DNA from: Pycnococcus provasolii
Taxonomy: Eukaryota; Chlorophyta; Pseudoscourfieldiophyceae; Pseudoscourfieldiales; Pycnococcaceae
Assembly: GCA_938743325.2 (NCBI GenBank)
Contig: OW568890.1
Coordinates: 496,001-560,000 of the forward strand
Direction of reading: 5' to 3'
Length of the DNA: 64,000 nucleotides
The notes below the pieces were generated by a model. That model was not told the DNA's origin. It ran no database searches and saw nothing but the letters and a program-made list of their open reading frames with translations. Every line of letters begins with the position of its first letter. Positions within the stretch are counted from its first letter, which is position 1. Shown here piece after piece: positions 1-64,000 of this stretch. A program made the position numbers and the translations under genes.

Positions 1-2794
1 AAGCACGCCGGCGCAGAAATTCGACTTCTTCCTGCGCGCGACGCTACTTGACAAGGTGATTGACGCACTCAAGCTCATCGAAGTACACGGACAGGCCATC
101 GAGGAGTGTCTCGCAACGCGGCACGCAGACATGCTCAAGCTTGAAAGCGAACGTCAGGAGGCTATCACCGCATTATCCAACTTGGATATGGTCACAGACC
201 TCTACGAGCAGGAGCGCGACATCGAACGACTTCTCGTGTGGGCGAACGTCTACGCTTCCGAGGATGCGCACGCGGCGAGCTCTTCAACAGCCGAAACGGC
301 GAGAAAGAAAATTGCGGCGCTGAAAAGCACGCGCAGTGCCGTGGAGCAGTCTGTGGACCTTGCAAGAAGCGAGGCTGAAGATACGTTTCAAGACGCCGCC
401 AAGGCGAGGGAGGTGGAGATGAGCGCAAATGAGGCACGCAGACATGCCGCCGCGAAAGAGGCGCGCGCACGTGCCGCGGCGGACGTGGCCCGCGAAGCAT
501 TGCAAGAGGGTGCACGTCGCTGTGCAGCCGCACACGCATCCGCAACTGCCGCCGCGGCAGCCGCCGTAACCGCCAGCGCGAGTGCGACGGCGGCGTCTCG
601 TAGCATCGACGAGAAGGTGCAAGTGAAGAGAAACGACCTTGAGCAGGCTACCGCTATTCTGCGGGACGCCATCGCAGCGAAGCAGAAGAACGAGGCTTGC
701 GTGCTTCGCGACATTGCATCGGTGCCAGCCGCCACCTCTGCAGCCGCCGCAGCTGGACAGCGACTCGCGCAGTTTCGTGCGCGTCTTAGCAGCAAGCCTC
801 CGATGCGAGGATTTCATCGAACGCCCGTCGGGCCGATTGGCGCGTACATCAGTGTCACCGACCCGGTGTGGGCAGCCGCGAGTATGGCATGCATCGGCCG
901 TGGCTTCCTCTCAAGCTACGTCGTGCACGATAATCACGATCGAGCGCGCCTGCTTGCGCACCTCGCTGGGACGTCGTCGTCGGCAATGCCTCCCACGATT
1001 CTTGTTGCGCGCTTTGATCATGTCAAGCCGCACGCGATTACGAAGCCGTGGAAGGGCACAATCACAGTCAACAGCGTGGTAGAAATCGCTGGTGAGCATT
1101 CCACTCTTCTGCGTAATCTTCTCATCGACCATTGCCGCATCGAGCGCATCGCTCTGTTTCGCACGTTTGATGAGGGGAAGGCTGTCGTATTTAGAAGATC
1201 CAAATCTGCGGCTGCTGGGCCGGACGAGGCGTACCTCGCCGACGGGACGAGACTTCTGCTACGTGGAAAGACGGAGACGGTTATAATGTCAGGTCGAACG
1301 GGCAGTGTACCAACTGCACAGTCTCGAAAAATGTCCCCCGCCGGCTCTGCAGCAAAGACTCCAAATGCAGCGTTAAAGCAGTTGGAGGAAGAGCATGAAC
1401 TCGCGCTTGCAGACGCAGCGGCTGCCGAGGTGTCGCTGAAGCAGTCAACACAAGCGCTGGAGCGCGAAAAGAAGCGCGTTGCTGCAGCCCACGAGAATCG
1501 CACGCGCGTGCGAAGACAGCTTGACGTGCTTGAGGTGGAGCGCAATGAGCGTGACCGTGTGCTTGCATTGGACGAGGCACTTCGACGTGAGCAGGAGCAT
1601 GCGCCGAGCGACGAAGAGGAAGGACTGTGTGTCTCCGACGCGACGAGACGACGCCACCAGCTGTGCGATGATCGGGATCGCGAACTTCAGGCTGCACAAA
1701 AGTCTCTGCAAGATGCCGATGAAGCCGTCGTGAATGCACAGAGACATCTTAAGGATGCGAAGCGACGCGCGGAAGAGTGCGAGCAGGAAATTGAAGAGAG
1801 CATGTTGGAATTGGCTGCGGCAGATGCTGAGTTGGCGAACACGGAGGCGGTGTACGCGGCAGCCTCATCTGTGCTATCGGACCTTGCGAAAGCGAAGGAG
1901 AAGGCTCTCAGGCAGGCTAAGAGCCTTGCCGGCACTTCGAAGACAGCTACACGCGCAGAATTGCACATTGGCACGAATGCGTCCGCCGAGACTCGTGCCG
2001 TGGAATTGAGCCGGCAGCTGCGGATTGTTCGAAGTCGTCTTTCGGCGCTCTCCGATGAAGCTGGCGCCGGCGCTGTGCTTTCGCTGGATGCATCGGGCCG
2101 AGAGGCTGTTCGACGCCGCCTTGCGAAAAAGGCGAAGAAAAGCTCGGAGAGATTTGAGGAAGCGCGCTCGACTCTTGACGGCGCTCTAAACGTGGGACAC
2201 CGCTTGAAGCAGATGCTGTCAGGCCGACGCCAGGCTCTTGAAAAGTCTATGCACATGCTTAAACAAGAGGTTGCGTATGCGTTCAACGCCATTCTTTATA
2301 ATCGAGGTCACACCGGCTCGCTCGACGTTAACTTCGAAACAGGCGAGCTTGACGTGGTGGTGAAAATGAAGGGCAATGAAAATGCTGGCGCACAAGGTTA
2401 CTGCGCGCAGGGCATCGCGTCGACGAAGTCTGGTCAACCTGCGGGCGCAAAGTCGAAAAAACGTGGCAAGGAAGCTTCTTCGGGCGAGGATTTGAGGGGA
2501 CTAAGCGGCGGGGAACGCTCCTATGCAACGCTTGCATTTGTCATGGCTCTCGCTCGTGTGTCTGAGTCGCCACTGCAGATCCTGGACGAGCCGGATGTGT
2601 TCATGGATCCCGTGACGCGCCAGGCTGCGCTTGATCTAATGCTAGCCGAGCAGCGGCGCAGCAGAACGCAGCTGATTTACGCGACACCGCACGACGTGAA
2701 TCGAATGTTAGAGTCGTCGCGCAAACGGTCTGCTTCGGATGCTGCATGGCAGTGCAAGGTGCACGTGTTGGCGAAGAGAGCGAAGCAGACTTGA
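1..2794 (+). CDS. SMC6: SMC6, structural maintenance of chromosomes protein 6 (5' end cut by window)
   Basis: This is the C-terminal part of the SMC6 ATPase subunit of the nuclear SMC5/6 complex, which acts in recombinational DNA repair. The frame is open from base 2, before the first possible start, and codes for STPAQKFDFFLRATLLDKV, a conserved SMC6 stretch after the N-terminal ATPase lobe. The Walker A half therefore lies outside the window. Long Ala/Glu/Arg coiled coils flank a hinge of about 130 residues (bases 800-1170, PVGPIGAYISV). Near the C terminus are the ABC signature LSGGERSYATLAF (about base 2500) and Walker B LQILDEPDVFMDP. The DEPDVFMD form, as against the DE(F/P)D variants of SMC5, and LIYATPHDVNRM fit SMC6. 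About 930 residues are present of a usual 1,100. TGTAA follows the stop by about 20 bases. Confidence 0.93.
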   Translation, partial: STPAQKFDFFLRATLLDKVIDALKLIEVHGQAIEECLATRHADMLKLESERQEAITALSNLDMVTDLYEQERDIERLLVWANVYASEDAHAASSSTAETARKKIAALKSTRSAVEQSVDLARSEAEDTFQDAAKAREVEMSANEARRHAAAKEARARAAADVAREALQEGARRCAAAHASATAAAAAAVTASASATAASRSIDEKVQVKRNDLEQATAILRDAIAAKQKNEACVLRDIASVPAATSAAAAAGQRLAQFRARLSSKPPMRGFHRTPVGPIGAYISVTDPVWAAASMACIGRGFLSSYVVHDNHDRARLLAHLAGTSSSAMPPTILVARFDHVKPHAITKPWKGTITVNSVVEIAGEHSTLLRNLLIDHCRIERIALFRTFDEGKAVVFRRSKSAAAGPDEAYLADGTRLLLRGKTETVIMSGRTGSVPTAQSRKMSPAGSAAKTPNAALKQLEEEHELALADAAAAEVSLKQSTQALEREKKRVAAAHENRTRVRRQLDVLEVERNERDRVLALDEALRREQEHAPSDEEEGLCVSDATRRRHQLCDDRDRELQAAQKSLQDADEAVVNAQRHLKDAKRRAEECEQEIEESMLELAAADAELANTEAVYAAASSVLSDLAKAKEKALRQAKSLAGTSKTATRAELHIGTNASAETRAVELSRQLRIVRSRLSALSDEAGAGAVLSLDASGREAVRRRLAKKAKKSSERFEEARSTLDGALNVGHRLKQMLSGRRQALEKSMHMLKQEVAYAFNAILYNRGHTGSLDVNFETGELDVVVKMKGNENAGAQGYCAQGIASTKSGQPAGAKSKKRGKEASSGEDLRGLSGGERSYATLAFVMALARVSESPLQILDEPDVFMDPVTRQAALDLMLAEQRRSRTQLIYATPHDVNRMLESSRKRSASDAAWQCKVHVLAKRAKQT

Positions 2795-2905
2795 AAATGT
2801 GCTGTTGCATGTTGTAAAGAAAATAGAATGAAACTGTAATATTATTACATCCTGTGTTTTGTACATCTGATGCATCTGATCCACCGCCTCGCTTTTATGT
2901 TGCCT

Positions 2906-4849
2906 TCATCCTCTGTACTTGCGTCCTAGCCTAGCCACGACGCGGATGGGAACGCCGTTGAACATAAACGCGTCACGGATTGAGTTGCGAATGAAGCGTA
3001 GTTGGTGAGCCTCCATTGCAGCTTGTCCCTTGAGAAAGGCGACGAACGACGGCGGTCTAATTCCCACCTGCGTAATGTACCGAATGCGACCGACACCGGA
3101 GCCACCCCCATATCCAGAGTTGCGCACCTGCAGTCGATACAGCCAGTCGTTCAACTCTCCAGTTCCTACGCGAGTGTTCCACTTGCGATACTGCTCCGCC
3201 GCCGCGTCAAGTACGGCGCGCACGTTTTGCCCAGTGGCGGCAGAAATGGGAACGACAGGGGCACCTGACAATCCGCTTGCCTCCGTCGTGATCAGCTTTT
3301 GTATTCCCCCTTCCGCTTCCTCGACGGCGCGCTTCTTCAGGCCATCCGCCTTGTTCAATGCTATCACAACGGCTCGGCCTTCCTTCTCCGCCAGACGAAT
3401 AATGCTCGCCTCGACATCTGACAACGTGTGACTCATGACTTGCTGCGCGGTGCGATGGTGTCCCTGTCCATAGCCTTTTTTCACCTTCGCGGAACGCGCG
3501 TCGACGACGACGATCACGACGGACGCCATGTGAAACGCGCCCTTTGCTTGTCTCGCCGACATGGCGGCGATTTTCATCGTCGTCTGTTCTGCATTTCGTT
3601 CTTTTGACAACCACCCGCGTCGTTCGAGCGAATCCTTGATCCATCCCGCGGTGTCAGCGAGGTGCAGCTCAATACCCGTTTCTTCGTCGACGATCTTTCC
3701 CACGACTACGTCGCGTGTCAAGCCAGCCTCCGGTCCAGTCAAGCTTCTCTGTTGCTTCATGAGACGGTTCATGAGCGTGCTCTTGCCCACGTTCGGTATG
3801 CCGACAATTGCCACACTAATTCGTTCTTGCGCCGCCGCACCCTCCTGCTCCGAATTTCGTTCTTCGTTGTCGTCAACTTTTGATTTTTTTCGCCTGCGTC
3901 TCCCTCCAGCGCGTGCTATCACCATCTCCATCTGCGCCTCTTCGTCTCCGTCGTCGTCGTCGTCGCTTTTCAGCAGCGCGGGCACATTCTTCAGAAGTTC
4001 CGTGGCGAGGTCGATCATTCCTTCACCCGTCGCCGCGGATATGGCGACTGGGTCGCCGAGTCCGAGAGCGTGTGACTCCGCCACTGCGTCGGTGACGTGT
4101 TCCGGTATTTCGCCGAAGTTGTTGTTCTCGCACTTGTTCATGACGGGAATAATGGGCGTGTTTATCTTTACGTTCCTGCGCACCCACGACGCCGCCTCAG
4201 CGTCTTCTCCCGAAACGCCCGCTCTTGCGTCGAGCATGAACACGACGGCGTCACATGAAGCGAGCATGTCTTTGCATATTTCTCTCGTTCGCGCGAGCAT
4301 GTGTCCTGACGGCGCCCACGGCTCGAGTCCGGCGGTATCCACGGCGGCGAACGTGATATCACCAATATCCGCGTGTCCGTACCTGATATCTCGCGTCGTA
4401 TGTGACGTCGGCGTATTTCTGACAATCACCGCAGCTGGCGAGTTCACTCCCACGAGTCGGTTGAAGAGCATGGACTTGCCAACGTTCGGCTTCCCCAGTA
4501 GTGCGACAATGGCTGGTGTAGGGGGTGCCACACCAGGAATTGGCGCCGACGAGGATGATGCCGAAGAAGCACCATGAGAGCGAGCCAGGCGAGCACCATC
4601 ACCAGGCTCATCTGGGTTTTCAACAGACTCCAACAAGTGTGGCGGTGACGAAGAAGAGGGTGATGGAATCTCAACCAGCGGGATGGAACGACGACCACGA
4701 CGACGAAATGACACACCACCACCACCGCCATGCGAGCTACTCTTGAATGACGAAAAGGAACGAAGCATGAATGACCACACCACACCACGCACAGATATGG
4801 GTTGGACTGGGACTCTCTGGGAGAGCAAGCGCCAAGATGCGGCGGACAT
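2906..4849 (-). CDS. engA: EngA/Der-type double GTPase, probably organellar
   Basis: This is a ribosome-assembly GTPase with two tandem G domains and a C-terminal KH-like domain; in plants it acts on the plastid large subunit. The first G1 motif is GKPNVGKS (residues 119-126), with DTAG at 171-174 and NKCE at 238-241. The NKCE form in place of NKxD is, from memory, also seen in plant EngA. The second domain has GIPNVGKS (350-357), DTAGW and NKAD. The last 90 residues resemble the KH-like domain. The first 110 residues are rich in Ser, Arg and Gly and look like a transit peptide; an internal Met (MLRSFSSF, residue 28) is an alternative start. A charged linker of about 50 residues (DDDDGDEE...RRRRKKSK) separates the G domains. 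The gene converges on SMC6, with its own TGTAA on the minus strand near 2840. Confidence 0.93.
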   Translation of the reverse strand: MSAASWRLLSQRVPVQPISVRGVVWSFMLRSFSSFKSSSHGGGGGVSFRRRGRRSIPLVEIPSPSSSSPPHLLESVENPDEPGDGARLARSHGASSASSSSAPIPGVAPPTPAIVALLGKPNVGKSMLFNRLVGVNSPAAVIVRNTPTSHTTRDIRYGHADIGDITFAAVDTAGLEPWAPSGHMLARTREICKDMLASCDAVVFMLDARAGVSGEDAEAASWVRRNVKINTPIIPVMNKCENNNFGEIPEHVTDAVAESHALGLGDPVAISAATGEGMIDLATELLKNVPALLKSDDDDDGDEEAQMEMVIARAGGRRRRKKSKVDDNEERNSEQEGAAAQERISVAIVGIPNVGKSTLMNRLMKQQRSLTGPEAGLTRDVVVGKIVDEETGIELHLADTAGWIKDSLERRGWLSKERNAEQTTMKIAAMSARQAKGAFHMASVVIVVVDARSAKVKKGYGQGHHRTAQQVMSHTLSDVEASIIRLAEKEGRAVVIALNKADGLKKRAVEEAEGGIQKLITTEASGLSGAPVVPISAATGQNVRAVLDAAAEQYRKWNTRVGTGELNDWLYRLQVRNSGYGGGSGVGRIRYITQVGIRPPSFVAFLKGQAAMEAHQLRFIRNSIRDAFMFNGVPIRVVARLGRKYRG

Positions 4850-6129
4850 GGCTTGGAAAAATCAAATCGGAACAACGAATAACCCGTCGGCGGCGCCGTT
4901 CCTGTTTTCTCTCTTGAGTTTTCCTCGCTGGTCTGGGGATGCGGCGTTGGATGCATCCTCGCGTCGGGACTCTGCCGGGCCCATCCCTTCGTGTGTTGAC
5001 TGGTTGCTTCCCGTGACGACGCGCTCGCGCTATTTAAACAGGTAGACCTATTGTTTTTGCGCGGTGTGTTGGACGTTCGTTGGCCCATCGCGCTCGGTCC
5101 ATTGATTGTTCTTGTTGAGCTTGCCAATCGCGGGAAGACTGACGCTCGGCTGACCTAACCTTCCAGCATGTTTCACGTGGATTCCCGCTCACGCTGCTCG
5201 TATTGTGCGTGATGGGCGCACGGTGTACGTCATCCCGGCCATGCCGCACGTCGTGAAAAGGATTAGACGCACCTAAAGAGATTCGGTTAGCGTTCCCTGA
5301 TACAGACCCTACTTCCATCTTGCTTAAGGAACACGCAAACAAGAACGGGTTGTCGGCGAGGTCGAAGCAAAGCATTGGGACGTCGGCATCAGTCCACTGC
5401 ATGGCGGGAAATAAAAAAAAAAGTTTGAAAAAGTTTGAAAAAGTAAGATACTCTTCTTCACCAACAAGTGCCGCCGTCAGCGAGACGAGAGGAGGTGATA
5501 CAGCTTTACCACCTGAAGACAGGGCACTTCGGTGTGCGCCAGACTCTGCAGCTGCGCGAAAGATCTTACATGCCCCGGAGGTTTCGGCAAAAGTAAAGGA
5601 GACTTAACGCGAACTGCTTGTTAAGGACCAAGAGCGGCGTCTCGGACAGCTAAGGGAGGAGTTTACCGATAGCCGGCAAGGAAACCCGCGCACGCCCTGG
5701 CGCGTGCGCGCGTCATCGGCTGACATCAGAACTTGCGTGAGCAAGGTGTCTATCTCTTTCATCTTGTCCCTGAGCTCCGCTACGCGTTGCTTCCACGCGC
5801 GCCGCTCCAGCTGAGGTACGCATATGCGTGCAAGATGATGGACAACGTAGCCGAAAATCTGCCGCTACTCGAGAGGATCGCGGACAACCAAGATTTCAAG
5901 CACGGAGTCACGGGCCCGCAAGATTTCTCCGGGACGAAATCCGCCTCCGGCGGGCCCCGCCGGCGCCGGCTTCCCTCCGTCCCCCCAGGTCGGTCGATCT
6001 TTTTCTCCGCCGGCTGGCGCAATCATTCTTGTTTTCTTTTGCAAATCAAGTGCGTCCGATCGATGGGAGCCTCCGGAGGCCATAACAAGACCTCCCTCCC
6101 TCCTAGCTAGCTCGTGAGTAAAAGGCCAT
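4850..6129. other. Intergenic region with no supported gene
   Basis: There are several open frames of 60-140 codons on both strands (for example 5034-5402 minus and 5733-6110 plus), but none has a recognisable domain and they overlap each other. A short A-rich direct repeat (AGTTTGAAAA twice) lies at 5411-5440, and a GC-rich near-palindrome (CCGGCGGGC CCCGCCGG) at about 5947. A minus-strand stretch around 5680-5800 reads like a short coiled coil (VAELRDKMKEIDTLL), so a decayed gene or a missed exon is possible. It also holds the promoters of EngA (left) and the GT29 gene (right). Confidence 0.4.
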
Positions 6130-7356
6130 ATGGTTCGCAGTGTTCGCCGTGTTCGCGGCATTGGCCTTGGCCTTAGGTTTGGTTCGCGGTTGAAAACCTG
6201 TCTGCTTCTGGTGTATGTGTTTCTTGCTTCTTCTTCAAGGTGCTTTGTCGTGTTTGCGTCACTCACGCCGTTCTCCAAGTCGTCTGTGGGTGTTCGTCAC
6301 TCCAGTGGTGGTGATAAGAACCCATGCCCCCTCCTCACATTCGGGCCGGCGTGTTTAAAACCTGTCCCGCAAGTTGAAACGCCTGATGGGAAGTGGTGCG
6401 TCACGCCAATTCAAGGCATACAACCCAAGCTGTTTGCCGCGGTGGCGCGCTTCGGCGAAGAAATGCAAGAGGGGACGGACATCAACGGCGGTGCCTTTGG
6501 CAAACACCTCGCAGCTCTGGGAGAGAACCAAAACATCCTGAAAAGCAAAAAAGACCTCGCACACTTTCTGCTACACAGACGCAACTTGCCAGCGATCGCT
6601 GTTTACGAAGCTCAACAAGGTTTAGCTGGCACGCTCAGGAGGGCGATCAGCAACAACGCGCTCCCTGCCGTTGACCTGCCACAGCTTATCGGGCCTGGGC
6701 GTACGTGCGCAGTTGTTGGAAGCTCTTCATCGTTGAAGAACGGTAACGCGGGCTCAGTGATTGACTTTCACGACGTGATTTTCCGATTCAACCGCGCACC
6801 CACGTATGGCTTCGAACGCGACGTTGGCTCGCGCACGTCGATTCGCATTCAAAATCCCGAACGATTTGGTTGGGGTGAAGGGCGCGGTGACGGCGACGAT
6901 GGACAAGAGCTGTGCTTGGCGAAAGGAATGCTCAGCCTGACGCGAAGTGGGACACGCTGCAAGGTGGCTGCCCTGTCCCCGCAGTTCGTCACGTACTCGA
7001 GGCTGTTCTGGGCCATGGAGCCGGTGCCCAAGAATCTCGAAGCTAGCGTCCCGGCGCACAATGGCCTCCGCCGTCTTAAGTTCTCGACCGGCTTTCTGGG
7101 CGTCGTGCTTGCGCTTCACTTGTGTTCGAACGTCACGGTATTTGGCTTTTCCACCGGTGTCAGCAACAAAAAGCAAAAAGCGAGACAAGTGAAAGGCAAG
7201 AAGAAAATGGGCCACCAACCAAAGGGTAGCGGCCACTACTACAACAAGGCGTTGACGCGCGGAACGGTTCCCTACAAGGCGCGACACGCGTGGGACGTCG
7301 AGCGCGCGTGTTTGATGCGCCTCAATGATAATCTCGACGGTGTCAACGTCGTATAG
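6130..7356 (+). CDS. GT29 sialyltransferase-like protein, Golgi type II membrane enzyme
   Basis: A 408-residue protein with an N-terminal signal anchor (about residues 20-45, TCLLLVYVFLASSSRCFVVF) and a lumenal domain carrying the sialyltransferase motifs. Motif L is near residues 190-235 (CAVVGSSSSLKN, then VIDFHDVIFRFNRAPT and DVGSRTSIR). Motif S is near 318-343 (FSTGFLGVVLALHLCSNVTV, then FGF). The VS-type HYY is near 368, followed by H..DVE. These are hallmarks of CAZy family GT29. Plants and algae have GT29 members whose substrate is often not sialic acid, so the acceptor and donor here are unknown; plant relatives have been linked to KDO transfer to rhamnogalacturonan II. The start follows the signal-anchor logic, and no upstream in-frame Met is needed. 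Confidence 0.85.
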   Translation: MVRSVRRVRGIGLGLRFGSRLKTCLLLVYVFLASSSRCFVVFASLTPFSKSSVGVRHSSGGDKNPCPLLTFGPACLKPVPQVETPDGKWCVTPIQGIQPKLFAAVARFGEEMQEGTDINGGAFGKHLAALGENQNILKSKKDLAHFLLHRRNLPAIAVYEAQQGLAGTLRRAISNNALPAVDLPQLIGPGRTCAVVGSSSSLKNGNAGSVIDFHDVIFRFNRAPTYGFERDVGSRTSIRIQNPERFGWGEGRGDGDDGQELCLAKGMLSLTRSGTRCKVAALSPQFVTYSRLFWAMEPVPKNLEASVPAHNGLRRLKFSTGFLGVVLALHLCSNVTVFGFSTGVSNKKQKARQVKGKKKMGHQPKGSGHYYNKALTRGTVPYKARHAWDVERACLMRLNDNLDGVNVV

Positions 7357-7495
7357 TTGTGCAACTGTGATTACATTTGTATTTGTATGTACCACTTGTA
7401 GCTCTAGTGTTTGAACTGAATTTTACCACTGCGTGCGCGTGCGTGTGCTATAGGTGTGTGTGTTGCGCGTGCTGCGTGTGCTTCGTGCTGCCCCC

Positions 7496-7508
7496 AGGGT
7501 TAGGGTTA
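7496..7508 (+). repeat. Short TTAGGG-type interstitial repeat
   Basis: Two telomere-type units (AGGGTTAGGGTTA), ending 76 bases upstream of the DUF1365 start codon. Comparable arrays lie near several other start codons in this window. Confidence 0.75.
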
Positions 7509-7583
7509 TCGATTCGGGTTCCCGTTGGATTGTTCAATTTTTTTGATTCCGACCCTCGCAATCCGCGGAGATAGTGCTCACTT

Positions 7584-8699
7584 ATGGCGCCGCCTCCGCC
7601 ATCGCCGCCATCGCGCTGCTTGACGCGCTCAGCATGGCTTAACATGTACGGTCCTGTGGTGCTTCCAGTGGTTTTCCTCTTGTCTTTGGTTTATTCCTTT
7701 CTTTTGAACTCGCTGTGTCTTCTGGGGTCACTCCTGGTCTCTCTGGTTGGAGTGGGTTGGAGGAAATGCGTCAACTTCAGCTTCACATCTGCTTCTCGGC
7801 AAAACTCGCCACAAGTTGTAGGGTGGTGTGCCGCGCTTCACTACATCTGCCGAGTCAGGCACTGGAGACACGCGCCAGTCAGCGACTCGCTCGACTACGT
7901 GGCGCGATGGACGGTTGTGGACTTGCGCGCACCACCCAAGTGGTGGAGAAGAAGACGAGTGGGCACACTATCACACGAAGGCGCCGTCGCTTTCGTGAGA
8001 GGGGCTGTGCACGACAACGCGCGCGTTCTCCTGCTTTGCCAGCCAAAGGCGGCTGGGTATGCGCAAAATCCCATCGTCGTGTACTACCTGTTTGACGAAG
8101 ATGATAGACTGGCCACGTGCATAGCGGAGGTTACCAACACGCCTTGGGGTGACGCGGTTCTCTTCCAGTTCGACCCAAACGGCGACGCCTTGCCGAACAA
8201 GCCACTGCACGTCTCGCCGTTCACTCCCATGCAAGCGAGCTGGACACTTCGCACGCGCATATCGCCGTCCAAACTATTCGTGCACGTGACCGTCGTCGAG
8301 CATGGCGCGAAATCGCCGCTGCTCACGGCGTGCCTCGAGGGCGACGTGGATGCCCAATTTCCCCAAGTGCCAAATGAGAGCCTACCGCATCTCGCGATGT
8401 TTGCTCGCTATGCGTACGCACCACAGCGTATCGCGTTGTGGATCTACGCTCACGCCGTGCACCTTGTGGTCCGCAAGAGCCTGCGTCCATTCGACGCACC
8501 GGCCATCGCACGCACTCTCACGTCTGTTGGTGGAACGCCATGCCCGCTGATGCCAAGAGCATCTTCACCGCATCTCGTGGCGAGCGTGATTTGCAAAGAT
8601 AGTGAAGTAAAGGGACGGTCGAAAGAATCACTCGCTCGTCCCATGGCGTGGTCGGTGGCTAACAGCTATCCGTGGGATCATGCACATCGCTCTCAATGA
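7584..8699 (+). CDS. DUF1365 family protein with N-terminal membrane segment
   Basis: A 371-residue protein. A hydrophobic segment (residues 20-58, VVLPVVFLLSLVYSFLLNSL and onward) probably anchors it in a membrane. The rest matches DUF1365: NPIVVYYLFDEDDRLATCIA, EVTNTPW, LHVSPFTPMQASW, and the basic C-terminal block in which a Trp is followed by an Ala/His/Leu-rich helix (ALWIYAHAVHLVVRKSL). In bacteria DUF1365 genes often sit next to cyclopropane-fatty-acid synthase and other lipid genes; the molecular role is not established. The neighbours here give no functional hint. TGTAA lies at 8734-8738, about 35 bases past the stop, next to a TTACA that serves the opposite strand. Confidence 0.85.
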   Translation: MAPPPPSPPSRCLTRSAWLNMYGPVVLPVVFLLSLVYSFLLNSLCLLGSLLVSLVGVGWRKCVNFSFTSASRQNSPQVVGWCAALHYICRVRHWRHAPVSDSLDYVARWTVVDLRAPPKWWRRRRVGTLSHEGAVAFVRGAVHDNARVLLLCQPKAAGYAQNPIVVYYLFDEDDRLATCIAEVTNTPWGDAVLFQFDPNGDALPNKPLHVSPFTPMQASWTLRTRISPSKLFVHVTVVEHGAKSPLLTACLEGDVDAQFPQVPNESLPHLAMFARYAYAPQRIALWIYAHAVHLVVRKSLRPFDAPAIARTLTSVGGTPCPLMPRASSPHLVASVICKDSEVKGRSKESLARPMAWSVANSYPWDHAHRSQ

Positions 8700-8726
8700 T
8701 ACCGTAACTTACTGTATATTTTGTTG

Positions 8727-8738
8727 TTACATTTGTAA
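8727..8738. terminator. Back-to-back TGTAA poly(A) signals for two convergent genes
   Basis: TTACATTTGTAA lies between the stops of the DUF1365 gene (8699) and the ABC transporter (8760). Each strand reads one TGTAA, the poly(A) signal typical of chlorophyte mRNAs. The role is inferred from position and motif only. Confidence 0.6.
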
Positions 8739-8759
8739 GAAAGACGATCATGCACTCAC

Positions 8760-11312
8760 TCACTCACTGCCACTACTCTTCACAACAGCATCCTTTTCGC
8801 TTCTCCAAGCATCCCACAAGCGCCGATATTCACCACCTTCGCTATTCACCAGGTCTGCATGTGTTCCCGTCTCGACGACAATGCCGTCACGCAGCACAGC
8901 CACCTGATCACAGCGAGCCGCGGCATCAAGGCGATGTGCAATTACCAAGGTGGTTGGAGCAGTCGCAGATTCTCTTTCCTCAGCCGTGAATATGCGTCGC
9001 TCGGTGACGGCATCAAGGTGCGCCGTCGCCTCATCGAGCAGCAGAACCTTGGCCCTCTGCGCGAAGGCGCGAGCCAGCGCGATGCGCTGCCGCTCGCCAC
9101 CACTCAGCTTTAGGCCACGTCCACCTACCACGGTGTTGTATCCATCGGGCAAGTGCATGATGCTGTCGTGCACTTGCGCACGGCGGCAAGCCTCCTCGAT
9201 GCGTTCGCGTGTCGCATCGCCGGCGGGAAGGCCGTATGCGACGTTCGCAAAGACAGTGTCGTGGAAGAGTGCGCAGTCCTGTGGAACCATGGCAACGTAA
9301 CGACGCAGGTCAGCCAAAGGCAAGTGCCGCACGTCGACGCCGTTCACCATCACGCTGCCGCACCATGGGTCATAGAGTCGAACGAGAAGTCTCGCCAAAG
9401 TAGACTTACCCGATCCTGATCCGCCAACGAGAGCACAGCTAGTTCCCGCGGGAATGCGAATGCTCGCACCGTTGAGTGTCGCAGCGCCGTTGTGCCAATC
9501 GCCAACGGTTGGATGATTCACCGCAGACGGCGACGGTATCGACGACGCGTTCACAAAAGGCTGCGATGAATACGCGAAGTGCACGTCATCAAACACAATC
9601 TCCGGCGGCTTGTGCATCATTTGCGTCACTGCCATTTCGCCGCTGGTATCACGGTCGTCGCAGTCGCGCACCGCGGGCTTTCGATCGAGCAGACTGAACA
9701 TCTGGCTCATGTCCACAAAGCTCTGCCGCGTCTCACGGTAGATGGATCCCAAGAAGTTCAGCGGCAAGCTGAGCTGGAGTAAAAAACCCTGCACCATGGC
9801 GACATCGCCAACGGTGGCATCGCCAGACGCGACGCGCGATGCGCACAACGCCAGAGATGCACCGAGCGCGAGCGAGAACACTGCCGACTGGCCAAAATTG
9901 AGCAAACCTAACGACCACTGCGACTTGCGCACGTACTGCTCGTGCTTCGCCAGCGCCTTGTCGTAGCGCATGGTCTCCATGTCGGCGCTATTGCGCAGCT
10001 TAACTAACTCGTGCATGCTCAAAGAGTCGCTCACGAGCGCGCTCGCCTCTTGGTCGAATCTGTTCATCTCACGTCGAAACTTGGTTCGCCAAGACGTCAC
10101 GGCAAACGTGAGCGCAGAGTACGCGCCCACGGATCCGAGAGCAAGTGCAGCGTACTCAAATCCAAGCCGCGACTGCAGCACGGCACATACGAGCGCAAGC
10201 TCGAATGTCGTGGGGATCACATTCACCGATGCGGATCCGAGAAGGAACGAAGCTCCGCGTACGCCGCGGTCGACGGTTCGCGTAATCGCGCCGGTGGGCT
10301 GCGCAACGTGAAAGCTGTGGTCAAGGGCGTGGAGGTGCGAGAAGACGGTGCGCGAGAGCGAACGGCTTGCGCGTGCCGTAACGGCGCCGAAGACCGTACT
10401 CCTTGCCTCGTTGCATGCGCTCGCGCCGAGTCGCGCTAGCGCGAAGAGACCCACCCAAGTTATGGCTGACGTCGCCGCGGCGTCGCCTGAGACTGCAAGC
10501 GCGTCGATGGCGTGCTTCATGAGCACGGGCATTTGCACGTTGAGGCACTTGTTTGCCATGGTGAGCCCGCACGCCGCCATCACGCGCGCGCGCGTCGCCC
10601 GTGCCTCCTGCTTTTCGGCTTCGTCCGCGTCGGGTGGCGGCACTGGCCATACGTGCGGGGCTAGGTGCTTGAGAACTGCTGCCGTACTTGGTTCTTCGTC
10701 TGATTCGTTCTTATTGCTGTTGCTGTTGCTGTTGCTGTCGTTGGTCTTTTCGTTTTCGTTCTCAGTCGTTGTTTTGTCTTCCGCGACTTTGGTCGCAGCA
10801 GCTTCATTCGGCACGGGCACAGCCGAGGATGCGTACGTCCTCATTCCATTACCGAATAATGTCGTCGCACTTCTATCCACGCCCTCCCTATTCAACACCG
10901 TCCCTCCCCATCCCCGGAAACATGCTTGATGATTCGCAATGAAGTAACCACAACGTTGATCACCAACCACGGATCCCAAACCAACCGAACCTGAGACACC
11001 CCGAGAACCCACAAGATCCTGAGAACAATCCTGCGAACAAACACTACTCAAGCATCTCAAAGAGCACTGAGATAGTGACTGCGCTGCAGAGAGTCCACCA
11101 ATCAAACGCAATGTTGACGCACCACCACCGCCACCACACGCCATCATGGACGCCATAGATGATATTCGGAGAATGCGAGCCGGGAGGGACGGAGGGCAAA
11201 AAGGCTGGCTGGATCCCCTGAAACTCAAACTCAAACCCCCATTTCCACTTTGTTTTTCAATCCCCGAATAAATGCTTTTTAATTTAATCCCCGAATTCAC
11301 TCCCCGAATCAA
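8760..11312 (-). CDS. ATM1: Atm1/ABCB7-type mitochondrial ABC half-transporter
   Basis: This half-size ABC exporter (one membrane domain, one ATPase) matches the Atm1/ATM3/ABCB7 group, which exports a glutathione-linked sulfur compound from mitochondria for cytosolic Fe-S assembly. The membrane domain shows Atm1 features: FHVAQPTGAITRTVDRGVRG, WRTKFRREMN, LLNFGQSAVFS and LPLNFLGSIYRETRQSFVDM. The ATPase has Walker A GGSGSGKST (about residue 630), LSGGERQRIALARAFAQ (about 735) and LLLDEAT. The N terminus is long and Ser-rich, fitting a targeting sequence; Met53 (base 11156, MASMMACGGGGG) is a likelier start than the first Met. A low-complexity Asn/Ser/Glu stretch (NDSNSNSNSNKNESDEE) precedes the membrane domain. 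HMT1/ABCB6-like function is the main alternative. Confidence 0.88.
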   Translation of the reverse strand: MIRGVNSGIKLKSIYSGIEKQSGNGGLSLSFRGSSQPFCPPSLPARILRISSMASMMACGGGGGASTLRLIGGLSAAQSLSQCSLRCLSSVCSQDCSQDLVGSRGVSGSVGLGSVVGDQRCGYFIANHQACFRGWGGTVLNREGVDRSATTLFGNGMRTYASSAVPVPNEAAATKVAEDKTTTENENEKTNDSNSNSNSNKNESDEEPSTAAVLKHLAPHVWPVPPPDADEAEKQEARATRARVMAACGLTMANKCLNVQMPVLMKHAIDALAVSGDAAATSAITWVGLFALARLGASACNEARSTVFGAVTARASRSLSRTVFSHLHALDHSFHVAQPTGAITRTVDRGVRGASFLLGSASVNVIPTTFELALVCAVLQSRLGFEYAALALGSVGAYSALTFAVTSWRTKFRREMNRFDQEASALVSDSLSMHELVKLRNSADMETMRYDKALAKHEQYVRKSQWSLGLLNFGQSAVFSLALGASLALCASRVASGDATVGDVAMVQGFLLQLSLPLNFLGSIYRETRQSFVDMSQMFSLLDRKPAVRDCDDRDTSGEMAVTQMMHKPPEIVFDDVHFAYSSQPFVNASSIPSPSAVNHPTVGDWHNGAATLNGASIRIPAGTSCALVGGSGSGKSTLARLLVRLYDPWCGSVMVNGVDVRHLPLADLRRYVAMVPQDCALFHDTVFANVAYGLPAGDATRERIEEACRRAQVHDSIMHLPDGYNTVVGGRGLKLSGGERQRIALARAFAQRAKVLLLDEATAHLDAVTERRIFTAEERESATAPTTLVIAHRLDAAARCDQVAVLRDGIVVETGTHADLVNSEGGEYRRLWDAWRSEKDAVVKSSGSE

Positions 11313-11512
11313 TCCTCCTCCTCCTCGAAAAAACCCATGCTAAGCCCATGGGGGTTGCTTAACGTTCATTATTAGTACTTACGGGTGTGACATTTGGTAC
11401 TTAACTGTTTTTTACTGTTTTTTGTAAAGTGATTTTCTTCTTTTTTGTATGCAAGTTTGTCACGTTACTGTACTACAGTACCATACATATGTAGTATGAT
11501 AGGGTAGTAGGA
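11313..11512. other. Short AT-rich intergenic spacer
   Basis: This lies between the ABC transporter start and the end of the large unknown gene. It contains CGTTACTGTACTACAGTACC at 11463-11482, an imperfect palindrome of a kind seen in other spacers. No gene is visible. Confidence 0.5.
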
Positions 11513-14500
11513 TCAAGGTCCAAGTTCCTTGTCTAGCTTCATCATGCGTTTGCGCAGCTGGTCGTACTCGAACTCCTCACCCGGGTGGTAGTCCAGCGCC
11601 CTAAATGTCATGTCAAGCAGACTGTGCAGCTTGATGTGAAGAGGCCGCGTCTTAGGCGTGCCGAATTTGCTGCTCTCACGTGAGACGAAAATGGGCTTGC
11701 CTTCCGGATCGAGCTGGTCAGGCGAATTGTCGCGCGTGAATTTCCAATCAAGAATGTTCTTAAAACCGTGCTTCTTCCACTCCAGCTCCGTAGGAAGCGT
11801 CATGAAGTCCGCCGTGCGACCGAGCGCGTCGAGGAAATCGACGAACGTCACCTTCACGTTGTGCTCGTACATTCCAACCTCGTCAGATGTCAGCATGCGG
11901 CACCACAGCCAGCAAAGACGCGCCTCGGTTAGCGTGAAGTCGGTCGTAACCAAACCCGCGTTCTCGAGAAAGAGACTCCAGCCCTCGAGGCGCATCAGCT
12001 TCGTGCGGACTGCGCCCGCTTGGGGAGGAAGGCGGTACCGCTGGTAGATCGCCTTTAGCGTTGGGAGGTGCTTCTTGTACAGAATGTCGTTCTCCTCAAA
12101 GTACAGGCGCTCTTTGCGGAATAGGTTGGAGTCGTAAACAGCCTCGTTGGACAGCGACGCGACGAGATGATCAGTCATGAGCTTGTCAAGTGCTACCGAC
12201 AGGTCGGCGATGACGACGGGATCCTTCATGTACTTTGCGACAGATATGCGGATAAGGCACTCGAGAAACTCGAATCGCATGAGCTGTTTTTCGTTGTTCA
12301 CCACGCGCGAGTTCTGCGGCATTTTCTTGTCCTCCTGAAAGTTCGAAGTGATGAAGATCGTGTCAAGGTCGCTCGTCTTGCAAAACAAAGACTCTGGATC
12401 CGCTATGCTCGCGCCGATGATGAATTCCGTGTATTCGTTCAACGAAGCCAGCAGCGGGTTGCCACTCTGGCAGCACGCATAGAAGTTGAAACATTTGATG
12501 TACTCGATCTTGTACTTCGCAAGCACCGATTTCACACTCGACATGATCTCGGGCGGCGCCTTGCCAGACTTCTTCCCCTCGGTCATCATCATCGAGCACA
12601 CCTTTCGCTTGTTCGTCAGGTGCTCCCAGTCTTTCTCAAACATTTTCGCAATGAGAGCTTCGCTATCGTAGTACGCGCGACTCTCGCACTCCTTGCGGCG
12701 AGGCGCGAAAACCGATGCGTTGATGTTCCACGGAGGACGCACCTCCTTCTCAACCTTGCCTGTTCGCTCAAGTTCGACAGGCTCGGTGGTGATCTTCATT
12801 CGCAGCGGCTGGCATGCCAGGCGGTCATTTGCCATCGTATCGATCGGGGGTTGGCGATCCGAGTTGGCAAGTTCTTCCTCCGGCATCACATCCGGGTAGT
12901 CGCGGCATGTGCGCGGGATCGGGAAGTAGGGAGATGGAAGCGAGCTCGCGTCTGGCATTTGAATTTTCTCGAGACCATGCGGAATTGGAAGCCGTGCCTG
13001 CATTGCAAGGTGGAGATCCACCGGGCGCATCGGACCGGCGGGTAGGAAAACCTCCACCTCGTCAGCCACATCGCCACGCGAGTAGAAGTAGTGACTCATC
13101 TTCCCATTTGGCATCATGTAGCATGGGAAGTGCGTGCGCCCAATTTTCGAACCACGCACATGCTCGAACATTGTCAATTTCGGCCTCTTGAGCGGATCAT
13201 CCATCCTCGCGAACATCTTCGGCGTTGGTCTGGTGGGATCGCGCGCAAATCCGATGGCATTTCGGGGTCTGCTTGGCGTGAGGATCACCTGAAGAGAGCG
13301 CTTCTCTTTAGGAATCCACTCGTGTCGAATTTCCTCAGGCATGGCGTCGTCAAGCCTTTGCTTCTCTAAATCAACCTCCACGGCAAAATCGTCGTCATCC
13401 ACCGCCTCCTCCTCGAGAGGATCGGCATTGGGGCCGAAACCATCCGGCCCCGCCGCGGCTGCGCGCCTTGCCTTCTCCTCCTCCGCCGCTGCCGCCGCCG
13501 CCGCCTTCTCCTCCTCGGCGGCAGCCTCAAGCACCGGCAGTCGCAGCTTCGGAACGACCGTCTTGATGTACATGTCTCGCAGGCTTTCCGCGCTATCGCT
13601 GCGCGGCAGTTTTTCGTTTGCTGGCGGAAGCAGCACTGTCAGCGGCACATCATCGCGTTTGAAGCCATCTCTTGATACCGGGCGATCCTTGACAACACTT
13701 TGTACCGATTCAGGGCGCTCGAGGTGACCTCCACCGACCGCCGGACCGTCGTTGCCACGGAGCAACGCAAGCTCCTGTGCGGCAAGGGCGAGATCGACGG
13801 TTGCCTTCTCCGGACGACGCACATTCAGCAGCTTCTTGGCAACTCGTGGCATTGGTTCTTGAGGCTCGACAGGCTGGCGATATTCCTCCAGGGGGGGATT
13901 CCATCTCTCCTTGCCTTTCCGCGCAGTCTCCGCAGCAGGTTCGCGGTAGATGTTCCGGAGGGGTTTCTTCAGCGCCTTGTGCACAGAAGGGATCGGTGCA
14001 CGGTCTTCACCAGCCAACATGCGTTCCAATCGTTTTGCACGTCCCTTCGTCTTCTCCTCACTTTGTCGTTTTGTCTGACGCCCAGATAGGAAATCGGAAA
14101 CGAAAGAACCCGATTGTCGCACGGAGAGTCTGCTGCTCGACCCGCCATGGGACATTGAAGATTGACGAACAAAATCTGCCGTGGTCCGCCGCGGCGTTGT
14201 CAAACTCTCCAGGTTCTTAGAAGACTTCGAATCCTTGCTCTGTTGACCCTCGACAGGCGCGAACATTGTGTCGACAAGTTTGCGGAGCATTCCCAGGTGC
14301 TTCTGCATCTCCTCGGCTGTCTGTTCCACGCGCTTCACATTAATTCTCTTGACTTCATCATCCGCATCTTCGTCGAATTCTGACATCTGATTCTGAAACT
14401 GTTCCACCGTCTCCCTCAAGGCCCCCTCATCATCTTCAATCAATTGCTCTTGTTGGTCTTGCCCTGATGCATTTGGGACACCAACAGGCCCTTCGGCCAA

Positions 14501-17500
14501 GTGTGGCGGTGCGGCGGCAAGCGAGTCTTCGCCTGTGATGTGCCTGGAGTGGCTTGGAAGAGCCTTTATTTCAATGTTTCCGTTCACGAACGTTGCGTCG
14601 ATCCAGTCGAGGAATTCTATCTTCTTCTGATCGACAAGAGAAGGTCTCTTATATTCGTGTTTGGAAGACACTGTCGACGCCTCAGCCTGCAGCGGGCCTC
14701 TCTCTGAGCCAGACGCGGTGGTATCTGAGTTTTCAGACATCGACGAAGGTGGTCGCGTCTCGTTCGCGCGGAAGAAGTCGGCTTTGGGATAAGACACACC
14801 CGCAATCATCGGCGAGTTTTCACCTCTTGCAACCGGAAGGCCAAGGCGTTTCTTCGTTTTGTCGAGGGCAAGGAGGGCATGTCCCTTGTAGTGCGAACGG
14901 TCGCTGAGCGCCGCGGCATTGCCGGCTAAGAAGAAGCGAGTCTGAGCATCGTTAGCATCGAGAATCTCCTGGCTCTGCTTTGCAAGCAGCGACCATACAC
15001 CTCGTAGCTCCATTTTGTAAAATCGCGTACGATTCTGCGGATGTGTCGATAAGTTTCTGATAATGTAGCTTGTGTGCACGGCGTGGTTTTCGTATCCAAG
15101 ATGCGAGAATGCTGCATGTGCGATAAGAAGTATGTGCAAGCCCATCTTGGCGATTGGCACCTGATTGTCTTTTTGCGTTGTGCAGTTGCGAAGGCCTATG
15201 AGCGCAAGATCACACATTTCGGTGTGCAACCTCAACGTTTCCGCCTCTTTCTTTTGCCTCGATCGAAGCGTCCGGCCCGATACCACGTGATTCACACGCG
15301 CCTCGAGCAAATCCAGCAACGCTCTAAAGTGCCGCCGCAGCAATGCTAGTGTGCACTCCGCACCCGCGTTCGGAACGAATCGGAGCTGAGCGGCGCGTGT
15401 GCATGCTGCAGCCTCCTTCGCCTGAGGCAGCTGAAGGTTGCAAGGCCTATACAGAAGATAATCAAGGCTTAGCATTCCAACACGAGCAAGCTCATCGCCC
15501 TGGTCACGGATCAGATTGATGAGAGAATCCTCGAGTTCAGATGTGCTGCCGTTGGGGAAGAACTCCGTCACGTTAAAGATCTGAGATGCTAGGTACATCG
15601 TCAGCCACACAGCATCTCTGCGCACGTCGACTCTCTGCCACGTGTCGTCGATGACGTCCATAAGAGCGGGAAGAATTCCATTATCGAGAAGATCTCGCTG
15701 AATGCGACCGTCGCGTATGCACAAAGACCAGCAAAGGCGGATGACAAGCAGGCGGCATCGCCAGTAGCCGTCGCCTGTTGTAGTATGGCTGTGGCGTGGG
15801 AGCGAAAGAATGTGCACGAGGGTTTGCACGATGCGAATGCTCACCGTGGGGATACGCGATAGATTGACCGGGGTTCTAGATGGCACTGAAAACCAGCTTT
15901 GAAATTTCGCCTCGGGCGGTGCAGCCATTTCGTAAACTTCCTCTGGCATTGGAATATGATCATATTCCGGCTCATCGACCAGTCCAAGCCACAACGACGA
16001 TATCCAGAACTCGAAAGCCTTGATTGCATCAGCCACTTCCGGAGCTGGATCCTCTCCCGGATCGTCCTGACGATCTGCCTCTAATGCCGACATCCATTTC
16101 AGGGCATACGCCTCGAGCATGATCAGCAGACGGGGAGTTGCAAGAGGTTTCTCCTCATCCTCGGGAATTAGCATCTTGAGGCGATTCTCTCTCACTCGAA
16201 GGAGCACCCAAGTGCCGGCGATGAAGCAGAGTGCTGGTCTGAGGTTCCACGCTCGCGTGACCATTTGCATGTATCCGAAAATTTCCTCCTTGGTACGACA
16301 GTGATTCACCTCATCCACCTGCCCCGCCGTGCACATGTACATGAGTGCTATGCTTGCCGCGAGATCGATGTTGTCGTCATGAGCCTCATGAGCCGTACCA
16401 GACTCCTCTGCCATGCACGTGCCTATGATTTCCAGGAACATGTTCTCCTCTATCAGCATCATCCTGTATGGGCCTACAAGGCAATCATCGTACATGGCAC
16501 CGAAATTGTGAGCGCTAATGTTTGCGAGCGAAGTGAGCATACACGCTTTCATTCTTTTCAGACCACTTTCCCCTTCCGGCGGGTTGGGAAGATGGAACAG
16601 TATCTTGGTGAGATTGATCATTGCGCTCGTGTTGACGTCGTCGATGTCCGGCACCTCCAATCCTTTCGTTTGAAAGATTTCTCGCAATGCGGGAGCATTT
16701 GGATTGCCTACGACTTTCATCAACCTTTTCAGCACCGATTGCTCGCTGCACAGGAGTGCAAGTGAGCCAGTGAGGCAGTATAGAATTGTCTCCACGGGGC
16801 AGTAGTAGATCAAAACGATGCACTGCTCCAAGAGAAGAAGCTGCCTCTTTAAGTCCTCGACCGTGATGAGATAGTGAAACGAGTTCGACTTGCTCGCTTC
16901 AATCATACCGCCAATGCCCGTCCAGTAGATGACGGCGGATGACATTGCCCACTGCAGCGCAAGTCGCGCCTCGTCGTCGTCATTAAGGTCGATTGGTCTC
17001 TTTGAGAGAATTCCACGAACATGCACGGACGTGTCATGGCCGTAGCCGCACAGGTCCAGCGACTCGGACATTTCCTGAAATGCGTCGAGAATGTCTGCAG
17101 ACGACTCTCGCATCAATTTCAGGCCCGTTAGGTTGATCTTTGCACCCTTCACACCCTCATCGGTGTGCACTGTCGCTAGAGCCTTGGGATTTGCCGCAAA
17201 GACACTCATCGCCTGCGTGTAGAGGTACTTTTGCGTGACGGGCGTATCGTCCTCTCCCATCAGTCCAAGCAGCTTGTCAGCACCCCCCGTTCGCATGAAC
17301 TGGGTGCGTACATCCGTATCTCTCATAAGCATGCTGACGAGGTTCTCCGTTGAGCGCAGGCGTCGATCATCGTAATACCACCCACGGCTGTCCGCCAAGG
17401 TCCGCCCATACTCGAGCGGCACGGCAAACATAGGACAGAAGCACAGGTGATCTGTCGGCACCTTCTGTAAGCTCCTGAGCAGAAGTTCGAACGTCGGATC

Positions 17501-19354
17501 GTCGCGAAGGTAGTCCATGCGTGCAGCCTTATCGAGCAGGAGAAGTCCCAACGCCCCAACGGACGCGTGCATGAGACGCCAGCGTGCTTCAGAGCTCAGC
17601 AAAGAGTAGTGCTGCTTTCGCTCCAGGATGCCCAACTTGATTCCCGAGATGCCGAGCGATTTGTCCACCTCCTCCTCGTCTTTTGGGAACCCCATCAATG
17701 CCCTCTCCGCCTCCTCCCTCTCGCGTTCGAGCCTCTCCGCCTCCTCCTTCTCGCGCCGCACCTTCTCCTCCTCTTCCCTGTCGTGATCCGAAACCATGCC
17801 AGCCAGGGAGACAGATACGGGAGCGGCGCTCGCTTTCCTGACGTCCGCGACGAGATCCTGGACTTCGCCCGATTTGGACGTGTAAACCCTGCGCAGCTTA
17901 ATGGCTGTTCTCGCCGCCTGTGCCAAGGATGACTTCTTCTGCTGGTTTATGACGTGCAGCTCCGCCTTCCTCACCTGCCTTCGGTCCTCCTTGGCGCACA
18001 TCTCCATCACTTCGTCGATGTTGTGAGGCTCCGTCTCCGGCACCTGCATGATCAGCCGCAAGTTGGCGAGCGTGAGCTTCACCGCCCCTCCGGCGGTGAA
18101 CTTCTTGCGCAGAAGCTTGGTGACGGACGAACTCCAGAGCGTGCACATGGCTAAGGCGCGCACGCGGAGAGAATCGCTCGCCGAGCCTTCCAGCACGCAC
18201 TCGGCGAAGTCGTCTTTGCTCAGCAGCCACGGGTGATTCGACTTTCGCGACGCGAATTCCCACAGCTGATGCATGCCCTCCACCGCGAGGTCGTCTCCAT
18301 CAGGCTTGCTCGTGTCGAGCGGCAGCCGGCACTTCATGATTGCCTTGTTGAGGAGGACGTCGTTGATGTTCGCGAGGTCCCACGGCTGGTCGCGTATCGC
18401 GTCCCTCCAGTGCGCTTCGGTGGGCAGCGCAATGCGCGAGATGTCGAAGCGAGAATAGTCGACGAGCGAGCCAGGTGGCACCGTGTTCTCGGGCATGCGT
18501 TCTTGCTTTGGCGGAGGAGCGTCTACCGCGTCGTTTTCTGCCCCTTCTTCGGCAGCCGCAGCCTCCGCCTCGGCGGCTGCCGCCTCCTCCGCTTCCCTTG
18601 CCGCCTTCGCCGCCTTGGCCCGATCCGCGGCAGTGACTTCCTTCGGCGGGTTCTGCGCTTCCGCCTCCGCCAACTTACGCTCCTCTTCCTCTCTCTTTTC
18701 CCGCTGAAGTTTTTCCGCCATGGCCAAGCGTCTTGCGATTTTTTTGTCGTAGAATGGGTGGTCCAAAAAGAGGTTGAGCTTTTGTCCGCTGTACACTCCG
18801 GTGGTGAATACGTACGGCTTGCCGTCGACCATCTGTTCGTACGAGCTTTTTGAGTACTGCAGCGTCCACGTGTGTATGTCAATTCCGTAGTGTCGTGCGA
18901 CAGCCTCGACGGTAACGTTGAGTGAGTCTGAGCCGATGACGTTTGTGATGTCCGCGCGCACCTGTCCTCCGAGGAAGACGGCAAGTTTCCCTCTCGCGCG
19001 GTCGAGCGCGCGCCGCCTCGCCGCCTTGCGTTTGATTAAGAAGTCGGTTCCACTCGACTCTTCCGGTGCGTCCGACATATCGAAGTTCACGTGAAACTCC
19101 GTCATAGATTTTGGCACGACTCCTTCTTCCCCTTCGGCAGGATGAGAGTGTGTGATTTTGTCCACGTCGTCTTCCGAGAACTTCGATGACGGAAGAGCAT
19201 CGAGGGAACCCGCCGCAGGACTGAGGCCAGCAGTGGAAGAGGCAACACCGGCTTCGGCCGTCAAGTCAAGTTCTGCTCCTCCTGCGCCTGCGCCCTCCTC
19301 CGCGAGCAAGGCGTCACCGTCAGCGACGTCAACGTCCATGGCTGGCGTCAACAC
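11513..19354 (-). CDS. Very large conserved-looking protein of unknown function (2,613 aa), probable helical-repeat scaffold
   Basis: One uninterrupted 7.8 kb reading frame. Residues 1-100 are acidic and low-complexity. About 110-235 form a compact region (ITNVIGSDSLNVTVEAVARH, then YSGQKLNLFLDHPFYDKKIA) followed by a Glu/Lys/Ala coiled coil. From about 350 to 1550 the chain is rich in Leu-dense helices like those of ARM/HEAT solenoids, with one more charged coil near 500-560. Then come Ser/Glu-rich disordered segments and a poly-Ala/Glu stretch (EEEKAAAAAAAEEEKARRAA). The last 450 residues are again well folded and contain FEFLECLIRISVAKYMKD. I do not recognise the family. The length, the solenoid and the coils fit a cytoskeletal or ciliary scaffold, but that is a guess. 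MDVDV (residue 6) is an alternative start. There is no visible TGTAA just after the stop. Confidence 0.8.
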   Translation of the reverse strand: MLTPAMDVDVADGDALLAEEGAGAGGAELDLTAEAGVASSTAGLSPAAGSLDALPSSKFSEDDVDKITHSHPAEGEEGVVPKSMTEFHVNFDMSDAPEESSGTDFLIKRKAARRRALDRARGKLAVFLGGQVRADITNVIGSDSLNVTVEAVARHYGIDIHTWTLQYSKSSYEQMVDGKPYVFTTGVYSGQKLNLFLDHPFYDKKIARRLAMAEKLQREKREEEERKLAEAEAQNPPKEVTAADRAKAAKAAREAEEAAAAEAEAAAAEEGAENDAVDAPPPKQERMPENTVPPGSLVDYSRFDISRIALPTEAHWRDAIRDQPWDLANINDVLLNKAIMKCRLPLDTSKPDGDDLAVEGMHQLWEFASRKSNHPWLLSKDDFAECVLEGSASDSLRVRALAMCTLWSSSVTKLLRKKFTAGGAVKLTLANLRLIMQVPETEPHNIDEVMEMCAKEDRRQVRKAELHVINQQKKSSLAQAARTAIKLRRVYTSKSGEVQDLVADVRKASAAPVSVSLAGMVSDHDREEEEKVRREKEEAERLEREREEAERALMGFPKDEEEVDKSLGISGIKLGILERKQHYSLLSSEARWRLMHASVGALGLLLLDKAARMDYLRDDPTFELLLRSLQKVPTDHLCFCPMFAVPLEYGRTLADSRGWYYDDRRLRSTENLVSMLMRDTDVRTQFMRTGGADKLLGLMGEDDTPVTQKYLYTQAMSVFAANPKALATVHTDEGVKGAKINLTGLKLMRESSADILDAFQEMSESLDLCGYGHDTSVHVRGILSKRPIDLNDDDEARLALQWAMSSAVIYWTGIGGMIEASKSNSFHYLITVEDLKRQLLLLEQCIVLIYYCPVETILYCLTGSLALLCSEQSVLKRLMKVVGNPNAPALREIFQTKGLEVPDIDDVNTSAMINLTKILFHLPNPPEGESGLKRMKACMLTSLANISAHNFGAMYDDCLVGPYRMMLIEENMFLEIIGTCMAEESGTAHEAHDDNIDLAASIALMYMCTAGQVDEVNHCRTKEEIFGYMQMVTRAWNLRPALCFIAGTWVLLRVRENRLKMLIPEDEEKPLATPRLLIMLEAYALKWMSALEADRQDDPGEDPAPEVADAIKAFEFWISSLWLGLVDEPEYDHIPMPEEVYEMAAPPEAKFQSWFSVPSRTPVNLSRIPTVSIRIVQTLVHILSLPRHSHTTTGDGYWRCRLLVIRLCWSLCIRDGRIQRDLLDNGILPALMDVIDDTWQRVDVRRDAVWLTMYLASQIFNVTEFFPNGSTSELEDSLINLIRDQGDELARVGMLSLDYLLYRPCNLQLPQAKEAAACTRAAQLRFVPNAGAECTLALLRRHFRALLDLLEARVNHVVSGRTLRSRQKKEAETLRLHTEMCDLALIGLRNCTTQKDNQVPIAKMGLHILLIAHAAFSHLGYENHAVHTSYIIRNLSTHPQNRTRFYKMELRGVWSLLAKQSQEILDANDAQTRFFLAGNAAALSDRSHYKGHALLALDKTKKRLGLPVARGENSPMIAGVSYPKADFFRANETRPPSSMSENSDTTASGSERGPLQAEASTVSSKHEYKRPSLVDQKKIEFLDWIDATFVNGNIEIKALPSHSRHITGEDSLAAAPPHLAEGPVGVPNASGQDQQEQLIEDDEGALRETVEQFQNQMSEFDEDADDEVKRINVKRVEQTAEEMQKHLGMLRKLVDTMFAPVEGQQSKDSKSSKNLESLTTPRRTTADFVRQSSMSHGGSSSRLSVRQSGSFVSDFLSGRQTKRQSEEKTKGRAKRLERMLAGEDRAPIPSVHKALKKPLRNIYREPAAETARKGKERWNPPLEEYRQPVEPQEPMPRVAKKLLNVRRPEKATVDLALAAQELALLRGNDGPAVGGGHLERPESVQSVVKDRPVSRDGFKRDDVPLTVLLPPANEKLPRSDSAESLRDMYIKTVVPKLRLPVLEAAAEEEKAAAAAAAEEEKARRAAAAGPDGFGPNADPLEEEAVDDDDFAVEVDLEKQRLDDAMPEEIRHEWIPKEKRSLQVILTPSRPRNAIGFARDPTRPTPKMFARMDDPLKRPKLTMFEHVRGSKIGRTHFPCYMMPNGKMSHYFYSRGDVADEVEVFLPAGPMRPVDLHLAMQARLPIPHGLEKIQMPDASSLPSPYFPIPRTCRDYPDVMPEEELANSDRQPPIDTMANDRLACQPLRMKITTEPVELERTGKVEKEVRPPWNINASVFAPRRKECESRAYYDSEALIAKMFEKDWEHLTNKRKVCSMMMTEGKKSGKAPPEIMSSVKSVLAKYKIEYIKCFNFYACCQSGNPLLASLNEYTEFIIGASIADPESLFCKTSDLDTIFITSNFQEDKKMPQNSRVVNNEKQLMRFEFLECLIRISVAKYMKDPVVIADLSVALDKLMTDHLVASLSNEAVYDSNLFRKERLYFEENDILYKKHLPTLKAIYQRYRLPPQAGAVRTKLMRLEGWSLFLENAGLVTTDFTLTEARLCWLWCRMLTSDEVGMYEHNVKVTFVDFLDALGRTADFMTLPTELEWKKHGFKNILDWKFTRDNSPDQLDPEGKPIFVSRESSKFGTPKTRPLHIKLHSLLDMTFRALDYHPGEEFEYDQLRKRMMKLDKELGP

Positions 19355-19372
19355 CTAGGGAGAAATAAATGT

Positions 19373-19558
19373 ATGGACCCTGTAAAGTTTACCCAGAAGG
19401 GCGTGTTACAGTACAGTCAAGAAGAATACGAAGAAAAAGTCAAAGCCACCCCACCGGAAGGCGGAAGATTGACCCACCTGGACCTGGAGGGGAGGGGCCG
19501 CAAAGAAACATTCGCAGAGCAACATCAGGGCCAGGGAATAGGGATTGGCAACCTTTAA
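19373..19558 (+). CDS. Possible small ORF (about 60 aa), unrecognised
   Basis: A short frame starting MDPVKFTQKGVLQYSQEEYE that diverges from the large minus-strand gene. Its composition (Glu/Lys/Gln-rich, few Ser or Arg) differs from the shadow frames around it, so it might be a real small protein or the first exon of an unseen gene. No downstream exon or family was found. It shares TGTAAAGTTTAC with a second site at about 19596-19607, so it may equally be repeat DNA. Confidence 0.2.
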   Translation: MDPVKFTQKGVLQYSQEEYEEKVKATPPEGGRLTHLDLEGRGRKETFAEQHQGQGIGIGNL

Positions 19559-19834
19559 GGGGGAAACACAAAGGCCTATTCTTTTCTTTCTGACGTAAAG
19601 TTTACTGTATAATTGGCGGGTAAGGTTACCCTAGGGGAACGTTTGTTTAAGGACCGACCCTTGGGATTTCCCTTGGGACTTGCCTTTGGGACTTGCCGGC
19701 CCATAGGTTGTCAGGTTTCCGCCACGGGTACGGGGAACCAACCCGTTGTCCCGTTGGGGGGAGCAACCTACCTTAGGGGCCTCCTTCCTCCTCAACGTTA
19801 AAGTATTTACAGTAGTGGTCAACGCGAAGAAGGC

Positions 19835-20078
19835 TAAGGATCGGGAGCAGAACCAAAGAGGCGCCCTTCTGAATTTTTAGTTTTTATTTTGCTCGTGAAA
19901 AAGAGAGGCGGTAACAAGCAAAAATTTTAATTTTAGCAATATTGCGGGAGTTTAGGTCGAGAGCACTCACTTCGACCTAAACACGCATTGAAATAGTTTT
20001 TATTCTACCTACGGCTTTCGGTGGGGCGGACCCCCATTTTTAGTTTTACCGCCTCTTTGGTTCTGCTCCCGATCCTTA
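19835..20078. mobile_element. MITE, 240 bp, with 27 bp terminal inverted repeats and TA flanks
   Basis: Bases 19837-19863 and 20050-20076 are perfect 27 bp inverted repeats (outer end AGGATCGGGAGCAGAACCAA). Both ends are flanked by TA (19835-19836 and 20077-20078), as expected of a Tc1/mariner-type target duplication, though TA could be part of the repeat. The interior is AT-rich and non-coding. It contains an 11 bp hairpin stem with an 11-base loop (GTTTAGGTCGA at 19950-19960 pairing with 19972-19982), two direct copies of ATTTTTAGTTTT, and a second copy of the GAGGCGGTAA end segment near 19903. It has no transposase, so it is non-autonomous. I saw no second copy in the window. Confidence 0.75.
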
Positions 20079-20611
20079 TGCTCTTCGGAGCTCCCCCTTG
20101 TCACTTGTCACTTGTCACTTGTATAAGCTGTACACTGTAAAGGTGTATTCCAGCTTACATAAAAGTAAAACATTCTGGAAGTCACGAGCAAACTGCCTTG
20201 TTGATCAACGAGACCCTTCCAAGAATCCCTTCCAGGACGGGGATTCATAGTCAGGCACATCATATCTTGCAAGACCTTTTTTTGAGGCTTGAGGCTTGAG
20301 GCTACGGTTAGGGTTAGGGTTAACCTTAGGGTTACAGTACGGGCTTTCTCGTCCTCCTCTCCTCCTCTATGGCGCCTCGGGGTTGCGCTCCAGAGAAAGA
20401 AAGAAGTGTGGGCGGAACGGATGGACGGACCTTTTTGAACATGAATGAGCCACAGGTCTTTGTTTCAATTTATATGCGTATTGCGTTGACGAAATAAAAC
20501 AAACACCTTCTTGACCTATTACTATTCTTGAAGTTGACAATTTTTTTTTTTTCTCGTTTTTCGTTGTTCATTCATGAAACTTCGGTGTCCATGGATAATA
20601 GCGGGAAAGCC
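20079..20611. other. Intergenic region with short tandem repeats
   Basis: Contains about four copies of CACTTGT (20097-20122), three copies of GAGGCTT (20283-20302) running into a TTAGGG array (20306-20323), and a T-run at 20541-20552. No coding potential was recognised. Confidence 0.5.
20306..20323 (+). repeat. TTAGGG-type interstitial repeat
   Basis: About three telomere-type units, followed by a related inverted fragment (TTAACCTTAGGGTTACAGTAC). It is not close to a recognised start codon; the nearest is the large minus-strand gene about 950 bases away. Confidence 0.75.
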
Positions 20612-21328
20612 TTAAGCCGACTTCCCTGCGATGGATACCAAGTTTATGCAGTACCTGTTGCCCGCGCGATCAGGCAAGTTGTGGCCCAAGTGACTTCCCG
20701 CCAAACTCACCGTCTCGCCGTCGCCAAGCACACGCACGTCCTCCCACACCGTCTCCTGGTCACGAAAACTCGGCCAACCGTGGCTCTGGCTCTCACGGAT
20801 GAACTCGTCCATCGTACGTCCGACGGGCGCGCGGAAGAGAGGCTTGCCTGTGACGGAGTCGTAGAACGTGATGGGACCTTCCTTCTCAAAGTCGTAGCTT
20901 TTGAGGTACTTCACGAACTCCGTCGTTTCCCAGTACCCCGCACGTTCGGCCCAGTGCCTGTTGAAGGAGACGATGCGGTCAGCGGTGGAACGGTCGACGT
21001 TCCACCTCAAGTCCGCCTGCACGGGCGCCTCCGTGGTTCCGTGCGTCTTTTGCGCCATGATCGACTCTTCCCCTCTCACGAGCGGCGAGTCACTTCCCGA
21101 CGCAGACGCACCCATCGCACGTACGGATCCGAGCGAAATCGACGACGCGACGACAACGAAGCCGGACGCCAGCAGTCCCGCACGACGGCGCGAGAAGAAC
21201 CGCGACCGACCCCCCGACGACGACGACGAAGAAAAGAGACGAGACGAGCGCGACGAGGACCAGGACGAAGAAAAGAAACGAGACGAGCGAGAGCTAGTAA
21301 CAACCCTGCTGCTGCTGCCGCCGAACAT
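20612..21328 (-). CDS. MsrB (SelR)-like protein lacking the zinc-binding cysteines, probably organelle-targeted
   Basis: The proposed start is at 21328 (MFGGSSSRVV), giving 238 residues. The frame stays open upstream to 21448, but there it reads through a poly-G tract as poly-Pro, so that extension is unlikely. Residues 1-70 are Ser/Arg-rich like a transit peptide, followed by a hydrophobic stretch (AGLLASGFVVVASSISLG) that may be a lumen-type signal. The C-terminal part matches the methionine-R-sulfoxide reductase fold: TFYDSVTGKPLF, GWPSF (184-188), HLGHNLPD (213-220) and RYCIN (Cys227 at the MsrB catalytic position). Both CxxC pairs that bind zinc in classical MsrB are absent (DSVTGKP and SLAGSHL take their places). 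It may be a zinc-free reductase or a changed-function homologue. Confidence 0.75.
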   Translation of the reverse strand: MFGGSSSRVVTSSRSSRFFSSSWSSSRSSRLFSSSSSSGGRSRFFSRRRAGLLASGFVVVASSISLGSVRAMGASASGSDSPLVRGEESIMAQKTHGTTEAPVQADLRWNVDRSTADRIVSFNRHWAERAGYWETTEFVKYLKSYDFEKEGPITFYDSVTGKPLFRAPVGRTMDEFIRESQSHGWPSFRDQETVWEDVRVLGDGETVSLAGSHLGHNLPDRAGNRYCINLVSIAGKSA

Positions 21329-21367
21329 CGTTTGGGGTACGTTTGAGAATGACGTCGCGCAGCAGCG

Positions 21368-21410
21368 CCCCCGGGGGGGGGGGGGGGGGGGGGGAGGGGA
21401 GGGGGAGATT
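21368..21410 (+). repeat. C5G22 homopolymer and G-rich run
   Basis: Five Cs, then 22 consecutive Gs (21373-21394), then AGGGGAGGGGGAG. It lies 40-80 bases upstream of the proposed MsrB-like start, on the template side. It could fold into a G-quadruplex; sequencing length error is also likely in such a run. Confidence 0.85.
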
Positions 21411-21508
21411 TCCCGATTTTCCCGATTTTGTGGCCGGATTTCCATCAACTGGTCAGCAAAGCAAAGCAGGCTTCGTTCCGGCCTTATTGGATAGTTCAGT
21501 TCCCTGGC

Positions 21509-21544
21509 AGGGTTAGGGTTAGGGTTAGGGTTAGGGTTAGGGGG
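21509..21544 (+). repeat. TTAGGG interstitial array
   Basis: Five to six telomere-type units in a row (CAGGGTTAGGGTTAGGGTTA and onward), about 180 bases upstream of the MsrB-like start codon. Confidence 0.9.
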
Positions 21545-22082
21545 GATTATTGATCTGCCGTTGATGAACCAATTTGTGGTTGGTTGTGACCAATTCCCCT
21601 TGACTTGGGTTATTAGGAAGGGTTACGGCTTGCGGCTTGTGCATGTGCGGTTTCGTTTGAAAATCTCTAGGCCGCACGCACCTCTGGACACTTGGTTACC
21701 TGTTTCTTTTCTAGCAATTATTCTGAAATTTGGCAATGGTTGCCTTGCTCTTTCGCTGCGAGCTCGTCTTGGCGTTTCATTGAATTGAATCAGCGGCGAT
21801 GTCAGTAAGGAGATTCCGTGATTAGGAGAACGATAGTGCCGTCCAGGCAGAGCCAAATGAGTGGGAAGGAAATTCCGTACATGTATGTCGTGCGCGTCGT
21901 CTCCGTCGGGCAAGGTAAGGTGTCCCTAGAGGTGGTTTTCACAAAGGTGATTCCACTAATCCACTTGCGCATGGATGGCCCTTGCCTCGTTGAGAAGTGA
22001 GAATGAAGGAGGTACAAAAGGGATCCATGGATGAATTACATACTTTCAAGTGGCGGCCCACAATTATGTAGATACGTCTAGT

Positions 22083-23726
22083 CTACGTGCCAATCGCATC
22101 CAAATTCCAACGCCAGTTCTCCGAAGTGCCATGCGCGATCGGGTCATCCAGCGTCGCATTCTCGCCCACGCGCCACTCCAACGTCTCTGCAATTGCCGGG
22201 GCGGGTGGAATGTGAGCGACATGCGGCACAATGTCGCCATCATCGACGAATGGCTCGAAGGGTGGCGACGGCGGAACGCGCGGTGAAGGAGGCGTCGCCG
22301 GCGATTCCGGCGGAGTCGACGGCGGAGGGCTGTTTAGCTCGTCCAACTCAAGCATGCGTTCACCGTCGCCGTCTGCGGCGTACGTGACGACTTTCTCACT
22401 GGTATACTTCTTATCAACAAAGTCGTGCTTGTACTTCCCCGTCGTTCGATACTTGCACGCTGCAATCTGCTCAACTGTTCCACGGCATCGATACGCAGGA
22501 GGCCAAGGGGGAGGAGGGTGGTGCCCGCGTTCGCTGTGCCACTCCAAATCCTCCTCTCGACGCTTGCGCTGCACGTGCAAAGGCGGCTGCGGCGGCCACC
22601 ATTTCGGAGGCGGTGGCGGAGTTGGCGGTCGCGGCAAGGGCGGTGGACTTGGCGGTGGCGGGAACGGAGGAATGCCCGTGACTCGCACGGCAACGGCTGC
22701 CGATGCACGCTCGAAGCTCGTTTGGTTCAGGTGCGCAGCAATCGTCTCGGACGTATCGCCGTAAAACTCCGGTGGCACCCACGGTGCCCATGGAGGCGGC
22801 GAGTACGGAAGGGGCGGCTGTGACGGCGGCGGCGACGGCGGGGCTGGGGGAGGCAGGTCAGCTCGCGGATGCACGCCCTCTCTCGCACGCAGAACCTTGT
22901 TCGACTTTGGCCCCGGGCGCGGCGGAAACTGTGGGTGCGGCGGCGGATCCGGTGGATACGGCGGGAACGTCGCATTTGCATCGAATATGTCCGCAGGGAG
23001 TGGTGGATAATTAGGCGGCGGCGGTGGCGGCGATGGTGGTAGCGGTGGTGGCGGTGGCGGCGGTGGTGGGCTCGGCTCTCCAGGCCACCTTGGCGCGTTG
23101 GGTGCTCGCGGGTATGCCGGTGGCCTGAGCGGCTGACTGGGTGCAGGCGGCGTCGGCGGTGGCGGCGACGGCGGCGTCGGCGGTGGTGACCCTTTCCATC
23201 GCATGTCTCTGAGTTCGTGCGGCACGGTGCGAGGCACGCGCACGTACTTTGCCCGCACGCGTTCTCCGTTGACGGCGCGCAGTCCTTGCGTATCGTAGCT
23301 GGGCGGCGGCGGACTCGGCTTGCCCCTCCTTCTCTCCGCCTCTCTCGCGAAGTAGACGCGCGCCTTTTTCCCGTGCAACTTAAGCGGCGGCGGCTGTGGC
23401 GGCGTGAGGTCAGCCGCGTGTTTGACGAGCGGCAGAGGCGGGTTTCCCATGGGCGGTGGTGGGCTGTGCTTGAATCCGAACCGCGGTTGCAGCGTTTGCG
23501 TGATTGACGGGACGCCGCCTCCCGAGGCCGACGTGGAAGGAAAGAGCAGAGACGCGCGTGAGGTGGCGCCATAGAGTTGTTGTCTTTGTAGCAGGACAAA
23601 CACCAAGAAGGCGAGTAAAACGAGGAGAACCCAGCGCAGACTGCTGTGAGACGTGGACACGGACATGTTCCCGGATCCAAAAACAGGGGGAGTGTGCTGG
23701 TGTGCGTCCGCGGCCTCGTTGTGCAA
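22083..23726 (-). CDS. Proline-rich (SPPPP) type II membrane protein, cell-wall HRGP/pherophorin-like
   Basis: A 547-residue protein with a short cytosolic N terminus, one membrane anchor (residues 31-47, RWVLLVLLAFLVFVLLQ) and a very long extracellular-type region dominated by SPPP, PPPPSPP and PPAPPSPP tracts (about residues 85-400). These resemble the hydroxyproline-rich glycoproteins of green-algal walls. Two Cys (RCRGTVEQIAACKY, about 415-430) sit in the only non-proline-rich block, so a full pherophorin domain (cysteine-rich) is not present. The tail again has SPPPSTPPESPATPPSP. The role is probably structural, in the wall or extracellular matrix; attachment by an N-terminal anchor instead of a cleaved signal is inferred. 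Low-complexity proline coding gives long shadow frames on the other strand. Confidence 0.8.
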   Translation of the reverse strand: MHNEAADAHQHTPPVFGSGNMSVSTSHSSLRWVLLVLLAFLVFVLLQRQQLYGATSRASLLFPSTSASGGGVPSITQTLQPRFGFKHSPPPPMGNPPLPLVKHAADLTPPQPPPLKLHGKKARVYFAREAERRRGKPSPPPPSYDTQGLRAVNGERVRAKYVRVPRTVPHELRDMRWKGSPPPTPPSPPPPTPPAPSQPLRPPAYPRAPNAPRWPGEPSPPPPPPPPPLPPSPPPPPPNYPPLPADIFDANATFPPYPPDPPPHPQFPPRPGPKSNKVLRAREGVHPRADLPPPAPPSPPPSQPPLPYSPPPWAPWVPPEFYGDTSETIAAHLNQTSFERASAAVAVRVTGIPPFPPPPSPPPLPRPPTPPPPPKWWPPQPPLHVQRKRREEDLEWHSERGHHPPPPWPPAYRCRGTVEQIAACKYRTTGKYKHDFVDKKYTSEKVVTYAADGDGERMLELDELNSPPPSTPPESPATPPSPRVPPSPPFEPFVDDGDIVPHVAHIPPAPAIAETLEWRVGENATLDDPIAHGTSENWRWNLDAIGT

Positions 23727-24158
23727 GGCTCTGGTCTCAGGGGGGGACTTGGACTGGGGATCCGTTCTTAAGCGTAAACAATTCCCTTAGAAGGGAACTC
23801 CTTGTTTTGGGGGAGTATTTTGGGGGTTCCTCTTTCGACCTGCATGGATCAAGGTTAGTCTAAGGTGTGTGTGTAAGTGACATCACGTTCTCGGTTCTTT
23901 CACGTTGTGGTTTGTGAGTCTTGTGTGTGCTCTTCCCAGACTATCGTAGACTAGGTTGGTATGTATGTGGGCCTGTGCTTTCCTTGTATGGCGTATAGCT
24001 GTTACTGTAGGTGTGTACATACAGCTGGTACGGTACCAGTTAATAGGAAAGTGGTCGAAAGAAGCTTGAATGTTCCTTGATTACACAGCTGGTTTGCATG
24101 ATAATGACTTGTTGACTTGCGTCACGCAAACATTGAGCGAATCTCGTGAAGAAACGTT
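23727..24158. other. Intergenic region, nothing recognised
   Basis: Lies upstream of the proline-rich gene and downstream of CPN20. It contains GTTACTGTAG at 24001-24010, a spacer motif seen elsewhere in the window. No gene or long repeat is visible. Confidence 0.5.
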
Positions 24159-24860
24159 TTAAGCCTGGATCGTGCCTAGCACGTCCCTTTCAGGAATGAC
24201 GTTGTACTCCGTTCCGTCGGGCATGTTCATCTTCTCACCCGCCCACTTGAAGAACACAACCTTCTGCCCCGGCTTCAACTTCACGTCGACGTGCTCGCCA
24301 TCCTCCTCCTTTCCAGGACCGCACGTCACCACCTCGGCAATCGTCGGCTTCTCCTTGGCACTGCTCGGAAGAAGCACGCCTCCTGCGGTGGCGTCAGCCG
24401 CCTCCTCGACGCGAAGCAGCACGCGGTCCTGGCACGGCTTCATCTGCGGCACGTCCTCGATGCGCGCGGCAGCTGTGGGCATGATTCCAATCACATCACA
24501 TTCGCGCAGCATGCAGTACTCGGTTCCCGCGACTTTGACGTCCGTCGCTCCGATTCCAAACTTGCTGTACAGCACGGTATCCCCCTTTTTGAGTCCCTTG
24601 ACATCCGGCCCAACGTCGGCGATATCCCCTGACGTCGGTTTGCGCTGCGCCGCGTCTGGGAGCAGCACGCCCCCTTGCGTTTCTTTCTCCGAGTCTGCCG
24701 TTTTCACGAGCACCATGTCTTTGAGCGGACGAAGTGTCGTGAATGACGACGGCAGCTCCATGGGTTTCGCCATCGCGCGAGTCGAACAAAACCGGCCTCG
24801 AGGAGGAGCCTGAGACCTCCCAGCATACCCGCGAAGGCGAAGACTACCAAGGCTGAGCAT
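24159..24860 (-). CDS. CPN20: Chloroplast co-chaperonin Cpn20 (tandem Cpn10/GroES domains)
   Basis: A 233-residue protein with two fused GroES-like domains, the plastid Cpn20 arrangement that caps Cpn60 in the stroma. The transit peptide is about residues 1-40 (MLSLGSLRLRGYAGRSQ...). Domain 1 (about 43-127) has TTLRPLKDMVLVK, ETQGGVLLPDAAQ and the roof-to-base segment TVLYSKFGIG. Domain 2 (about 138-232) has MKPCQDRVLLRV, ATAGGVLLPSSAKEKPTIAE and VVFFKWAGEKMNMPDGTEYN. Each domain keeps the GGVLLP mobile loop. Its 5' flank is short: a GTGCT tandem (24862-24886), then the target duplication and end of a Mutator-like element only 70 bases upstream of the ATG, so the native promoter is probably interrupted or displaced. 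Confidence 0.95.
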   Translation of the reverse strand: MLSLGSLRLRGYAGRSQAPPRGRFCSTRAMAKPMELPSSFTTLRPLKDMVLVKTADSEKETQGGVLLPDAAQRKPTSGDIADVGPDVKGLKKGDTVLYSKFGIGATDVKVAGTEYCMLRECDVIGIMPTAAARIEDVPQMKPCQDRVLLRVEEAADATAGGVLLPSSAKEKPTIAEVVTCGPGKEEDGEHVDVKLKPGQKVVFFKWAGEKMNMPDGTEYNVIPERDVLGTIQA

Positions 24861-24861
24861 A

Positions 24862-24886
24862 GTGTGCTGTGCTGTGCTGTGCTGTG
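24862..24886 (+). repeat. (GTGCT)n microsatellite
   Basis: About four to five copies of GTGCT immediately upstream of the CPN20 start codon, within its probable 5' leader. Confidence 0.8.
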
Positions 24887-24930
24887 AGGTATGGCGGCGC
24901 AGTAGGGCGGATGAGAGTTATTTATTTCTT

Positions 24931-25092
24931 GGGAGAAATACAGTACGCCCCGAGCCAGAAAATCGAAATTGCAGTACGCCCCGTTTTCGTCCTAGTTCGC
25001 CCCGGAAAGAAATCCTAATTACAGTACGCCCCGGTCTGAAATTCTAACCCTAACCCTAACCCCAACCCACTGTATTCTGTCGTTGTCCGGTT
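24931..25092 (+). repeat. MULE left terminal inverted repeat (162 bp)
   Basis: Begins GGGAGAAATACAGTACGCCC. It contains GTACGCCCC boxes and CTAACCCTAACCCTAACCCC (25044-25063). It is the exact reverse complement of 26084-26245. Confidence 0.92.
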
Positions 25093-25194
25093 GTTGCCAC
25101 TTCGGAAGGAACTCCTTATCCTCACCGTATCTCTCATTCTTCTCCAGATTCTTCTTGGGGCATCATGAACTCCTCCTCTTCATTCTCGTCGTCC

Positions 25195-26037
25195 TCATCT
25201 CCTCCAAGTGTGGGCCTCGTGGGCCTTGCACAACCACTTGCCGTGGCAAAGTCTGAAAGATGTTTTGAAGGCACAGCCCTTTACAGGGCAAAGTGCGCGA
25301 ACAAAATCAGCACTTTTTTGGCCTTTTCCATTAGGTCCGTCAGAGAAAGACAAAGCTTTCTTGTCTCTCTCTGCACACGCCTTAATGTTCGCAAGTACTG
25401 CACTGCGGTGCGGATAAGTTGTTGACCCAGCCACAAAGGTAACGTGCTCCGCCTCGCTGACTCTCATTGGCTTCAAAGGGCTTTCCATTTTCAAAATCTC
25501 AGCAGCCTCCTCCCGCCGCCTTTGCTGAAGCTCCTTCTTCACCTTCTTCTTTTCCGGAGTTGAAATTGGGGATACTTGAGCTGGACGTCCACGTCGCCTT
25601 TGTGTACTAGCATCCTCAGGATCATGCGCACCGTCTGCCGGAGGATCATGCGCACCGTCTGCCGGAGGTTCAAGCGCACCGTCTGCCGGAGGATCATGTG
25701 CATCGTCTGCCGGAGGTTCAAGCGATTCCGCTGCCGGAGGATCATGTGCATCGTCTGCCGGAGGTTCAAGCGCTTCCTTTGCAAGATCACCCCGCGTTTG
25801 AACTCCTCCACGTGCACGGCGCGTAGAGTGTGCCCGAGTCCTTGAAGCATCGTATTCTCCAACGCCACGACTTGAACCAGCTTGCGCGGTAAACAACGCG
25901 CGACTTGCAGCCGCAGATCGTCGTGTAGCTCCTCGCGATGTTGATGTCTGTGTGTTGTTCTCACGATTAAGTTGCAGCAATGTTGCTGCGACGTTCCCAC
26001 TTGGACTAGCTAGTACGGCACGCTGCCTGGGTGCCAT
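25195..26037 (-). CDS. MULE-borne protein with MuDR/FLYWCH-type zinc finger, no transposase domain
   Basis: A 280-residue frame that fills the interior of the MULE. The N-terminal half is Ala/Arg/Ser-rich. Residues of about 84-140 come from a seven-fold 24 bp tandem repeat (25618-25785), read as eight-residue units of the PPADDAHD/PPADGALE type. A basic stretch (STPEKKKVKKELQQRRREE) may be a nuclear localisation signal. The C terminus has a C-x4-C...H...H pattern (RALCPVKGCAFKTSFRLCHG, then KWLCKAHEAHTW). This resembles the zinc-binding DNA-binding domain at the front of MuDR-type transposases and FLYWCH domains. The frame ends right after the finger, so no DDE catalytic part follows. It may be a truncated transposase or an accessory DNA-binding protein of the element. 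Confidence 0.6.
   Translation of the reverse strand: MAPRQRAVLASPSGNVAATLLQLNRENNTQTSTSRGATRRSAAASRALFTAQAGSSRGVGEYDASRTRAHSTRRARGGVQTRGDLAKEALEPPADDAHDPPAAESLEPPADDAHDPPADGALEPPADGAHDPPADGAHDPEDASTQRRRGRPAQVSPISTPEKKKVKKELQQRRREEAAEILKMESPLKPMRVSEAEHVTFVAGSTTYPHRSAVLANIKACAERDKKALSFSDGPNGKGQKSADFVRALCPVKGCAFKTSFRLCHGKWLCKAHEAHTWRR
25618..25785 (+). repeat. 24 bp tandem repeat, seven copies, inside the MULE ORF
   Basis: Units start at 25618, 25642, 25666, 25690, 25714, 25738 and 25762. The consensus is AGG(A/T)TCA(T/A)G(C/T)GCACCGT then CTGCCGG. It encodes an acidic, proline-bearing eight-residue repeat; the last unit is diverged. Confidence 0.9.
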
Positions 26038-26083
26038 GGGCTCGAAATGTTTTGGCGCGAGAAATGGACAAAAAGGTCCAAAA

Positions 26084-26245
26084 AACCGGACAACGACAGA
26101 ATACAGTGGGTTGGGGTTAGGGTTAGGGTTAGAATTTCAGACCGGGGCGTACTGTAATTAGGATTTCTTTCCGGGGCGAACTAGGACGAAAACGGGGCGT
26201 ACTGCAATTTCGATTTTCTGGCTCGGGGCGTACTGTATTTCTCCC
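26084..26245 (-). repeat. MULE right terminal inverted repeat (162 bp)
   Basis: Exact reverse complement of the left repeat, ending TACTGTATTTCTCCC at 26245 and followed by the TTATTTCTT duplication. Confidence 0.92.
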
Positions 26246-26254
26246 TTATTTCTT

Positions 26255-27371
26255 CCGTCGGCGCCGCAGAGGGGACCCAGAAAAAAGGGAAGGGAGGGGC
26301 TTCTTCCTTCTGGATAAGACGAGAACACGAGCTCGCGGGAGGAGGACAAAGTTCGGGGTTCATTTTTTATGTATCCTTGTTAGGGGTTTGGATGTTTTGT
26401 TTTCCTCTCCCTGGCGTTGGACTTCAGCTTTGGACATACCATTTGGACGTGAAGTCCTGAACATTGGAGCACGTGCATCCTTTGGATACACTGGTGACTG
26501 AGGAACGGTGGGATATTATCGGTCATAAGTTACGGTAGGAATGCATAACTAGACTGTTTTTTTATGCCTTGGACCTGATCGGTGGTGCGACTTGCCATCC
26601 GGCCTTCAGGCGTCTCAGGAATCAGGATGACCACAGGGAGACAACATCTTTTATGAGCGCGCTGGCGACTGGCGCTTCACGAGCTGAAAAGGCTCACTGA
26701 AAAGGCTCAACAAGCGCGTGATCATGACCAGACACCGACGCTGGTGAGCACCGGTGAGCCTGAAAATGAAACCACAGCGGCGATGGGTGGAGAACGTTTC
26801 CCGCCTGCGACTTTATCCGGCGTGATCCAGAAAAACCACGAAAAAATGCACTTTTCCAGTTTACCGCATCCTGCCAAAAGGCCCTGCAACCGCAACCAGG
26901 GTAACAGAGGGCAACAAGCCTTTCCCTCCCATACATAGATGAGCTAGGCCTTCCTACATATTGTGCTTTGGATGCGCTTTCACAACCTTAGGCTCTGTTG
27001 CATGAGACAAAGGCCACTGGTGACTGGTGGGGGGCGGAGTCTCCCACTGGAAAGGCCACTCACTCACTCTGGCGCCATCCATCCAACACAAGTGAGGCTC
27101 GGCCCATCTCTCCCTCCATCCAGAGCACTCTTGCAAGGCCACTTGTTTAAGGTTTGTTTTGTGCGTGGTGACCAGTCTTAAGGTTTGTGGCCGCCGTGTT
27201 CGTGTTGTGCCTCCTCACAGCACAGGTGTAAGTAAACGTGTGTTTGTGTGGCTTGTTTGTGTGTGTGTTTGCCTTTGTGAATTGGCCTTCACGCTTTGTT
27301 TTAACTATTAGTGCTTCCTTGTGGATAGGGTGCGAGACCTGTAGGGTAGGAGCAGGTTATCGAGTACAGTG
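26255..27371. other. Intergenic region, nothing recognised
   Basis: About 1.1 kb between the MULE and the cyclin gene. It has only short overlapping frames without a family match. GT-rich simple sequence (TGTGTTTGTGTGGCTTGTTT) lies at about 27237-27276. It probably holds the cyclin promoter at its right end. Confidence 0.45.
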
Positions 27372-28447
27372 ATGGCAACTTGCAGCTTGCAAAACACGAC
27401 TTCGACTTCTCCTCACTTGTGTGGCGAGCACTCACAGACGAAAGCGGAGCAATACCAGTGTGGCGACATCACGCTGCTTCTGGGAGGGGCGGCGCGCATG
27501 CGGCTGAAACCCAAGGGAACCGACTATCGAGAAAACCGCACGTCACTCATCGCATGGGTGCAGTACCACGCCAACGCCATGCAACTGCAGCGCTCGACAG
27601 CATACGCGGCGGTCTTCCTCTTGGATAGGCTCGCGGCCGCCACGGACGTCGCGAACAGCGTCTGCCGCCTGGCCGCGGCGACGTGCCTATGGATCTCAGG
27701 TATGTTTCAGATGTGCAGGGTTTATTTTGATGGATGCGCGCCTGAAAAGTACCAAAGACAATACACTCACGAAACATACACACACACACACACACAAATA
27801 AACACCCGCTCTCACCATCTCCAGTGAAATACGACGACCCTGACGCGGACCTTACAAGCGAACAGCTGTACCACATGTGCGAAGGCCTCTACCCCGTCAA
27901 GTACTTCCAGAAGATGGAGCGGTGCGTGCTGAACAAGCTCAGGTGGAGCGTTGCGAGTGCCTCGGCGTACCACTTCCTGTACTACTTCATGCAAGAGTCG
28001 AAGCCAAAGATGGCGTGGGGGATGGCGGACGCGAACACGCCAACACTTTCCTTGCATATGGCAAAAGTGCTTGACGAGTGCGTCAAAGACGCGTGGTTCC
28101 TGCAGCACTCGCCCGTCACGCTCGCATCTTCGCTTTTGTACTGCCAGAGAGTAGTGTGGGACGGCGGAATGGTCAAGCTCACGGGCCACACCGTCGAGCA
28201 AATGCAGGACTGTGTGGACCGAGCACGCGCCGTTTGGGAGCGCTGTCGACACACGGGCATGCACGCGGGCACCACCGACAAAGGCGGCGCGTACTCGAGC
28301 CCACGTTCGGTGCTTGACGGCAGCTTGATGTGCGACGAGGGGATGGACAGTGACATCGAGGACGATGGCAGAGACTCTGTGCCGCCGTCCGTCGCGTCGA
28401 TGTGCCTCGTTGACATCGACGCCGTCGTTGACATGAACGCGGAGTGA
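27372..28447 (+). CDS. Cyclin-like protein with one 125 bp intron
   Basis: Exon 1 is 27372-27699 and exon 2 is 27825-28447, giving 316 residues. The splice restores the cyclin box: the first exon ends ...CRLAAATCLWIS and the second begins VKYDDPDADLTSEQLYHMCE, matching the usual LWIAxKYED region. Upstream, LIAWVQYHANAMQLQRSTAY and AVFLLDRLAAA form the first cyclin-fold helices; downstream are MERCVLNKLRWSVASASAYH and a second, weaker fold. Cyclins bind and activate CDKs; which class (A/B/D or transcriptional) is not clear, and no destruction box is obvious. The intron (GTATGT...CCAG, phase 1) contains a CA dinucleotide run. The ATG follows a GTG in frame; ATG at 27372 is preferred. Confidence 0.82.
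27700..27824 (+). other. Intron of the cyclin gene (125 bp, phase 1)
   Basis: Donor GTATGT at 27700, acceptor CCAG ending at 27824. A (CA)n tract of about 18 bases (27779-27796) lies shortly before the pyrimidine-rich acceptor. Splicing is required to restore the cyclin-box match and the frame. Confidence 0.85.
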
Positions 28448-29159
28448 CAGCTGGGCACGTGGGCCGGTGGGACGTTGCGGGTGGAGGTGCCTCAGGTGCG
28501 CATGCGACGGTGCGGCCTGGATATTGATATTTTTTATTTTTATTTTTAATTTTATTGTATATGGTATGGTATGGTATGGTATGGGCGAGCGATCGCGCTC
28601 ACAAGGATGGCTGACAAGGGATGTACAGGAACCGAATTGATTACTATGTTCATATTTACATACACACAGTAAGATTTAGCGTTCACTCAATTTATTTTAA
28701 TCTTAACATACATATATATGAATATACGACGTTGAAAGAAAAGACCGCATGCATCTTCTTCATCGAAAAGGGCACGTTCACCACTTACTTATGCGTTGTT
28801 TATGTCATGTTACTACTACCACGGCAGGGATGACAACTGCAAGGAACACCCATAAAGCAGGTATAGATAACCGCATAAGTGTATGTAAGGTTATTATCTA
28901 TGCATATGTACCTGTGTTTCCCTACCAACAGGGAAGTCTAGGAGCCTACTCTTAGGGACAGATCAGCTGACACGACTTACCAGGGGATCCAGCCAGCCGT
29001 TAAGCCGTTACGTTATGACAAAGACGTTGAATAGGGGTTTGAATAGGGGTTTGGTTTGCGGCCCTCTCCCCCCTCCCCCGAGGGTTAGGGTTAGGGTTAG
29101 TCTTCCACCTGTCAGCGAATCTGTGTCGCCCATAAGGGTCCTACAGTAAGTTCGCGGCC
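28448..29159. other. Intergenic, AT-rich, with simple repeats
   Basis: Distinctly AT-rich against the surrounding genes. It contains an (ATGGT)n run (28561-28583) and a TTAGGG array (29081-29100). CTACAGTAAG lies at 29141-29150, just before the next start codon. No gene was recognised. Confidence 0.5.
29081..29100 (+). repeat. TTAGGG interstitial array
   Basis: Three telomere-type units (AGGGTTAGGGTTAGGGTTAG), ending 60 bases upstream of the tandem-SH3 protein start. Confidence 0.9.
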
Positions 29160-32100
29160 ATGTCCGCCCCACTCCCGTCCGGCTCCTCCTCCTCCTTGTA
29201 CCTGCGCTCGCTCGTACCGGCGTTCGGCAAGACGCTTGGCAGTGCGCCTCAGTCCTCACGTAGTCTCTGTGACGCACTCAACAACGCGGCGGCGAACGCA
29301 CACGTGTCCGTGCTGAAAGCGGCGCTTGCACAACACATACCAGCGTTGATGTGCCAGCTTTCCCTGCACTCGCTGGACGCTCAGGCAAAAAACGCACTCG
29401 CGCAAGCGACGCTCGCTTGCACGCCGAACCCGCCGACTACGTCGGAAGGAAGGCAGATGAGACGAGCCGCTTGTGTGCTCGCAGCCAGGCTGCCAGACAC
29501 GAACTCCGCACAACTCTCTATGGTGGCGGAAGTGTGCCTGCGTCTGAGCATGTCAGCACAGGAAACGCTAGCCGCGAGAGCGACGTTTCTGCGCGCAGCG
29601 GCAGCGTCGGTTGTGGAGCAGCTGCGCTCTTCACGTGCGGGGGTGCCGCCGCAGTGCGCCGCAGACCTTTCGCGTGCGGTCGCTAGCCTCCTTGCGTCCG
29701 CCGTCGCGTTTGCTACCGTGGCATCGTCCAAAAAAGCTGGACTATTCGCGAGCGAGAACAAACTGCGTGAGGCAGCCGCCGCGGCTGCAACGTCCGCCGC
29801 CGCCGTTTCGCGCGCGGCCATGGCTGTCGTGCTCGCAGCACGTCTATGGGCCGTGCCCGTGATACTTGCGCAGGCGCTGGCTACGGTCAATGCTCTGGGA
29901 GACGCGGATGCCGCCATGGGAGGAGATATGAGAAGGCACACGGCACTTGCTTGGGCATGCTCCCTGTGGGGGTCCACGAAGCAGAAGGACGCCGCTGCCG
30001 CTGCTTTCGCCAGCCAAGGCCGACATGACACGGTCTGGCTCGCCTACATTCGCGGCGTCGTGTCTCCGGACATGCGAATGCGCAGCACGGCGAACGATGG
30101 TGCAACGATGCGAGTTGATGCAGCCAATCTGGCAGGCTTTGCCGCGAAGGTTGCCGCCGTGGGAAGTCCATCACGCGAAGTCGTGGCGGCGCTGGAGGAT
30201 GTCATTCGCATCGTCAAGGCGTCTATGGCCATGTCAGGCAGATCGGTGCTCATGTGTACCGTTCTTGCAGCTGCACGCAAGATGCTCGCCGTCGTATGTG
30301 CGGCGTCGAAGGCAACAATCACTGCAGACTGGGGTTTGGACGTACATCTCCTCGATCGGCTTGAGGACGAGATGCTGAGCGTCGCTGCAAGCCTCGACGA
30401 CGGTGCTCACAATGCAGCGGTTCGCGGCGAAATGGCCGCGACTTGGATCTGGATCGCGCAAACACGTGCGTGTATTGATCCGCGTCGACGGATATGGTAT
30501 CGCAACAACGTGCGCTTTCACATACTTGCGCACATTCGAATGGACAGCGCGCAGTACCACGCAGCTGTTCTACGCGAGCATGCATTGGCTTCGGACTTAA
30601 CGGTCGGCTATTTGTCCAGAAAAAGTGTCGTTAACTGTGCTCTAAATATTGCCGAGATGGCGGCATTTCTGACGAGCGCCGTTACGACTTCGGGTAGGTC
30701 CACGGACTGCATCGTTCGACTGTTCCATCGGTCGTTGCTGTCGCCGCTAGCGCAAGAGCAGAAACGATACAACTACGTCACCTCGGTATTCTTTGCACTC
30801 ACTGCGCTGAGGGCCTTCCAACGAACCGGAAATGAAAATTCGTTTGCAAACATGGCAGCGTTGGCAACGGCGTCCAATGCCATGACATGTGTACTTGCTC
30901 CGAACGACGAGGAGGTTGATCCGAATTTGGAACGAAGAGTGGTGAAGACTCTAGTGAAGTTGATAGAAGACATCGTATGGATCAGCCCACGGAAAATCGA
31001 GTCGGACTACGCGATGAGCTCTCTTGTGAGCATTCTTGCTGCCGCTGAGGCGAATGGGCGTGACGACGACTTTGCCAAGGAGACCATGCACTCGCTGCGC
31101 GAAGCTCTCGACTCTGTGACGAACATGCTCGATGCCACCGAGCCATGCTCGCTTACCATATTCGGTGGCATGATAGAACGCGTAAGGCGAGGTGCTCGTG
31201 CTCCTCCGTCCATGTTTCTGACATCTGCGACGGATCCGCGCAAAATGCCAACCCTCGAGTCAAACGACTATGACATCAGTCAGTCGGCGGCTATGCGTGA
31301 TGCGGCGGCGGCGGGCGCTGGATCGATGCAGACGGGCACCCTGGTCATGTCACCTACAATGGAGGAGAGCCACGACAGCGACAACGAAAGTGTGGATACT
31401 TCAGAGAGTGTGAGACAGCATAGTCCAGGCGCCTCGTCTACGGCGACCTCGACCTCTTTCCCCCAGCCTACTCCTGCGTCGGCTGCAGCTTCGACGAATT
31501 TGACGCGACCGCCTCCGCCATCGCCATCGCCATTGCCACCGGAAGCGCAACCACAGCCACCTCTCGAAGTCCCACCCGCGCCGTCCGCCTCTGAATTTCC
31601 TCCACCGCCTCCAGCTGACATTTCTCCGCCATCAAACGCATCAGCCGCATCCAATGCGGAAGATTTCGCCTTTTCCACAAACAGTATCAGCTCTATGCAA
31701 GGGTCATCAAGCAATGCCACAGCGCCGGTACCCAGCGGCACATCTGTCACTATCGCTAACCCCGTCACGGCGGCGGCGGCGGCGTCGGCGGTTTCAGCAG
31801 ACTCCACGCCGACGGACTTTGATGCGAGCAAGCCTATGATTGTTCGATTCCGGTTCGTCAGTGAGACAGAAGGCGAGCTTTCCGTTGCGGAGGGAGAACG
31901 CGTGTTTGCAGATTACGAGGCGGACGGCTGGCTGTTCTGTCGTCGTCGCGACGGGGTTGGCGAAGGTTTTGTTCCAGAGGCGTACTTGTCGCCACTGCCG
32001 ATCGCAGCGGCGGACAGCTCGAAGGTTTCCTCGCTGCGATGCCTCTACGACTTTACGGCGCAGGAGGAGGGCGAAATGAGCGTGTCGCGTGGCTCGATCG

Positions 32101-32204
32101 TGCATCTCGTCGAGGAGACGGAAGGTTGGTTGCTCGTGCAGCTCCCGAACGGCGGCGTGGAGGCGCAGGGTTGGGTGCCATCCTCCTTCCTCGCGCGTGT
32201 GTAA
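29160..32204 (+). CDS. Helical-solenoid protein with two C-terminal SH3 domains, TASH3/TSAUCER candidate
   Basis: A 1,014-residue protein. Residues 1-690 are Ala/Leu-rich helices typical of an adaptin-like or ARM solenoid. About 735-880 are disordered and Ser/Pro-rich (PPPPSPSPLPPEAQPQPPLE). Two SH3 domains end the chain: about 889-945 (IVRFRFVSETEGELSVAEGE...DGWLFCRR...GFVPEAYL) and 954-1014 (LRCLYDFTAQEEGEMSVSRG...EGWLLVQLPNG...GWVPSSFL), both with the ALYDF-like, Trp and P-x-x-Y/F ligand residues. A solenoid followed by C-terminal SH3 is the layout of TASH3/TSAUCER, a subunit of the plant TPLATE (TSET) endocytic complex. I give that assignment only moderate weight, because the solenoid itself was not matched. 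The stop codon is part of TGTAA (32200-32204). Confidence 0.8.
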   Translation: MSAPLPSGSSSSLYLRSLVPAFGKTLGSAPQSSRSLCDALNNAAANAHVSVLKAALAQHIPALMCQLSLHSLDAQAKNALAQATLACTPNPPTTSEGRQMRRAACVLAARLPDTNSAQLSMVAEVCLRLSMSAQETLAARATFLRAAAASVVEQLRSSRAGVPPQCAADLSRAVASLLASAVAFATVASSKKAGLFASENKLREAAAAAATSAAAVSRAAMAVVLAARLWAVPVILAQALATVNALGDADAAMGGDMRRHTALAWACSLWGSTKQKDAAAAAFASQGRHDTVWLAYIRGVVSPDMRMRSTANDGATMRVDAANLAGFAAKVAAVGSPSREVVAALEDVIRIVKASMAMSGRSVLMCTVLAAARKMLAVVCAASKATITADWGLDVHLLDRLEDEMLSVAASLDDGAHNAAVRGEMAATWIWIAQTRACIDPRRRIWYRNNVRFHILAHIRMDSAQYHAAVLREHALASDLTVGYLSRKSVVNCALNIAEMAAFLTSAVTTSGRSTDCIVRLFHRSLLSPLAQEQKRYNYVTSVFFALTALRAFQRTGNENSFANMAALATASNAMTCVLAPNDEEVDPNLERRVVKTLVKLIEDIVWISPRKIESDYAMSSLVSILAAAEANGRDDDFAKETMHSLREALDSVTNMLDATEPCSLTIFGGMIERVRRGARAPPSMFLTSATDPRKMPTLESNDYDISQSAAMRDAAAAGAGSMQTGTLVMSPTMEESHDSDNESVDTSESVRQHSPGASSTATSTSFPQPTPASAAASTNLTRPPPPSPSPLPPEAQPQPPLEVPPAPSASEFPPPPPADISPPSNASAASNAEDFAFSTNSISSMQGSSSNATAPVPSGTSVTIANPVTAAAAASAVSADSTPTDFDASKPMIVRFRFVSETEGELSVAEGERVFADYEADGWLFCRRRDGVGEGFVPEAYLSPLPIAAADSSKVSSLRCLYDFTAQEEGEMSVSRGSIVHLVEETEGWLLVQLPNGGVEAQGWVPSSFLARV

Positions 32205-32258
32205 ATTATCAGTTCAGTATATACCTTACATGGCGAAAGAAATAAGAAAAAGAGTGCA

Positions 32259-33137
32259 TCACGACGCTCGCGCGGTGCCGCCGTTCGTTGGCCGCAGTTC
32301 TTCCCACTCTCCCCACGCCGCGGCATTGAGCTTCGCGTCGACGTCGTCGGCACTTGCCGGCACGCTGAGCACGTCCTCGTCTTCGTCCTCCCTCCACAGT
32401 CCCGCGGCGACTTCGTCGCGTCTCGCCTCCTCTTTCCTGCGCGCGCGGTGTCCTCTGACGTTCTTCTGTATCGTGAGCGCAGCCCTCTCTGCGTCTTGCG
32501 TGGTCCAAGCGCGCGCGGGCCCGCCCACTTCGGTGACAGGGAACGGGAACGCGCCCCCGTTCGCCGCTCCGTACAGGATCGCCTTGAGCGCCTTATTTTC
32601 CTGCTCGAGTTCCGCGTTTCTCCTGCTGACGCTGGCAAGTTTTCTGCTCATGACTTCGTTCATTGCGATAGCTTCGTGAATTTTGGCGACGCACTCCTCG
32701 TTGGCGACTCGGTTGGCGTTGCTTTCGTCTGCGTCGCAGAGCACGTGTTCGAGCACGGCTTGGCTGAGCGCGAAGAGTCCGATGGCCTTGTCCGGCGTGA
32801 CTTCGTCTGTGAGTCGCGCTCTCAGCAGAAGTCGTCCTAAGGCGGGCGCCTGTTCCGCGGTGACTCCGCCCTGGTCGGGCGGGCAGTGCGCGGCGTGGAG
32901 CAGGAAGGCGGCGTCGAGGGACTCCATGGACAATGCTTCGAGCAAGGCAAACTCGACTTGAAGTTGAAAAGTTGAGGTCAACAAAACCATGCAACGGGAA
33001 TGTGTGTCTTACATACACCTTTCCAGGGATCCAGCAAGCCCGTTAAGGTTATACTGTAAGATGATTCCGGATGCGGTGGGGATCCACTCGTTGTCGTTGG
33101 CCACCACCACTGCAGTAAAGTTTACCGGCCTCTCCAT
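32259..33137 (-). CDS. IQ-motif coiled-coil protein with one 60 bp intron
   Basis: Exon 1 is 33137-33017 and exon 2 is 32956-32259, giving 272 residues. Without splicing the frame would start inside the intron (32990). The upstream exon codes for MERPVNFTAVVVANDNEWIP and on to NGLAGSLER, joining to FEFALLEALSMESL in phase 1 with donor GTATGT and acceptor TTCAAG. The middle is helical (IHEAIAMNEVMSRKLASVSR, then RNAELEQENKALKA) with a leucine-zipper look. One IQ motif (ALTIQKNVRGHRARRKEEAR) near residue 215 should bind calmodulin or a myosin-light-chain-like protein. The acidic tail ends AAWGEWEELRP...RAS. I do not recognise the family. It is transcribed away from the membrane-protein gene at 33420, sharing a 280 bp spacer. 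Confidence 0.72.
32957..33016 (-). other. Intron of the IQ coiled-coil gene (60 bp, phase 1)
   Basis: On the minus strand the donor GTATGT begins at 33016 and the acceptor AG ends at 32957. It is very short. Frame agreement on both sides (121 + 698 coding bases divide by three) supports it. Confidence 0.65.
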
Positions 33138-33419
33138 TGTCGTCTCTCTCGTAAGTCGTTTCGTCCTTAATTAAGGCCGGCCGGACGCGCACCTCCGGAC
33201 TGTCCTCCTAGGTTGGTAGAACTCTGGCACACTCACTTAAGCAACTACCTTAGCACACTTCTTTTCTTGCACACACTAAGCTTACCTTGCAACACGCGCG
33301 CACCCTCATTCTCTATTTCAACTGATCCTCCTTGTTGTTCATCTCCCCCTCCTCATTCTCATTCTCATTCTTCAACTCTGCTCTTACATAGATAGCTCTC
33401 TGCGCTCTCAGTCATTGCC

Positions 33420-34058
33420 ATGGCTTGGATAAGTGGTGGCCGCCGCCACTCTTGGGCTCCCCTCTCTTGGGCCTTCGCTTTGTTCCTCCTTGGGTGTTTC
33501 TTGCTCGCGTTGACCCCCCTTGGGTGTGTGGCACACACCGACCTCGAAAACACGTGCAAGTTCGACGCCGCAGACGGCGCGGGGTGTGTCTGCCGCGGGT
33601 TTGAACACATCGCGTGCGGAGACAGAGGCGCGTCGTTCTACCAAGAACACGTCGACGAGGTCGTATTGAACTGCCCCAAGACGACAGAACCGCAGACGTG
33701 CAGTCGAGACTGCACGCAGCCCCTTGAGGTGCTGTACGTCCACTACCTCGAGTGCCCCGCACGTAAGCAAACGGAAGGATACAAACTGTACACCCAAGCA
33801 ACAAACACGTGCGGCGTGAGCCACGCGGCTCTCGGCGCGATGATGGACAACTGTGAAAAGCACGACCACACGCACAACCACATCACGCAGGACGTCTTCT
33901 TGGGGCTGAGCATCACCGCCGTCGCCGTCGTCTTCGTCGCGATCGCGCTGCTGTGGCGAAAGGTGGCCATCCTCGAGAGCGGAAATCAAGCGCTTTTGCG
34001 AAACAAGCTCGACAGCAGCTCGGGCGCCGCGACCGCGCCTGGCGACAACCAGCTGTAA
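33420..34058 (+). CDS. Small cysteine-rich type I membrane protein, unknown function
   Basis: A 212-residue protein with a signal peptide (about 1-38, APLSWAFALFLLGCFLLALT). The ectodomain of about 115 residues has around ten Cys (for example CVCRGFEHIACGD, CSRDCTQPLEVLYVHYLECP). A single membrane segment follows (about 158-178, LGLSITAVAVVFVAIALLWR), with a short cytosolic tail. A His-rich stretch (HDHTHNHITQ) precedes the membrane segment and could bind metal. I do not recognise the family. The conserved-looking Cys pattern and the topology suggest a secreted-domain receptor or surface protein. The stop codon lies within TGTAA (34054-34058). Confidence 0.72.
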   Translation: MAWISGGRRHSWAPLSWAFALFLLGCFLLALTPLGCVAHTDLENTCKFDAADGAGCVCRGFEHIACGDRGASFYQEHVDEVVLNCPKTTEPQTCSRDCTQPLEVLYVHYLECPARKQTEGYKLYTQATNTCGVSHAALGAMMDNCEKHDHTHNHITQDVFLGLSITAVAVVFVAIALLWRKVAILESGNQALLRNKLDSSSGAATAPGDNQL

Positions 34059-34123
34059 ATGCGAAGAAGACTTTAAACGGTACATATTTGTTTTATTTTT
34101 GATTTACGAAAGCAGTTACAGAC

Positions 34124-35443
34124 TCACTCGACCCTTTCCGACAGCTGAACGCGCAGCGTCTTGAGCGTGCCGTCGCGTCGCACGACGACGTCCGCGAAGT
34201 CGCCAGGTCTGTTCAGCTCGACGGCAGCTAGAAGGTCCTCCACCGTTGCCACCCTCGTGCCATTCACCGACACAACCTCGTCGCCGAGAACCACCCCACC
34301 CGCGGCATCTCGCCCGAGTCCTCGCGCACCCGCTCGCTCTGCGCCTGAGTTGGGCGCCACGCCCATCACGAGCACGCCCGTGACACCAAGGCTGCGCGCT
34401 TGAGAGTCGTGCGCACAGTGCAGGCCGAGCGCCGCCTTGCGCACCTTTCCATACCTTATGATCTGCTCCACGCAGCGACGCACGGTGTCGACAGGTACCG
34501 CGAACCCGATTCCCGCAGATGCGCCGCTCGGGCTGTATATTGCCGTGTTCATGCCGACGACTCTTCCTCCGCTGTCCAGCAGAGGCCCTCCCGAGTTGCC
34601 TGGATTGATGGCAGCGTCGGTCTGCACGACGCCGCGTATGACGCGCCCCGTGATGGATCGCATGTCTCGCCCGAGCGCGCTTACGATTCCGCTCGTCAGC
34701 GTGCTGTCCAGTCCGAACGGGTTTCCGATGGCGAAGACGCGCTGTCCCACCATGAGCGTCGCCGACGAGCCGACGGGTATTGCGGGAACGCGTTTTCGCG
34801 CCGCGCCGTTTTCGTCGACAAGCTGGAGGACGGCGACGTCCTTGTCCGGTTCTGCGCCGACGAGCTTAGCGGCGAACCTCGTTCCGTCGGTGGACGTGAC
34901 TGCGAGCGCCGCGGCGCCGTTGATGACGTGAAAGTTCGTGACAATGTGTCCTTGTGCGTCCCACACGAACCCAGATCCCGCGCCCTGTTTGGGCACTTCC
35001 TCCGGCATGAGCGAGTACGGCTTCGAGTACCCTCCCGTTCCCGGCGGCAGCGCGGGTCTCGCGAGCGCGGTGACAGCGACAACGGACGGCGAGCAGTACG
35101 CGAACAGCGAGACTGCGTTCTCTTCTTCTAAGAAGAGTCCTCGCGCACCCGTCACCTTTGACGACGACGACGACGTGGATTCGTCATCTGTTTGCGTGGA
35201 CCCCGACGACGACCCTGAGAAGAACGATACATGTCTCAGTAAAGATACATGCTGATCCCACCCGTGTGATCGCAACCCACCGACCCCAAGACAAGTAGCT
35301 TGTTGTGGTTGTGAGCACCACGAAGACGCCGAGTGAGAAAAAGAAGAACATCGTCCTAACCACGACGCCGTTACTGTTACCCTCCGTGAAAGTAGCGCAC
35401 TCTGAAAGGGTGCAGATGCGAGCATGCGCATCATCATCGCCAT
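34124..35443 (-). CDS. DEG1: Deg1-like (DegP/HtrA) serine protease, plastid type
   Basis: A 439-residue HtrA-family protease. The first 100 residues are Ser/Arg-rich with an initial MAMMMRMLAS and suit an organellar transit peptide. The trypsin-like domain shows the full catalytic triad: His171 (HIVTNFHVI), Asp201 (DKDVAVLQL) and Ser283 (INPGNSGGPLLDS). IGNPFGLDSTLTSGIVSALG and NTAIYSPSGASAGIGFAVPV are nearly identical in style to plant Deg1, which degrades damaged lumenal proteins including photosystem II subunits. A single PDZ domain follows (about 335-435, GVLVMGVAPNSGAERAG). Deg5 and Deg8 are alternatives: Deg5 lacks a PDZ, so Deg1 or Deg8 fits best. TGTAA lies a few bases beyond the stop. 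A long TTAGGG array sits 61 bases upstream of the start. Confidence 0.9.
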   Translation of the reverse strand: MAMMMRMLASAPFQSALLSRRVTVTASWLGRCSSFSHSASSWCSQPQQATCLGVGGLRSHGWDQHVSLLRHVSFFSGSSSGSTQTDDESTSSSSSKVTGARGLFLEEENAVSLFAYCSPSVVAVTALARPALPPGTGGYSKPYSLMPEEVPKQGAGSGFVWDAQGHIVTNFHVINGAAALAVTSTDGTRFAAKLVGAEPDKDVAVLQLVDENGAARKRVPAIPVGSSATLMVGQRVFAIGNPFGLDSTLTSGIVSALGRDMRSITGRVIRGVVQTDAAINPGNSGGPLLDSGGRVVGMNTAIYSPSGASAGIGFAVPVDTVRRCVEQIIRYGKVRKAALGLHCAHDSQARSLGVTGVLVMGVAPNSGAERAGARGLGRDAAGGVVLGDEVVSVNGTRVATVEDLLAAVELNRPGDFADVVVRRDGTLKTLRVQLSERVE

Positions 35444-35503
35444 GATTGATGCGCGGAACCTCGAGAAGAACGGAGTGGAGGTGGGCGGGGGGAGGATTAA
35501 TTC

Positions 35504-35535
<32 letters not shown>

Positions 35536-35766
35536 GGTTAGGGTTAGGGTTACTGGGTTAGGGTTCCTACGGGGTGGGGTCCCTCTCCTTCCTCTCAAGG
35601 CCTTCCCTATTGGCTCTTATGAATTCCTTAATTATTTCGCTTTTTCTTTTTAGGTTTGATTTCAAACCTCTCCTTTGACAGATACGGTGGAACCTTTTGT
35701 AAATATTTCACTAGTTCAGTATTTCTCTAAGGTAACTCGTCGTTTTCGTTTTTAAAAATACGCGCC
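35444..35766. promoter_or_regulatory. Divergent spacer between the Deg1 and IQ-protein genes
   Basis: A 323 bp head-to-head spacer likely to hold both promoters. It contains the longest TTAGGG array of the window (35504-35566). The right half is AT-rich (TAAATATTTCACTAGTTCAG near 35699), close to the second start. No TATA box is convincingly placed. Confidence 0.5.
35504..35566 (+). repeat. TTAGGG interstitial array (longest in window)
   Basis: About nine telomere-type units with two impure spots (a TTTAGGG unit and a TTACTGGG break). Confidence 0.92.
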
Positions 35767-36594
35767 ATGGAGGAGGAGCTCGAAGGTACTCTCGAAGGTG
35801 GTACCTCGGAGTTTTTACATAGACACTTACTACTCGCGGACCGTGTCTCTCAAGAGTGTTCTGAGCTCTATTCCTTACTCATGGGTGAGATCGAAGACTC
35901 GTTGGACTTTGTCTCGTTAAGAAGAAAACAACGACTGAGAGCTCTGGTTTCTGACGACTCAACTTCGGCTCCTGCTGGTACGCCACCAGCCTCTACATAT
36001 GCTCGCACGTCCTTCCCGCGAATCGCTTGCGCACTTTCCACGAGACGGGGTACTGCGCTTGGGAAACATACAGATGGCGATGATGTCGACCTGTTCGGAC
36101 AAACAAACAAGCGCGACGTCTCGCCAACAACCACGCTCGCACCGCCTGCGTTCGTCGCTGACGCACACGGGGAGGAGAACGATGAGCATAGCCTTATGCC
36201 AGCACCTCCCGTTCCCACACCTAGACTCAGCCAAAAAGAAGCGGCGCGTGCCATCCAGGAGGCTTATCGTGCACATCGCCGTAGAAGGAAACTCGAACGC
36301 GCAAGAATCTCGCTCGAGCGACGGGTCAAAGGCACGCAGAAACGGCTTGCAATGCACGAGTGGCTGCGGGAGGCAAGAAGACGGGCAAGTGTGCGCGAGA
36401 AGCTTCAAGCAAGACGCAGCAAAATGCGACGCGCCAAGACACCTGGAGACGACGCCAACTTTGCGCTCGTCCTCGCCGACGTGAGAAGGGATGAAGGGCC
36501 GTTCGCGTTTGCCGCAGCGTGGCACGCATACGCCCTGCGCGCTCAAGTTCTTACCGCGTGGGTGCGCATCACTCTCGAGTACATCAACGTGTAA
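35767..36594 (+). CDS. IQ-motif protein, unknown function
   Basis: A 275-residue hydrophilic protein. The N terminus is acidic and helical (MEEELEGTLEGGTSEFLHRH). The middle is disordered. One IQ motif (AARAIQEAYRAHRRRRKLER, about residues 158-178) predicts calmodulin binding, and a long basic helix follows (RVKGTQKRLAMHEWLREARR and onward). The C terminus has a compact-looking segment (DEGPFAFAAAWHAYALRAQV). Family not recognised. The stop codon is inside TGTAA (36590-36594); the next gene converges from the right, with its own TGTAA on the minus strand at about 36605-36609. Confidence 0.7.
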   Translation: MEEELEGTLEGGTSEFLHRHLLLADRVSQECSELYSLLMGEIEDSLDFVSLRRKQRLRALVSDDSTSAPAGTPPASTYARTSFPRIACALSTRRGTALGKHTDGDDVDLFGQTNKRDVSPTTTLAPPAFVADAHGEENDEHSLMPAPPVPTPRLSQKEAARAIQEAYRAHRRRRKLERARISLERRVKGTQKRLAMHEWLREARRRASVREKLQARRSKMRRAKTPGDDANFALVLADVRRDEGPFAFAAAWHAYALRAQVLTAWVRITLEYINV

Positions 36595-36629
36595 CAAGGT
36601 CTACTTTACATGTGCGACTTCGGTTTTGC

Positions 36630-38186
36630 CTACGACGGCATGTGCATGTCGTAGCAGCACAAACCGCGGTGATTTTCCAACGTGTCGTTTGCTCCCTTCG
36701 ACACGAGGTAGTCGCCGAGCGCGACGTGGCCAAAGCCAAAGCAGTAGTGCAAGGGCGTATTTCCCTGGGCATTGCAGCTATTCACGTCCGCGCCGGCGCG
36801 CAGGAGCACGCGAGCCATGCGTTGATCTCCAAGCTGGCAAGCAACCATCAAGGCCGTGTCGCCGTTCGCATCGCGCGCATGCGCCGCAGATGGATTGGCG
36901 CGAAGCATCATCTTCACTTCGTCGCGCCGATTGCCCGCGCGAATTAGCGCAAACACACCGCCTCCATCCGAGGGCGGCGACGTGTGCGACGAGTGGTGGT
37001 GCATCTGCTGATGATGCTGTGGCGGCGGCGCGTGGTACGGCGAATGGTGCATCGCCGTTGGCGGTGGCGGATGTGCGGCGCCGTATGGCGTGTGCATCGT
37101 CGGCATGTGCGCGTGCGGCACTGGCATTGGCATGGCGTGCGCGTACGACACCGATGGGGACATCCAAGTTGGCGCTGGTGCACCCCACGGCGGCTGCGAC
37201 GGTGGGTGGTATCCCACACCGGAATAAGCAGTTGGCGGCGGCACCATCTGCGGAGGCGGAGGCGCCGGCACTGGTTGTGGCACATGAGCAGGAGCTCGCC
37301 ACGGCGAATGTGCGTGCACCGGCGCCGCCGGCGGCGGCGGCGCGTACGAAACACCTCGCGTGGGCGAGCCAGCATGCCGCCTAGCCGGCGACGCCGTCTC
37401 GGGTGCAAAGTGCGCGCGACGCTGCGGCGGCGACATCTGCTGCCTCGTTCCCATCATACCAGACTGAGGTGCAGCAGCACCACTGGCCACAGCGTGCTGC
37501 TGCCGCTGCGCTCGCCGCTCTTTCCACCCTGGCCTTGGCTTTGGCAGTGGCGCCATTGCCGAAGCCTGATGCTCCAACTCTGCCCATCGCTGTTCCTCTC
37601 GCTGTTTCCACCGCGCCTTTGGAGCTGGACCGGCAGGTGGGACGTTCTGCGCGCTCGCGCCCAAAGTCGCCGCTTGTATTTGTGCCGCGATGGCCGCTCT
37701 TCGCGCGCGCAGGTCATCGATGGCGTCGCCGGCGTGTGCGTTTTGATTTGCATCATAGTAGTGGTTCGTCGTCGCGGCGGTTGCGGCGGCGTTGGCCGTC
37801 GCCTGCTTGAGTTCCGCGAGTCTTCTCTTCTCCTCTCTCAGGCTCGCCTCGACCGCGACGAGTCTCTCCACCTCCTTGCGCTCCGCCTCGAGCCTCTCGT
37901 AGACGGCGTCGGTGACTCCTACGTCCGGCTCAGGACTGCTTGCGTTTTGGGCCGCCGCCGCCTTGGCGCGCTTGAGCAGTTCGTTGCGTTCGAGTTTCGC
38001 GTGGAACGCCGCGAGTCTGTCCGCGGCCCCTTCAACGAACGCGCCCATGCCGTCGTCGTCGGACGACGATCCCGACCCTCTTTCTTCCGGCGGCGGCATG
38101 TCCGCACCTAGCGGCACATCGAACGGCGCGTCTCCGCCCATCGCGGCGTACGAGACGCGCGACAGGTCGAGGCGAGGCAGCGCCAT
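36630..38186 (-). CDS. Ankyrin-repeat protein with Pro/His-rich middle
   Basis: The proposed start is at 38186 (MALPRLDLSRVSYAAMGG), giving 518 residues. The frame is open to 38279, but the extra 31 residues look non-coding and the ATG at 38186 follows an AT-rich leader. Residues 60-230 include charged coiled coils (VYERLEAERKEVERLVAVEA...). About 230-400 are rich in Pro, His, Met and Tyr (PPPTAYSGVGYHPPSQPPWG). The C-terminal 100 residues carry about three ankyrin repeats (NGDTALMVACQLGDQRMARV, NTPLHYCFGFGHVALGDYLV). Ankyrin repeats mediate protein binding; the partner is unknown. It converges on the IQ gene to its left. Confidence 0.8.
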   Translation of the reverse strand: MALPRLDLSRVSYAAMGGDAPFDVPLGADMPPPEERGSGSSSDDDGMGAFVEGAADRLAAFHAKLERNELLKRAKAAAAQNASSPEPDVGVTDAVYERLEAERKEVERLVAVEASLREEKRRLAELKQATANAAATAATTNHYYDANQNAHAGDAIDDLRARRAAIAAQIQAATLGASAQNVPPAGPAPKARWKQREEQRWAELEHQASAMAPLPKPRPGWKERRAQRQQHAVASGAAAPQSGMMGTRQQMSPPQRRAHFAPETASPARRHAGSPTRGVSYAPPPPAAPVHAHSPWRAPAHVPQPVPAPPPPQMVPPPTAYSGVGYHPPSQPPWGAPAPTWMSPSVSYAHAMPMPVPHAHMPTMHTPYGAAHPPPPTAMHHSPYHAPPPQHHQQMHHHSSHTSPPSDGGGVFALIRAGNRRDEVKMMLRANPSAAHARDANGDTALMVACQLGDQRMARVLLRAGADVNSCNAQGNTPLHYCFGFGHVALGDYLVSKGANDTLENHRGLCCYDMHMPS

Positions 38187-38563
38187 ATTATATAAAAATA
38201 TGACAGCCAGATGAGGGGCAGCAGCGCCTGGAACAAAGCCTTGAGAGGAGCAGTCCTGAAGAAAACAAACAGACAGCACGACAGAACTGAGAAATCTACC
38301 TTAAGCTGCGACCAACCTTGCCTTGCCGTGCATGAAGGTGGTCAGTTCACAGGTGTGCTCGTGCATGGCCCTAATGCCTTGCCAGACGGATAGTCGATGA
38401 AGGTGGTCAAGATTCAAGAAGAAGTTCTAACCTTAAGACGGCCTGGCCTGTTCGGAGTGGTTCTGCCAGGGAGTCTCCGGAGAATGAATGGGACGCGGAT
38501 TCAAACCATTTATCAGACGGAACTCTAAAAAATATAGGTATCAATATTTAAGGTTGGCTGGCA
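38187..38563. promoter_or_regulatory. Divergent spacer between ankyrin and LRR genes
   Basis: A 377 bp head-to-head spacer. ATTATATAAAAATATGAC at 38187-38204, right at the ankyrin start, reads TATTTTTATATAAT on that gene's strand and could be a TATA-like element or leader. No repeats or genes were recognised. Confidence 0.4.
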
Positions 38564-39179
38564 ATGTCTGCGTCAACGCTGGGTGGTACTGGTGGTGGTG
38601 GTTCTGACTTCGTCATGGATCCTCTCTTCGTCTCTGCGGCTGCAGCAGTTCGTGTGGCGGTCGACATGTGCTCATCTTCGTCGTCACCTTCGTCGTCGTC
38701 AGCTGCGTACTCGGAGTCGTCGTGCGTCGGTGCGGCATTAACGGCCATGGCTTTGATTGAACAGATGCCTGTGTCTTTGAAAGACGAATCGCAACGCCTT
38801 TTCGACGAACTCGAACGTGCGCTCGAAATGAGACAAAAGGGTGAGGGTGGCGGTGGCCCTCCCAAAACGGCACAGCCACAACAACAAAGCAGGCTCGCGC
38901 CGAAAACTCCGCCGAAAACGGCGTCGTCGACGTCGTCGGCGAAGCAACGGGCCAGCAGGCCAACGACGGGCGACGCACAAGCGGCGATGGACGCGTGGGC
39001 GCGAGGGGGGGAACGCAAGGGACGGTTCGCAAGCCTCAAGTCGAGGCTGAAGAAACCGGTCTGTACGGGCGAGGCGTGGGAGGACATTCGGCGGCCTGAG
39101 CCGCGCATATCCACAGCGGTGCACGCAGAGGAGGATGCGGATGTCGCGCAGCAGGCAGAGAAGAACGAGCAGGAGCATC

Positions 39180-39210
<31 letters not shown>

Positions 39211-40576
39211 ACCGCAGGAGCCGAGCGACGTGGACTCGGACTCGGACTCGGACTTTGATTCGCGGTTGTCAGCAGAGCGACCGGCGTCGTCGACAGAAAC
39301 GGCGCAGTCGTCGCAGGTGGACCTTGCGCAAAACACCGAAACGGGCGACGCGGACGCGGACACGACCGTTCGACTCGCCGGTGTGAACCAGGCGGCGCAC
39401 CTCAGCCTGGCTGGACGCGGCATGCCTCGCCTGCCGCGCATCCTCGTTGCGCCCGAGGAGGACGAGGTTCTCGTCGTCGAGACGCTCGACATTTCGTCGA
39501 ACCGCCTCGCCAGCCTGCCGCTGGGCATATGCCTGCACCTGCCTCTGCTGAACCGGCTGGTTGCGCACCACAACATGCTCGAGCACCTCCCATCCGAGCT
39601 GTGCATGTGCCGGTTCCTGCAGGAGGTGGACGTAAGCCACAACCGCCTCGCCGAACTTCCCACAGGACTGTTCGTGTCGCCAAGCCTCGCGCGCATCGAC
39701 GCAGGCGCCAACGCACTTACCGTCCTACCGCCTGAACTCGGAATGGCGGACAGCCTGCTTGATCTCGGCGTCGCGAACAACAGCCTCGTCAGCATTCCGG
39801 AGGAAATTGCGCTGCTGCGCGGAATTGTGCGCATCGACGCGACGAGCAATCGCATGAGCATGCTGCCTTCATCGCTCTTCGACGGCTGCTTGCGTCTCCG
39901 ACAGCTCTCGGTGGCTCGCAATCGCATCAGGAAGGTGGCGCCGCATTCCGCGCCATATCTGGAGACGCTGGATGTCGCGTACAACGTGCTGACTGAAGGC
40001 TGGATGGTGGGAGACGGCTCCGAGATGGCGCTGCCGCGCCTTCCTCAGCTCCGTCAGCTCATGGCTCAGGGAAATCAACTAGGACCGACACTCGACTTGG
40101 ACACGCTTCTCAGACACGTGAGCCCCAAGCTTGTGGTGCTTGAGCTTGCGAACAACCGCCTCGTTTGCGTCGAGGCGCCAAGCCCGCGCGTCGCCTACGG
40201 TGCAAAGTTGAGCACGTTAGGCGTATCACATAATCGCATTACTATGCTCCCAGATAGTCTCGGCGGATTGGAGAGAGACATGCGTTCGCTGGCATGCCAC
40301 GGCAATCGCCTGCGAAGCTTGCCCCCGTCTCTCGTTCCCGCGTTGCCCGTGGGCGTCACGCTCGACGACGTTCTCGTGCGTCCCGCGCGAGATCCGGTGG
40401 ACGCCACCGCTGTATTTGCGGCATCACGCTACCAGCAACCGAAGGCGGCCGGTGGCACATCTGCCGAGCGAGCTGCTGCCGAAGATGATAGATTTGGCGA
40501 CATTCGACGACGAATGAATGCGCCGGCACTGCTGGGCTTTGGCTATGGCATGGAGTTGGTAGGCAATTCAGCATAG
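38564..40576 (+). CDS. Leucine-rich-repeat protein with acidic N-terminal half
   Basis: A 670-residue protein. The N-terminal 280 residues are low-complexity: Gly/Ser-rich, basic in the middle, then acidic (nine consecutive Asp near residue 207, followed by DSDSDSDFDS). From about 285 to 610 there are a dozen LRRs of the typical short cytosolic kind (for example LQEVDVSHNRLAELPTGLF, LLDLGVANNSLVSIPEEIAL, LRQLSVARNRIRKVA). These form a protein-interaction surface as in Shoc2- or RAS-group LRR proteins. No kinase or membrane segment is present. The function is unknown. TGTAA follows the stop within ten bases (about 40580). Confidence 0.85.
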
Positions 40577-40629
40577 TTGAGTGTAAAGATGTATACAGAA
40601 AAGTTTTTATTATTTTTCATTGTAGAAAG

Positions 40630-42534
40630 TTACAAGATGTCTCGCGCAACGGACGACGCTGCATCAAGACGTCGGCTAGCTGTTGCAAGAGAGTCCTCGA
40701 GCTCCATGACCTCAGCCGCGATCGCGTGAAGGCTCGCCTGCACATCTGCCGAAGCTGGCGGCTTCATGGCCGCTGGCGCCGGCGAGACACCGCCGGCAGT
40801 GAATAGTCCTTCGTCGGTGAGCGGCACTTCGACCTCATCCGCGCCATACGCGCGTAGATTGTCGTCAGGGTGCACTTTCTCAAGGACGTCAAGAGCACTC
40901 TTCGCCGTGGCGCGGCGGTCATGCAGCATCCGTCGAAGCGTCTCAGCCATAGACTGGCTTTCCATCTTTGACGCCTCTGCCGCGGCAAGTTTTGCCTCCA
41001 CGTCACCGTATGCTGCTCGCAAGCTCGCGAGCTCCTCCGCAAGCACAGCCGAACGTTCCTCCTCGCGTGCCCTTGCCCGCTCTTCATCTTTCCGGCTCGC
41101 ATGCACCTCGCCGCCCCAGCTTCGCAGCTGCGCCTCCCTGCGTGCGGCACGCTGCTTCTCCGCGGCAAGTTCGAGTTCAAGCTTGCGAGCCACGGCTGCA
41201 CTCGTCATCGCGGCGGCTCGCGACGCGTCACGGTCTGACATCGCCGCGGAAACGGATGCCTCGAGCGTCGCTGAACGCGTTCTGAGGCGATCGCATTCAC
41301 GCTTCACTCCCTGATAGCTGGACGAGTTCATCGTCGCGTCCCTCTCCTTGGACAGCTCCACGCGAAGCGTTCCTACCTTTGCGAGCAGCCTTCGTTTCGT
41401 CTCCTGCAGCCCCGCGATGACCTGCAGCAGGTGCTTTCTCTTCGACGGCGACGACGCACGTGCGCCGTCGTCATGTTCGTCGCCGTCGTCGTCGTGTTCC
41501 ACCTCGCTGTTTCGCTCGTCCGCACGGCCTGTTCGTGGCGCAGTCTGCTGCTTCGCAGGTGATGCGACGACGATATTCGGCGGATTTGACTCTGCGCCAA
41601 GGAGCGCGCCGAGTGCCTGTGCCAGAGCACTCACCTCCTCGCACTTTCGCGCGACGTCCACCTCCACCTCTGCATCGTCGCCACCGACGCCGTCTCCGTC
41701 TCCTTTGGCGCCCGCAGTTTCTGTTTGACTTCTGCGCATCATCGTGGAAGCGGAGGCTGCCGCCTCTGCCGCCTCGGCGACGCGTACGACGAGCTCGCGT
41801 GCCTGCGTTGCACGCGCGGCGACGGTAAGTTCCACCTGGTGCAAGTTTGCTTGCAGTTTGGAGATGGCGGCAGCGTGTTCGTCGTTGGCGCCTTTCGACG
41901 CCTCCTGCGCGCTCGTGAGATCTCTGGTGAGTTTTGCGTTGTCGAACAGCAGTTGTTTGCGTCTCGTCTGCGCGTCGAGGAGTTGTTCCTCGCACGCCTC
42001 GCACCTTTCTACGGTTGCTTGGTGCGCCTTGTGCAGCTGGTCGAGTTTTTGCGTGAGTCTCCCCACCTCCATGGCGAGCGCGCGCTGCGACGCGGCGTCG
42101 AGCAGGAGTGCAGGAGCAGGTTCGTCGTCCATGAAGTTTTCCTTTCCATCTTCCTGAGGGCGTGAGTGTTCGTCGTGTGGCTGGTTGAATGCGATGTGCT
42201 TCTTCTTCGAGGCGTTTGCAGCTTGGGAGATTCGGTTGTTCAAAATGGCGGCTGCCGCCTTCTGTCTCTTCTCGCTGTGCCGATCCTGTTTTCTCTTCGA
42301 AGATTGCGCTTGGAGCAACTGTGAAGATGAAGACGGCGCTGCGCTGTGCAGTTTCGGGCGGTAGAGAACGCCCCTACTTGAAGTTGTTGTTGTTGTCGTC
42401 GTCGTCGTCGTCGGCTGCACTCGAGACCGGCGACTGAACAAAAAACTCGCGTGCTCAGAGTGACCACCCCCACCAGGATGTGATCCAGGAGGTGGATCAG
42501 GCGGAGGTGCCGAAGAAGGCATAGGAAGGCTCAC
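40630..42534 (-). CDS. Coiled-coil protein, unknown function
   Basis: A 634-residue protein. The first 130 residues are disordered: a Pro/Gly-rich start, then ten consecutive Thr (encoded by a GTT/GTC repeat near 42380-42410). From about 150 to 560 it is almost entirely coiled coil rich in Ala, Glu, Arg and Leu (ALAMEVGRLTQKLDQLHKAH; ELSKERDATMNSSSYQGVKR), interrupted by an acidic Asp-rich break near 350. Such proteins are often cytoskeletal, centriolar or vesicle tethers, but nothing specific is recognised. The last codons read ATC TTG TAA, so the stop is part of TGTAA (40634-40630). It converges on the LRR gene. Confidence 0.75.
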   Translation of the reverse strand: MSLPMPSSAPPPDPPPGSHPGGGGHSEHASFLFSRRSRVQPTTTTTTTTTTSSRGVLYRPKLHSAAPSSSSQLLQAQSSKRKQDRHSEKRQKAAAAILNNRISQAANASKKKHIAFNQPHDEHSRPQEDGKENFMDDEPAPALLLDAASQRALAMEVGRLTQKLDQLHKAHQATVERCEACEEQLLDAQTRRKQLLFDNAKLTRDLTSAQEASKGANDEHAAAISKLQANLHQVELTVAARATQARELVVRVAEAAEAAASASTMMRRSQTETAGAKGDGDGVGGDDAEVEVDVARKCEEVSALAQALGALLGAESNPPNIVVASPAKQQTAPRTGRADERNSEVEHDDDGDEHDDGARASSPSKRKHLLQVIAGLQETKRRLLAKVGTLRVELSKERDATMNSSSYQGVKRECDRLRTRSATLEASVSAAMSDRDASRAAAMTSAAVARKLELELAAEKQRAARREAQLRSWGGEVHASRKDEERARAREEERSAVLAEELASLRAAYGDVEAKLAAAEASKMESQSMAETLRRMLHDRRATAKSALDVLEKVHPDDNLRAYGADEVEVPLTDEGLFTAGGVSPAPAAMKPPASADVQASLHAIAAEVMELEDSLATASRRLDAASSVARDIL

Positions 42535-43521
42535 GGTATTTATATTCAGGTACTGTCAACTGTACGGGGGCCCTTGCACACACACGTGTATATATAAAAA
42601 AGGCCTTAACAAACGTTGTGTCACCTCACCTTAAGCTTAAGTTCAGGGGACTTTGAATAATGGTTGAGGCACCTGAGTTTTTGAAAATGAATAACTGACC
42701 CGTGTTGACGTTGACGCTGGTGGCTGGGCCTGGCGTCAACGTCCCAGTCTGCCGGTGGTCCAGAACTTGTTTTGGCCGGAAGGAAGGCTCGTAGTTACAG
42801 TAGGGCAGCAGCGGGGATCCAGGAATTTTACTTCTACGCCCTAAGGTGGTTCCCCAAGAACCCCCTTAGAGGAACATTGCGCCAACTCAACAGACAGGGA
42901 GTGAGTGGGGCCGTTCACTCCCACTTGGCCAACCACCTCCTGGCTCCTGGGCGCCCTCCTGAAGGCGGTGTCGCCCTTGCATAGACTACCTTTACGATAG
43001 TCTCTCCTCTCTCCTCTTCCCTCTTCCCTCTTCCGTCTTCAGGTGCCACAAAGGCAATAGCGGCCTGCAACGGTAACCTTCCCGGAGCCTCCCTCGCCTC
43101 ATCGAGCCACTATCGTAGGGCGAGGGAACGAAAGCGAAAGCGAAAGCGAAAGCGAAAGCGAAAGCGAAAGGCGGGAGGCGGGAGGCACAGCAAAGCGTGA
43201 AAGCACTGGAGCAGGAAGCAGGGTACAGGACAGGGAGTGCCTTGCACAGTGCACACTCCCAGCTTAAGTCTTAAGACAACTGGTCGTGGCAACTGGCACC
43301 AACTGCCCCAAACTCGCCCGTCCCGTGCTTCATGAAGGCATAGAACCCAACAGGACCTGTCACCTGTTCTGTTGTCCCAGACAGACTTGCCTTGCCTGTT
43401 CTGACCTTTCCTTCACTTCCTCCCCTCCCGGCCCCTTCCCTTCCCTGTTCTTCTCGTCTCACCTTAGTAGCAGCGGCAATACTCGTCCCTCCTTCAGCCT
43501 TAAGAAGCACGGCCTTACACC
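42535..43521. other. Intergenic region with a hexamer microsatellite
   Basis: About 1 kb, head to head between the coiled-coil and NME7 genes. It contains (CGAAAG)x7 at 43129-43170, TTACAGTA at 42795, and several CTTAAG sites (for example 42632-42640). Short frames here have no recognisable product. Confidence 0.5.
43129..43170 (+). repeat. (CGAAAG)7 microsatellite
   Basis: Seven perfect copies of CGAAAG in the upstream spacer of the NME7-like gene. Confidence 0.95.
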
Positions 43522-44496
43522 ATGGGCGCCGTCGGCGAACGTCTCGCTTTCCTGACGGAGTGGCTCGACCCGCACGCCTCCTTGGTCTTCACCTACCAGC
43601 TCGTCTACCACCTTGTCGACGACACCATCGAGATGTACGACCTGCGCAACCGACGCCCGTTCCTCAAGCGCATGCCCTACCCCGCGGTCTCCGCGGACAT
43701 GCTCTACCTAGGAGCGAACGTCACGATCCACGGACGACTCCACAAGGTGGCGTCGTACGCCGACGAGTACACGAAAAGTAAAGTCGAGGGTGGGCAAACC
43801 GCGGGAACCGTCCTCGTGCCTCTCACGGAACTTGGAAGCACGCTCGACGCGCTGCAGGTGCGCGCGGGGGCGCTCGTGCGCGACATTGCGTGCTTCGCGG
43901 ATGCGGGCACCGGGGCCGCCACCGCGGCTCTCAGCGTGAGCGTCAGGGGGAACGCGACGCTCGCGGACGTGTGCGCCGAGAACAAGCTCGTCGCGAGGGA
44001 GGATGCCACAGGCGCCGGTGCCAAGGCGCTCGCCTCGAACGCACTCACCACAAAGGCGCTCGCAAGCTGCGACAACACCACGGCGCTGTGCATCATCAAG
44101 CCACACGCCGTGCTCGCCAAGCTCACGGGATCCATCCTCCAGGCGATCGTCGACGCGGGCTTCGACCTAAAGGCTGTGCGCATGTTAACTCTCGACCGCG
44201 CGAACGCCTCGGAGTTTTTGGAGGTGTACAAGGGAGTCGTGCCCGAGTACGCCGCCATGGTTGACGAGCTCGTCGCAGGGCCGCTGTACGCCGTCGAGGT
44301 GGGCAGCGCCGGCCCGCAGGTGGTGGAGAGCCTTCGCATGCTCGCTGGACCTCCTGACCCGGAGGTTGGCCGGCTGCTGCGCCCCAACTCGCTGCGCGCG
44401 CGCTTCGGGCTCGACAAGGTGCGCAACGCCGTGCACACGACAGACCTGGAGGAGGACGGCGAGCTCGAGACGCGCTACTTCTTCCAAATTCTCTGA
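43522..44496 (+). CDS. NME7: NME7-like protein: DM10 domain plus one nucleoside diphosphate kinase domain
   Basis: A 324-residue protein. Residues 1-88 match the DM10 domain (ERLAFLTEWLDPHASLVFTY, TIEMYDLRNRRPFLKR), which binds microtubule doublets. After a linker of about 100 residues comes one NDK domain (about 190-324): ALCIIKPHAVLAKLTG, GPLYAVEVGSAG, LRARFGLDKVRNAVHTTDLE. This is the architecture of NME7 (Chlamydomonas FAP67), found in the gamma-tubulin ring complex and inside axonemal doublets. Animal NME7 has two NDK domains; only the first is present here. The catalytic-type His is kept (NAVHTTD) but the usual GSD after it is TTD, and the K-P-D-x motif is KPHA. The long linker is not part of the family core. 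The next gene converges with only 45 bases between the stops. Confidence 0.85.
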   Translation: MGAVGERLAFLTEWLDPHASLVFTYQLVYHLVDDTIEMYDLRNRRPFLKRMPYPAVSADMLYLGANVTIHGRLHKVASYADEYTKSKVEGGQTAGTVLVPLTELGSTLDALQVRAGALVRDIACFADAGTGAATAALSVSVRGNATLADVCAENKLVAREDATGAGAKALASNALTTKALASCDNTTALCIIKPHAVLAKLTGSILQAIVDAGFDLKAVRMLTLDRANASEFLEVYKGVVPEYAAMVDELVAGPLYAVEVGSAGPQVVESLRMLAGPPDPEVGRLLRPNSLRARFGLDKVRNAVHTTDLEEDGELETRYFFQIL

Positions 44497-44541
44497 TTAC
44501 GGGTGAGTAATGACACAGCACAGAAAGACCTTTCAAATTAG

Positions 44542-47500
44542 TTACAGAGCAGCCTCCATGAGGCTGAAAACTTTCGCCCGATCCTCCTCGCCGCGCGTCC
44601 TCGCAAGCGTCCCACGAAGTCGCGCCATGAGCGCGTCAAGCGCATCCCATCCCCAACCATCCGTCCAGGCAACGAGCTCCGCCTCTAGGCGATCGCCGCG
44701 AGCCAAATCGTCGGGCGTGGCGATCGCCGGCGCCGCCACCTTCTCTGCAGGCACCACCTCCTTTGCAGGCGCCACCTCCACCGCTGGGGCTGCGGCAGCC
44801 GCCTCCACCTCCATCTCGTTGGCAGCGCCGGCAGGAGCAGCTGCCGCAGCCGCGGCAGCCGCGGCAGCCGCCTCCGCCTCCGCCTCCGCAGCCTGCCGTC
44901 GCTTCTCTGCCACCATCTGCCGCCGCACAGCCTCAGGGTCTGGCGCGAGATATGCCGGCGGGATGTCCGTGCCATCTCGCCGTGATCTTGCGGCAGATCC
45001 AGACGCTCCTGCTGCCGCTGCATCCTTCTTCTTCTTCCCGCCTCGGCGGGTGAGCGCCTCCTCCGCTCGACGCACCGCGGTCGTGTCAAGCTGGCTCAGC
45101 CACCCTGCAACCACGTCGACGAGCTCACGAGCACGCCCAACCACCCTCGCACCCTCGAGCGTGCCATATCCCGGCACGCGATCGCCGGATGCGGCAGCAT
45201 CCGCCTCCTGTTCTTCCTGCAGCGCAAAGAACGCAGCCGCCACCTCGGCGACGCGCTCGACGCCCTTCAGGAATGCACCAGGAAGCGCGATCGACTCGTC
45301 GTCAACCGCCGCCAACAAGCTGCTGAGATCGCACGGCGCCTTGCCCTGCGCAGCGCGGCGCCAGAGTGGAAACTCCGTAGGATCTGGGGCCTGCCAGAAG
45401 TACTTCCACCTGCGATTCATCAGGAGCGCCGTCGCAAGGGCACGAAGCTCTGCTCGCATCACGCGCAGGTCGGTCTCATCCTCGCGCGCGCGGCGCGCAA
45501 TCTCCTCCTCCGTGGGTCCAGCCTCCTTTGGCGTGTTCTTACCCGCCACGTCCAACGGAACTGACAGTGCTGAAGCGGACATCGACTTGCTAGACGACGG
45601 CGCGGAATTCGGTTTCGGTGGCGTAGCTGCCGCCACACCCACGCCGTGGAAGAAGGCGCGGCGTGAATCGGTGTCAAATGGATGCATGCCGTGAATGACA
45701 GCTTCGCCGCCGATGTTGGTTCCCTCGAATGGCGTGAGCGCCTCCTCCGGCAATTCCTCGATATCCGCAACATCCGCCGTGGCAAGAAACAGAACGGGGC
45801 TGTCTATGGGCAAATCTCTCAGCACGCTGAGAAGGCAGGCCCGCAGCTGCGCGTGCGCGCTGCGCCACCACAGCTGTAGGTGCGGAAGCCACAGGACGCT
45901 CGGTGCGGCACGTCGTGCCTCTGCCACCGCGGAGACGAGCGCCTCCTCCGCGCTGCGGCCATCCTTACCCAACAAGTCAGGGAGCGCGAGACTGTGACAG
46001 GGGAGCTCCTCCGCGAGGTGGAGCAGAGCTGCCGCCAGAGTACTTTGCCCCTGTCCCGCATCACCAATCAGGAGCAGCCGAGGCCTGCGATGAAGAGGCT
46101 TGAACAGGGAAGGAAGGCGAAGCGGCTCCGCGACGCCAGCTTCGGTTTGATGGTTGGCCGTAACGCGCGGCACCACAACCTCAGAGGAAGTGACAAGTTG
46201 ATCCTTGATCTCGCTGCCAACTTTCGCTTTAGCCGCGCCAATATCGTTGCCGTCATTTTCCTTGTCGTCCTCGAGATTGTTATTGTCCCCCTCCTCGTTG
46301 TTGTTGTTGTTGTTGTTATTGTCTTCGTCGTCGTCGTCGTCGTCGTCCCCGCCTCCATTCTCATCACCACCATGAGTTGATGGAACCGCAGCGGCATCGT
46401 CCGCAGCGCTCACCAAGCAAGCCTGGAACGCAGGGAAGGATGCCGACAGGATGTCAGAGAGACGCTGCAGCGCCGGGGCAAGTAGCGGTGCGCCGTGCAA
46501 CGGAATAGGCCTGGCATAAACGCTCGTGCCACGTTGGCTCGCAGGCTTGAGGCTCTTGAAAGCTCTCTCCCAGTCGCCGGGCAATACACGAATCGATTCG
46601 ACGTCAATCACGAGTCGCACTTCGCGCTCGTAAACGTCTGGGTACGATCTGCGCAGTGCCTGCAGAGCAGCCTCTGTAGCAAGCGCCTTAAGGTCAGCGC
46701 CGCAGTAACCCACGCACCGATCCGCAAGTTTTGTGAGAGACGCCACATTCGGCTGATTCTTCCACTTTTTCGTGTGAATGCGCAAAATCTCCGAGCGAGC
46801 GGATCGCCGTGGCAGGCCAAACAACAGCTCGCGATCGAATCGCCCTGGGCGACGCAGGGCGGCGTCAATCGCATCGACGCGATTTGTCGCGCCGATTACC
46901 ACGACGCTTCCTCGGCTGTCCAGGCCATCCATGAGAGCAAGCAGGGTCGCAACGATCGAGTTGTGGATCTGATCCTGCTTGGAGCTCCGTACGGGCGCCA
47001 GGCCGTCAATCTCATCAAAGAAAATGATGCTCGGCTGGTTGCGTTTTGCCTCGTCGAAAAGCATGCGCAGCGTTCGCTCAGCCTCGCCCACCCATTTGGA
47101 CAGCACATCGGCGCCCTTTCTCATGAAGAAGGACACTTGCTTCCCCGCGCGCGACGCGGATGCTGCGAGTGCACGTGCCACGAGCGTTTTCCCCGTGCCC
47201 GGCGGCCCGTGCAACAGCACGCCACGCGGCGGGCTGAGACGGAATGCCTCGAACACCTCCGGGTACACGAGAGGCAGAAATACCATCTCCTTGAGCGCGG
47301 TGACATGCCGCCCTAAGCCACCAATATCGTCGAATGTGATGGACGTGTCAACTGCCATCGGGGTCACCTCCGTCGTCCCACCCGCGGTGGCGGAACCGAG
47401 CTTGCTTGGCAACCCAATTGCATTTGCGCTGGCTCCGGCGAGCGCCTCGCCAGGCTTTGGCAGGCCATTTCCCGCGGCGTCAGTCACAAACGGGTCGGTG

Positions 47501-48735
47501 AGTGGCAGCGGCAACCCACCTCGCAGTGCACCTCCCAGTGCCCCGCCCGTGAGCGAAGACAGCGCCTTGGCAAGTTGATTTGCATTGAGCCCACCACCGC
47601 CGCCACCGCCGCCACCGCCGCCACCACCACCATAACCATAACCGCCTTCATCGTCGCTGCCGTACGGTGCTGCGGGTGCACGTCGATATGTCTCATGGTG
47701 CGACGACACACGTCGCAGGCGACGAACGTTGCGACCTCCTCCACGCCGCTCGCCGGCGAACCTCGCGCGTCCTCGCTCGTCCTCGCGCGTTGGCGAGTAG
47801 TGCTGAACGTTTCCCCTCGCCGTGCGTTGTGGCAGAACGCGCCTGACGACCAACTCCTCTTCCTCCGACTCCTCCTCGCTTTCCTCCTCGTCTTCTTCCT
47901 CCTCCTCCAACTCCTCCTCATCAACGACGTTTCGCAGCGAGCGCCGTCGTGTTTGCATGCCCGCGTCTTCGCCTGGTTCAAAAAACACCGTGGGTCTTCG
48001 TTCACGTCGAGGCAGGTCGCGTGCGCCAACGTCGGAGTCCCTGCGTCTCAGCCTTTCCACCTGGTTCGCGCCCGCTGCCACGGCAGCTTCGTCGTCGTCG
48101 TCGTCGTCGTCGTCAACGACGTTTCGCCCGCGTCGTCGTGTTTGCATGCCCGCGTCTTCGCCTGGTTCAAAAAACACCGTGGGTCTTCGTTCACGTCGAG
48201 GCAGGTCGCGTGCGCCAACGTCGGAGTCCCTCCTTCTTTGCCTTTCCGCGTGCGGCACACGTTCGCTCGTCCGTCGTGTGGCCCTAACTTCTTCTGCCGC
48301 CCACTGTCCATCCGCATCCTCTTCCGCATCAGAGAGGTTTCTCTTCCTGCTCAGCCTTCTCGGTCGCGTCGTTGCATCAGCGCCATGTGCTTGTTGTTGT
48401 TGTTGCTGTTTCCTTTCGTATTCTTCCACCATTCTGACCGCCTCATCACCGGATCCACCACCGTCACCATTACCAACATCGTCCTCCTTATAACGAGTCC
48501 CCAGGGCATCAGCAGAGGCAGCCGCGAGCGAGCACGCACGCTTCGGCCTACTACCACTCTTCTGACCACCATCATGAGCTACTAAGGCATCACCTGGGCT
48601 AGGGATCCCCTGAGCGGCATTGCTAAAGTCGATACCTTCTCCGCTAAAGTCGGGCACCTTCGCGGGGAGCAGGTGCGACGCGTGAGCCGCCGAGGAGCGG
48701 GTAGGACGCATAGGCAGGTGAGGGCGAGCTTTCAC
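44542..48735 (-). CDS. ATAD2/Yta7-type AAA ATPase with degenerate bromodomain-like region
   Basis: A 1,397-residue nuclear chromatin AAA protein. The AAA1 domain is unmistakable: FDDIGGLGRHVTALKEMVFL, Walker A GPPGTGKT (about residue 511), FFMRKGADVLSKWVGEAERT, Walker B FFDEIDGLAPVRSSKQDQIH, GATNRVDAIDAALRRPGRFD. A second AAA-like domain near 880 has a damaged P-loop (GDAGQGQST). Near 1110-1210 a segment like the ATAD2 bromodomain is present (LRALATALLMNRRWKYFWQA, CDLSSLL) but diverged at the usual acetyl-lysine pocket region. Yta7/ATAD2 proteins segregate histone H3-H4 and bind acetylated chromatin. The N terminus is disordered and acidic, with a near-perfect 63-residue tandem repeat and a Gly run. 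Poly-Asn and poly-Ala tracts occur. The stop lies in TGTAA (44546-44542). Confidence 0.9.
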   Translation of the reverse strand: MKARPHLPMRPTRSSAAHASHLLPAKVPDFSGEGIDFSNAAQGIPSPGDALVAHDGGQKSGSRPKRACSLAAASADALGTRYKEDDVGNGDGGGSGDEAVRMVEEYERKQQQQQQAHGADATTRPRRLSRKRNLSDAEEDADGQWAAEEVRATRRTSERVPHAERQRRRDSDVGARDLPRRERRPTVFFEPGEDAGMQTRRRGRNVVDDDDDDDDEAAVAAGANQVERLRRRDSDVGARDLPRRERRPTVFFEPGEDAGMQTRRRSLRNVVDEEELEEEEEDEEESEEESEEEELVVRRVLPQRTARGNVQHYSPTREDERGRARFAGERRGGGRNVRRLRRVSSHHETYRRAPAAPYGSDDEGGYGYGGGGGGGGGGGGGGLNANQLAKALSSLTGGALGGALRGGLPLPLTDPFVTDAAGNGLPKPGEALAGASANAIGLPSKLGSATAGGTTEVTPMAVDTSITFDDIGGLGRHVTALKEMVFLPLVYPEVFEAFRLSPPRGVLLHGPPGTGKTLVARALAASASRAGKQVSFFMRKGADVLSKWVGEAERTLRMLFDEAKRNQPSIIFFDEIDGLAPVRSSKQDQIHNSIVATLLALMDGLDSRGSVVVIGATNRVDAIDAALRRPGRFDRELLFGLPRRSARSEILRIHTKKWKNQPNVASLTKLADRCVGYCGADLKALATEAALQALRRSYPDVYEREVRLVIDVESIRVLPGDWERAFKSLKPASQRGTSVYARPIPLHGAPLLAPALQRLSDILSASFPAFQACLVSAADDAAAVPSTHGGDENGGGDDDDDDDEDNNNNNNNNEEGDNNNLEDDKENDGNDIGAAKAKVGSEIKDQLVTSSEVVVPRVTANHQTEAGVAEPLRLPSLFKPLHRRPRLLLIGDAGQGQSTLAAALLHLAEELPCHSLALPDLLGKDGRSAEEALVSAVAEARRAAPSVLWLPHLQLWWRSAHAQLRACLLSVLRDLPIDSPVLFLATADVADIEELPEEALTPFEGTNIGGEAVIHGMHPFDTDSRRAFFHGVGVAAATPPKPNSAPSSSKSMSASALSVPLDVAGKNTPKEAGPTEEEIARRAREDETDLRVMRAELRALATALLMNRRWKYFWQAPDPTEFPLWRRAAQGKAPCDLSSLLAAVDDESIALPGAFLKGVERVAEVAAAFFALQEEQEADAAASGDRVPGYGTLEGARVVGRARELVDVVAGWLSQLDTTAVRRAEEALTRRGGKKKKDAAAAGASGSAARSRRDGTDIPPAYLAPDPEAVRRQMVAEKRRQAAEAEAEAAAAAAAAAAAAPAGAANEMEVEAAAAAPAVEVAPAKEVVPAEKVAAPAIATPDDLARGDRLEAELVAWTDGWGWDALDALMARLRGTLARTRGEEDRAKVFSLMEAAL
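47945..48231 (-). repeat. 189 bp tandem duplication inside the ATAD2-like gene
   Basis: A 98-base block at 47945-48042 is repeated exactly at 48134-48231, offset 189 bp (63 codons, in frame). Each copy encodes RRDSDVGARDLPRRERRPTV then FFEPGEDAGMQTRR, followed by an acidic stretch of differing length. Confidence 0.95.
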
Positions 48736-49066
48736 CGAACGTTTTCTTGAAATCTTTCGGCGACACCAGTTCCAACGTGAAATGGCGCCACAAATGGGGA
48801 AGGAAAAGGGGGGGAGGTTTCAGATTTTGAATTCCCTACGGCTTCGAGAGGCTAGGTTTAGGTTAGGGGTTCCGAGCCCAACCCCTAGGGGATAAACCCC
48901 GACAACAATCAGTTGATTTTACCGCGCATAATGGCGCAAATCTTTGCGACTCTGAACTCGACCCGTAGGGGTCGGCGTTGACAAGATTTTCAAAGGTGTA
49001 AAAGAAAAGAGAATGAATGAATGAATGAAAGTTACTATGCAAATGTATGAAATATTTTCAAGTCAT
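48736..49066. other. Intergenic region with degenerate telomere-type motif
   Basis: The ATAD2-like promoter side and the PLAC8 3' flank. It contains AGGTTTAGGTTAGGGGTTCC near 48854-48873 and (GAAT)4 at about 49011-49027. No gene was recognised. Confidence 0.5.
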
Positions 49067-50323
49067 TCAAGTCAAGTCGTCCTTACCGTCAGGCTCCTCG
49101 AGCATTTTTGCCATCTCCGTCGCCTCGGTCACAACTTTCTCGAGCGCCGTCGGCTCGTGCGGTGCGGAATCAGTCATAACCTCCACCACGTCCATGCCCG
49201 CATCGCGGAAGCGATGCTTCGCGAGGTTGCCACGCGTTAGCGGTGCGACAGGGGTGCCGCTGTCTGCCGGCTCGCCGTCGCCGTCGCCGTCGCCGAGCGC
49301 GTCCGCCATCGCCTCCGCCTCTTCGAGCTCGCGCGCCGCCTGCGCCTCCGCATCAGCATCAGCATCAACCTTGGACATGTCGTCCGCCGCCGCCGCCGCC
49401 TCCTCCTCCTCCTGTTGCACGGGTGCCTCCGCCTCCATCTCAGACTCCAGCTGGCGCAGCTCCTGCGGATCCGCTGCACCCGTAAATGCGATCTCGAAGG
49501 AGGAATCTAAGACGGCGCCCCCCGCGGGCGCCGTCTTAGCTTTGTGCAGACCAACGCTCTCCTCACCTGGCGTCACGGCCGCCGCCTGCTCTCGCAAGCT
49601 CACCTCTGGCGTGCGTTGTTCGAGCTCAGCTTCCATGGCGGCCAGGCGGAGGTCCGCCTCGTGCGCGCCTGGCGCAGCGTGCCCAGGCGGAGGAAGTGCT
49701 GGCGGCGCTATGTTCGCGTCCCGCCGTGCTCTCAGGTCTCGAAGGAAGACGTAGTGCTGCGTGAGCGAGCAAGGCGCCAGACAGCACCCTTCCCAGCACG
49801 CGTTGCCAACAGGTAGGTTGTACTTTGCGGCGATCTGCAAGCGCTGGTACCGCGCAAGCACGCACGCCACGGGAACGCAGCACGGGCAAGCGCAGCAGCA
49901 TACGGCTGTTCCTCGCACACCCGTCTTGCACGTGTAGGCGCACAACGCGCGCAGGCACGCGTTGTCAGCCGCGCTCTGGTACAACGGCTCCTCCTCCTGA
50001 AGCAAGCTTGCATTCGCACCGAGCACGCAGCACGGGCAAAGTAGCGCATACGGGAAGAACGTTAGGGCAGCCTGTTTGTTTGTTTGTTTGTTTGTTTGTT
50101 TGTTTTATCATTGTTGTATATAGTGTGCACGTGTTGTTGTGTCCGGTTAGACGTGCTTAAGTGGAGCAATGAAGGCGAGGTTAAGGCGAGCGCCGACGAG
50201 CCGCCGACGTACCATTTCGCCCGTGAGCGGGTTGCGGTATCCGCAGCATCCGCACAAGTCTGTTCGCCACTGGTACGACGCGGCCTCCTTGCGCAGTCCG
50301 ACGGGGTACCGCATTGTCGCCAT
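49067..50323 (-). CDS. PLAC8-family protein with one 141 bp intron and acidic tail
   Basis: Exon 1 is 50323-50213 and exon 2 is 50071-49067 (phase 0, donor GTACGT, acceptor ACAG), giving 371 residues. Exon 1 codes for MATMRYPVGLRKEAASYQWR and TDLCGCCGYRNPLTGEM, the N-terminal W...LCxC part of PLAC8. Exon 2 continues AALTFFPYALLCPCCVLGAN, a Cys-rich hydrophobic core (TAVCCCACPCCVPVACVLAR) and the PLAC8 end CWEGCCLAPCSLTQHYVFLR. PLAC8 proteins include the cell-number regulators and plant cadmium resistance (PCR) membrane proteins of land plants. The last 200 residues are Ala/Glu/Asp-rich and not part of the family core (ASDMSK... type coiled acidic tail). The unspliced frame has no ATG, so the first exon is needed. 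Confidence 0.82.
50072..50212 (-). other. Intron of the PLAC8 gene (141 bp, phase 0)
   Basis: On the minus strand the donor GTACGT begins at 50212 and the acceptor ends at 50072. A (CAAA)n run of about 28 bases, (TTTG)n on the plus strand at 50075-50104, abuts the acceptor. Confidence 0.8.
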
Positions 50324-50694
50324 CGTTACGATAAGACTTACAGTAAGCGGGAGTTAAGGCGCTGGAGTTAAGACGCTGGAGCACGCGCACGACAGAACAA
50401 AACAAGGAAGGGCACCTCGAGGGAGGGAGGCTCCGAGGACAGGACGGCAGGACAGGACAGGACAGGACAGCGGGTTTGAAATTACCTGGGAGAATGCGCC
50501 CAGCCCCTTCCTAAAAGCGGCCTTGAGTGCGCCCTTGGGGATACGCCGTTGAACTTGTACTCGTAAATAGTCGGCTCCTCTCTTCCACCTGGTCATGAAC
50601 CTGGTCACACACCTGGTTCGGCTGGTCTGGTCTTCGTCCCTCCACCCTACTGTACCAACAGAATATAATAGTACTATCATAACCAAGTTTACAA
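50324..50694. other. Spacer between PLAC8 and DnaJ genes
   Basis: Contains the perfect palindrome CTTACAGTAAG (50337-50347) 14 bases from the PLAC8 start, and a (GGACA)n-like tandem (50440-50470). Short frames here have no recognisable product. Confidence 0.45.
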
Positions 50695-51978
50695 TCAAAA
50701 CGGCCGTCTTGGCCCGCCGCCTCCGAGGAGACGACGGACGACTGCGGCTGCCACGGCGCGCGCAACACCAAAGACGAAGCGCACGAAAAATGGCCAGAGC
50801 ACCTGTGCAGCAGCCGCGGCAAGATGCGCCACTGGACTTCCCACCGGGTTGGACTGCGTGGACGATGACGTGCTGTGCGAAGAGGAGGACGTCGCTGTGC
50901 CGCCATCTGGACCACGTACGACTTCCTCGGTAGTCGTGGTGTTGCTATGCCCATTTGCACTGCGTGTTGTGCGCACCGTGCGCCGCACCAACGCGCCGTC
51001 TGGCCGTGTGTAGAATTCCGTGCGTGTCTCAACTTGACTGCCCATTGAACCGCCAAAGTCGAATCCTCCCATAGAACGACCACGGCCACCGCCGCCGAAG
51101 ATGTCACGCAGGTCCTCCGGACTGAGTCCAAACGGCATGCCATTCCCACCACCACCTCGTCCACGACGCTGCGCTTGTTGTCGCATCTGCCGCTCGAGGT
51201 GCTCAAAAATTATGCCAGGCGCCATACCGAACGCCTCGCGGAAGAGTCGTTCCGCCTCCTCCTGCGTGAGCGGTCGGCCGTAATATCCGCCGCCTCCTGG
51301 GAATCCGCCTCCTGGGAATCCTCCGCCGGGTGGCGGCTGATACGAGCCGCCTGGCTGCCGCCTCGACGTTCCCGCGCCACCACCAGGCGCCGCGCCGTAT
51401 CTCCTCGCGGCGTCGTACTGCGCGCGTTTCGACGGGTTGGACAGCACAGAGTACGCTTCTGATATCGCCTTGAATTGTTTTTCCGCCTCGTCTTTGTTGT
51501 TCTGGTTTCGATCTGGGTGCCACTTGAGCGCCGCTTTTCTGTACGCCTTTTTGAGTTCGTCGTCGTTCACGCTCGGCGAGACGCCAAGCAGCGCGTAGTA
51601 GTCCATTTTCCCCGTCCCTGTAGACGAAGAAGAGTCTGCCGCCGCCGCCGCCGCTGCCGCGAATCCCCTCATTTTTCTTCTCTGTTGCCCTAATAAGCTC
51701 GTTTGGTGGAGGGTGCGGTGGTTGACATGGTCGCGAGGAAGAGTCCCAAGAGAAGAAGCTGGTGAAGAGGCTGGTGAAGAAGAGGAAGGAGAACTTGAAT
51801 GAGGACTTGTAAGGATGCCTCCTTTATTAAGGAGAGGGGAGCAAGCTGCTATGAATTCATGAGAGCAAGAATACTGCACACCCCATAAGGAGCTTTGCGT
51901 GAACAAGGGGCGTAGGAGCTTCAGGTGGTGGAAGGATGCTGCCCAAGCTACCATGCCACTGCTATGAGCCATGGCCAT
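50695..51978 (-). CDS. DnaJ (Hsp40) protein with long N-terminal extension
   Basis: A 427-residue J-domain protein. The J domain is at about 122-190 ([30 protein letters not shown] with the HPD triad, [20 protein letters not shown]). A Gly/Phe/Pro-rich region follows ([20 protein letters not shown]), then a DNAJB-like middle ([20 protein letters not shown], and [16 protein letters not shown]). There is no zinc-finger region, so it is a class B/C type. The C-terminal 35 residues contain a hydrophobic stretch ([20 protein letters not shown]) that could be a tail anchor. Residues 1-100 are Ser-rich with a [20 protein letters not shown] start, compatible with a targeting sequence; Met103 ([15 protein letters not shown]) is an alternative start. 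TGTAA lies within a few bases after the stop. Confidence 0.85.
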
Positions 51979-51989
51979 GGCTCGTGAAG

Positions 51990-52391
51990 AATCCGTCGTT
52001 TAATTGGATGGGACGAGCGAGATGAGAGCATCCAGAAGGGGGTTGAGAGAGACTCTGGTTGAGAGGGGAGGAGGAGGTTAGGGTTTTGGGGGAGAGAGTT
52101 AGGGTTAGGGCTAGCTAAGTGCCCCCTTCCCTTCCCTTCGAAGCCTTTCTTTCTCCACCTCCACCTCCCCCTGGACCCGTTATTATTATTACGGTTACGC
52201 TCGGACTGAGACATCTCTCTTTTTTTGGATTTCCCTTTCTCTGCTCCGGCTCCGGAGGATGCGTGTGAGTCGATGGCCTTCTTCATGTCCTTTAAGGGTT
52301 CACTCGCACTCTCACTCTCACTCTTCTTGTAGAAGTCGTCGTCATTGTCGTCGACTCTTGGATGTCGCTTCTTCTTCCCGGTCTTCTTCAT
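51990..52391 (-). CDS. Possible Lys-rich ORF overlapping the guanine deaminase 5' end
   Basis: On the minus strand a frame starting at 52391 reads [20 protein letters not shown], then [20 protein letters not shown] and [20 protein letters not shown], before running into telomere-type repeat coding. The composition looks like that of a basic nuclear protein, not a shadow. It overlaps the first 44 codons of the guanine deaminase frame on the other strand, so at most one of the two is likely to be coding there. No family was recognised, and the 3' part is unlikely to be real. Confidence 0.2.
52077..52112 (+). repeat. TTAGGG-type interstitial repeat, interrupted
   Basis: GGTTAGGGTTTTGGGGGAGA then GAGTTAGGGTTAGGGCTAGC, about 100 bases upstream of the DnaJ start and 150 upstream of the guanine deaminase start (divergent pair). 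Confidence 0.8.
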
Positions 52392-53932
52392 TGGCTTCTG
52401 CTTGTGATGATTTCAGCAGGGATTTGGATTTACCTCTCCATCCGCCCTTTGCTATCCGTGCGTCCATCGTACACTCCACGCGTGACTCAAATGTGAGCAC
52501 TCGTGGCTCGTTCGGATGCTCTGAATTGGAAGTGCTCGACGACGCGATCGTCGTCGTTGACGCACACGGTATCATTGCCGAAGTTATCAAAGATGCTGCT
52601 TCTGGCCAGTCGTCGTCCAAACATATGCCTGAAGATATCGTAACGCATAATCTGGGACCTTCGCGTCTGCTTTTACCGGGATTCGTTGACGCGCACGCGC
52701 ACGCGCCGCAGTACGAGTTCGTCGGGAACGGGTTTGGACTCCCGCTCCTGCAGTGGCTAGACACATACACGTTCCCCACCGAAGCCTCGTACGCAATACC
52801 ACACGACGACCACGAAGGAACCGCCGCGGCGCGTGTACGCGCGAAATACGAACGCGTCGTCGCGCACTCGCTCAAGTGCGGAACGACCACGTGCAGCTAC
52901 CTCAACTGCATAGACGGACCGTCGAGCCTCATACTGGCGGACGTCGCGCACAAAGCTGGACAGCGCGCGCTCGTCGGCAAGGTTTCCATGGATGCCAACG
53001 CGCCGGACTTCTACCGCGAGACATCCGCGGATGCCGCCGCGGCTGACGCGCGGACGTTCGTCGAGGCGATGCTCGAGCGATACGGGCAGGAGAACAGCCT
53101 CGTCATGCCCGTCGTGACGCCGAGATTTGCGCCAACGTGCTCGTCGTCGCTGCTCGCGCAGCTCGGCGCTCTTGCGGACGAGTACCAGCTACGAATACAG
53201 AGCCACCTCAGCGAGAATGTGGACGAGTGCCTATGGGTGCTCTCCGAGCTCTTTCCCGGCGCAGGGAGCTACGCGGAGGTGTACGAAACACACGGCCTGC
53301 TGACGCCTCGCACATACCTCGCTCATGGCGTCTTTTCCACAAAGCATGAACGGCGCGTCATGGAGGCGGCGGGTGCGAGCGTTGTGCACTGCGCGTCGTC
53401 GAATGCCAACCTGATGTCCGGCTTCGCGGACGTACGTGCGTGGCAAGACGACGGCGTGACAGTTTCCCTCGGCACGGACGTCGCGGGTGGGTCGAGCATC
53501 AGCATGCTCACCACCGCGCGCCGAACGCTGGAGAATTCCAACTCTATTTCGATCCTGAGAAGGCAGATGGCCGCCCAGGATGTCATTTGCCGCGTGGAGG
53601 CGGAACGTGACGAAGAGAGACGGCGTAGCCTGGCTTCCGCATGGACGTCCCCCGACGCACCGCCCACGCTAAGCGTTGCTGACGTGCTGCATATGGCGAC
53701 GCGAGGAGGGGCGAAGGCGCTCAACCTCGACGATGTTGTGGGCGGATTTGATGTCGGCATGCACTTTGACGCGGTGTGCGCGACGTTCCCCGACGTGCCC
53801 GGCGGCGACGTGCTTACGCCCATCTGCCTTCGCGAGAGCGACGGCACGACTCAAATGCTCGAGAAGCTCTTGCTGTGCGGCGACGAGCGCAACATCGAGG
53901 CTGTGTACGTGAAGGGAACGAGAAGGATCTAG
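52259..53932 (+). CDS. GDA: Guanine deaminase (amidohydrolase type)
   Basis: Converts guanine to xanthine with release of ammonia (EC 3.5.4.3). Metal-binding and substrate motifs of the amidohydrolase guanine deaminases are present: LLPGFVDAHAHAPQYEFVGN (about 138-157), LQWLDTYTFPTEASY, KCGTTTCSYLN, RIQSHLSEN (about 315), YLAHGVF (about 353), HCASSNANLMSGF (in place of the common HCPTSN) and SLGTDVAGG (Asp about 405). The core length of about 490 residues fits the family. The first 65 residues ([20 protein letters not shown]...) are Ser/Arg/His-rich and not part of the enzyme; they may be a transit peptide or a mis-set start, because no internal Met precedes the core. Land plants use an unrelated deaminase fold for this step, so this is the older type. 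Confidence 0.92.
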   Translation: MRVSRWPSSCPLRVHSHSHSHSSCRSRRHCRRLLDVASSSRSSSLASACDDFSRDLDLPLHPPFAIRASIVHSTRDSNVSTRGSFGCSELEVLDDAIVVVDAHGIIAEVIKDAASGQSSSKHMPEDIVTHNLGPSRLLLPGFVDAHAHAPQYEFVGNGFGLPLLQWLDTYTFPTEASYAIPHDDHEGTAAARVRAKYERVVAHSLKCGTTTCSYLNCIDGPSSLILADVAHKAGQRALVGKVSMDANAPDFYRETSADAAAADARTFVEAMLERYGQENSLVMPVVTPRFAPTCSSSLLAQLGALADEYQLRIQSHLSENVDECLWVLSELFPGAGSYAEVYETHGLLTPRTYLAHGVFSTKHERRVMEAAGASVVHCASSNANLMSGFADVRAWQDDGVTVSLGTDVAGGSSISMLTTARRTLENSNSISILRRQMAAQDVICRVEAERDEERRRSLASAWTSPDAPPTLSVADVLHMATRGGAKALNLDDVVGGFDVGMHFDAVCATFPDVPGGDVLTPICLRESDGTTQMLEKLLLCGDERNIEAVYVKGTRRI

Positions 53933-54756
53933 CCAGTAACGTAACGTAATTTCATTATTGTTCTTCTAAGTTCTAACGTGATGTTGTGTTACGAGAAGAA
54001 GAAAAGTGAGGTCTTCAGGCGACGTCGAGAAGAGGTCGCGCGAGCTCAACATCAAGTGAACTGTAGCACAACAAGGTCTTTTATTAACTCCTTCCTTAAG
54101 ACGTTCTCAACAGTCAACAATTAGCATGTTACACGTCACTGCCGTGACGTCAGTAGGAAGGTTGTAAGGTAGTTCTCCTCACTTCACTCACTCAGTTCAC
54201 AGGTACTGAACGAGTTCAGTAACGGACCACCCACCCACCCTTGCTCCCCCAACCCCCCAAACGCGTGACCCTAGTTCTTATCGTAGCTGGACATATCAAC
54301 AAATCAACGATGATATCGCGTGAGGAGGCCTCCCAGTCCCAGCCCCCTACACGTCGCAAATCTCCGGAGGGATACCTGGTAGCGTACTACCCTAGCGTCG
54401 AGGATATTTCACAGGGCAACTTGCGCAGATACTGGACTTTGAACGCTTTCGACAGACTTCGACCAGACTTCGAAGGCGACCAGATTGACCAAGACCGACC
54501 AGGCATCGACGAGTTTCCCCCTCCTCCTCCTCGGCGCTCGGGAAATCCTCCGGCTGTCCGGCTGTCCGGGACCTCGCCGGCGCCGACGGCAACAAGGTTG
54601 GGTTCGCCTTTTCCACCCCAATATCTCCGCTCACCGTTTTCCGCCAGCCATACATACCTTTACGGTAGGTAAGTCGTGCTGTGCGCTGCGCCGTGCATAC
54701 CTGTGCAATACGTGTGCTCATAAAACAGCTGTACGATACGTAAGCGCTACTTACTT
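53933..54756. other. Intergenic region, possible upstream exon of the MscS-like gene
   Basis: Contains a frame at 54310-54672 (MISREEASQSQPPTRRKSPE and onward, 121 codons) ending at a GTAGGTAAGT splice-donor-like site. It could be a 5' exon of the MscS-like gene or a small unrelated ORF; no acceptor was fixed. Otherwise nothing was recognised. Confidence 0.3.
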
Positions 54757-56466
54757 ATGCCTTTGTCATATCGTGCTTGCGACAACCTTCCTTGCCTTGC
54801 TAGAAGGCCCTCTTGCGCGCCTTGCCTTCTTTCTGACCATGTTCGGCTCCGACGGTCACGAGTGGTGTGCACACGAGCACGAGTGGCCGCCTCGAACACG
54901 GCGATTCACCTTGCACGGGCACCCTCGCGAGACACACAGACGGAGGACACACGTGTGAGCACCCTCAAAGGGCTCGCGCGTCAGAGTCATAACCACGCGA
55001 CACTCGCAGGACAAACGCCAAGAAAGTACAAAAGAAAAGCGACGGCCGTGCACGCCCTGAGCGCAGACAGCTTCTTACACCGCATACTCGAAGCGGCGGA
55101 GCGAGAGTGGCAACCGCAGGATGCGTGGTTCCTCGTCCTCTACTGGCTCGCCGCACCTCTCTTCCTAAGAGGTCTGCACGTCATCGTGCAGGCTGTTGTA
55201 CGGCAAATTCACCTCGTTCTCGAGTTCAAGCCAGTACGAGCTCTCTTCAGGCTTCAGCAATCCTTGCGGCTGGGCAAGTGGGTAAGCGACGACGAGTGCA
55301 CCATACCGGAGTACGTGCCGCGAGACTTTAACGCCTCCGTGTTTGGCAACCTCGTAGTTCCCGTCAACGCGCTTCTCTACGTGTTCGTGTTCCTTTACAT
55401 CTGCGACGTTCTAAGTGCCTACCTCCTAGCCGTGGGATTGCCCGAGGTGCGGTCAAACCTGCACATCGACAAGCTTGACGCACCGGTGTACGCGCTCTAC
55501 GTAGGCATACTCGTGCACACAGTCTCCAGATTCGCGCTCGTGCGCGCGCGAGATCGCGCCGTAAAGGACAAGGAAAAGCATAGGCGTGAACGCACGTACG
55601 TGCCGAGCCTTCTCTGCAATCCGCGCGTGTTTGGACTCGTCAACCTGACGCTTCGCTCTCTCATCTTCGTCGTGACGCTAGGATCCGCCGCGACGCTGCT
55701 GAACATACCGCTCAGCAGCATCTGGGCGTTTGGCGGCATCAGCGGCATAGCGGTTGGCCTCGCCGCGAAAGACGTCGTGTCGAACATTTTCACAGGATGC
55801 ATGCTCATGTTCACGCAGCCGTTCAGCCCTGGTGAGAAGATCTTCATCGGCCTCGAGAAGGACTACCAGAAGTGGAGCACGGTGAGCTACACCGTGAAGT
55901 ACGTCGGCTGGTACAACACCGTGCTCGAGGGCAAGGACACGCGGCCGGCGTACATTCCCAACTCCTTCTTCGCAACCGCGCAGGTGACGAACATTAGCAG
56001 AAACTCGCGACGGTGCTTTCGGCACATCCTCTACCTCTGGTTGCCAGACATTGCTTCCGTGGCGACACTCCAGCGGAAGATTCTCGATCGACTTGACACG
56101 CATCCTAAGGTGGACAAGGGGTACAAAAAGCCGCGCGTACATCTCAGAGGGATCAACTCAAGCGGTTTGCAGTTTGTGGTTGAATTTCACTACAGCGAAC
56201 CTCGCAAATTCCAGTACTTAGCGTTGCAGCAGGAAACTCTTTGCATGATCGCGGAGTGCGTCGAATCGGTCGGCGGACGCTTCGAGCGCCAGACGCGCAC
56301 AGAGTTGGTAAACAACAGCAATGAAGGCATTTTCCCGCCCCTCCTCAATGGCGAGAGCAATGCAACGGAAGTAGGCTCTATCGCGGCTGGGCAGCGCACG
56401 TTGGATATCACATCAACCACAGCGTCTATTGGTAAGACTGCGGGTGATACGAGGCCGACTGCATAA
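54757..56466 (+). CDS. MscS-like mechanosensitive channel, probably organellar
   Basis: A 569-residue protein of the MscS/MSL family, which opens under membrane tension to release solutes. Several membrane segments (about 145-165, 205-230, 245-275, 300-330) lead into the pore helix and beta domain. The family core is at about 318-360: FGGISGIAVGLAAKDVVSNI then FTGCMLMFTQPFSPGEKI. VGWYNTVLEGKDTRPAYIPN and VTNISRNSRR follow, typical of the plant MSL1-3 organelle group and its bacterial relatives. The first 100 residues (MPLSYRACDNLPCLARRPSC...) are Arg/Ser/Ala-rich and could be a transit peptide, though the start is uncertain. The C-terminal 80 residues are variable. The DNA directly past the stop is AT-rich. 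Confidence 0.85.
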   Translation: MPLSYRACDNLPCLARRPSCAPCLLSDHVRLRRSRVVCTRARVAASNTAIHLARAPSRDTQTEDTRVSTLKGLARQSHNHATLAGQTPRKYKRKATAVHALSADSFLHRILEAAEREWQPQDAWFLVLYWLAAPLFLRGLHVIVQAVVRQIHLVLEFKPVRALFRLQQSLRLGKWVSDDECTIPEYVPRDFNASVFGNLVVPVNALLYVFVFLYICDVLSAYLLAVGLPEVRSNLHIDKLDAPVYALYVGILVHTVSRFALVRARDRAVKDKEKHRRERTYVPSLLCNPRVFGLVNLTLRSLIFVVTLGSAATLLNIPLSSIWAFGGISGIAVGLAAKDVVSNIFTGCMLMFTQPFSPGEKIFIGLEKDYQKWSTVSYTVKYVGWYNTVLEGKDTRPAYIPNSFFATAQVTNISRNSRRCFRHILYLWLPDIASVATLQRKILDRLDTHPKVDKGYKKPRVHLRGINSSGLQFVVEFHYSEPRKFQYLALQQETLCMIAECVESVGGRFERQTRTELVNNSNEGIFPPLLNGESNATEVGSIAAGQRTLDITSTTASIGKTAGDTRPTA

Positions 56467-56552
56467 AAGTGTTCAAACAAATAATCCACATTATAACTTT
56501 ACAATACCAAAATACAGCAAATAGTAAAAATGATGTTTATGTTTTTTTTGGT

Positions 56553-59087
56553 TCAATCACCATTGCGGAAACGAGATTCCTCGAATTCAGGGATGTCGAG
56601 GAATCGGCGCGAGAGGGGCGGCGCGCCATGCGACTGAAATCTTGCCGCACGCATTCGCCCACGCGATCGAGGTGTTGATTTTTCCAACAAGACTCGTCCT
56701 ATTGGCTCTGACGACATCGAACTGTGCGAAAATGGCGGCGAGTTATCCGAGGATATGATCGAGGTGATTGTGCGAGGTGGCGTCAATAACGGCGACGATG
56801 CGCCGTTCCCATCTCCATCCGCACTGCCATGTCGGTCAACCGCCGCAGCCGTCTTTTCAACACGAACCTTTTCATCCATCGCCGAGGTGATTGCGCGAGG
56901 TGGCGTCAATAACGGCGACGATGCGCCGTTCCCATCTCCATCCGCACTCCCATGTCGGTCAACCGCCGCAGCCGTCTTTCCAAGGCGAACCTTTTCATCC
57001 ATCGCCGAGGTGATTGTGCGAGGTGGCGTCAATAACGGCGACGATGCGCCGTTCCCATCTCCATCCGCACTGCCATGTCGGTCAACCGCCGCAGCCGTCT
57101 TTCCAAGGCGAACCTTTTCATCCGCCTTGAAGGGTTTCGGCACGTTGTATCGAGGCTTTTCCCAGAGCACCTGGCGTGCATCATTGATCGGCGCTGGTGG
57201 CGTCTCCAGTTCCGCCCAACGCGCGTATTTTGCCGCCTTGACGGCATCGCCACGTGCCATGTGGTTGTACATAACGCGTCTGAGCCCTTTCGTCTCGCTC
57301 TCGTCCAGGTCGCCGCCGGGTACCGCATCCTCGGCACAATCACCCTCATTCTGAATCTGCCGGCACCGGTAAATTGCCATGGCCGCGGCCACCGACACGT
57401 TGTACGAATCCGCGAATCCGTGCATGGGAAGGCTCACAAGTCCATCACACCCGCGCAGAAGCTCGTCTGACGGTCCCATAGCCTCGCTGCCGAATGCAAG
57501 ACACACCCTCGACGCGCTGTCTCGTAGCCGTTGGTGCAGCACAGATCCCGGCGGATCACGTCCTACAGGCATCAGCGGCACAGCCTGTGGACGCACGTCG
57601 AGCAGGAATGTTTGGAACCCTTCTTCACGTGCGACGGCTAGGGCGTCATCAGCGCTTGCGTGCTCCGTGACCGTGAGCCACCGCGAAAGCCACGATCCGT
57701 CGACACCGGCGGCTGATGCTTTTGCGAATTTCGAGTCGCCCGCCGGTTTTGCCAGGCCATGTTCCTTCGAGTATGCGATACGCTTGCGTATGAGCCCGCG
57801 AGGTCCCTGTTTTTCGTACCGCTTCTGCAGTTTTTCGCGCAGCCGTTCGGCGTGTTCGAATCCATCCGGCGTCTCCGGATCGAGAAACGTGGGCCTCTGA
57901 TTTGAGTCGTATTTTGGCTGTTTCCTTTTCTTCTGCGCGTTCGTTCTGTCGTCTGGTTTTTCGTCAGGCTGAAGCGCGACGTGCTGTCTGCGCTTGGATG
58001 GATCAGTCACGACGACGAACACTCGCTGCACGCCAAGTCCGTCGCACGTGCGCAGGATGTGGTCAGCGTTTTTCGCCTGGAAGATGCACTCAATCAAGCA
58101 CGCAAGACGCATCGTGCGGTGACGAAGCACGCCCTCGACTCGGCGTAAGCACGTGGGTGCGTTGTCGCCGTCGAGATCTTCTTCCGACACTTCTTCCTCC
58201 ACAAGGATATCTGCGAGGAGGTTATCTTCCTCCTCGTTGTCCTCTGTGCTGGTTTTCTCGTCGTCACTGCCTTTCCTTTCTTCTCGTTGGTTGGCGAGCT
58301 GTCTCCTGCGCTCAGCCTCCTCGGCAATGAAGAGAAGTTCGTCAAAGTCAGAAGGCTGTTCCAATTTTCCTTCTTCTGCTTCTGCGTCGTTATTCGCGCG
58401 GGACGACTGTGTCGGCGTCGTCGTTTTTGCCTTGTTGGCTGACGCTACCGTGCTTGTCCTTTCGTCTGGTATGGGTGGAATCTCAGGTTCCTCTTCATCT
58501 TCGGAATCTTCGTCGAGCCACTTTCTGATTTGCTCTAGTTTGGCACGTCGCCGCCCCGAGGCGGATATGTTGCGCAGAGGCGGGGGTAGTCTGCCTACGA
58601 CTTCCATACATTTGTGCCAGAGCGCGGCGGAGAACGCTTGGCCGTGTCGCAGAGCCTGGACGTGTGGAGGTGTGTGTGTGGAGGTAGACGCCTGCTTCGA
58701 GGCATCGGGCTTAGACTGTGCTTTGCTAGTTTGAGAAGACTTTGGCGGTTTGAGCGCGAGGGAAAGCCAAACTCCTAAAACGGATAAAGCTAGAGGAAAT
58801 CCGAAATTGCTGCGTCGTCCTCCTGAACCCGCGGGAAGGTCTTCAACTTCCTCCTGGGACCACCCTCCTGGATACGCAGATGAAGAAGAAGAAGCAGATG
58901 GCAGTGCCGAGGACGAGGGGATGCCTCGCCACATGGATGTCACCTCACTCTCACGGAAAGAAGAAGGAGTCCTCTCTTCTTCTGAGAAGGAGGAGGAGTC
59001 CTGAGCGAAGTCCTGAACGAAGGCCAAGGCGTCCACGTCAGCAAAGTCGTAGTCGTAGTCGTCGCTGAGCGGCGGCGGCATCGCCAT
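56553..59087 (-). CDS. SpoU/TrmH-family RNA 2'-O-ribose methyltransferase with threefold internal repeat
   Basis: An 844-residue protein. A SPOUT knot methyltransferase domain lies at about 320-600. Motif 1 is FQAKNADHILRTCDGLGVQR, motif 2 AFGSEAMGPSDELL and motif 3 SLPMHGFADSYNVSVAAAMA. These are the SAM-binding and catalytic motifs of tRNA (Gm18) and rRNA ribose methylases. A large insertion between the first and second parts (about 355-470) is charged and variable. The N terminus is acidic (DDYDYDFADVDALAFVQDFA) with one short hydrophobic stretch (FGFPLALSVLGVWLSLAL), which may be a membrane or buried segment. After the domain the chain has three copies of a 41-residue unit (DEKVRLGKTAAAVDRHGSAD then GDGNGASSPLLTPPRTITS). 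The target RNA is unknown. TGTAA lies near 56490 on the minus strand. Confidence 0.85.
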   Translation of the reverse strand: MAMPPPLSDDYDYDFADVDALAFVQDFAQDSSSFSEEERTPSSFRESEVTSMWRGIPSSSALPSASSSSSAYPGGWSQEEVEDLPAGSGGRRSNFGFPLALSVLGVWLSLALKPPKSSQTSKAQSKPDASKQASTSTHTPPHVQALRHGQAFSAALWHKCMEVVGRLPPPLRNISASGRRRAKLEQIRKWLDEDSEDEEEPEIPPIPDERTSTVASANKAKTTTPTQSSRANNDAEAEEGKLEQPSDFDELLFIAEEAERRRQLANQREERKGSDDEKTSTEDNEEEDNLLADILVEEEVSEEDLDGDNAPTCLRRVEGVLRHRTMRLACLIECIFQAKNADHILRTCDGLGVQRVFVVVTDPSKRRQHVALQPDEKPDDRTNAQKKRKQPKYDSNQRPTFLDPETPDGFEHAERLREKLQKRYEKQGPRGLIRKRIAYSKEHGLAKPAGDSKFAKASAAGVDGSWLSRWLTVTEHASADDALAVAREEGFQTFLLDVRPQAVPLMPVGRDPPGSVLHQRLRDSASRVCLAFGSEAMGPSDELLRGCDGLVSLPMHGFADSYNVSVAAAMAIYRCRQIQNEGDCAEDAVPGGDLDESETKGLRRVMYNHMARGDAVKAAKYARWAELETPPAPINDARQVLWEKPRYNVPKPFKADEKVRLGKTAAAVDRHGSADGDGNGASSPLLTPPRTITSAMDEKVRLGKTAAAVDRHGSADGDGNGASSPLLTPPRAITSAMDEKVRVEKTAAAVDRHGSADGDGNGASSPLLTPPRTITSIISSDNSPPFSHSSMSSEPIGRVLLEKSTPRSRGRMRAARFQSHGAPPLSRRFLDIPEFEESRFRNGD
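56761..57129 (-). repeat. 123 bp tandem repeat, three copies, inside the SpoU gene
   Basis: Units start at 56761, 56884 and 57007 (exact 123 bp spacing, 41 codons, in frame). Copies differ at only a few bases. Confidence 0.95.
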
Positions 59088-59958
59088 GGAACAAATGGAA
59101 CGGGTTCAACAAGCCCCAAAATTAGGGGGGAGTCCAGGGTTAGGGTTAGGGTTAGGGTTAGGGCTCCTTCTTACCCTAACCCGTTCGGGTTCACCTTCGC
59201 GTGTCTCCTCGCACTCGCCAAGTACACCCTCACCTTGCCTTGCGCCTGGAACCTCTCCCAGAAACCGACCAGCCTCGGCCAGTGCCTCAAACGCGACGCG
59301 CACGCCCAGCTCGTCGCGAAGCAAGTTGTCCAGAACCGTGAACAAGTTGTCAAGTTGGGGAAACGGACGCGTTGCTCGTTTGTAGCTTCATGCTTTCTCC
59401 TGCAGTCATGTCGTCGGTGACTCGAGTACAGTCGAGAGGCCATACAAAGCCAAAGGCGTCCTCTTGCCCAGCCATGTAGGCTGCGGCCATGACGTAAGCT
59501 GCTCTCTTACCTAAGAGTTAGGTGATTCCTAACACAACGTTGTGTGGCGGGCTGCGCAGTAGCCCAACTCACTTCTGACTTCACCTTAAGGCCGTTAGGC
59601 CGCCAGGCTTAAGGGAAGGTAAGGATAAGTAGAGAATGGTTACAGGATAGGAAAAATATAAAACACTTATCCTGTTCCCCTCTACTCCTCTAGGGGTTAT
59701 CTGTTCCCAGGGGAGCGTATTAGGGGTTATCCCCACAGCAACCCTAGGTAGCCGTAACCCTAGCTGGCCGTAGCTCTAGAATGGGTCCGGACGACCTCCA
59801 CCTCACATGACGCGCGTAATTTGCCAACTATAGTTGTTTGTGCCTTCTCTGCCGTGTGAATGGTGTGAATGGACAACCGCTGGACAGAGTAAAGTACACT
59901 TCATTCCTGAATGAGTGATCTCAGGAGTAAAGTACATTCCGTTACTGAACGAGCAATC
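59088..59958. other. Intergenic region, nothing coding recognised
   Basis: Contains the TTAGGG array at 59136-59163, repeated motifs GAGTAAAGTACA (59887 and 59926) and several GGGTTAT/CCTTAAG sites. A short plus-strand frame (59086-59385) begins in the repeat and has no family match. Confidence 0.45.
59136..59163 (+). repeat. TTAGGG interstitial array
   Basis: Four telomere-type units (AGGGTTAGGGTTAGGGTTAG and onward), 49 bases upstream of the SpoU start; a short opposite copy (CCCTAACCC) lies at about 59173. Confidence 0.9.
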
Positions 59959-61020
59959 CTATGTACAGAGCAATCCGCGCGCCGCCGACAACACAGCCTC
60001 CTCGGTGTTTAGTCCGGTGAGCACGCGCGATGTTGCATCGATAGTGCTCCAGTTGCACGTTCCCATTCCATCGTCGCGGAGAACGCGGTTGAAGTCTTGC
60101 ACATGCACGTCGCCGGTGCCGTCTTCGTCGCGCCACGGTGCGAACTTCAGGTTGCTCGAGTCTTCCATGATTGGTGTGGACGATACCGCGACATAAAATG
60201 CAACACCTTGGCTGTCGTGGATGCGCAACTGCCTACTGTCGACAGCGACGACACCCTGCGTGCACTCCTCGACGTACACGGGCCCGTCGACGCTCCCCAT
60301 CTCGCCCGCGCAGAGCACGACGCAGTTCGTCAGTCTCGCGAGACGAAGCGCGGTGGCACGGCCTCGGCAGACGACGACAGCGTCTCGCCCGTCACGTATG
60401 GTTGCGTCTAAGCCCGAGACGTCGACGTCGATGACTTGTGTTTTCCCACCGTCAAAGTTCTCCAGTGCCGCCTCGCGCCCTCCAATATCCGCAGGTCGCG
60501 CCGTTCTGGCGTCGTCGCCGTTGGCTGTGGATGTGTCGCTGGCGCTTTCGAGAACGTGCTCGAGCGCGCCTGCATACCCTTGTCTGCTGAAGTCCTGCGA
60601 GAACTTGAATCTGCGCCGAGGCAGGTGCTTCGCTCTCAAGGCGTGCGCGAGATCCCTGAGCGCGTTTGACTGCGCCTCGCAAGCGCGCACGTCAAACGAC
60701 GTGAGGTAGTACGTCGCCGACGCGGTCATGGCGCGCATGCGATCGCACGTCACCAAGGTCTCTGCGATTTCGTTCGCGAGCTTACTTTGCGCCTCAGGCT
60801 CACCACTGGAGCACGCCACCGCGCACGTCTGCATGTTTTGCGTGGTCTCCTTTTGTATTTGCGTGAAGAGAGAGAGAAACGCGTCGGAGTCTTCCTCCGG
60901 CGCCTTCTGCGTCGACGTCTGCGACTTGACCTTCTGCGCCTCGAGTGCGCGCACGCGGTGCCTCGCCTCCAGCCGAGCGAGCACCGTCGACGCGCGCGAG
61001 GCTGAGGAGGAGGAAGCCAT
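59959..61020 (-). CDS. TBCC: Tubulin-folding cofactor C (TBCC)
   Basis: A 353-residue GTPase-activating cofactor that completes alpha/beta-tubulin folding with cofactors D and E. An N-terminal three-helix spectrin-like region spans about 40-130 (DAFLSLFTQIQKETTQNMQT..., matching the TBCC N domain). The C-terminal beta-helix (C-CAP/TBCC) domain is at about 180-345, with VYVEECTQGVVAVDSRQLRI HDSQGVAFYVAVSSTPIMED and FAPWRDEDGT. QLRIH at 264-268 contains the arginine finger (Arg266) expected of active TBCC and RP2. The length fits the family, and the start MASSSSASRASTVLARLEAR is natural. There are only a few bases of spacer past the stop before a GTAAAGTACA-type repeat motif. Confidence 0.93.
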   Translation of the reverse strand: MASSSSASRASTVLARLEARHRVRALEAQKVKSQTSTQKAPEEDSDAFLSLFTQIQKETTQNMQTCAVACSSGEPEAQSKLANEIAETLVTCDRMRAMTASATYYLTSFDVRACEAQSNALRDLAHALRAKHLPRRRFKFSQDFSRQGYAGALEHVLESASDTSTANGDDARTARPADIGGREAALENFDGGKTQVIDVDVSGLDATIRDGRDAVVVCRGRATALRLARLTNCVVLCAGEMGSVDGPVYVEECTQGVVAVDSRQLRIHDSQGVAFYVAVSSTPIMEDSSNLKFAPWRDEDGTGDVHVQDFNRVLRDDGMGTCNWSTIDATSRVLTGLNTEEAVLSAARGLLCT

Positions 61021-62598
61021 GATGGGCTCGATCGCAGACGCGGGAAGGGGAGGGGACGCGGGAGGGAGGGGAGAAAAAGGGAGAAAAGGCGGAGGGCCTG
61101 ATTATTCGGGTTTCTATTGACCTCTGCTCGGAAAACATGGAAGGATCGGGGTTTCAATCCGCCAATATGGGATGGCATGGCTGCCCTGGCTGGCGCGAAC
61201 TCCGCGAAGTGAGTTTCAGGTGACAAGTTGAGGAGGGTCGGACTTCACCATGCATTCGCCATCCCGGTATATCCCCTACGATAGGGCGCGCGATTCCAGA
61301 GAGATTGCAGGAGGCGAGAAAGACGAGGAGACAGACGCCTGCGACCGACAAGGGGAGAAGACAGGGGGTCCACCAGCCAGGCTGCCAGGGAGGGTGGAAC
61401 AGGAGAAAGAGTAGCTCAGGAGAGGTTTCCCAGGGCCTTCACAGAACGTGGTTGTTTGCTGGGTAAGCTTGGTTTTATCGGTAGTCGCAAGAGCACTTCC
61501 CACCCGGCCTGGCATTGGCTTCCAGGGGCCAAGTGAGGGGAAGGAGAACGAGTAGTTGACCTAGTTCCCAGGGCCGGGCAAGAGGTGCCTGGACCATTTC
61601 GTCACCTACCAGGGCCTGGGAATCCGGGCAACTACTCTTTCTCCTTCCCCTCTTCTTGGCCCCTGGAAGCCAATGCCAGGCCCTAGGTGGGAATACCCCC
61701 GGGAAAACCTTGCCTGAGCTACTCTTTCTCCTCCACCTGGAGGGCCACCCTCCCAGGAGAACAAAATTCCCTGGAATGGAAAATAGGCGCGAAATTGCAT
61801 GGAACCCATGGACAAGCACGACTCCTGTGCAGCACTGTATCCCCAGACACTTCAAATAAGGCAAGGCCGCCGATCCCACATGCATGCCTCATCAGTCCCA
61901 AGTATTTGGCCTCCGTCTGTATCCCAACCACGGCAATCCAAGTCTTGCGCGACCACAAACACAACCACAAACACAACTACCCGTTGGCATTTTGGACAGC
62001 TCGTAGGTGGTGGTTTCTGAGTCCACGGGTTGCTCAACCTCCCGGATGGACGGCTCTCGGTTGCCGCAGGCGGCGATTCGGCCTCTTCTTGTTGTTCCCT
62101 TAGTTTTGGAGTTCCTTGATGGGCTGGAGGTTGAAAACCAACCGCCTCGCCTGGCCGAGTGAAACAGCTGTAGTTGAGGGTCTTGGAGGACGTACGTCGT
62201 TCGTTCGTGCCGGGTCCTGTGCTCCCTCTCCTCTCCGCCTCCCTTCCCTTCCCCGGGTTCCTAGCACCCGGCCTCAACTCTCTCCCCTCTCCTGGGCGAC
62301 AAACAGCTCGCTCCTCGCCATCCGCAGGACAGTACACTCGTGGTGCCAGTACTCGCGCTCAGCTCAGCTCAGCGAGTGTGTACACGTGCACTTGCACGAG
62401 GAGTACAACAACGCTTGTGCTTGTGCTCAAGGCTTGTTGCTTAAGGCTGGTCTTGCTCGGTTTTGGGTTAAAGTAGTCCTTCTCACAGAAGTCTAGCTCG
62501 GCCGGCTTGCTTTCGAGGTCTGCGCGACACTCCGCACTGCGCAAACACGGGGCAGGAAGGGCAGCCTGAGAGGACACTCGCCTCAGCTTGAACACAAC
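61021..62598. other. Intergenic region holding a nested inverted repeat
   Basis: About 1.6 kb. Bases 61380-61760 form a large imperfect palindrome. The remainder has no recognisable gene. Simple CA/ACAAC tracts occur at about 61953-61978, and CAGCTCAG runs at about 62360. Confidence 0.5.
61380..61760. repeat. Imperfect palindrome of four related units
   Basis: Outer arms: GGAGAAAGAGTAGCTCAGG (about 61403-61421) pairs with CCTGAGCTACTCTTTCTCC (about 61713-61731), extending to AGGGTGG/CCACCCT. Inner arms: GGCATTGGCTTCCAGGGGCC (61511-61530) pairs with GGCCCCTGGAAGCCAATGCC (about 61659-61678), continuing through GGGGAAGGAGAACGAGTAGT and its partner. The centre is near 61592. The outer and inner units also resemble each other directly (GGAGAA[A/C]GAGTAG...TTCCCAGGG). 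The left side has about 65 extra bases. It could be a decayed foldback element. Confidence 0.75.
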
Positions 62599-64000
62599 AT
62601 GGTTCGCACGTGGTCGGTCGCGCTCGCGCTCACGCTCGTCGCGGCGCTCACTTTGCAAACACAAGGTGCGTTCCCACTTGCGGTGTGAAGGAGGCGGATC
62701 GGGACGGGACGGACGTGCCTGGCGCGTTGCCTCTTCCCTTCTGCGTTTCTCTCCCCCCCTTTGTTTTCAAAACGCGCGATGCGTGGGTCGGCTCGGCTGG
62801 AGGAGTCGATCGCGCGTCAGAGAGCTGAACAACGTTGCGATCTGCGTCGTTTGACGACTCGGTTTTTGCCGTGGGGTGGGAAAGGCGAAGGCATCGTCAA
62901 GAAGCACGCGTGGCTGCGCGGAGAACACGCGTGCTCCACTTTCTTGTGCCAACATCCACCAAACACGAGTTCGCTAACACCTCGCCACCAAACACACACC
63001 CCGATCTCTTAACTTGCACAGCCTCGCACTTCCGATATGGAACCATCTACTGGGAACCACACGATGATTGGACAACCAACTGGCGCAGTACCAGAGCGCC
63101 CGAATTCAAAGTGAAGTTTCACTTGTCGCTCATGTTCCGCCGCAACTTTCTGTGGGGCGCTTACTTCAACGAGCAGTGGGCTACGCCAAGTCCCACCCCC
63201 CAGACGGCAAGTTGGAAGAACCCGTTCATTAATGGGCTAGGTGATACCGCCCAAGTTACGGCAACGGGCGAAGCAGATAGTGACTGCAATGCGTACATGG
63301 CGAAATTCAACGCCAACGGTGTCACCAGGGCAGGACAGTCGATCGAGTGCTTCACCGACGTCAACCGAGACTACACGGGATACCAACTTCGGTTCCCGTC
63401 CGGCTTCGCGTTCCAGTTCGGCTCCACGGACGACAACGAGAGGAACTTGGTGCCAACCTCCGCGCCGAAAATCTGCAAGTCATACCTGCACAAGGGAATC
63501 GAGGGAAGCGCCACGAAGCTGACGTGCCCGTCAGCGTACCCGAACACGCCGGAGAACCAGGTTCTCGTGACGCAGAAGGAGGTCCCCGGTCAGTGCATCT
63601 CCGAGTTCGACGGCACGGCGGCGTCCTGGGCGGATGGAGTGAAGTCGGCCGAGACGAATCCCATCTGGGAAGACGGCAAGACGAAGCTGTTTCCAACCAG
63701 CTCCGTGTGCACTCCCTGGTACGCGCTGTTCGGATTCTTCACCGGCGACACGGTCAGCATCACCAATGGTCGACAGGACAGGGCAACGCTCGACACCACG
63801 GTGACGGACATCAACTTCGAGGACACGATGCTTGGCAACACCATCTCCGTCGAGGGCGATCATGAGCACACCTACAAGCTCCCAAATGTCAACGGGAGGT
63901 TTGAGTTCACCGCTTTTTTCACGGGAGGCAACCGCATTGCTGAGCTGAACAACAACCAGGACGGCCGATTCCGTCTCGAAACGCTCGTGCTGTTCGATCC
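62599..64000 (+). CDS. Secreted protein of unknown family, 3' end beyond window, one 356 bp intron
   Basis: Exon 1 is 62599-62665 and encodes a signal peptide (MVRTWSVALALTLVAALTLQ TQ). After an intron at 62666-63021 (GTGCGT...CACAG, phase 1), exon 2 opens at 63022 and stays open to the window end: SHFRYGTIYWEPHDDWTTNW, FKVKFHLSLMFRRNFLWGAY, ECFTDVNRDYTGYQLRFPSG, VCTPWYALFGFFTGDTVSIT. Trp, aromatic and Cys residues are frequent, and the HFRYGTIxW start recalls extracellular proteins of several eukaryotes, though I cannot name the family. It has about 350 residues so far. Splicing is supported by frame agreement and by the signal peptide leading directly into the ectodomain. The expected location is the cell surface or the medium. 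Confidence 0.75.
62666..63021 (+). other. Intron of the secreted-protein gene (356 bp, phase 1)
   Basis: Donor GTGCGT at 62666, acceptor TTGCACAG ending at 63021. It is the longest intron seen here. The splice joins CAA G to CC TCG CAC. Confidence 0.72.

Follow-up and report, generated by a model that had tools for sequence, protein, structure and literature searches.

An inverted-repeat element upstream of a CPN20-type gene

The DNA analyzed here (the window) is a 64,000-nt stretch of the Pycnococcus provasolii genome that carries, on its minus strand, a CPN20-type gene. Its product has an N-terminal extension followed by two tandem Cpn10 domains (PF00166 twice), as expected of CPN20; the gene is a probable chloroplast co-chaperonin gene. 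Upstream of it lies an element with long terminal inverted repeats (TIRs; Table 1). Read inward from 24931 and 26245, the two arms match at 162 of 162 bases, with the first mismatch at position 163, and a mismatch-tolerant extension brings the pair to 165 nt at 99%. Both flanks read TTATTTCTT, an exact 9-bp duplication. The initial annotation had reported perfect 162-bp ends, an exact 9-bp duplication and an insertion point 70 bases from CPN20, and each of these observations was reproduced: 70 bases separate the end of the element, and 61 the duplication, from the ATG at 24860. When the whole window was scanned for inverted pairs (seed 14, ≥30 nt), the 13 pairs other than the TIRs, by eye mostly simple repeats, were ≤61 nt and ≤90% complementary, the longest of them measuring 61 nt at 80%.

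Table 1. Positions of the element, its components and associated features in the window.
Feature	Position	Strand	Remarks
CPN20-type gene, two Cpn10 domains	24159–24860	−	PF00166, 2 stretches, E = 9.4e-46
Target-site duplication TTATTTCTT, left copy	24922–24930	unstranded	9 bp; flank comparison
Whole element	24931–26245		1,315 bp
Left TIR, 162 bp	24931–25092	+	arm-to-arm comparison; identical with right arm
Iteron 1, CAGTACGCCCCG, putative transposase site	24941–24952	+	right-arm mirror 26224–26235
Iteron 2, CAGTACGCCCCG	24972–24983	+	right-arm mirror 26193–26204
Degenerate iteron, TAGTTCGCCCCG	24993–25004	+	right-arm mirror 26172–26183
Iteron 3, CAGTACGCCCCG	25022–25033	+	right-arm mirror 26143–26154
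Telomere-like AACCCT array, left TIR	25044–25068	+	183 bases from CPN20 ATG
280-codon ORF	25195–26037	−	24-bp tandem repeats, basic stretch, C-terminal C-x4-C-x20-H-T-W
24-bp (48-bp) tandem repeat within ORF	25618–25773	−
Right TIR, 162 bp, putative ORF promoter	26084–26245	−	inverted-repeat comparison
Telomere-like AACCCT array, right TIR	26108–26132	−	edge 70 bases upstream of ATG of 280-codon ORF
Target-site duplication TTATTTCTT, right copy	26246–26254	unstranded	9 bp; flank comparison
AACCCT-type arrays outside the element (≤1 mismatch)	7496–7507, 20304–20321, 21509–21538, 29081–29098, 35503–35565, 52095–52112, 59136–59165

The insertion places the former upstream sequence of CPN20 a further 1,324 bp away (1,315 + 9), leaving the last 61 bases and the duplicated target beside the gene. 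Expression of CPN20 may have been lowered by this displacement, the TIR may act as a replacement, or the 61 bases may be sufficient. A TATA-like AAATAAATAAC was noticed by eye at the insertion border; inspection of 22 upstream regions by eye revealed no consistent box, and no claim is made for it. A plus-strand ORF at 27746–28444, likely a divergent neighbour of CPN20, is cyclin-like by weak matches to Cyclin_C (E = 0.00035) and Cyclin_N (E = 0.046), both below the Pfam cut-off.

Several features lie elsewhere in the window. Nested imperfect inverted repeats of 35 nt (89%) and 44 nt (84% complementary) at 61401–61732 are possibly a second, older palindromic element. Three copies of a 123-bp tandem repeat (97% matches) occupy 56760–57123, within a long minus-strand ORF, and an NDK7-type nucleoside diphosphate kinase is encoded at 43504–44496; NDK7 is usually a ciliary protein, hinting at a flagellated host. 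Neither a tRNA nor, at gathering score, any Rfam family was detected in searches of the window.

Iterons and telomere-like arrays in the TIRs

Each TIR contains three exact copies of CAGTACGCCCCG and one degenerate copy, TAGTTCGCCCCG. The exact sequence occurs six times in the window, always within the TIRs (6/6); with ≤2 mismatches allowed there are 13 sites in the window, against 6.0 expected, and 8 of them are in the TIRs. These iterons are likely to be transposase sites.

The TIRs also carry a telomere-like AACCCT array, and the exact 12-mer of the right-arm array precedes the ATG of the internal ORF by 82 bp. Outside the element, exact AACCCTAACCCT is present at six loci, and at five of these a long ORF has its first ATG 49–77 bp downstream. 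Pfam scans covered four of the five ORFs preceded in this manner and gave a match for each, with DUF1365, SH3 and Trypsin_2 above the cut-off and SelR below it. For five of six host arrays the binomial P is ~6e-6 in the zone from −40 to −100 and ~6e-4 from 0 to −160, as calculated against a background of random non-coding positions with zones fixed after the data had been viewed. An array with one mismatch (52095–52112) lies between two divergent ORFs. Since the element's array is positioned much like five of the six host arrays, the TIR possibly carries a host-type promoter, which may face inward. An exact array in the 49–77 bp zone was found at only 5 of 22 host starts, which were hand-picked from the ORF list as first ATGs, with the cyclin-like ORF at 27746 excluded. 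As most of these starts are without one, an array promoter would be one type among others.

It is quite possible that the TIR array is instead incidental, a captured interstitial telomere repeat with no promoter role. Telomere-like repeats may spread without any function, the closest start downstream of the sixth exact host array (20310–20321) among those used is 971 bp away, and most of the 22 host starts lack an exact array. The placement of five of six host arrays, and of the element's own, 49–82 bp upstream of an ATG argues against this explanation, and we favor a promoter role by a modest degree. As a separate observation, all seven arrays outside the element (≤1 mismatch) read AGGGTT on the plus strand, whatever the direction of the neighbouring gene; the two-sided P for this orientation bias is ~0.016, from a hand coin-flip count on 7 loci. 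The 61 bases remaining at CPN20 contain no AACCCT array, the nearest being that of the left TIR, and our array search of the window detected none between the right end of the element and 29080.

The internal ORF

The ATG of the 280-codon ORF is 46 bases from the inner end of the right TIR. The basic stretch of the predicted product includes RGRP, which we take to be AT-hook-like, and the spacing of cysteines and histidine at its terminus is zinc-finger-like by eye and by count, with a tryptophan at the position where a C-C-H-C/H finger has its final zinc ligand. The C-C-H-C/H pattern is that of the WRKY-GCM1-type zinc-finger DNA-binding domain of MULE (Mutator-like element) transposases. At the same end of the ORF an alternative frame encodes an acidic stretch that runs to a stop, as at a deletion junction. 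We suggest that the ORF is a transposase gene truncated to its 5′ part, with the zinc finger and without the catalytic part, as would result from an internal deletion.

A different origin, as captured host sequence (Pack-MULE-like) or as non-coding filler, is possible, though we think it doubtful. None of 500 mononucleotide shuffles of the element interior contained an ORF as long as this one (maximum 228), a comparison to which the ORF's tandem repeat contributes, and this result, like the Cys/His spacing, argues for a transposase remnant. Other properties point the opposite way. GC3 is 0.42, compared with 0.55–0.85 in 22 hand-picked host ORFs, and the synonymous score is −0.10, compared with 0.00 to 0.23 in the same set and lower than in four of the ORF's own five other frames. 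GC content varies with codon position when the ORF is taken in full (p = 1e-7), yet the final 140 codons, which include the zinc-finger-like motif, show no such variation (p = 0.74). Its coding status is for this reason insecure: the ORF may be the remnant of a coding sequence of foreign composition, or it may be non-coding. Homology searches are likewise compatible with filler or capture, as the 280-aa product matched no Pfam family at E ≤ 10. Its last 99 residues, searched alone, matched no Pfam family at E ≤ 1 and no PDB relative (best E = 0.81, MutS2), and a single-sequence structure model of this region was poor (pLDDT 42.6). A repressor role for the truncated product was considered and is not supported; the title of a maize paper reportedly denies that deletion derivatives of MuDR act as dominant-negative regulators.

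Age of the insertion and searches for other copies

With 0 of 162 TIR differences, the upper 95% bound on divergence between the arms is 1.8%. This identity allows a recent insertion, and gene conversion could also keep the arms identical. An older element, its TIRs preserved by conversion or because they are under selection as a domesticated promoter of CPN20, is in our judgment very unlikely; 0/162 differences cannot alone tell youth from conversion, but the 9-bp duplication, which lies outside the TIRs, is also intact, though nine bases say little on age.

No copy of the element was found in IMG/VR viral contigs, GTDB genomes (one pattern scan) or phage records, where a nuclear eukaryotic element is not expected. 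Protein searches of the IMG/VR contigs returned 71 and 16 stretches, none of them confirmed, and exact TIR patterns had no match there; phage records gave nothing by blastn, or by tblastn with the last 99 residues of the ORF. A two-iteron pattern matched 1 viral and 42 prokaryote stretches. Comparison of the element and its TIR with these 43 loci by blastn yielded only 14–34 bp matches with E ≥ 0.13, and the loci were therefore dismissed as chance or coding repeats.

Class of the element and proposed history

TIR-MULEs have TIRs of >100 bp and duplications of 8–11 bp, and the present element has both, with 162 of 162 TIR bases matching and an exact 9-bp duplication. The label Mutator-like, given in the initial annotation, is upheld as far as these lengths are concerned, and on them it rests; no MULE-type DDE transposase domain was detected by Pfam in the 280-aa ORF or in 10 other element-overlapping ORFs (≥50 aa), which gave three weak matches below the cut-off, none to a transposase. 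With no such domain inside, the element is best read, provisionally and from its sequence, as non-autonomous and MULE-like, an ordinary kind of element that probably forms a new family. The same anatomy could belong to a different superfamily of TIR transposons that makes 8–9 bp duplications, such as hAT or KDZ/Zisupton-like elements, or to an undescribed one, given that there is no transposase domain to name the superfamily. In hAT elements, however, the duplications are 8 bp long and the TIRs are short, as opposed to the 9-bp duplication and 162-bp TIR observed here, and we regard another superfamily as rather unlikely.

From the TIRs, duplication, repeats, ORF, distances and array positions we infer the following history, which in our estimate is probably correct as a whole. 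A non-autonomous MULE-like element would have entered TTATTTCTT upstream of the CPN20-type gene, recently and by cut-and-paste. Its TIRs would have two jobs: the CAGTACGCCCCG repeats would bind transposase, and the AACCCT array would provide a host-type promoter motif, whose right-arm copy would drive transcription of the internal ORF. This ORF would be what a deletion has left of the transposase gene, namely the 5′ part encoding the DNA-binding zinc finger, and since only this part would remain, movement would require a full-length copy elsewhere.

A bolder proposal, which we consider quite unlikely, is that the host's telomere-repeat promoter motif has become part of both TIRs in this transposon family, and that every insertion thereby brings a ready-made host promoter; here the motif is 183 bases from an array-less CPN20 gene, which it may now control. 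Should the TIR act as a host-type promoter that can move, every new insertion in this gene-dense genome could rewire a gene, and the present copy would offer a natural test case involving a chaperonin gene. The positions of the arrays further suggest the hypothesis that, for some genes of this organism, AACCCT arrays lying 50–80 bp before the ATG serve as promoter elements.

Comparison with known systems

Among the titles and abstract openings surveyed in the literature on MULEs, Mutator, telo-boxes and interstitial telomeres, green algae included, no description was found of a TIR combining iterons with a telomere-like array. One close likeness is to non-autonomous TIR-MULEs and deletion derivatives of coding MULEs, which share with the present element long near-identical TIRs (100–500 bp in TIR-MULEs), an 8–11 bp duplication, genic insertion and, as in this copy, the lack of a catalytic domain. 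Unlike TIR-MULEs, the element has no detectable MULE protein homology, and its TIR carries iterons and a telomere-like array. Passages of PMC5225508 give MULE TIRs as typically >100 bp with 8–10 bp duplications, and passages of PMC3903597 state that MULEs favor low-copy or genic targets and that, in maize and rice, MULE transposases lost coding capacity mainly via deletions.

For the AACCCT arrays, two parallels can be drawn. TBE transposons of Oxytricha also carry host-like telomere repeats, but as described in part of PMC3558436 these are C4A4 repeats in elements with Tc1/mariner-family transposases, whereas the present AACCCT lies 114–138 bases inside a 162-bp TIR. The plant telo-box, a telomere-type AAACCCT of ribosomal-protein genes (PMC3212954, in part), resembles the present arrays in motif; the arrays comprise two or more AACCCT hexamers, and their function here is putative.

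With respect to insertion, the element resembles Muta1 of Aedes aegypti, whose reinsertion produces 8–9 bp duplications according to sections of PMC5225508. The same sections report that most yeast reinsertions of the active MULEs Muta1 and rice Os3378 were within genes or ≤1 kb away. Both differ from the present element in that their transposases are known. In the ADE2 5′UTR, a short Muta1 derivative led to leaky expression and a longer one to a block (PMC5225508, same sections).
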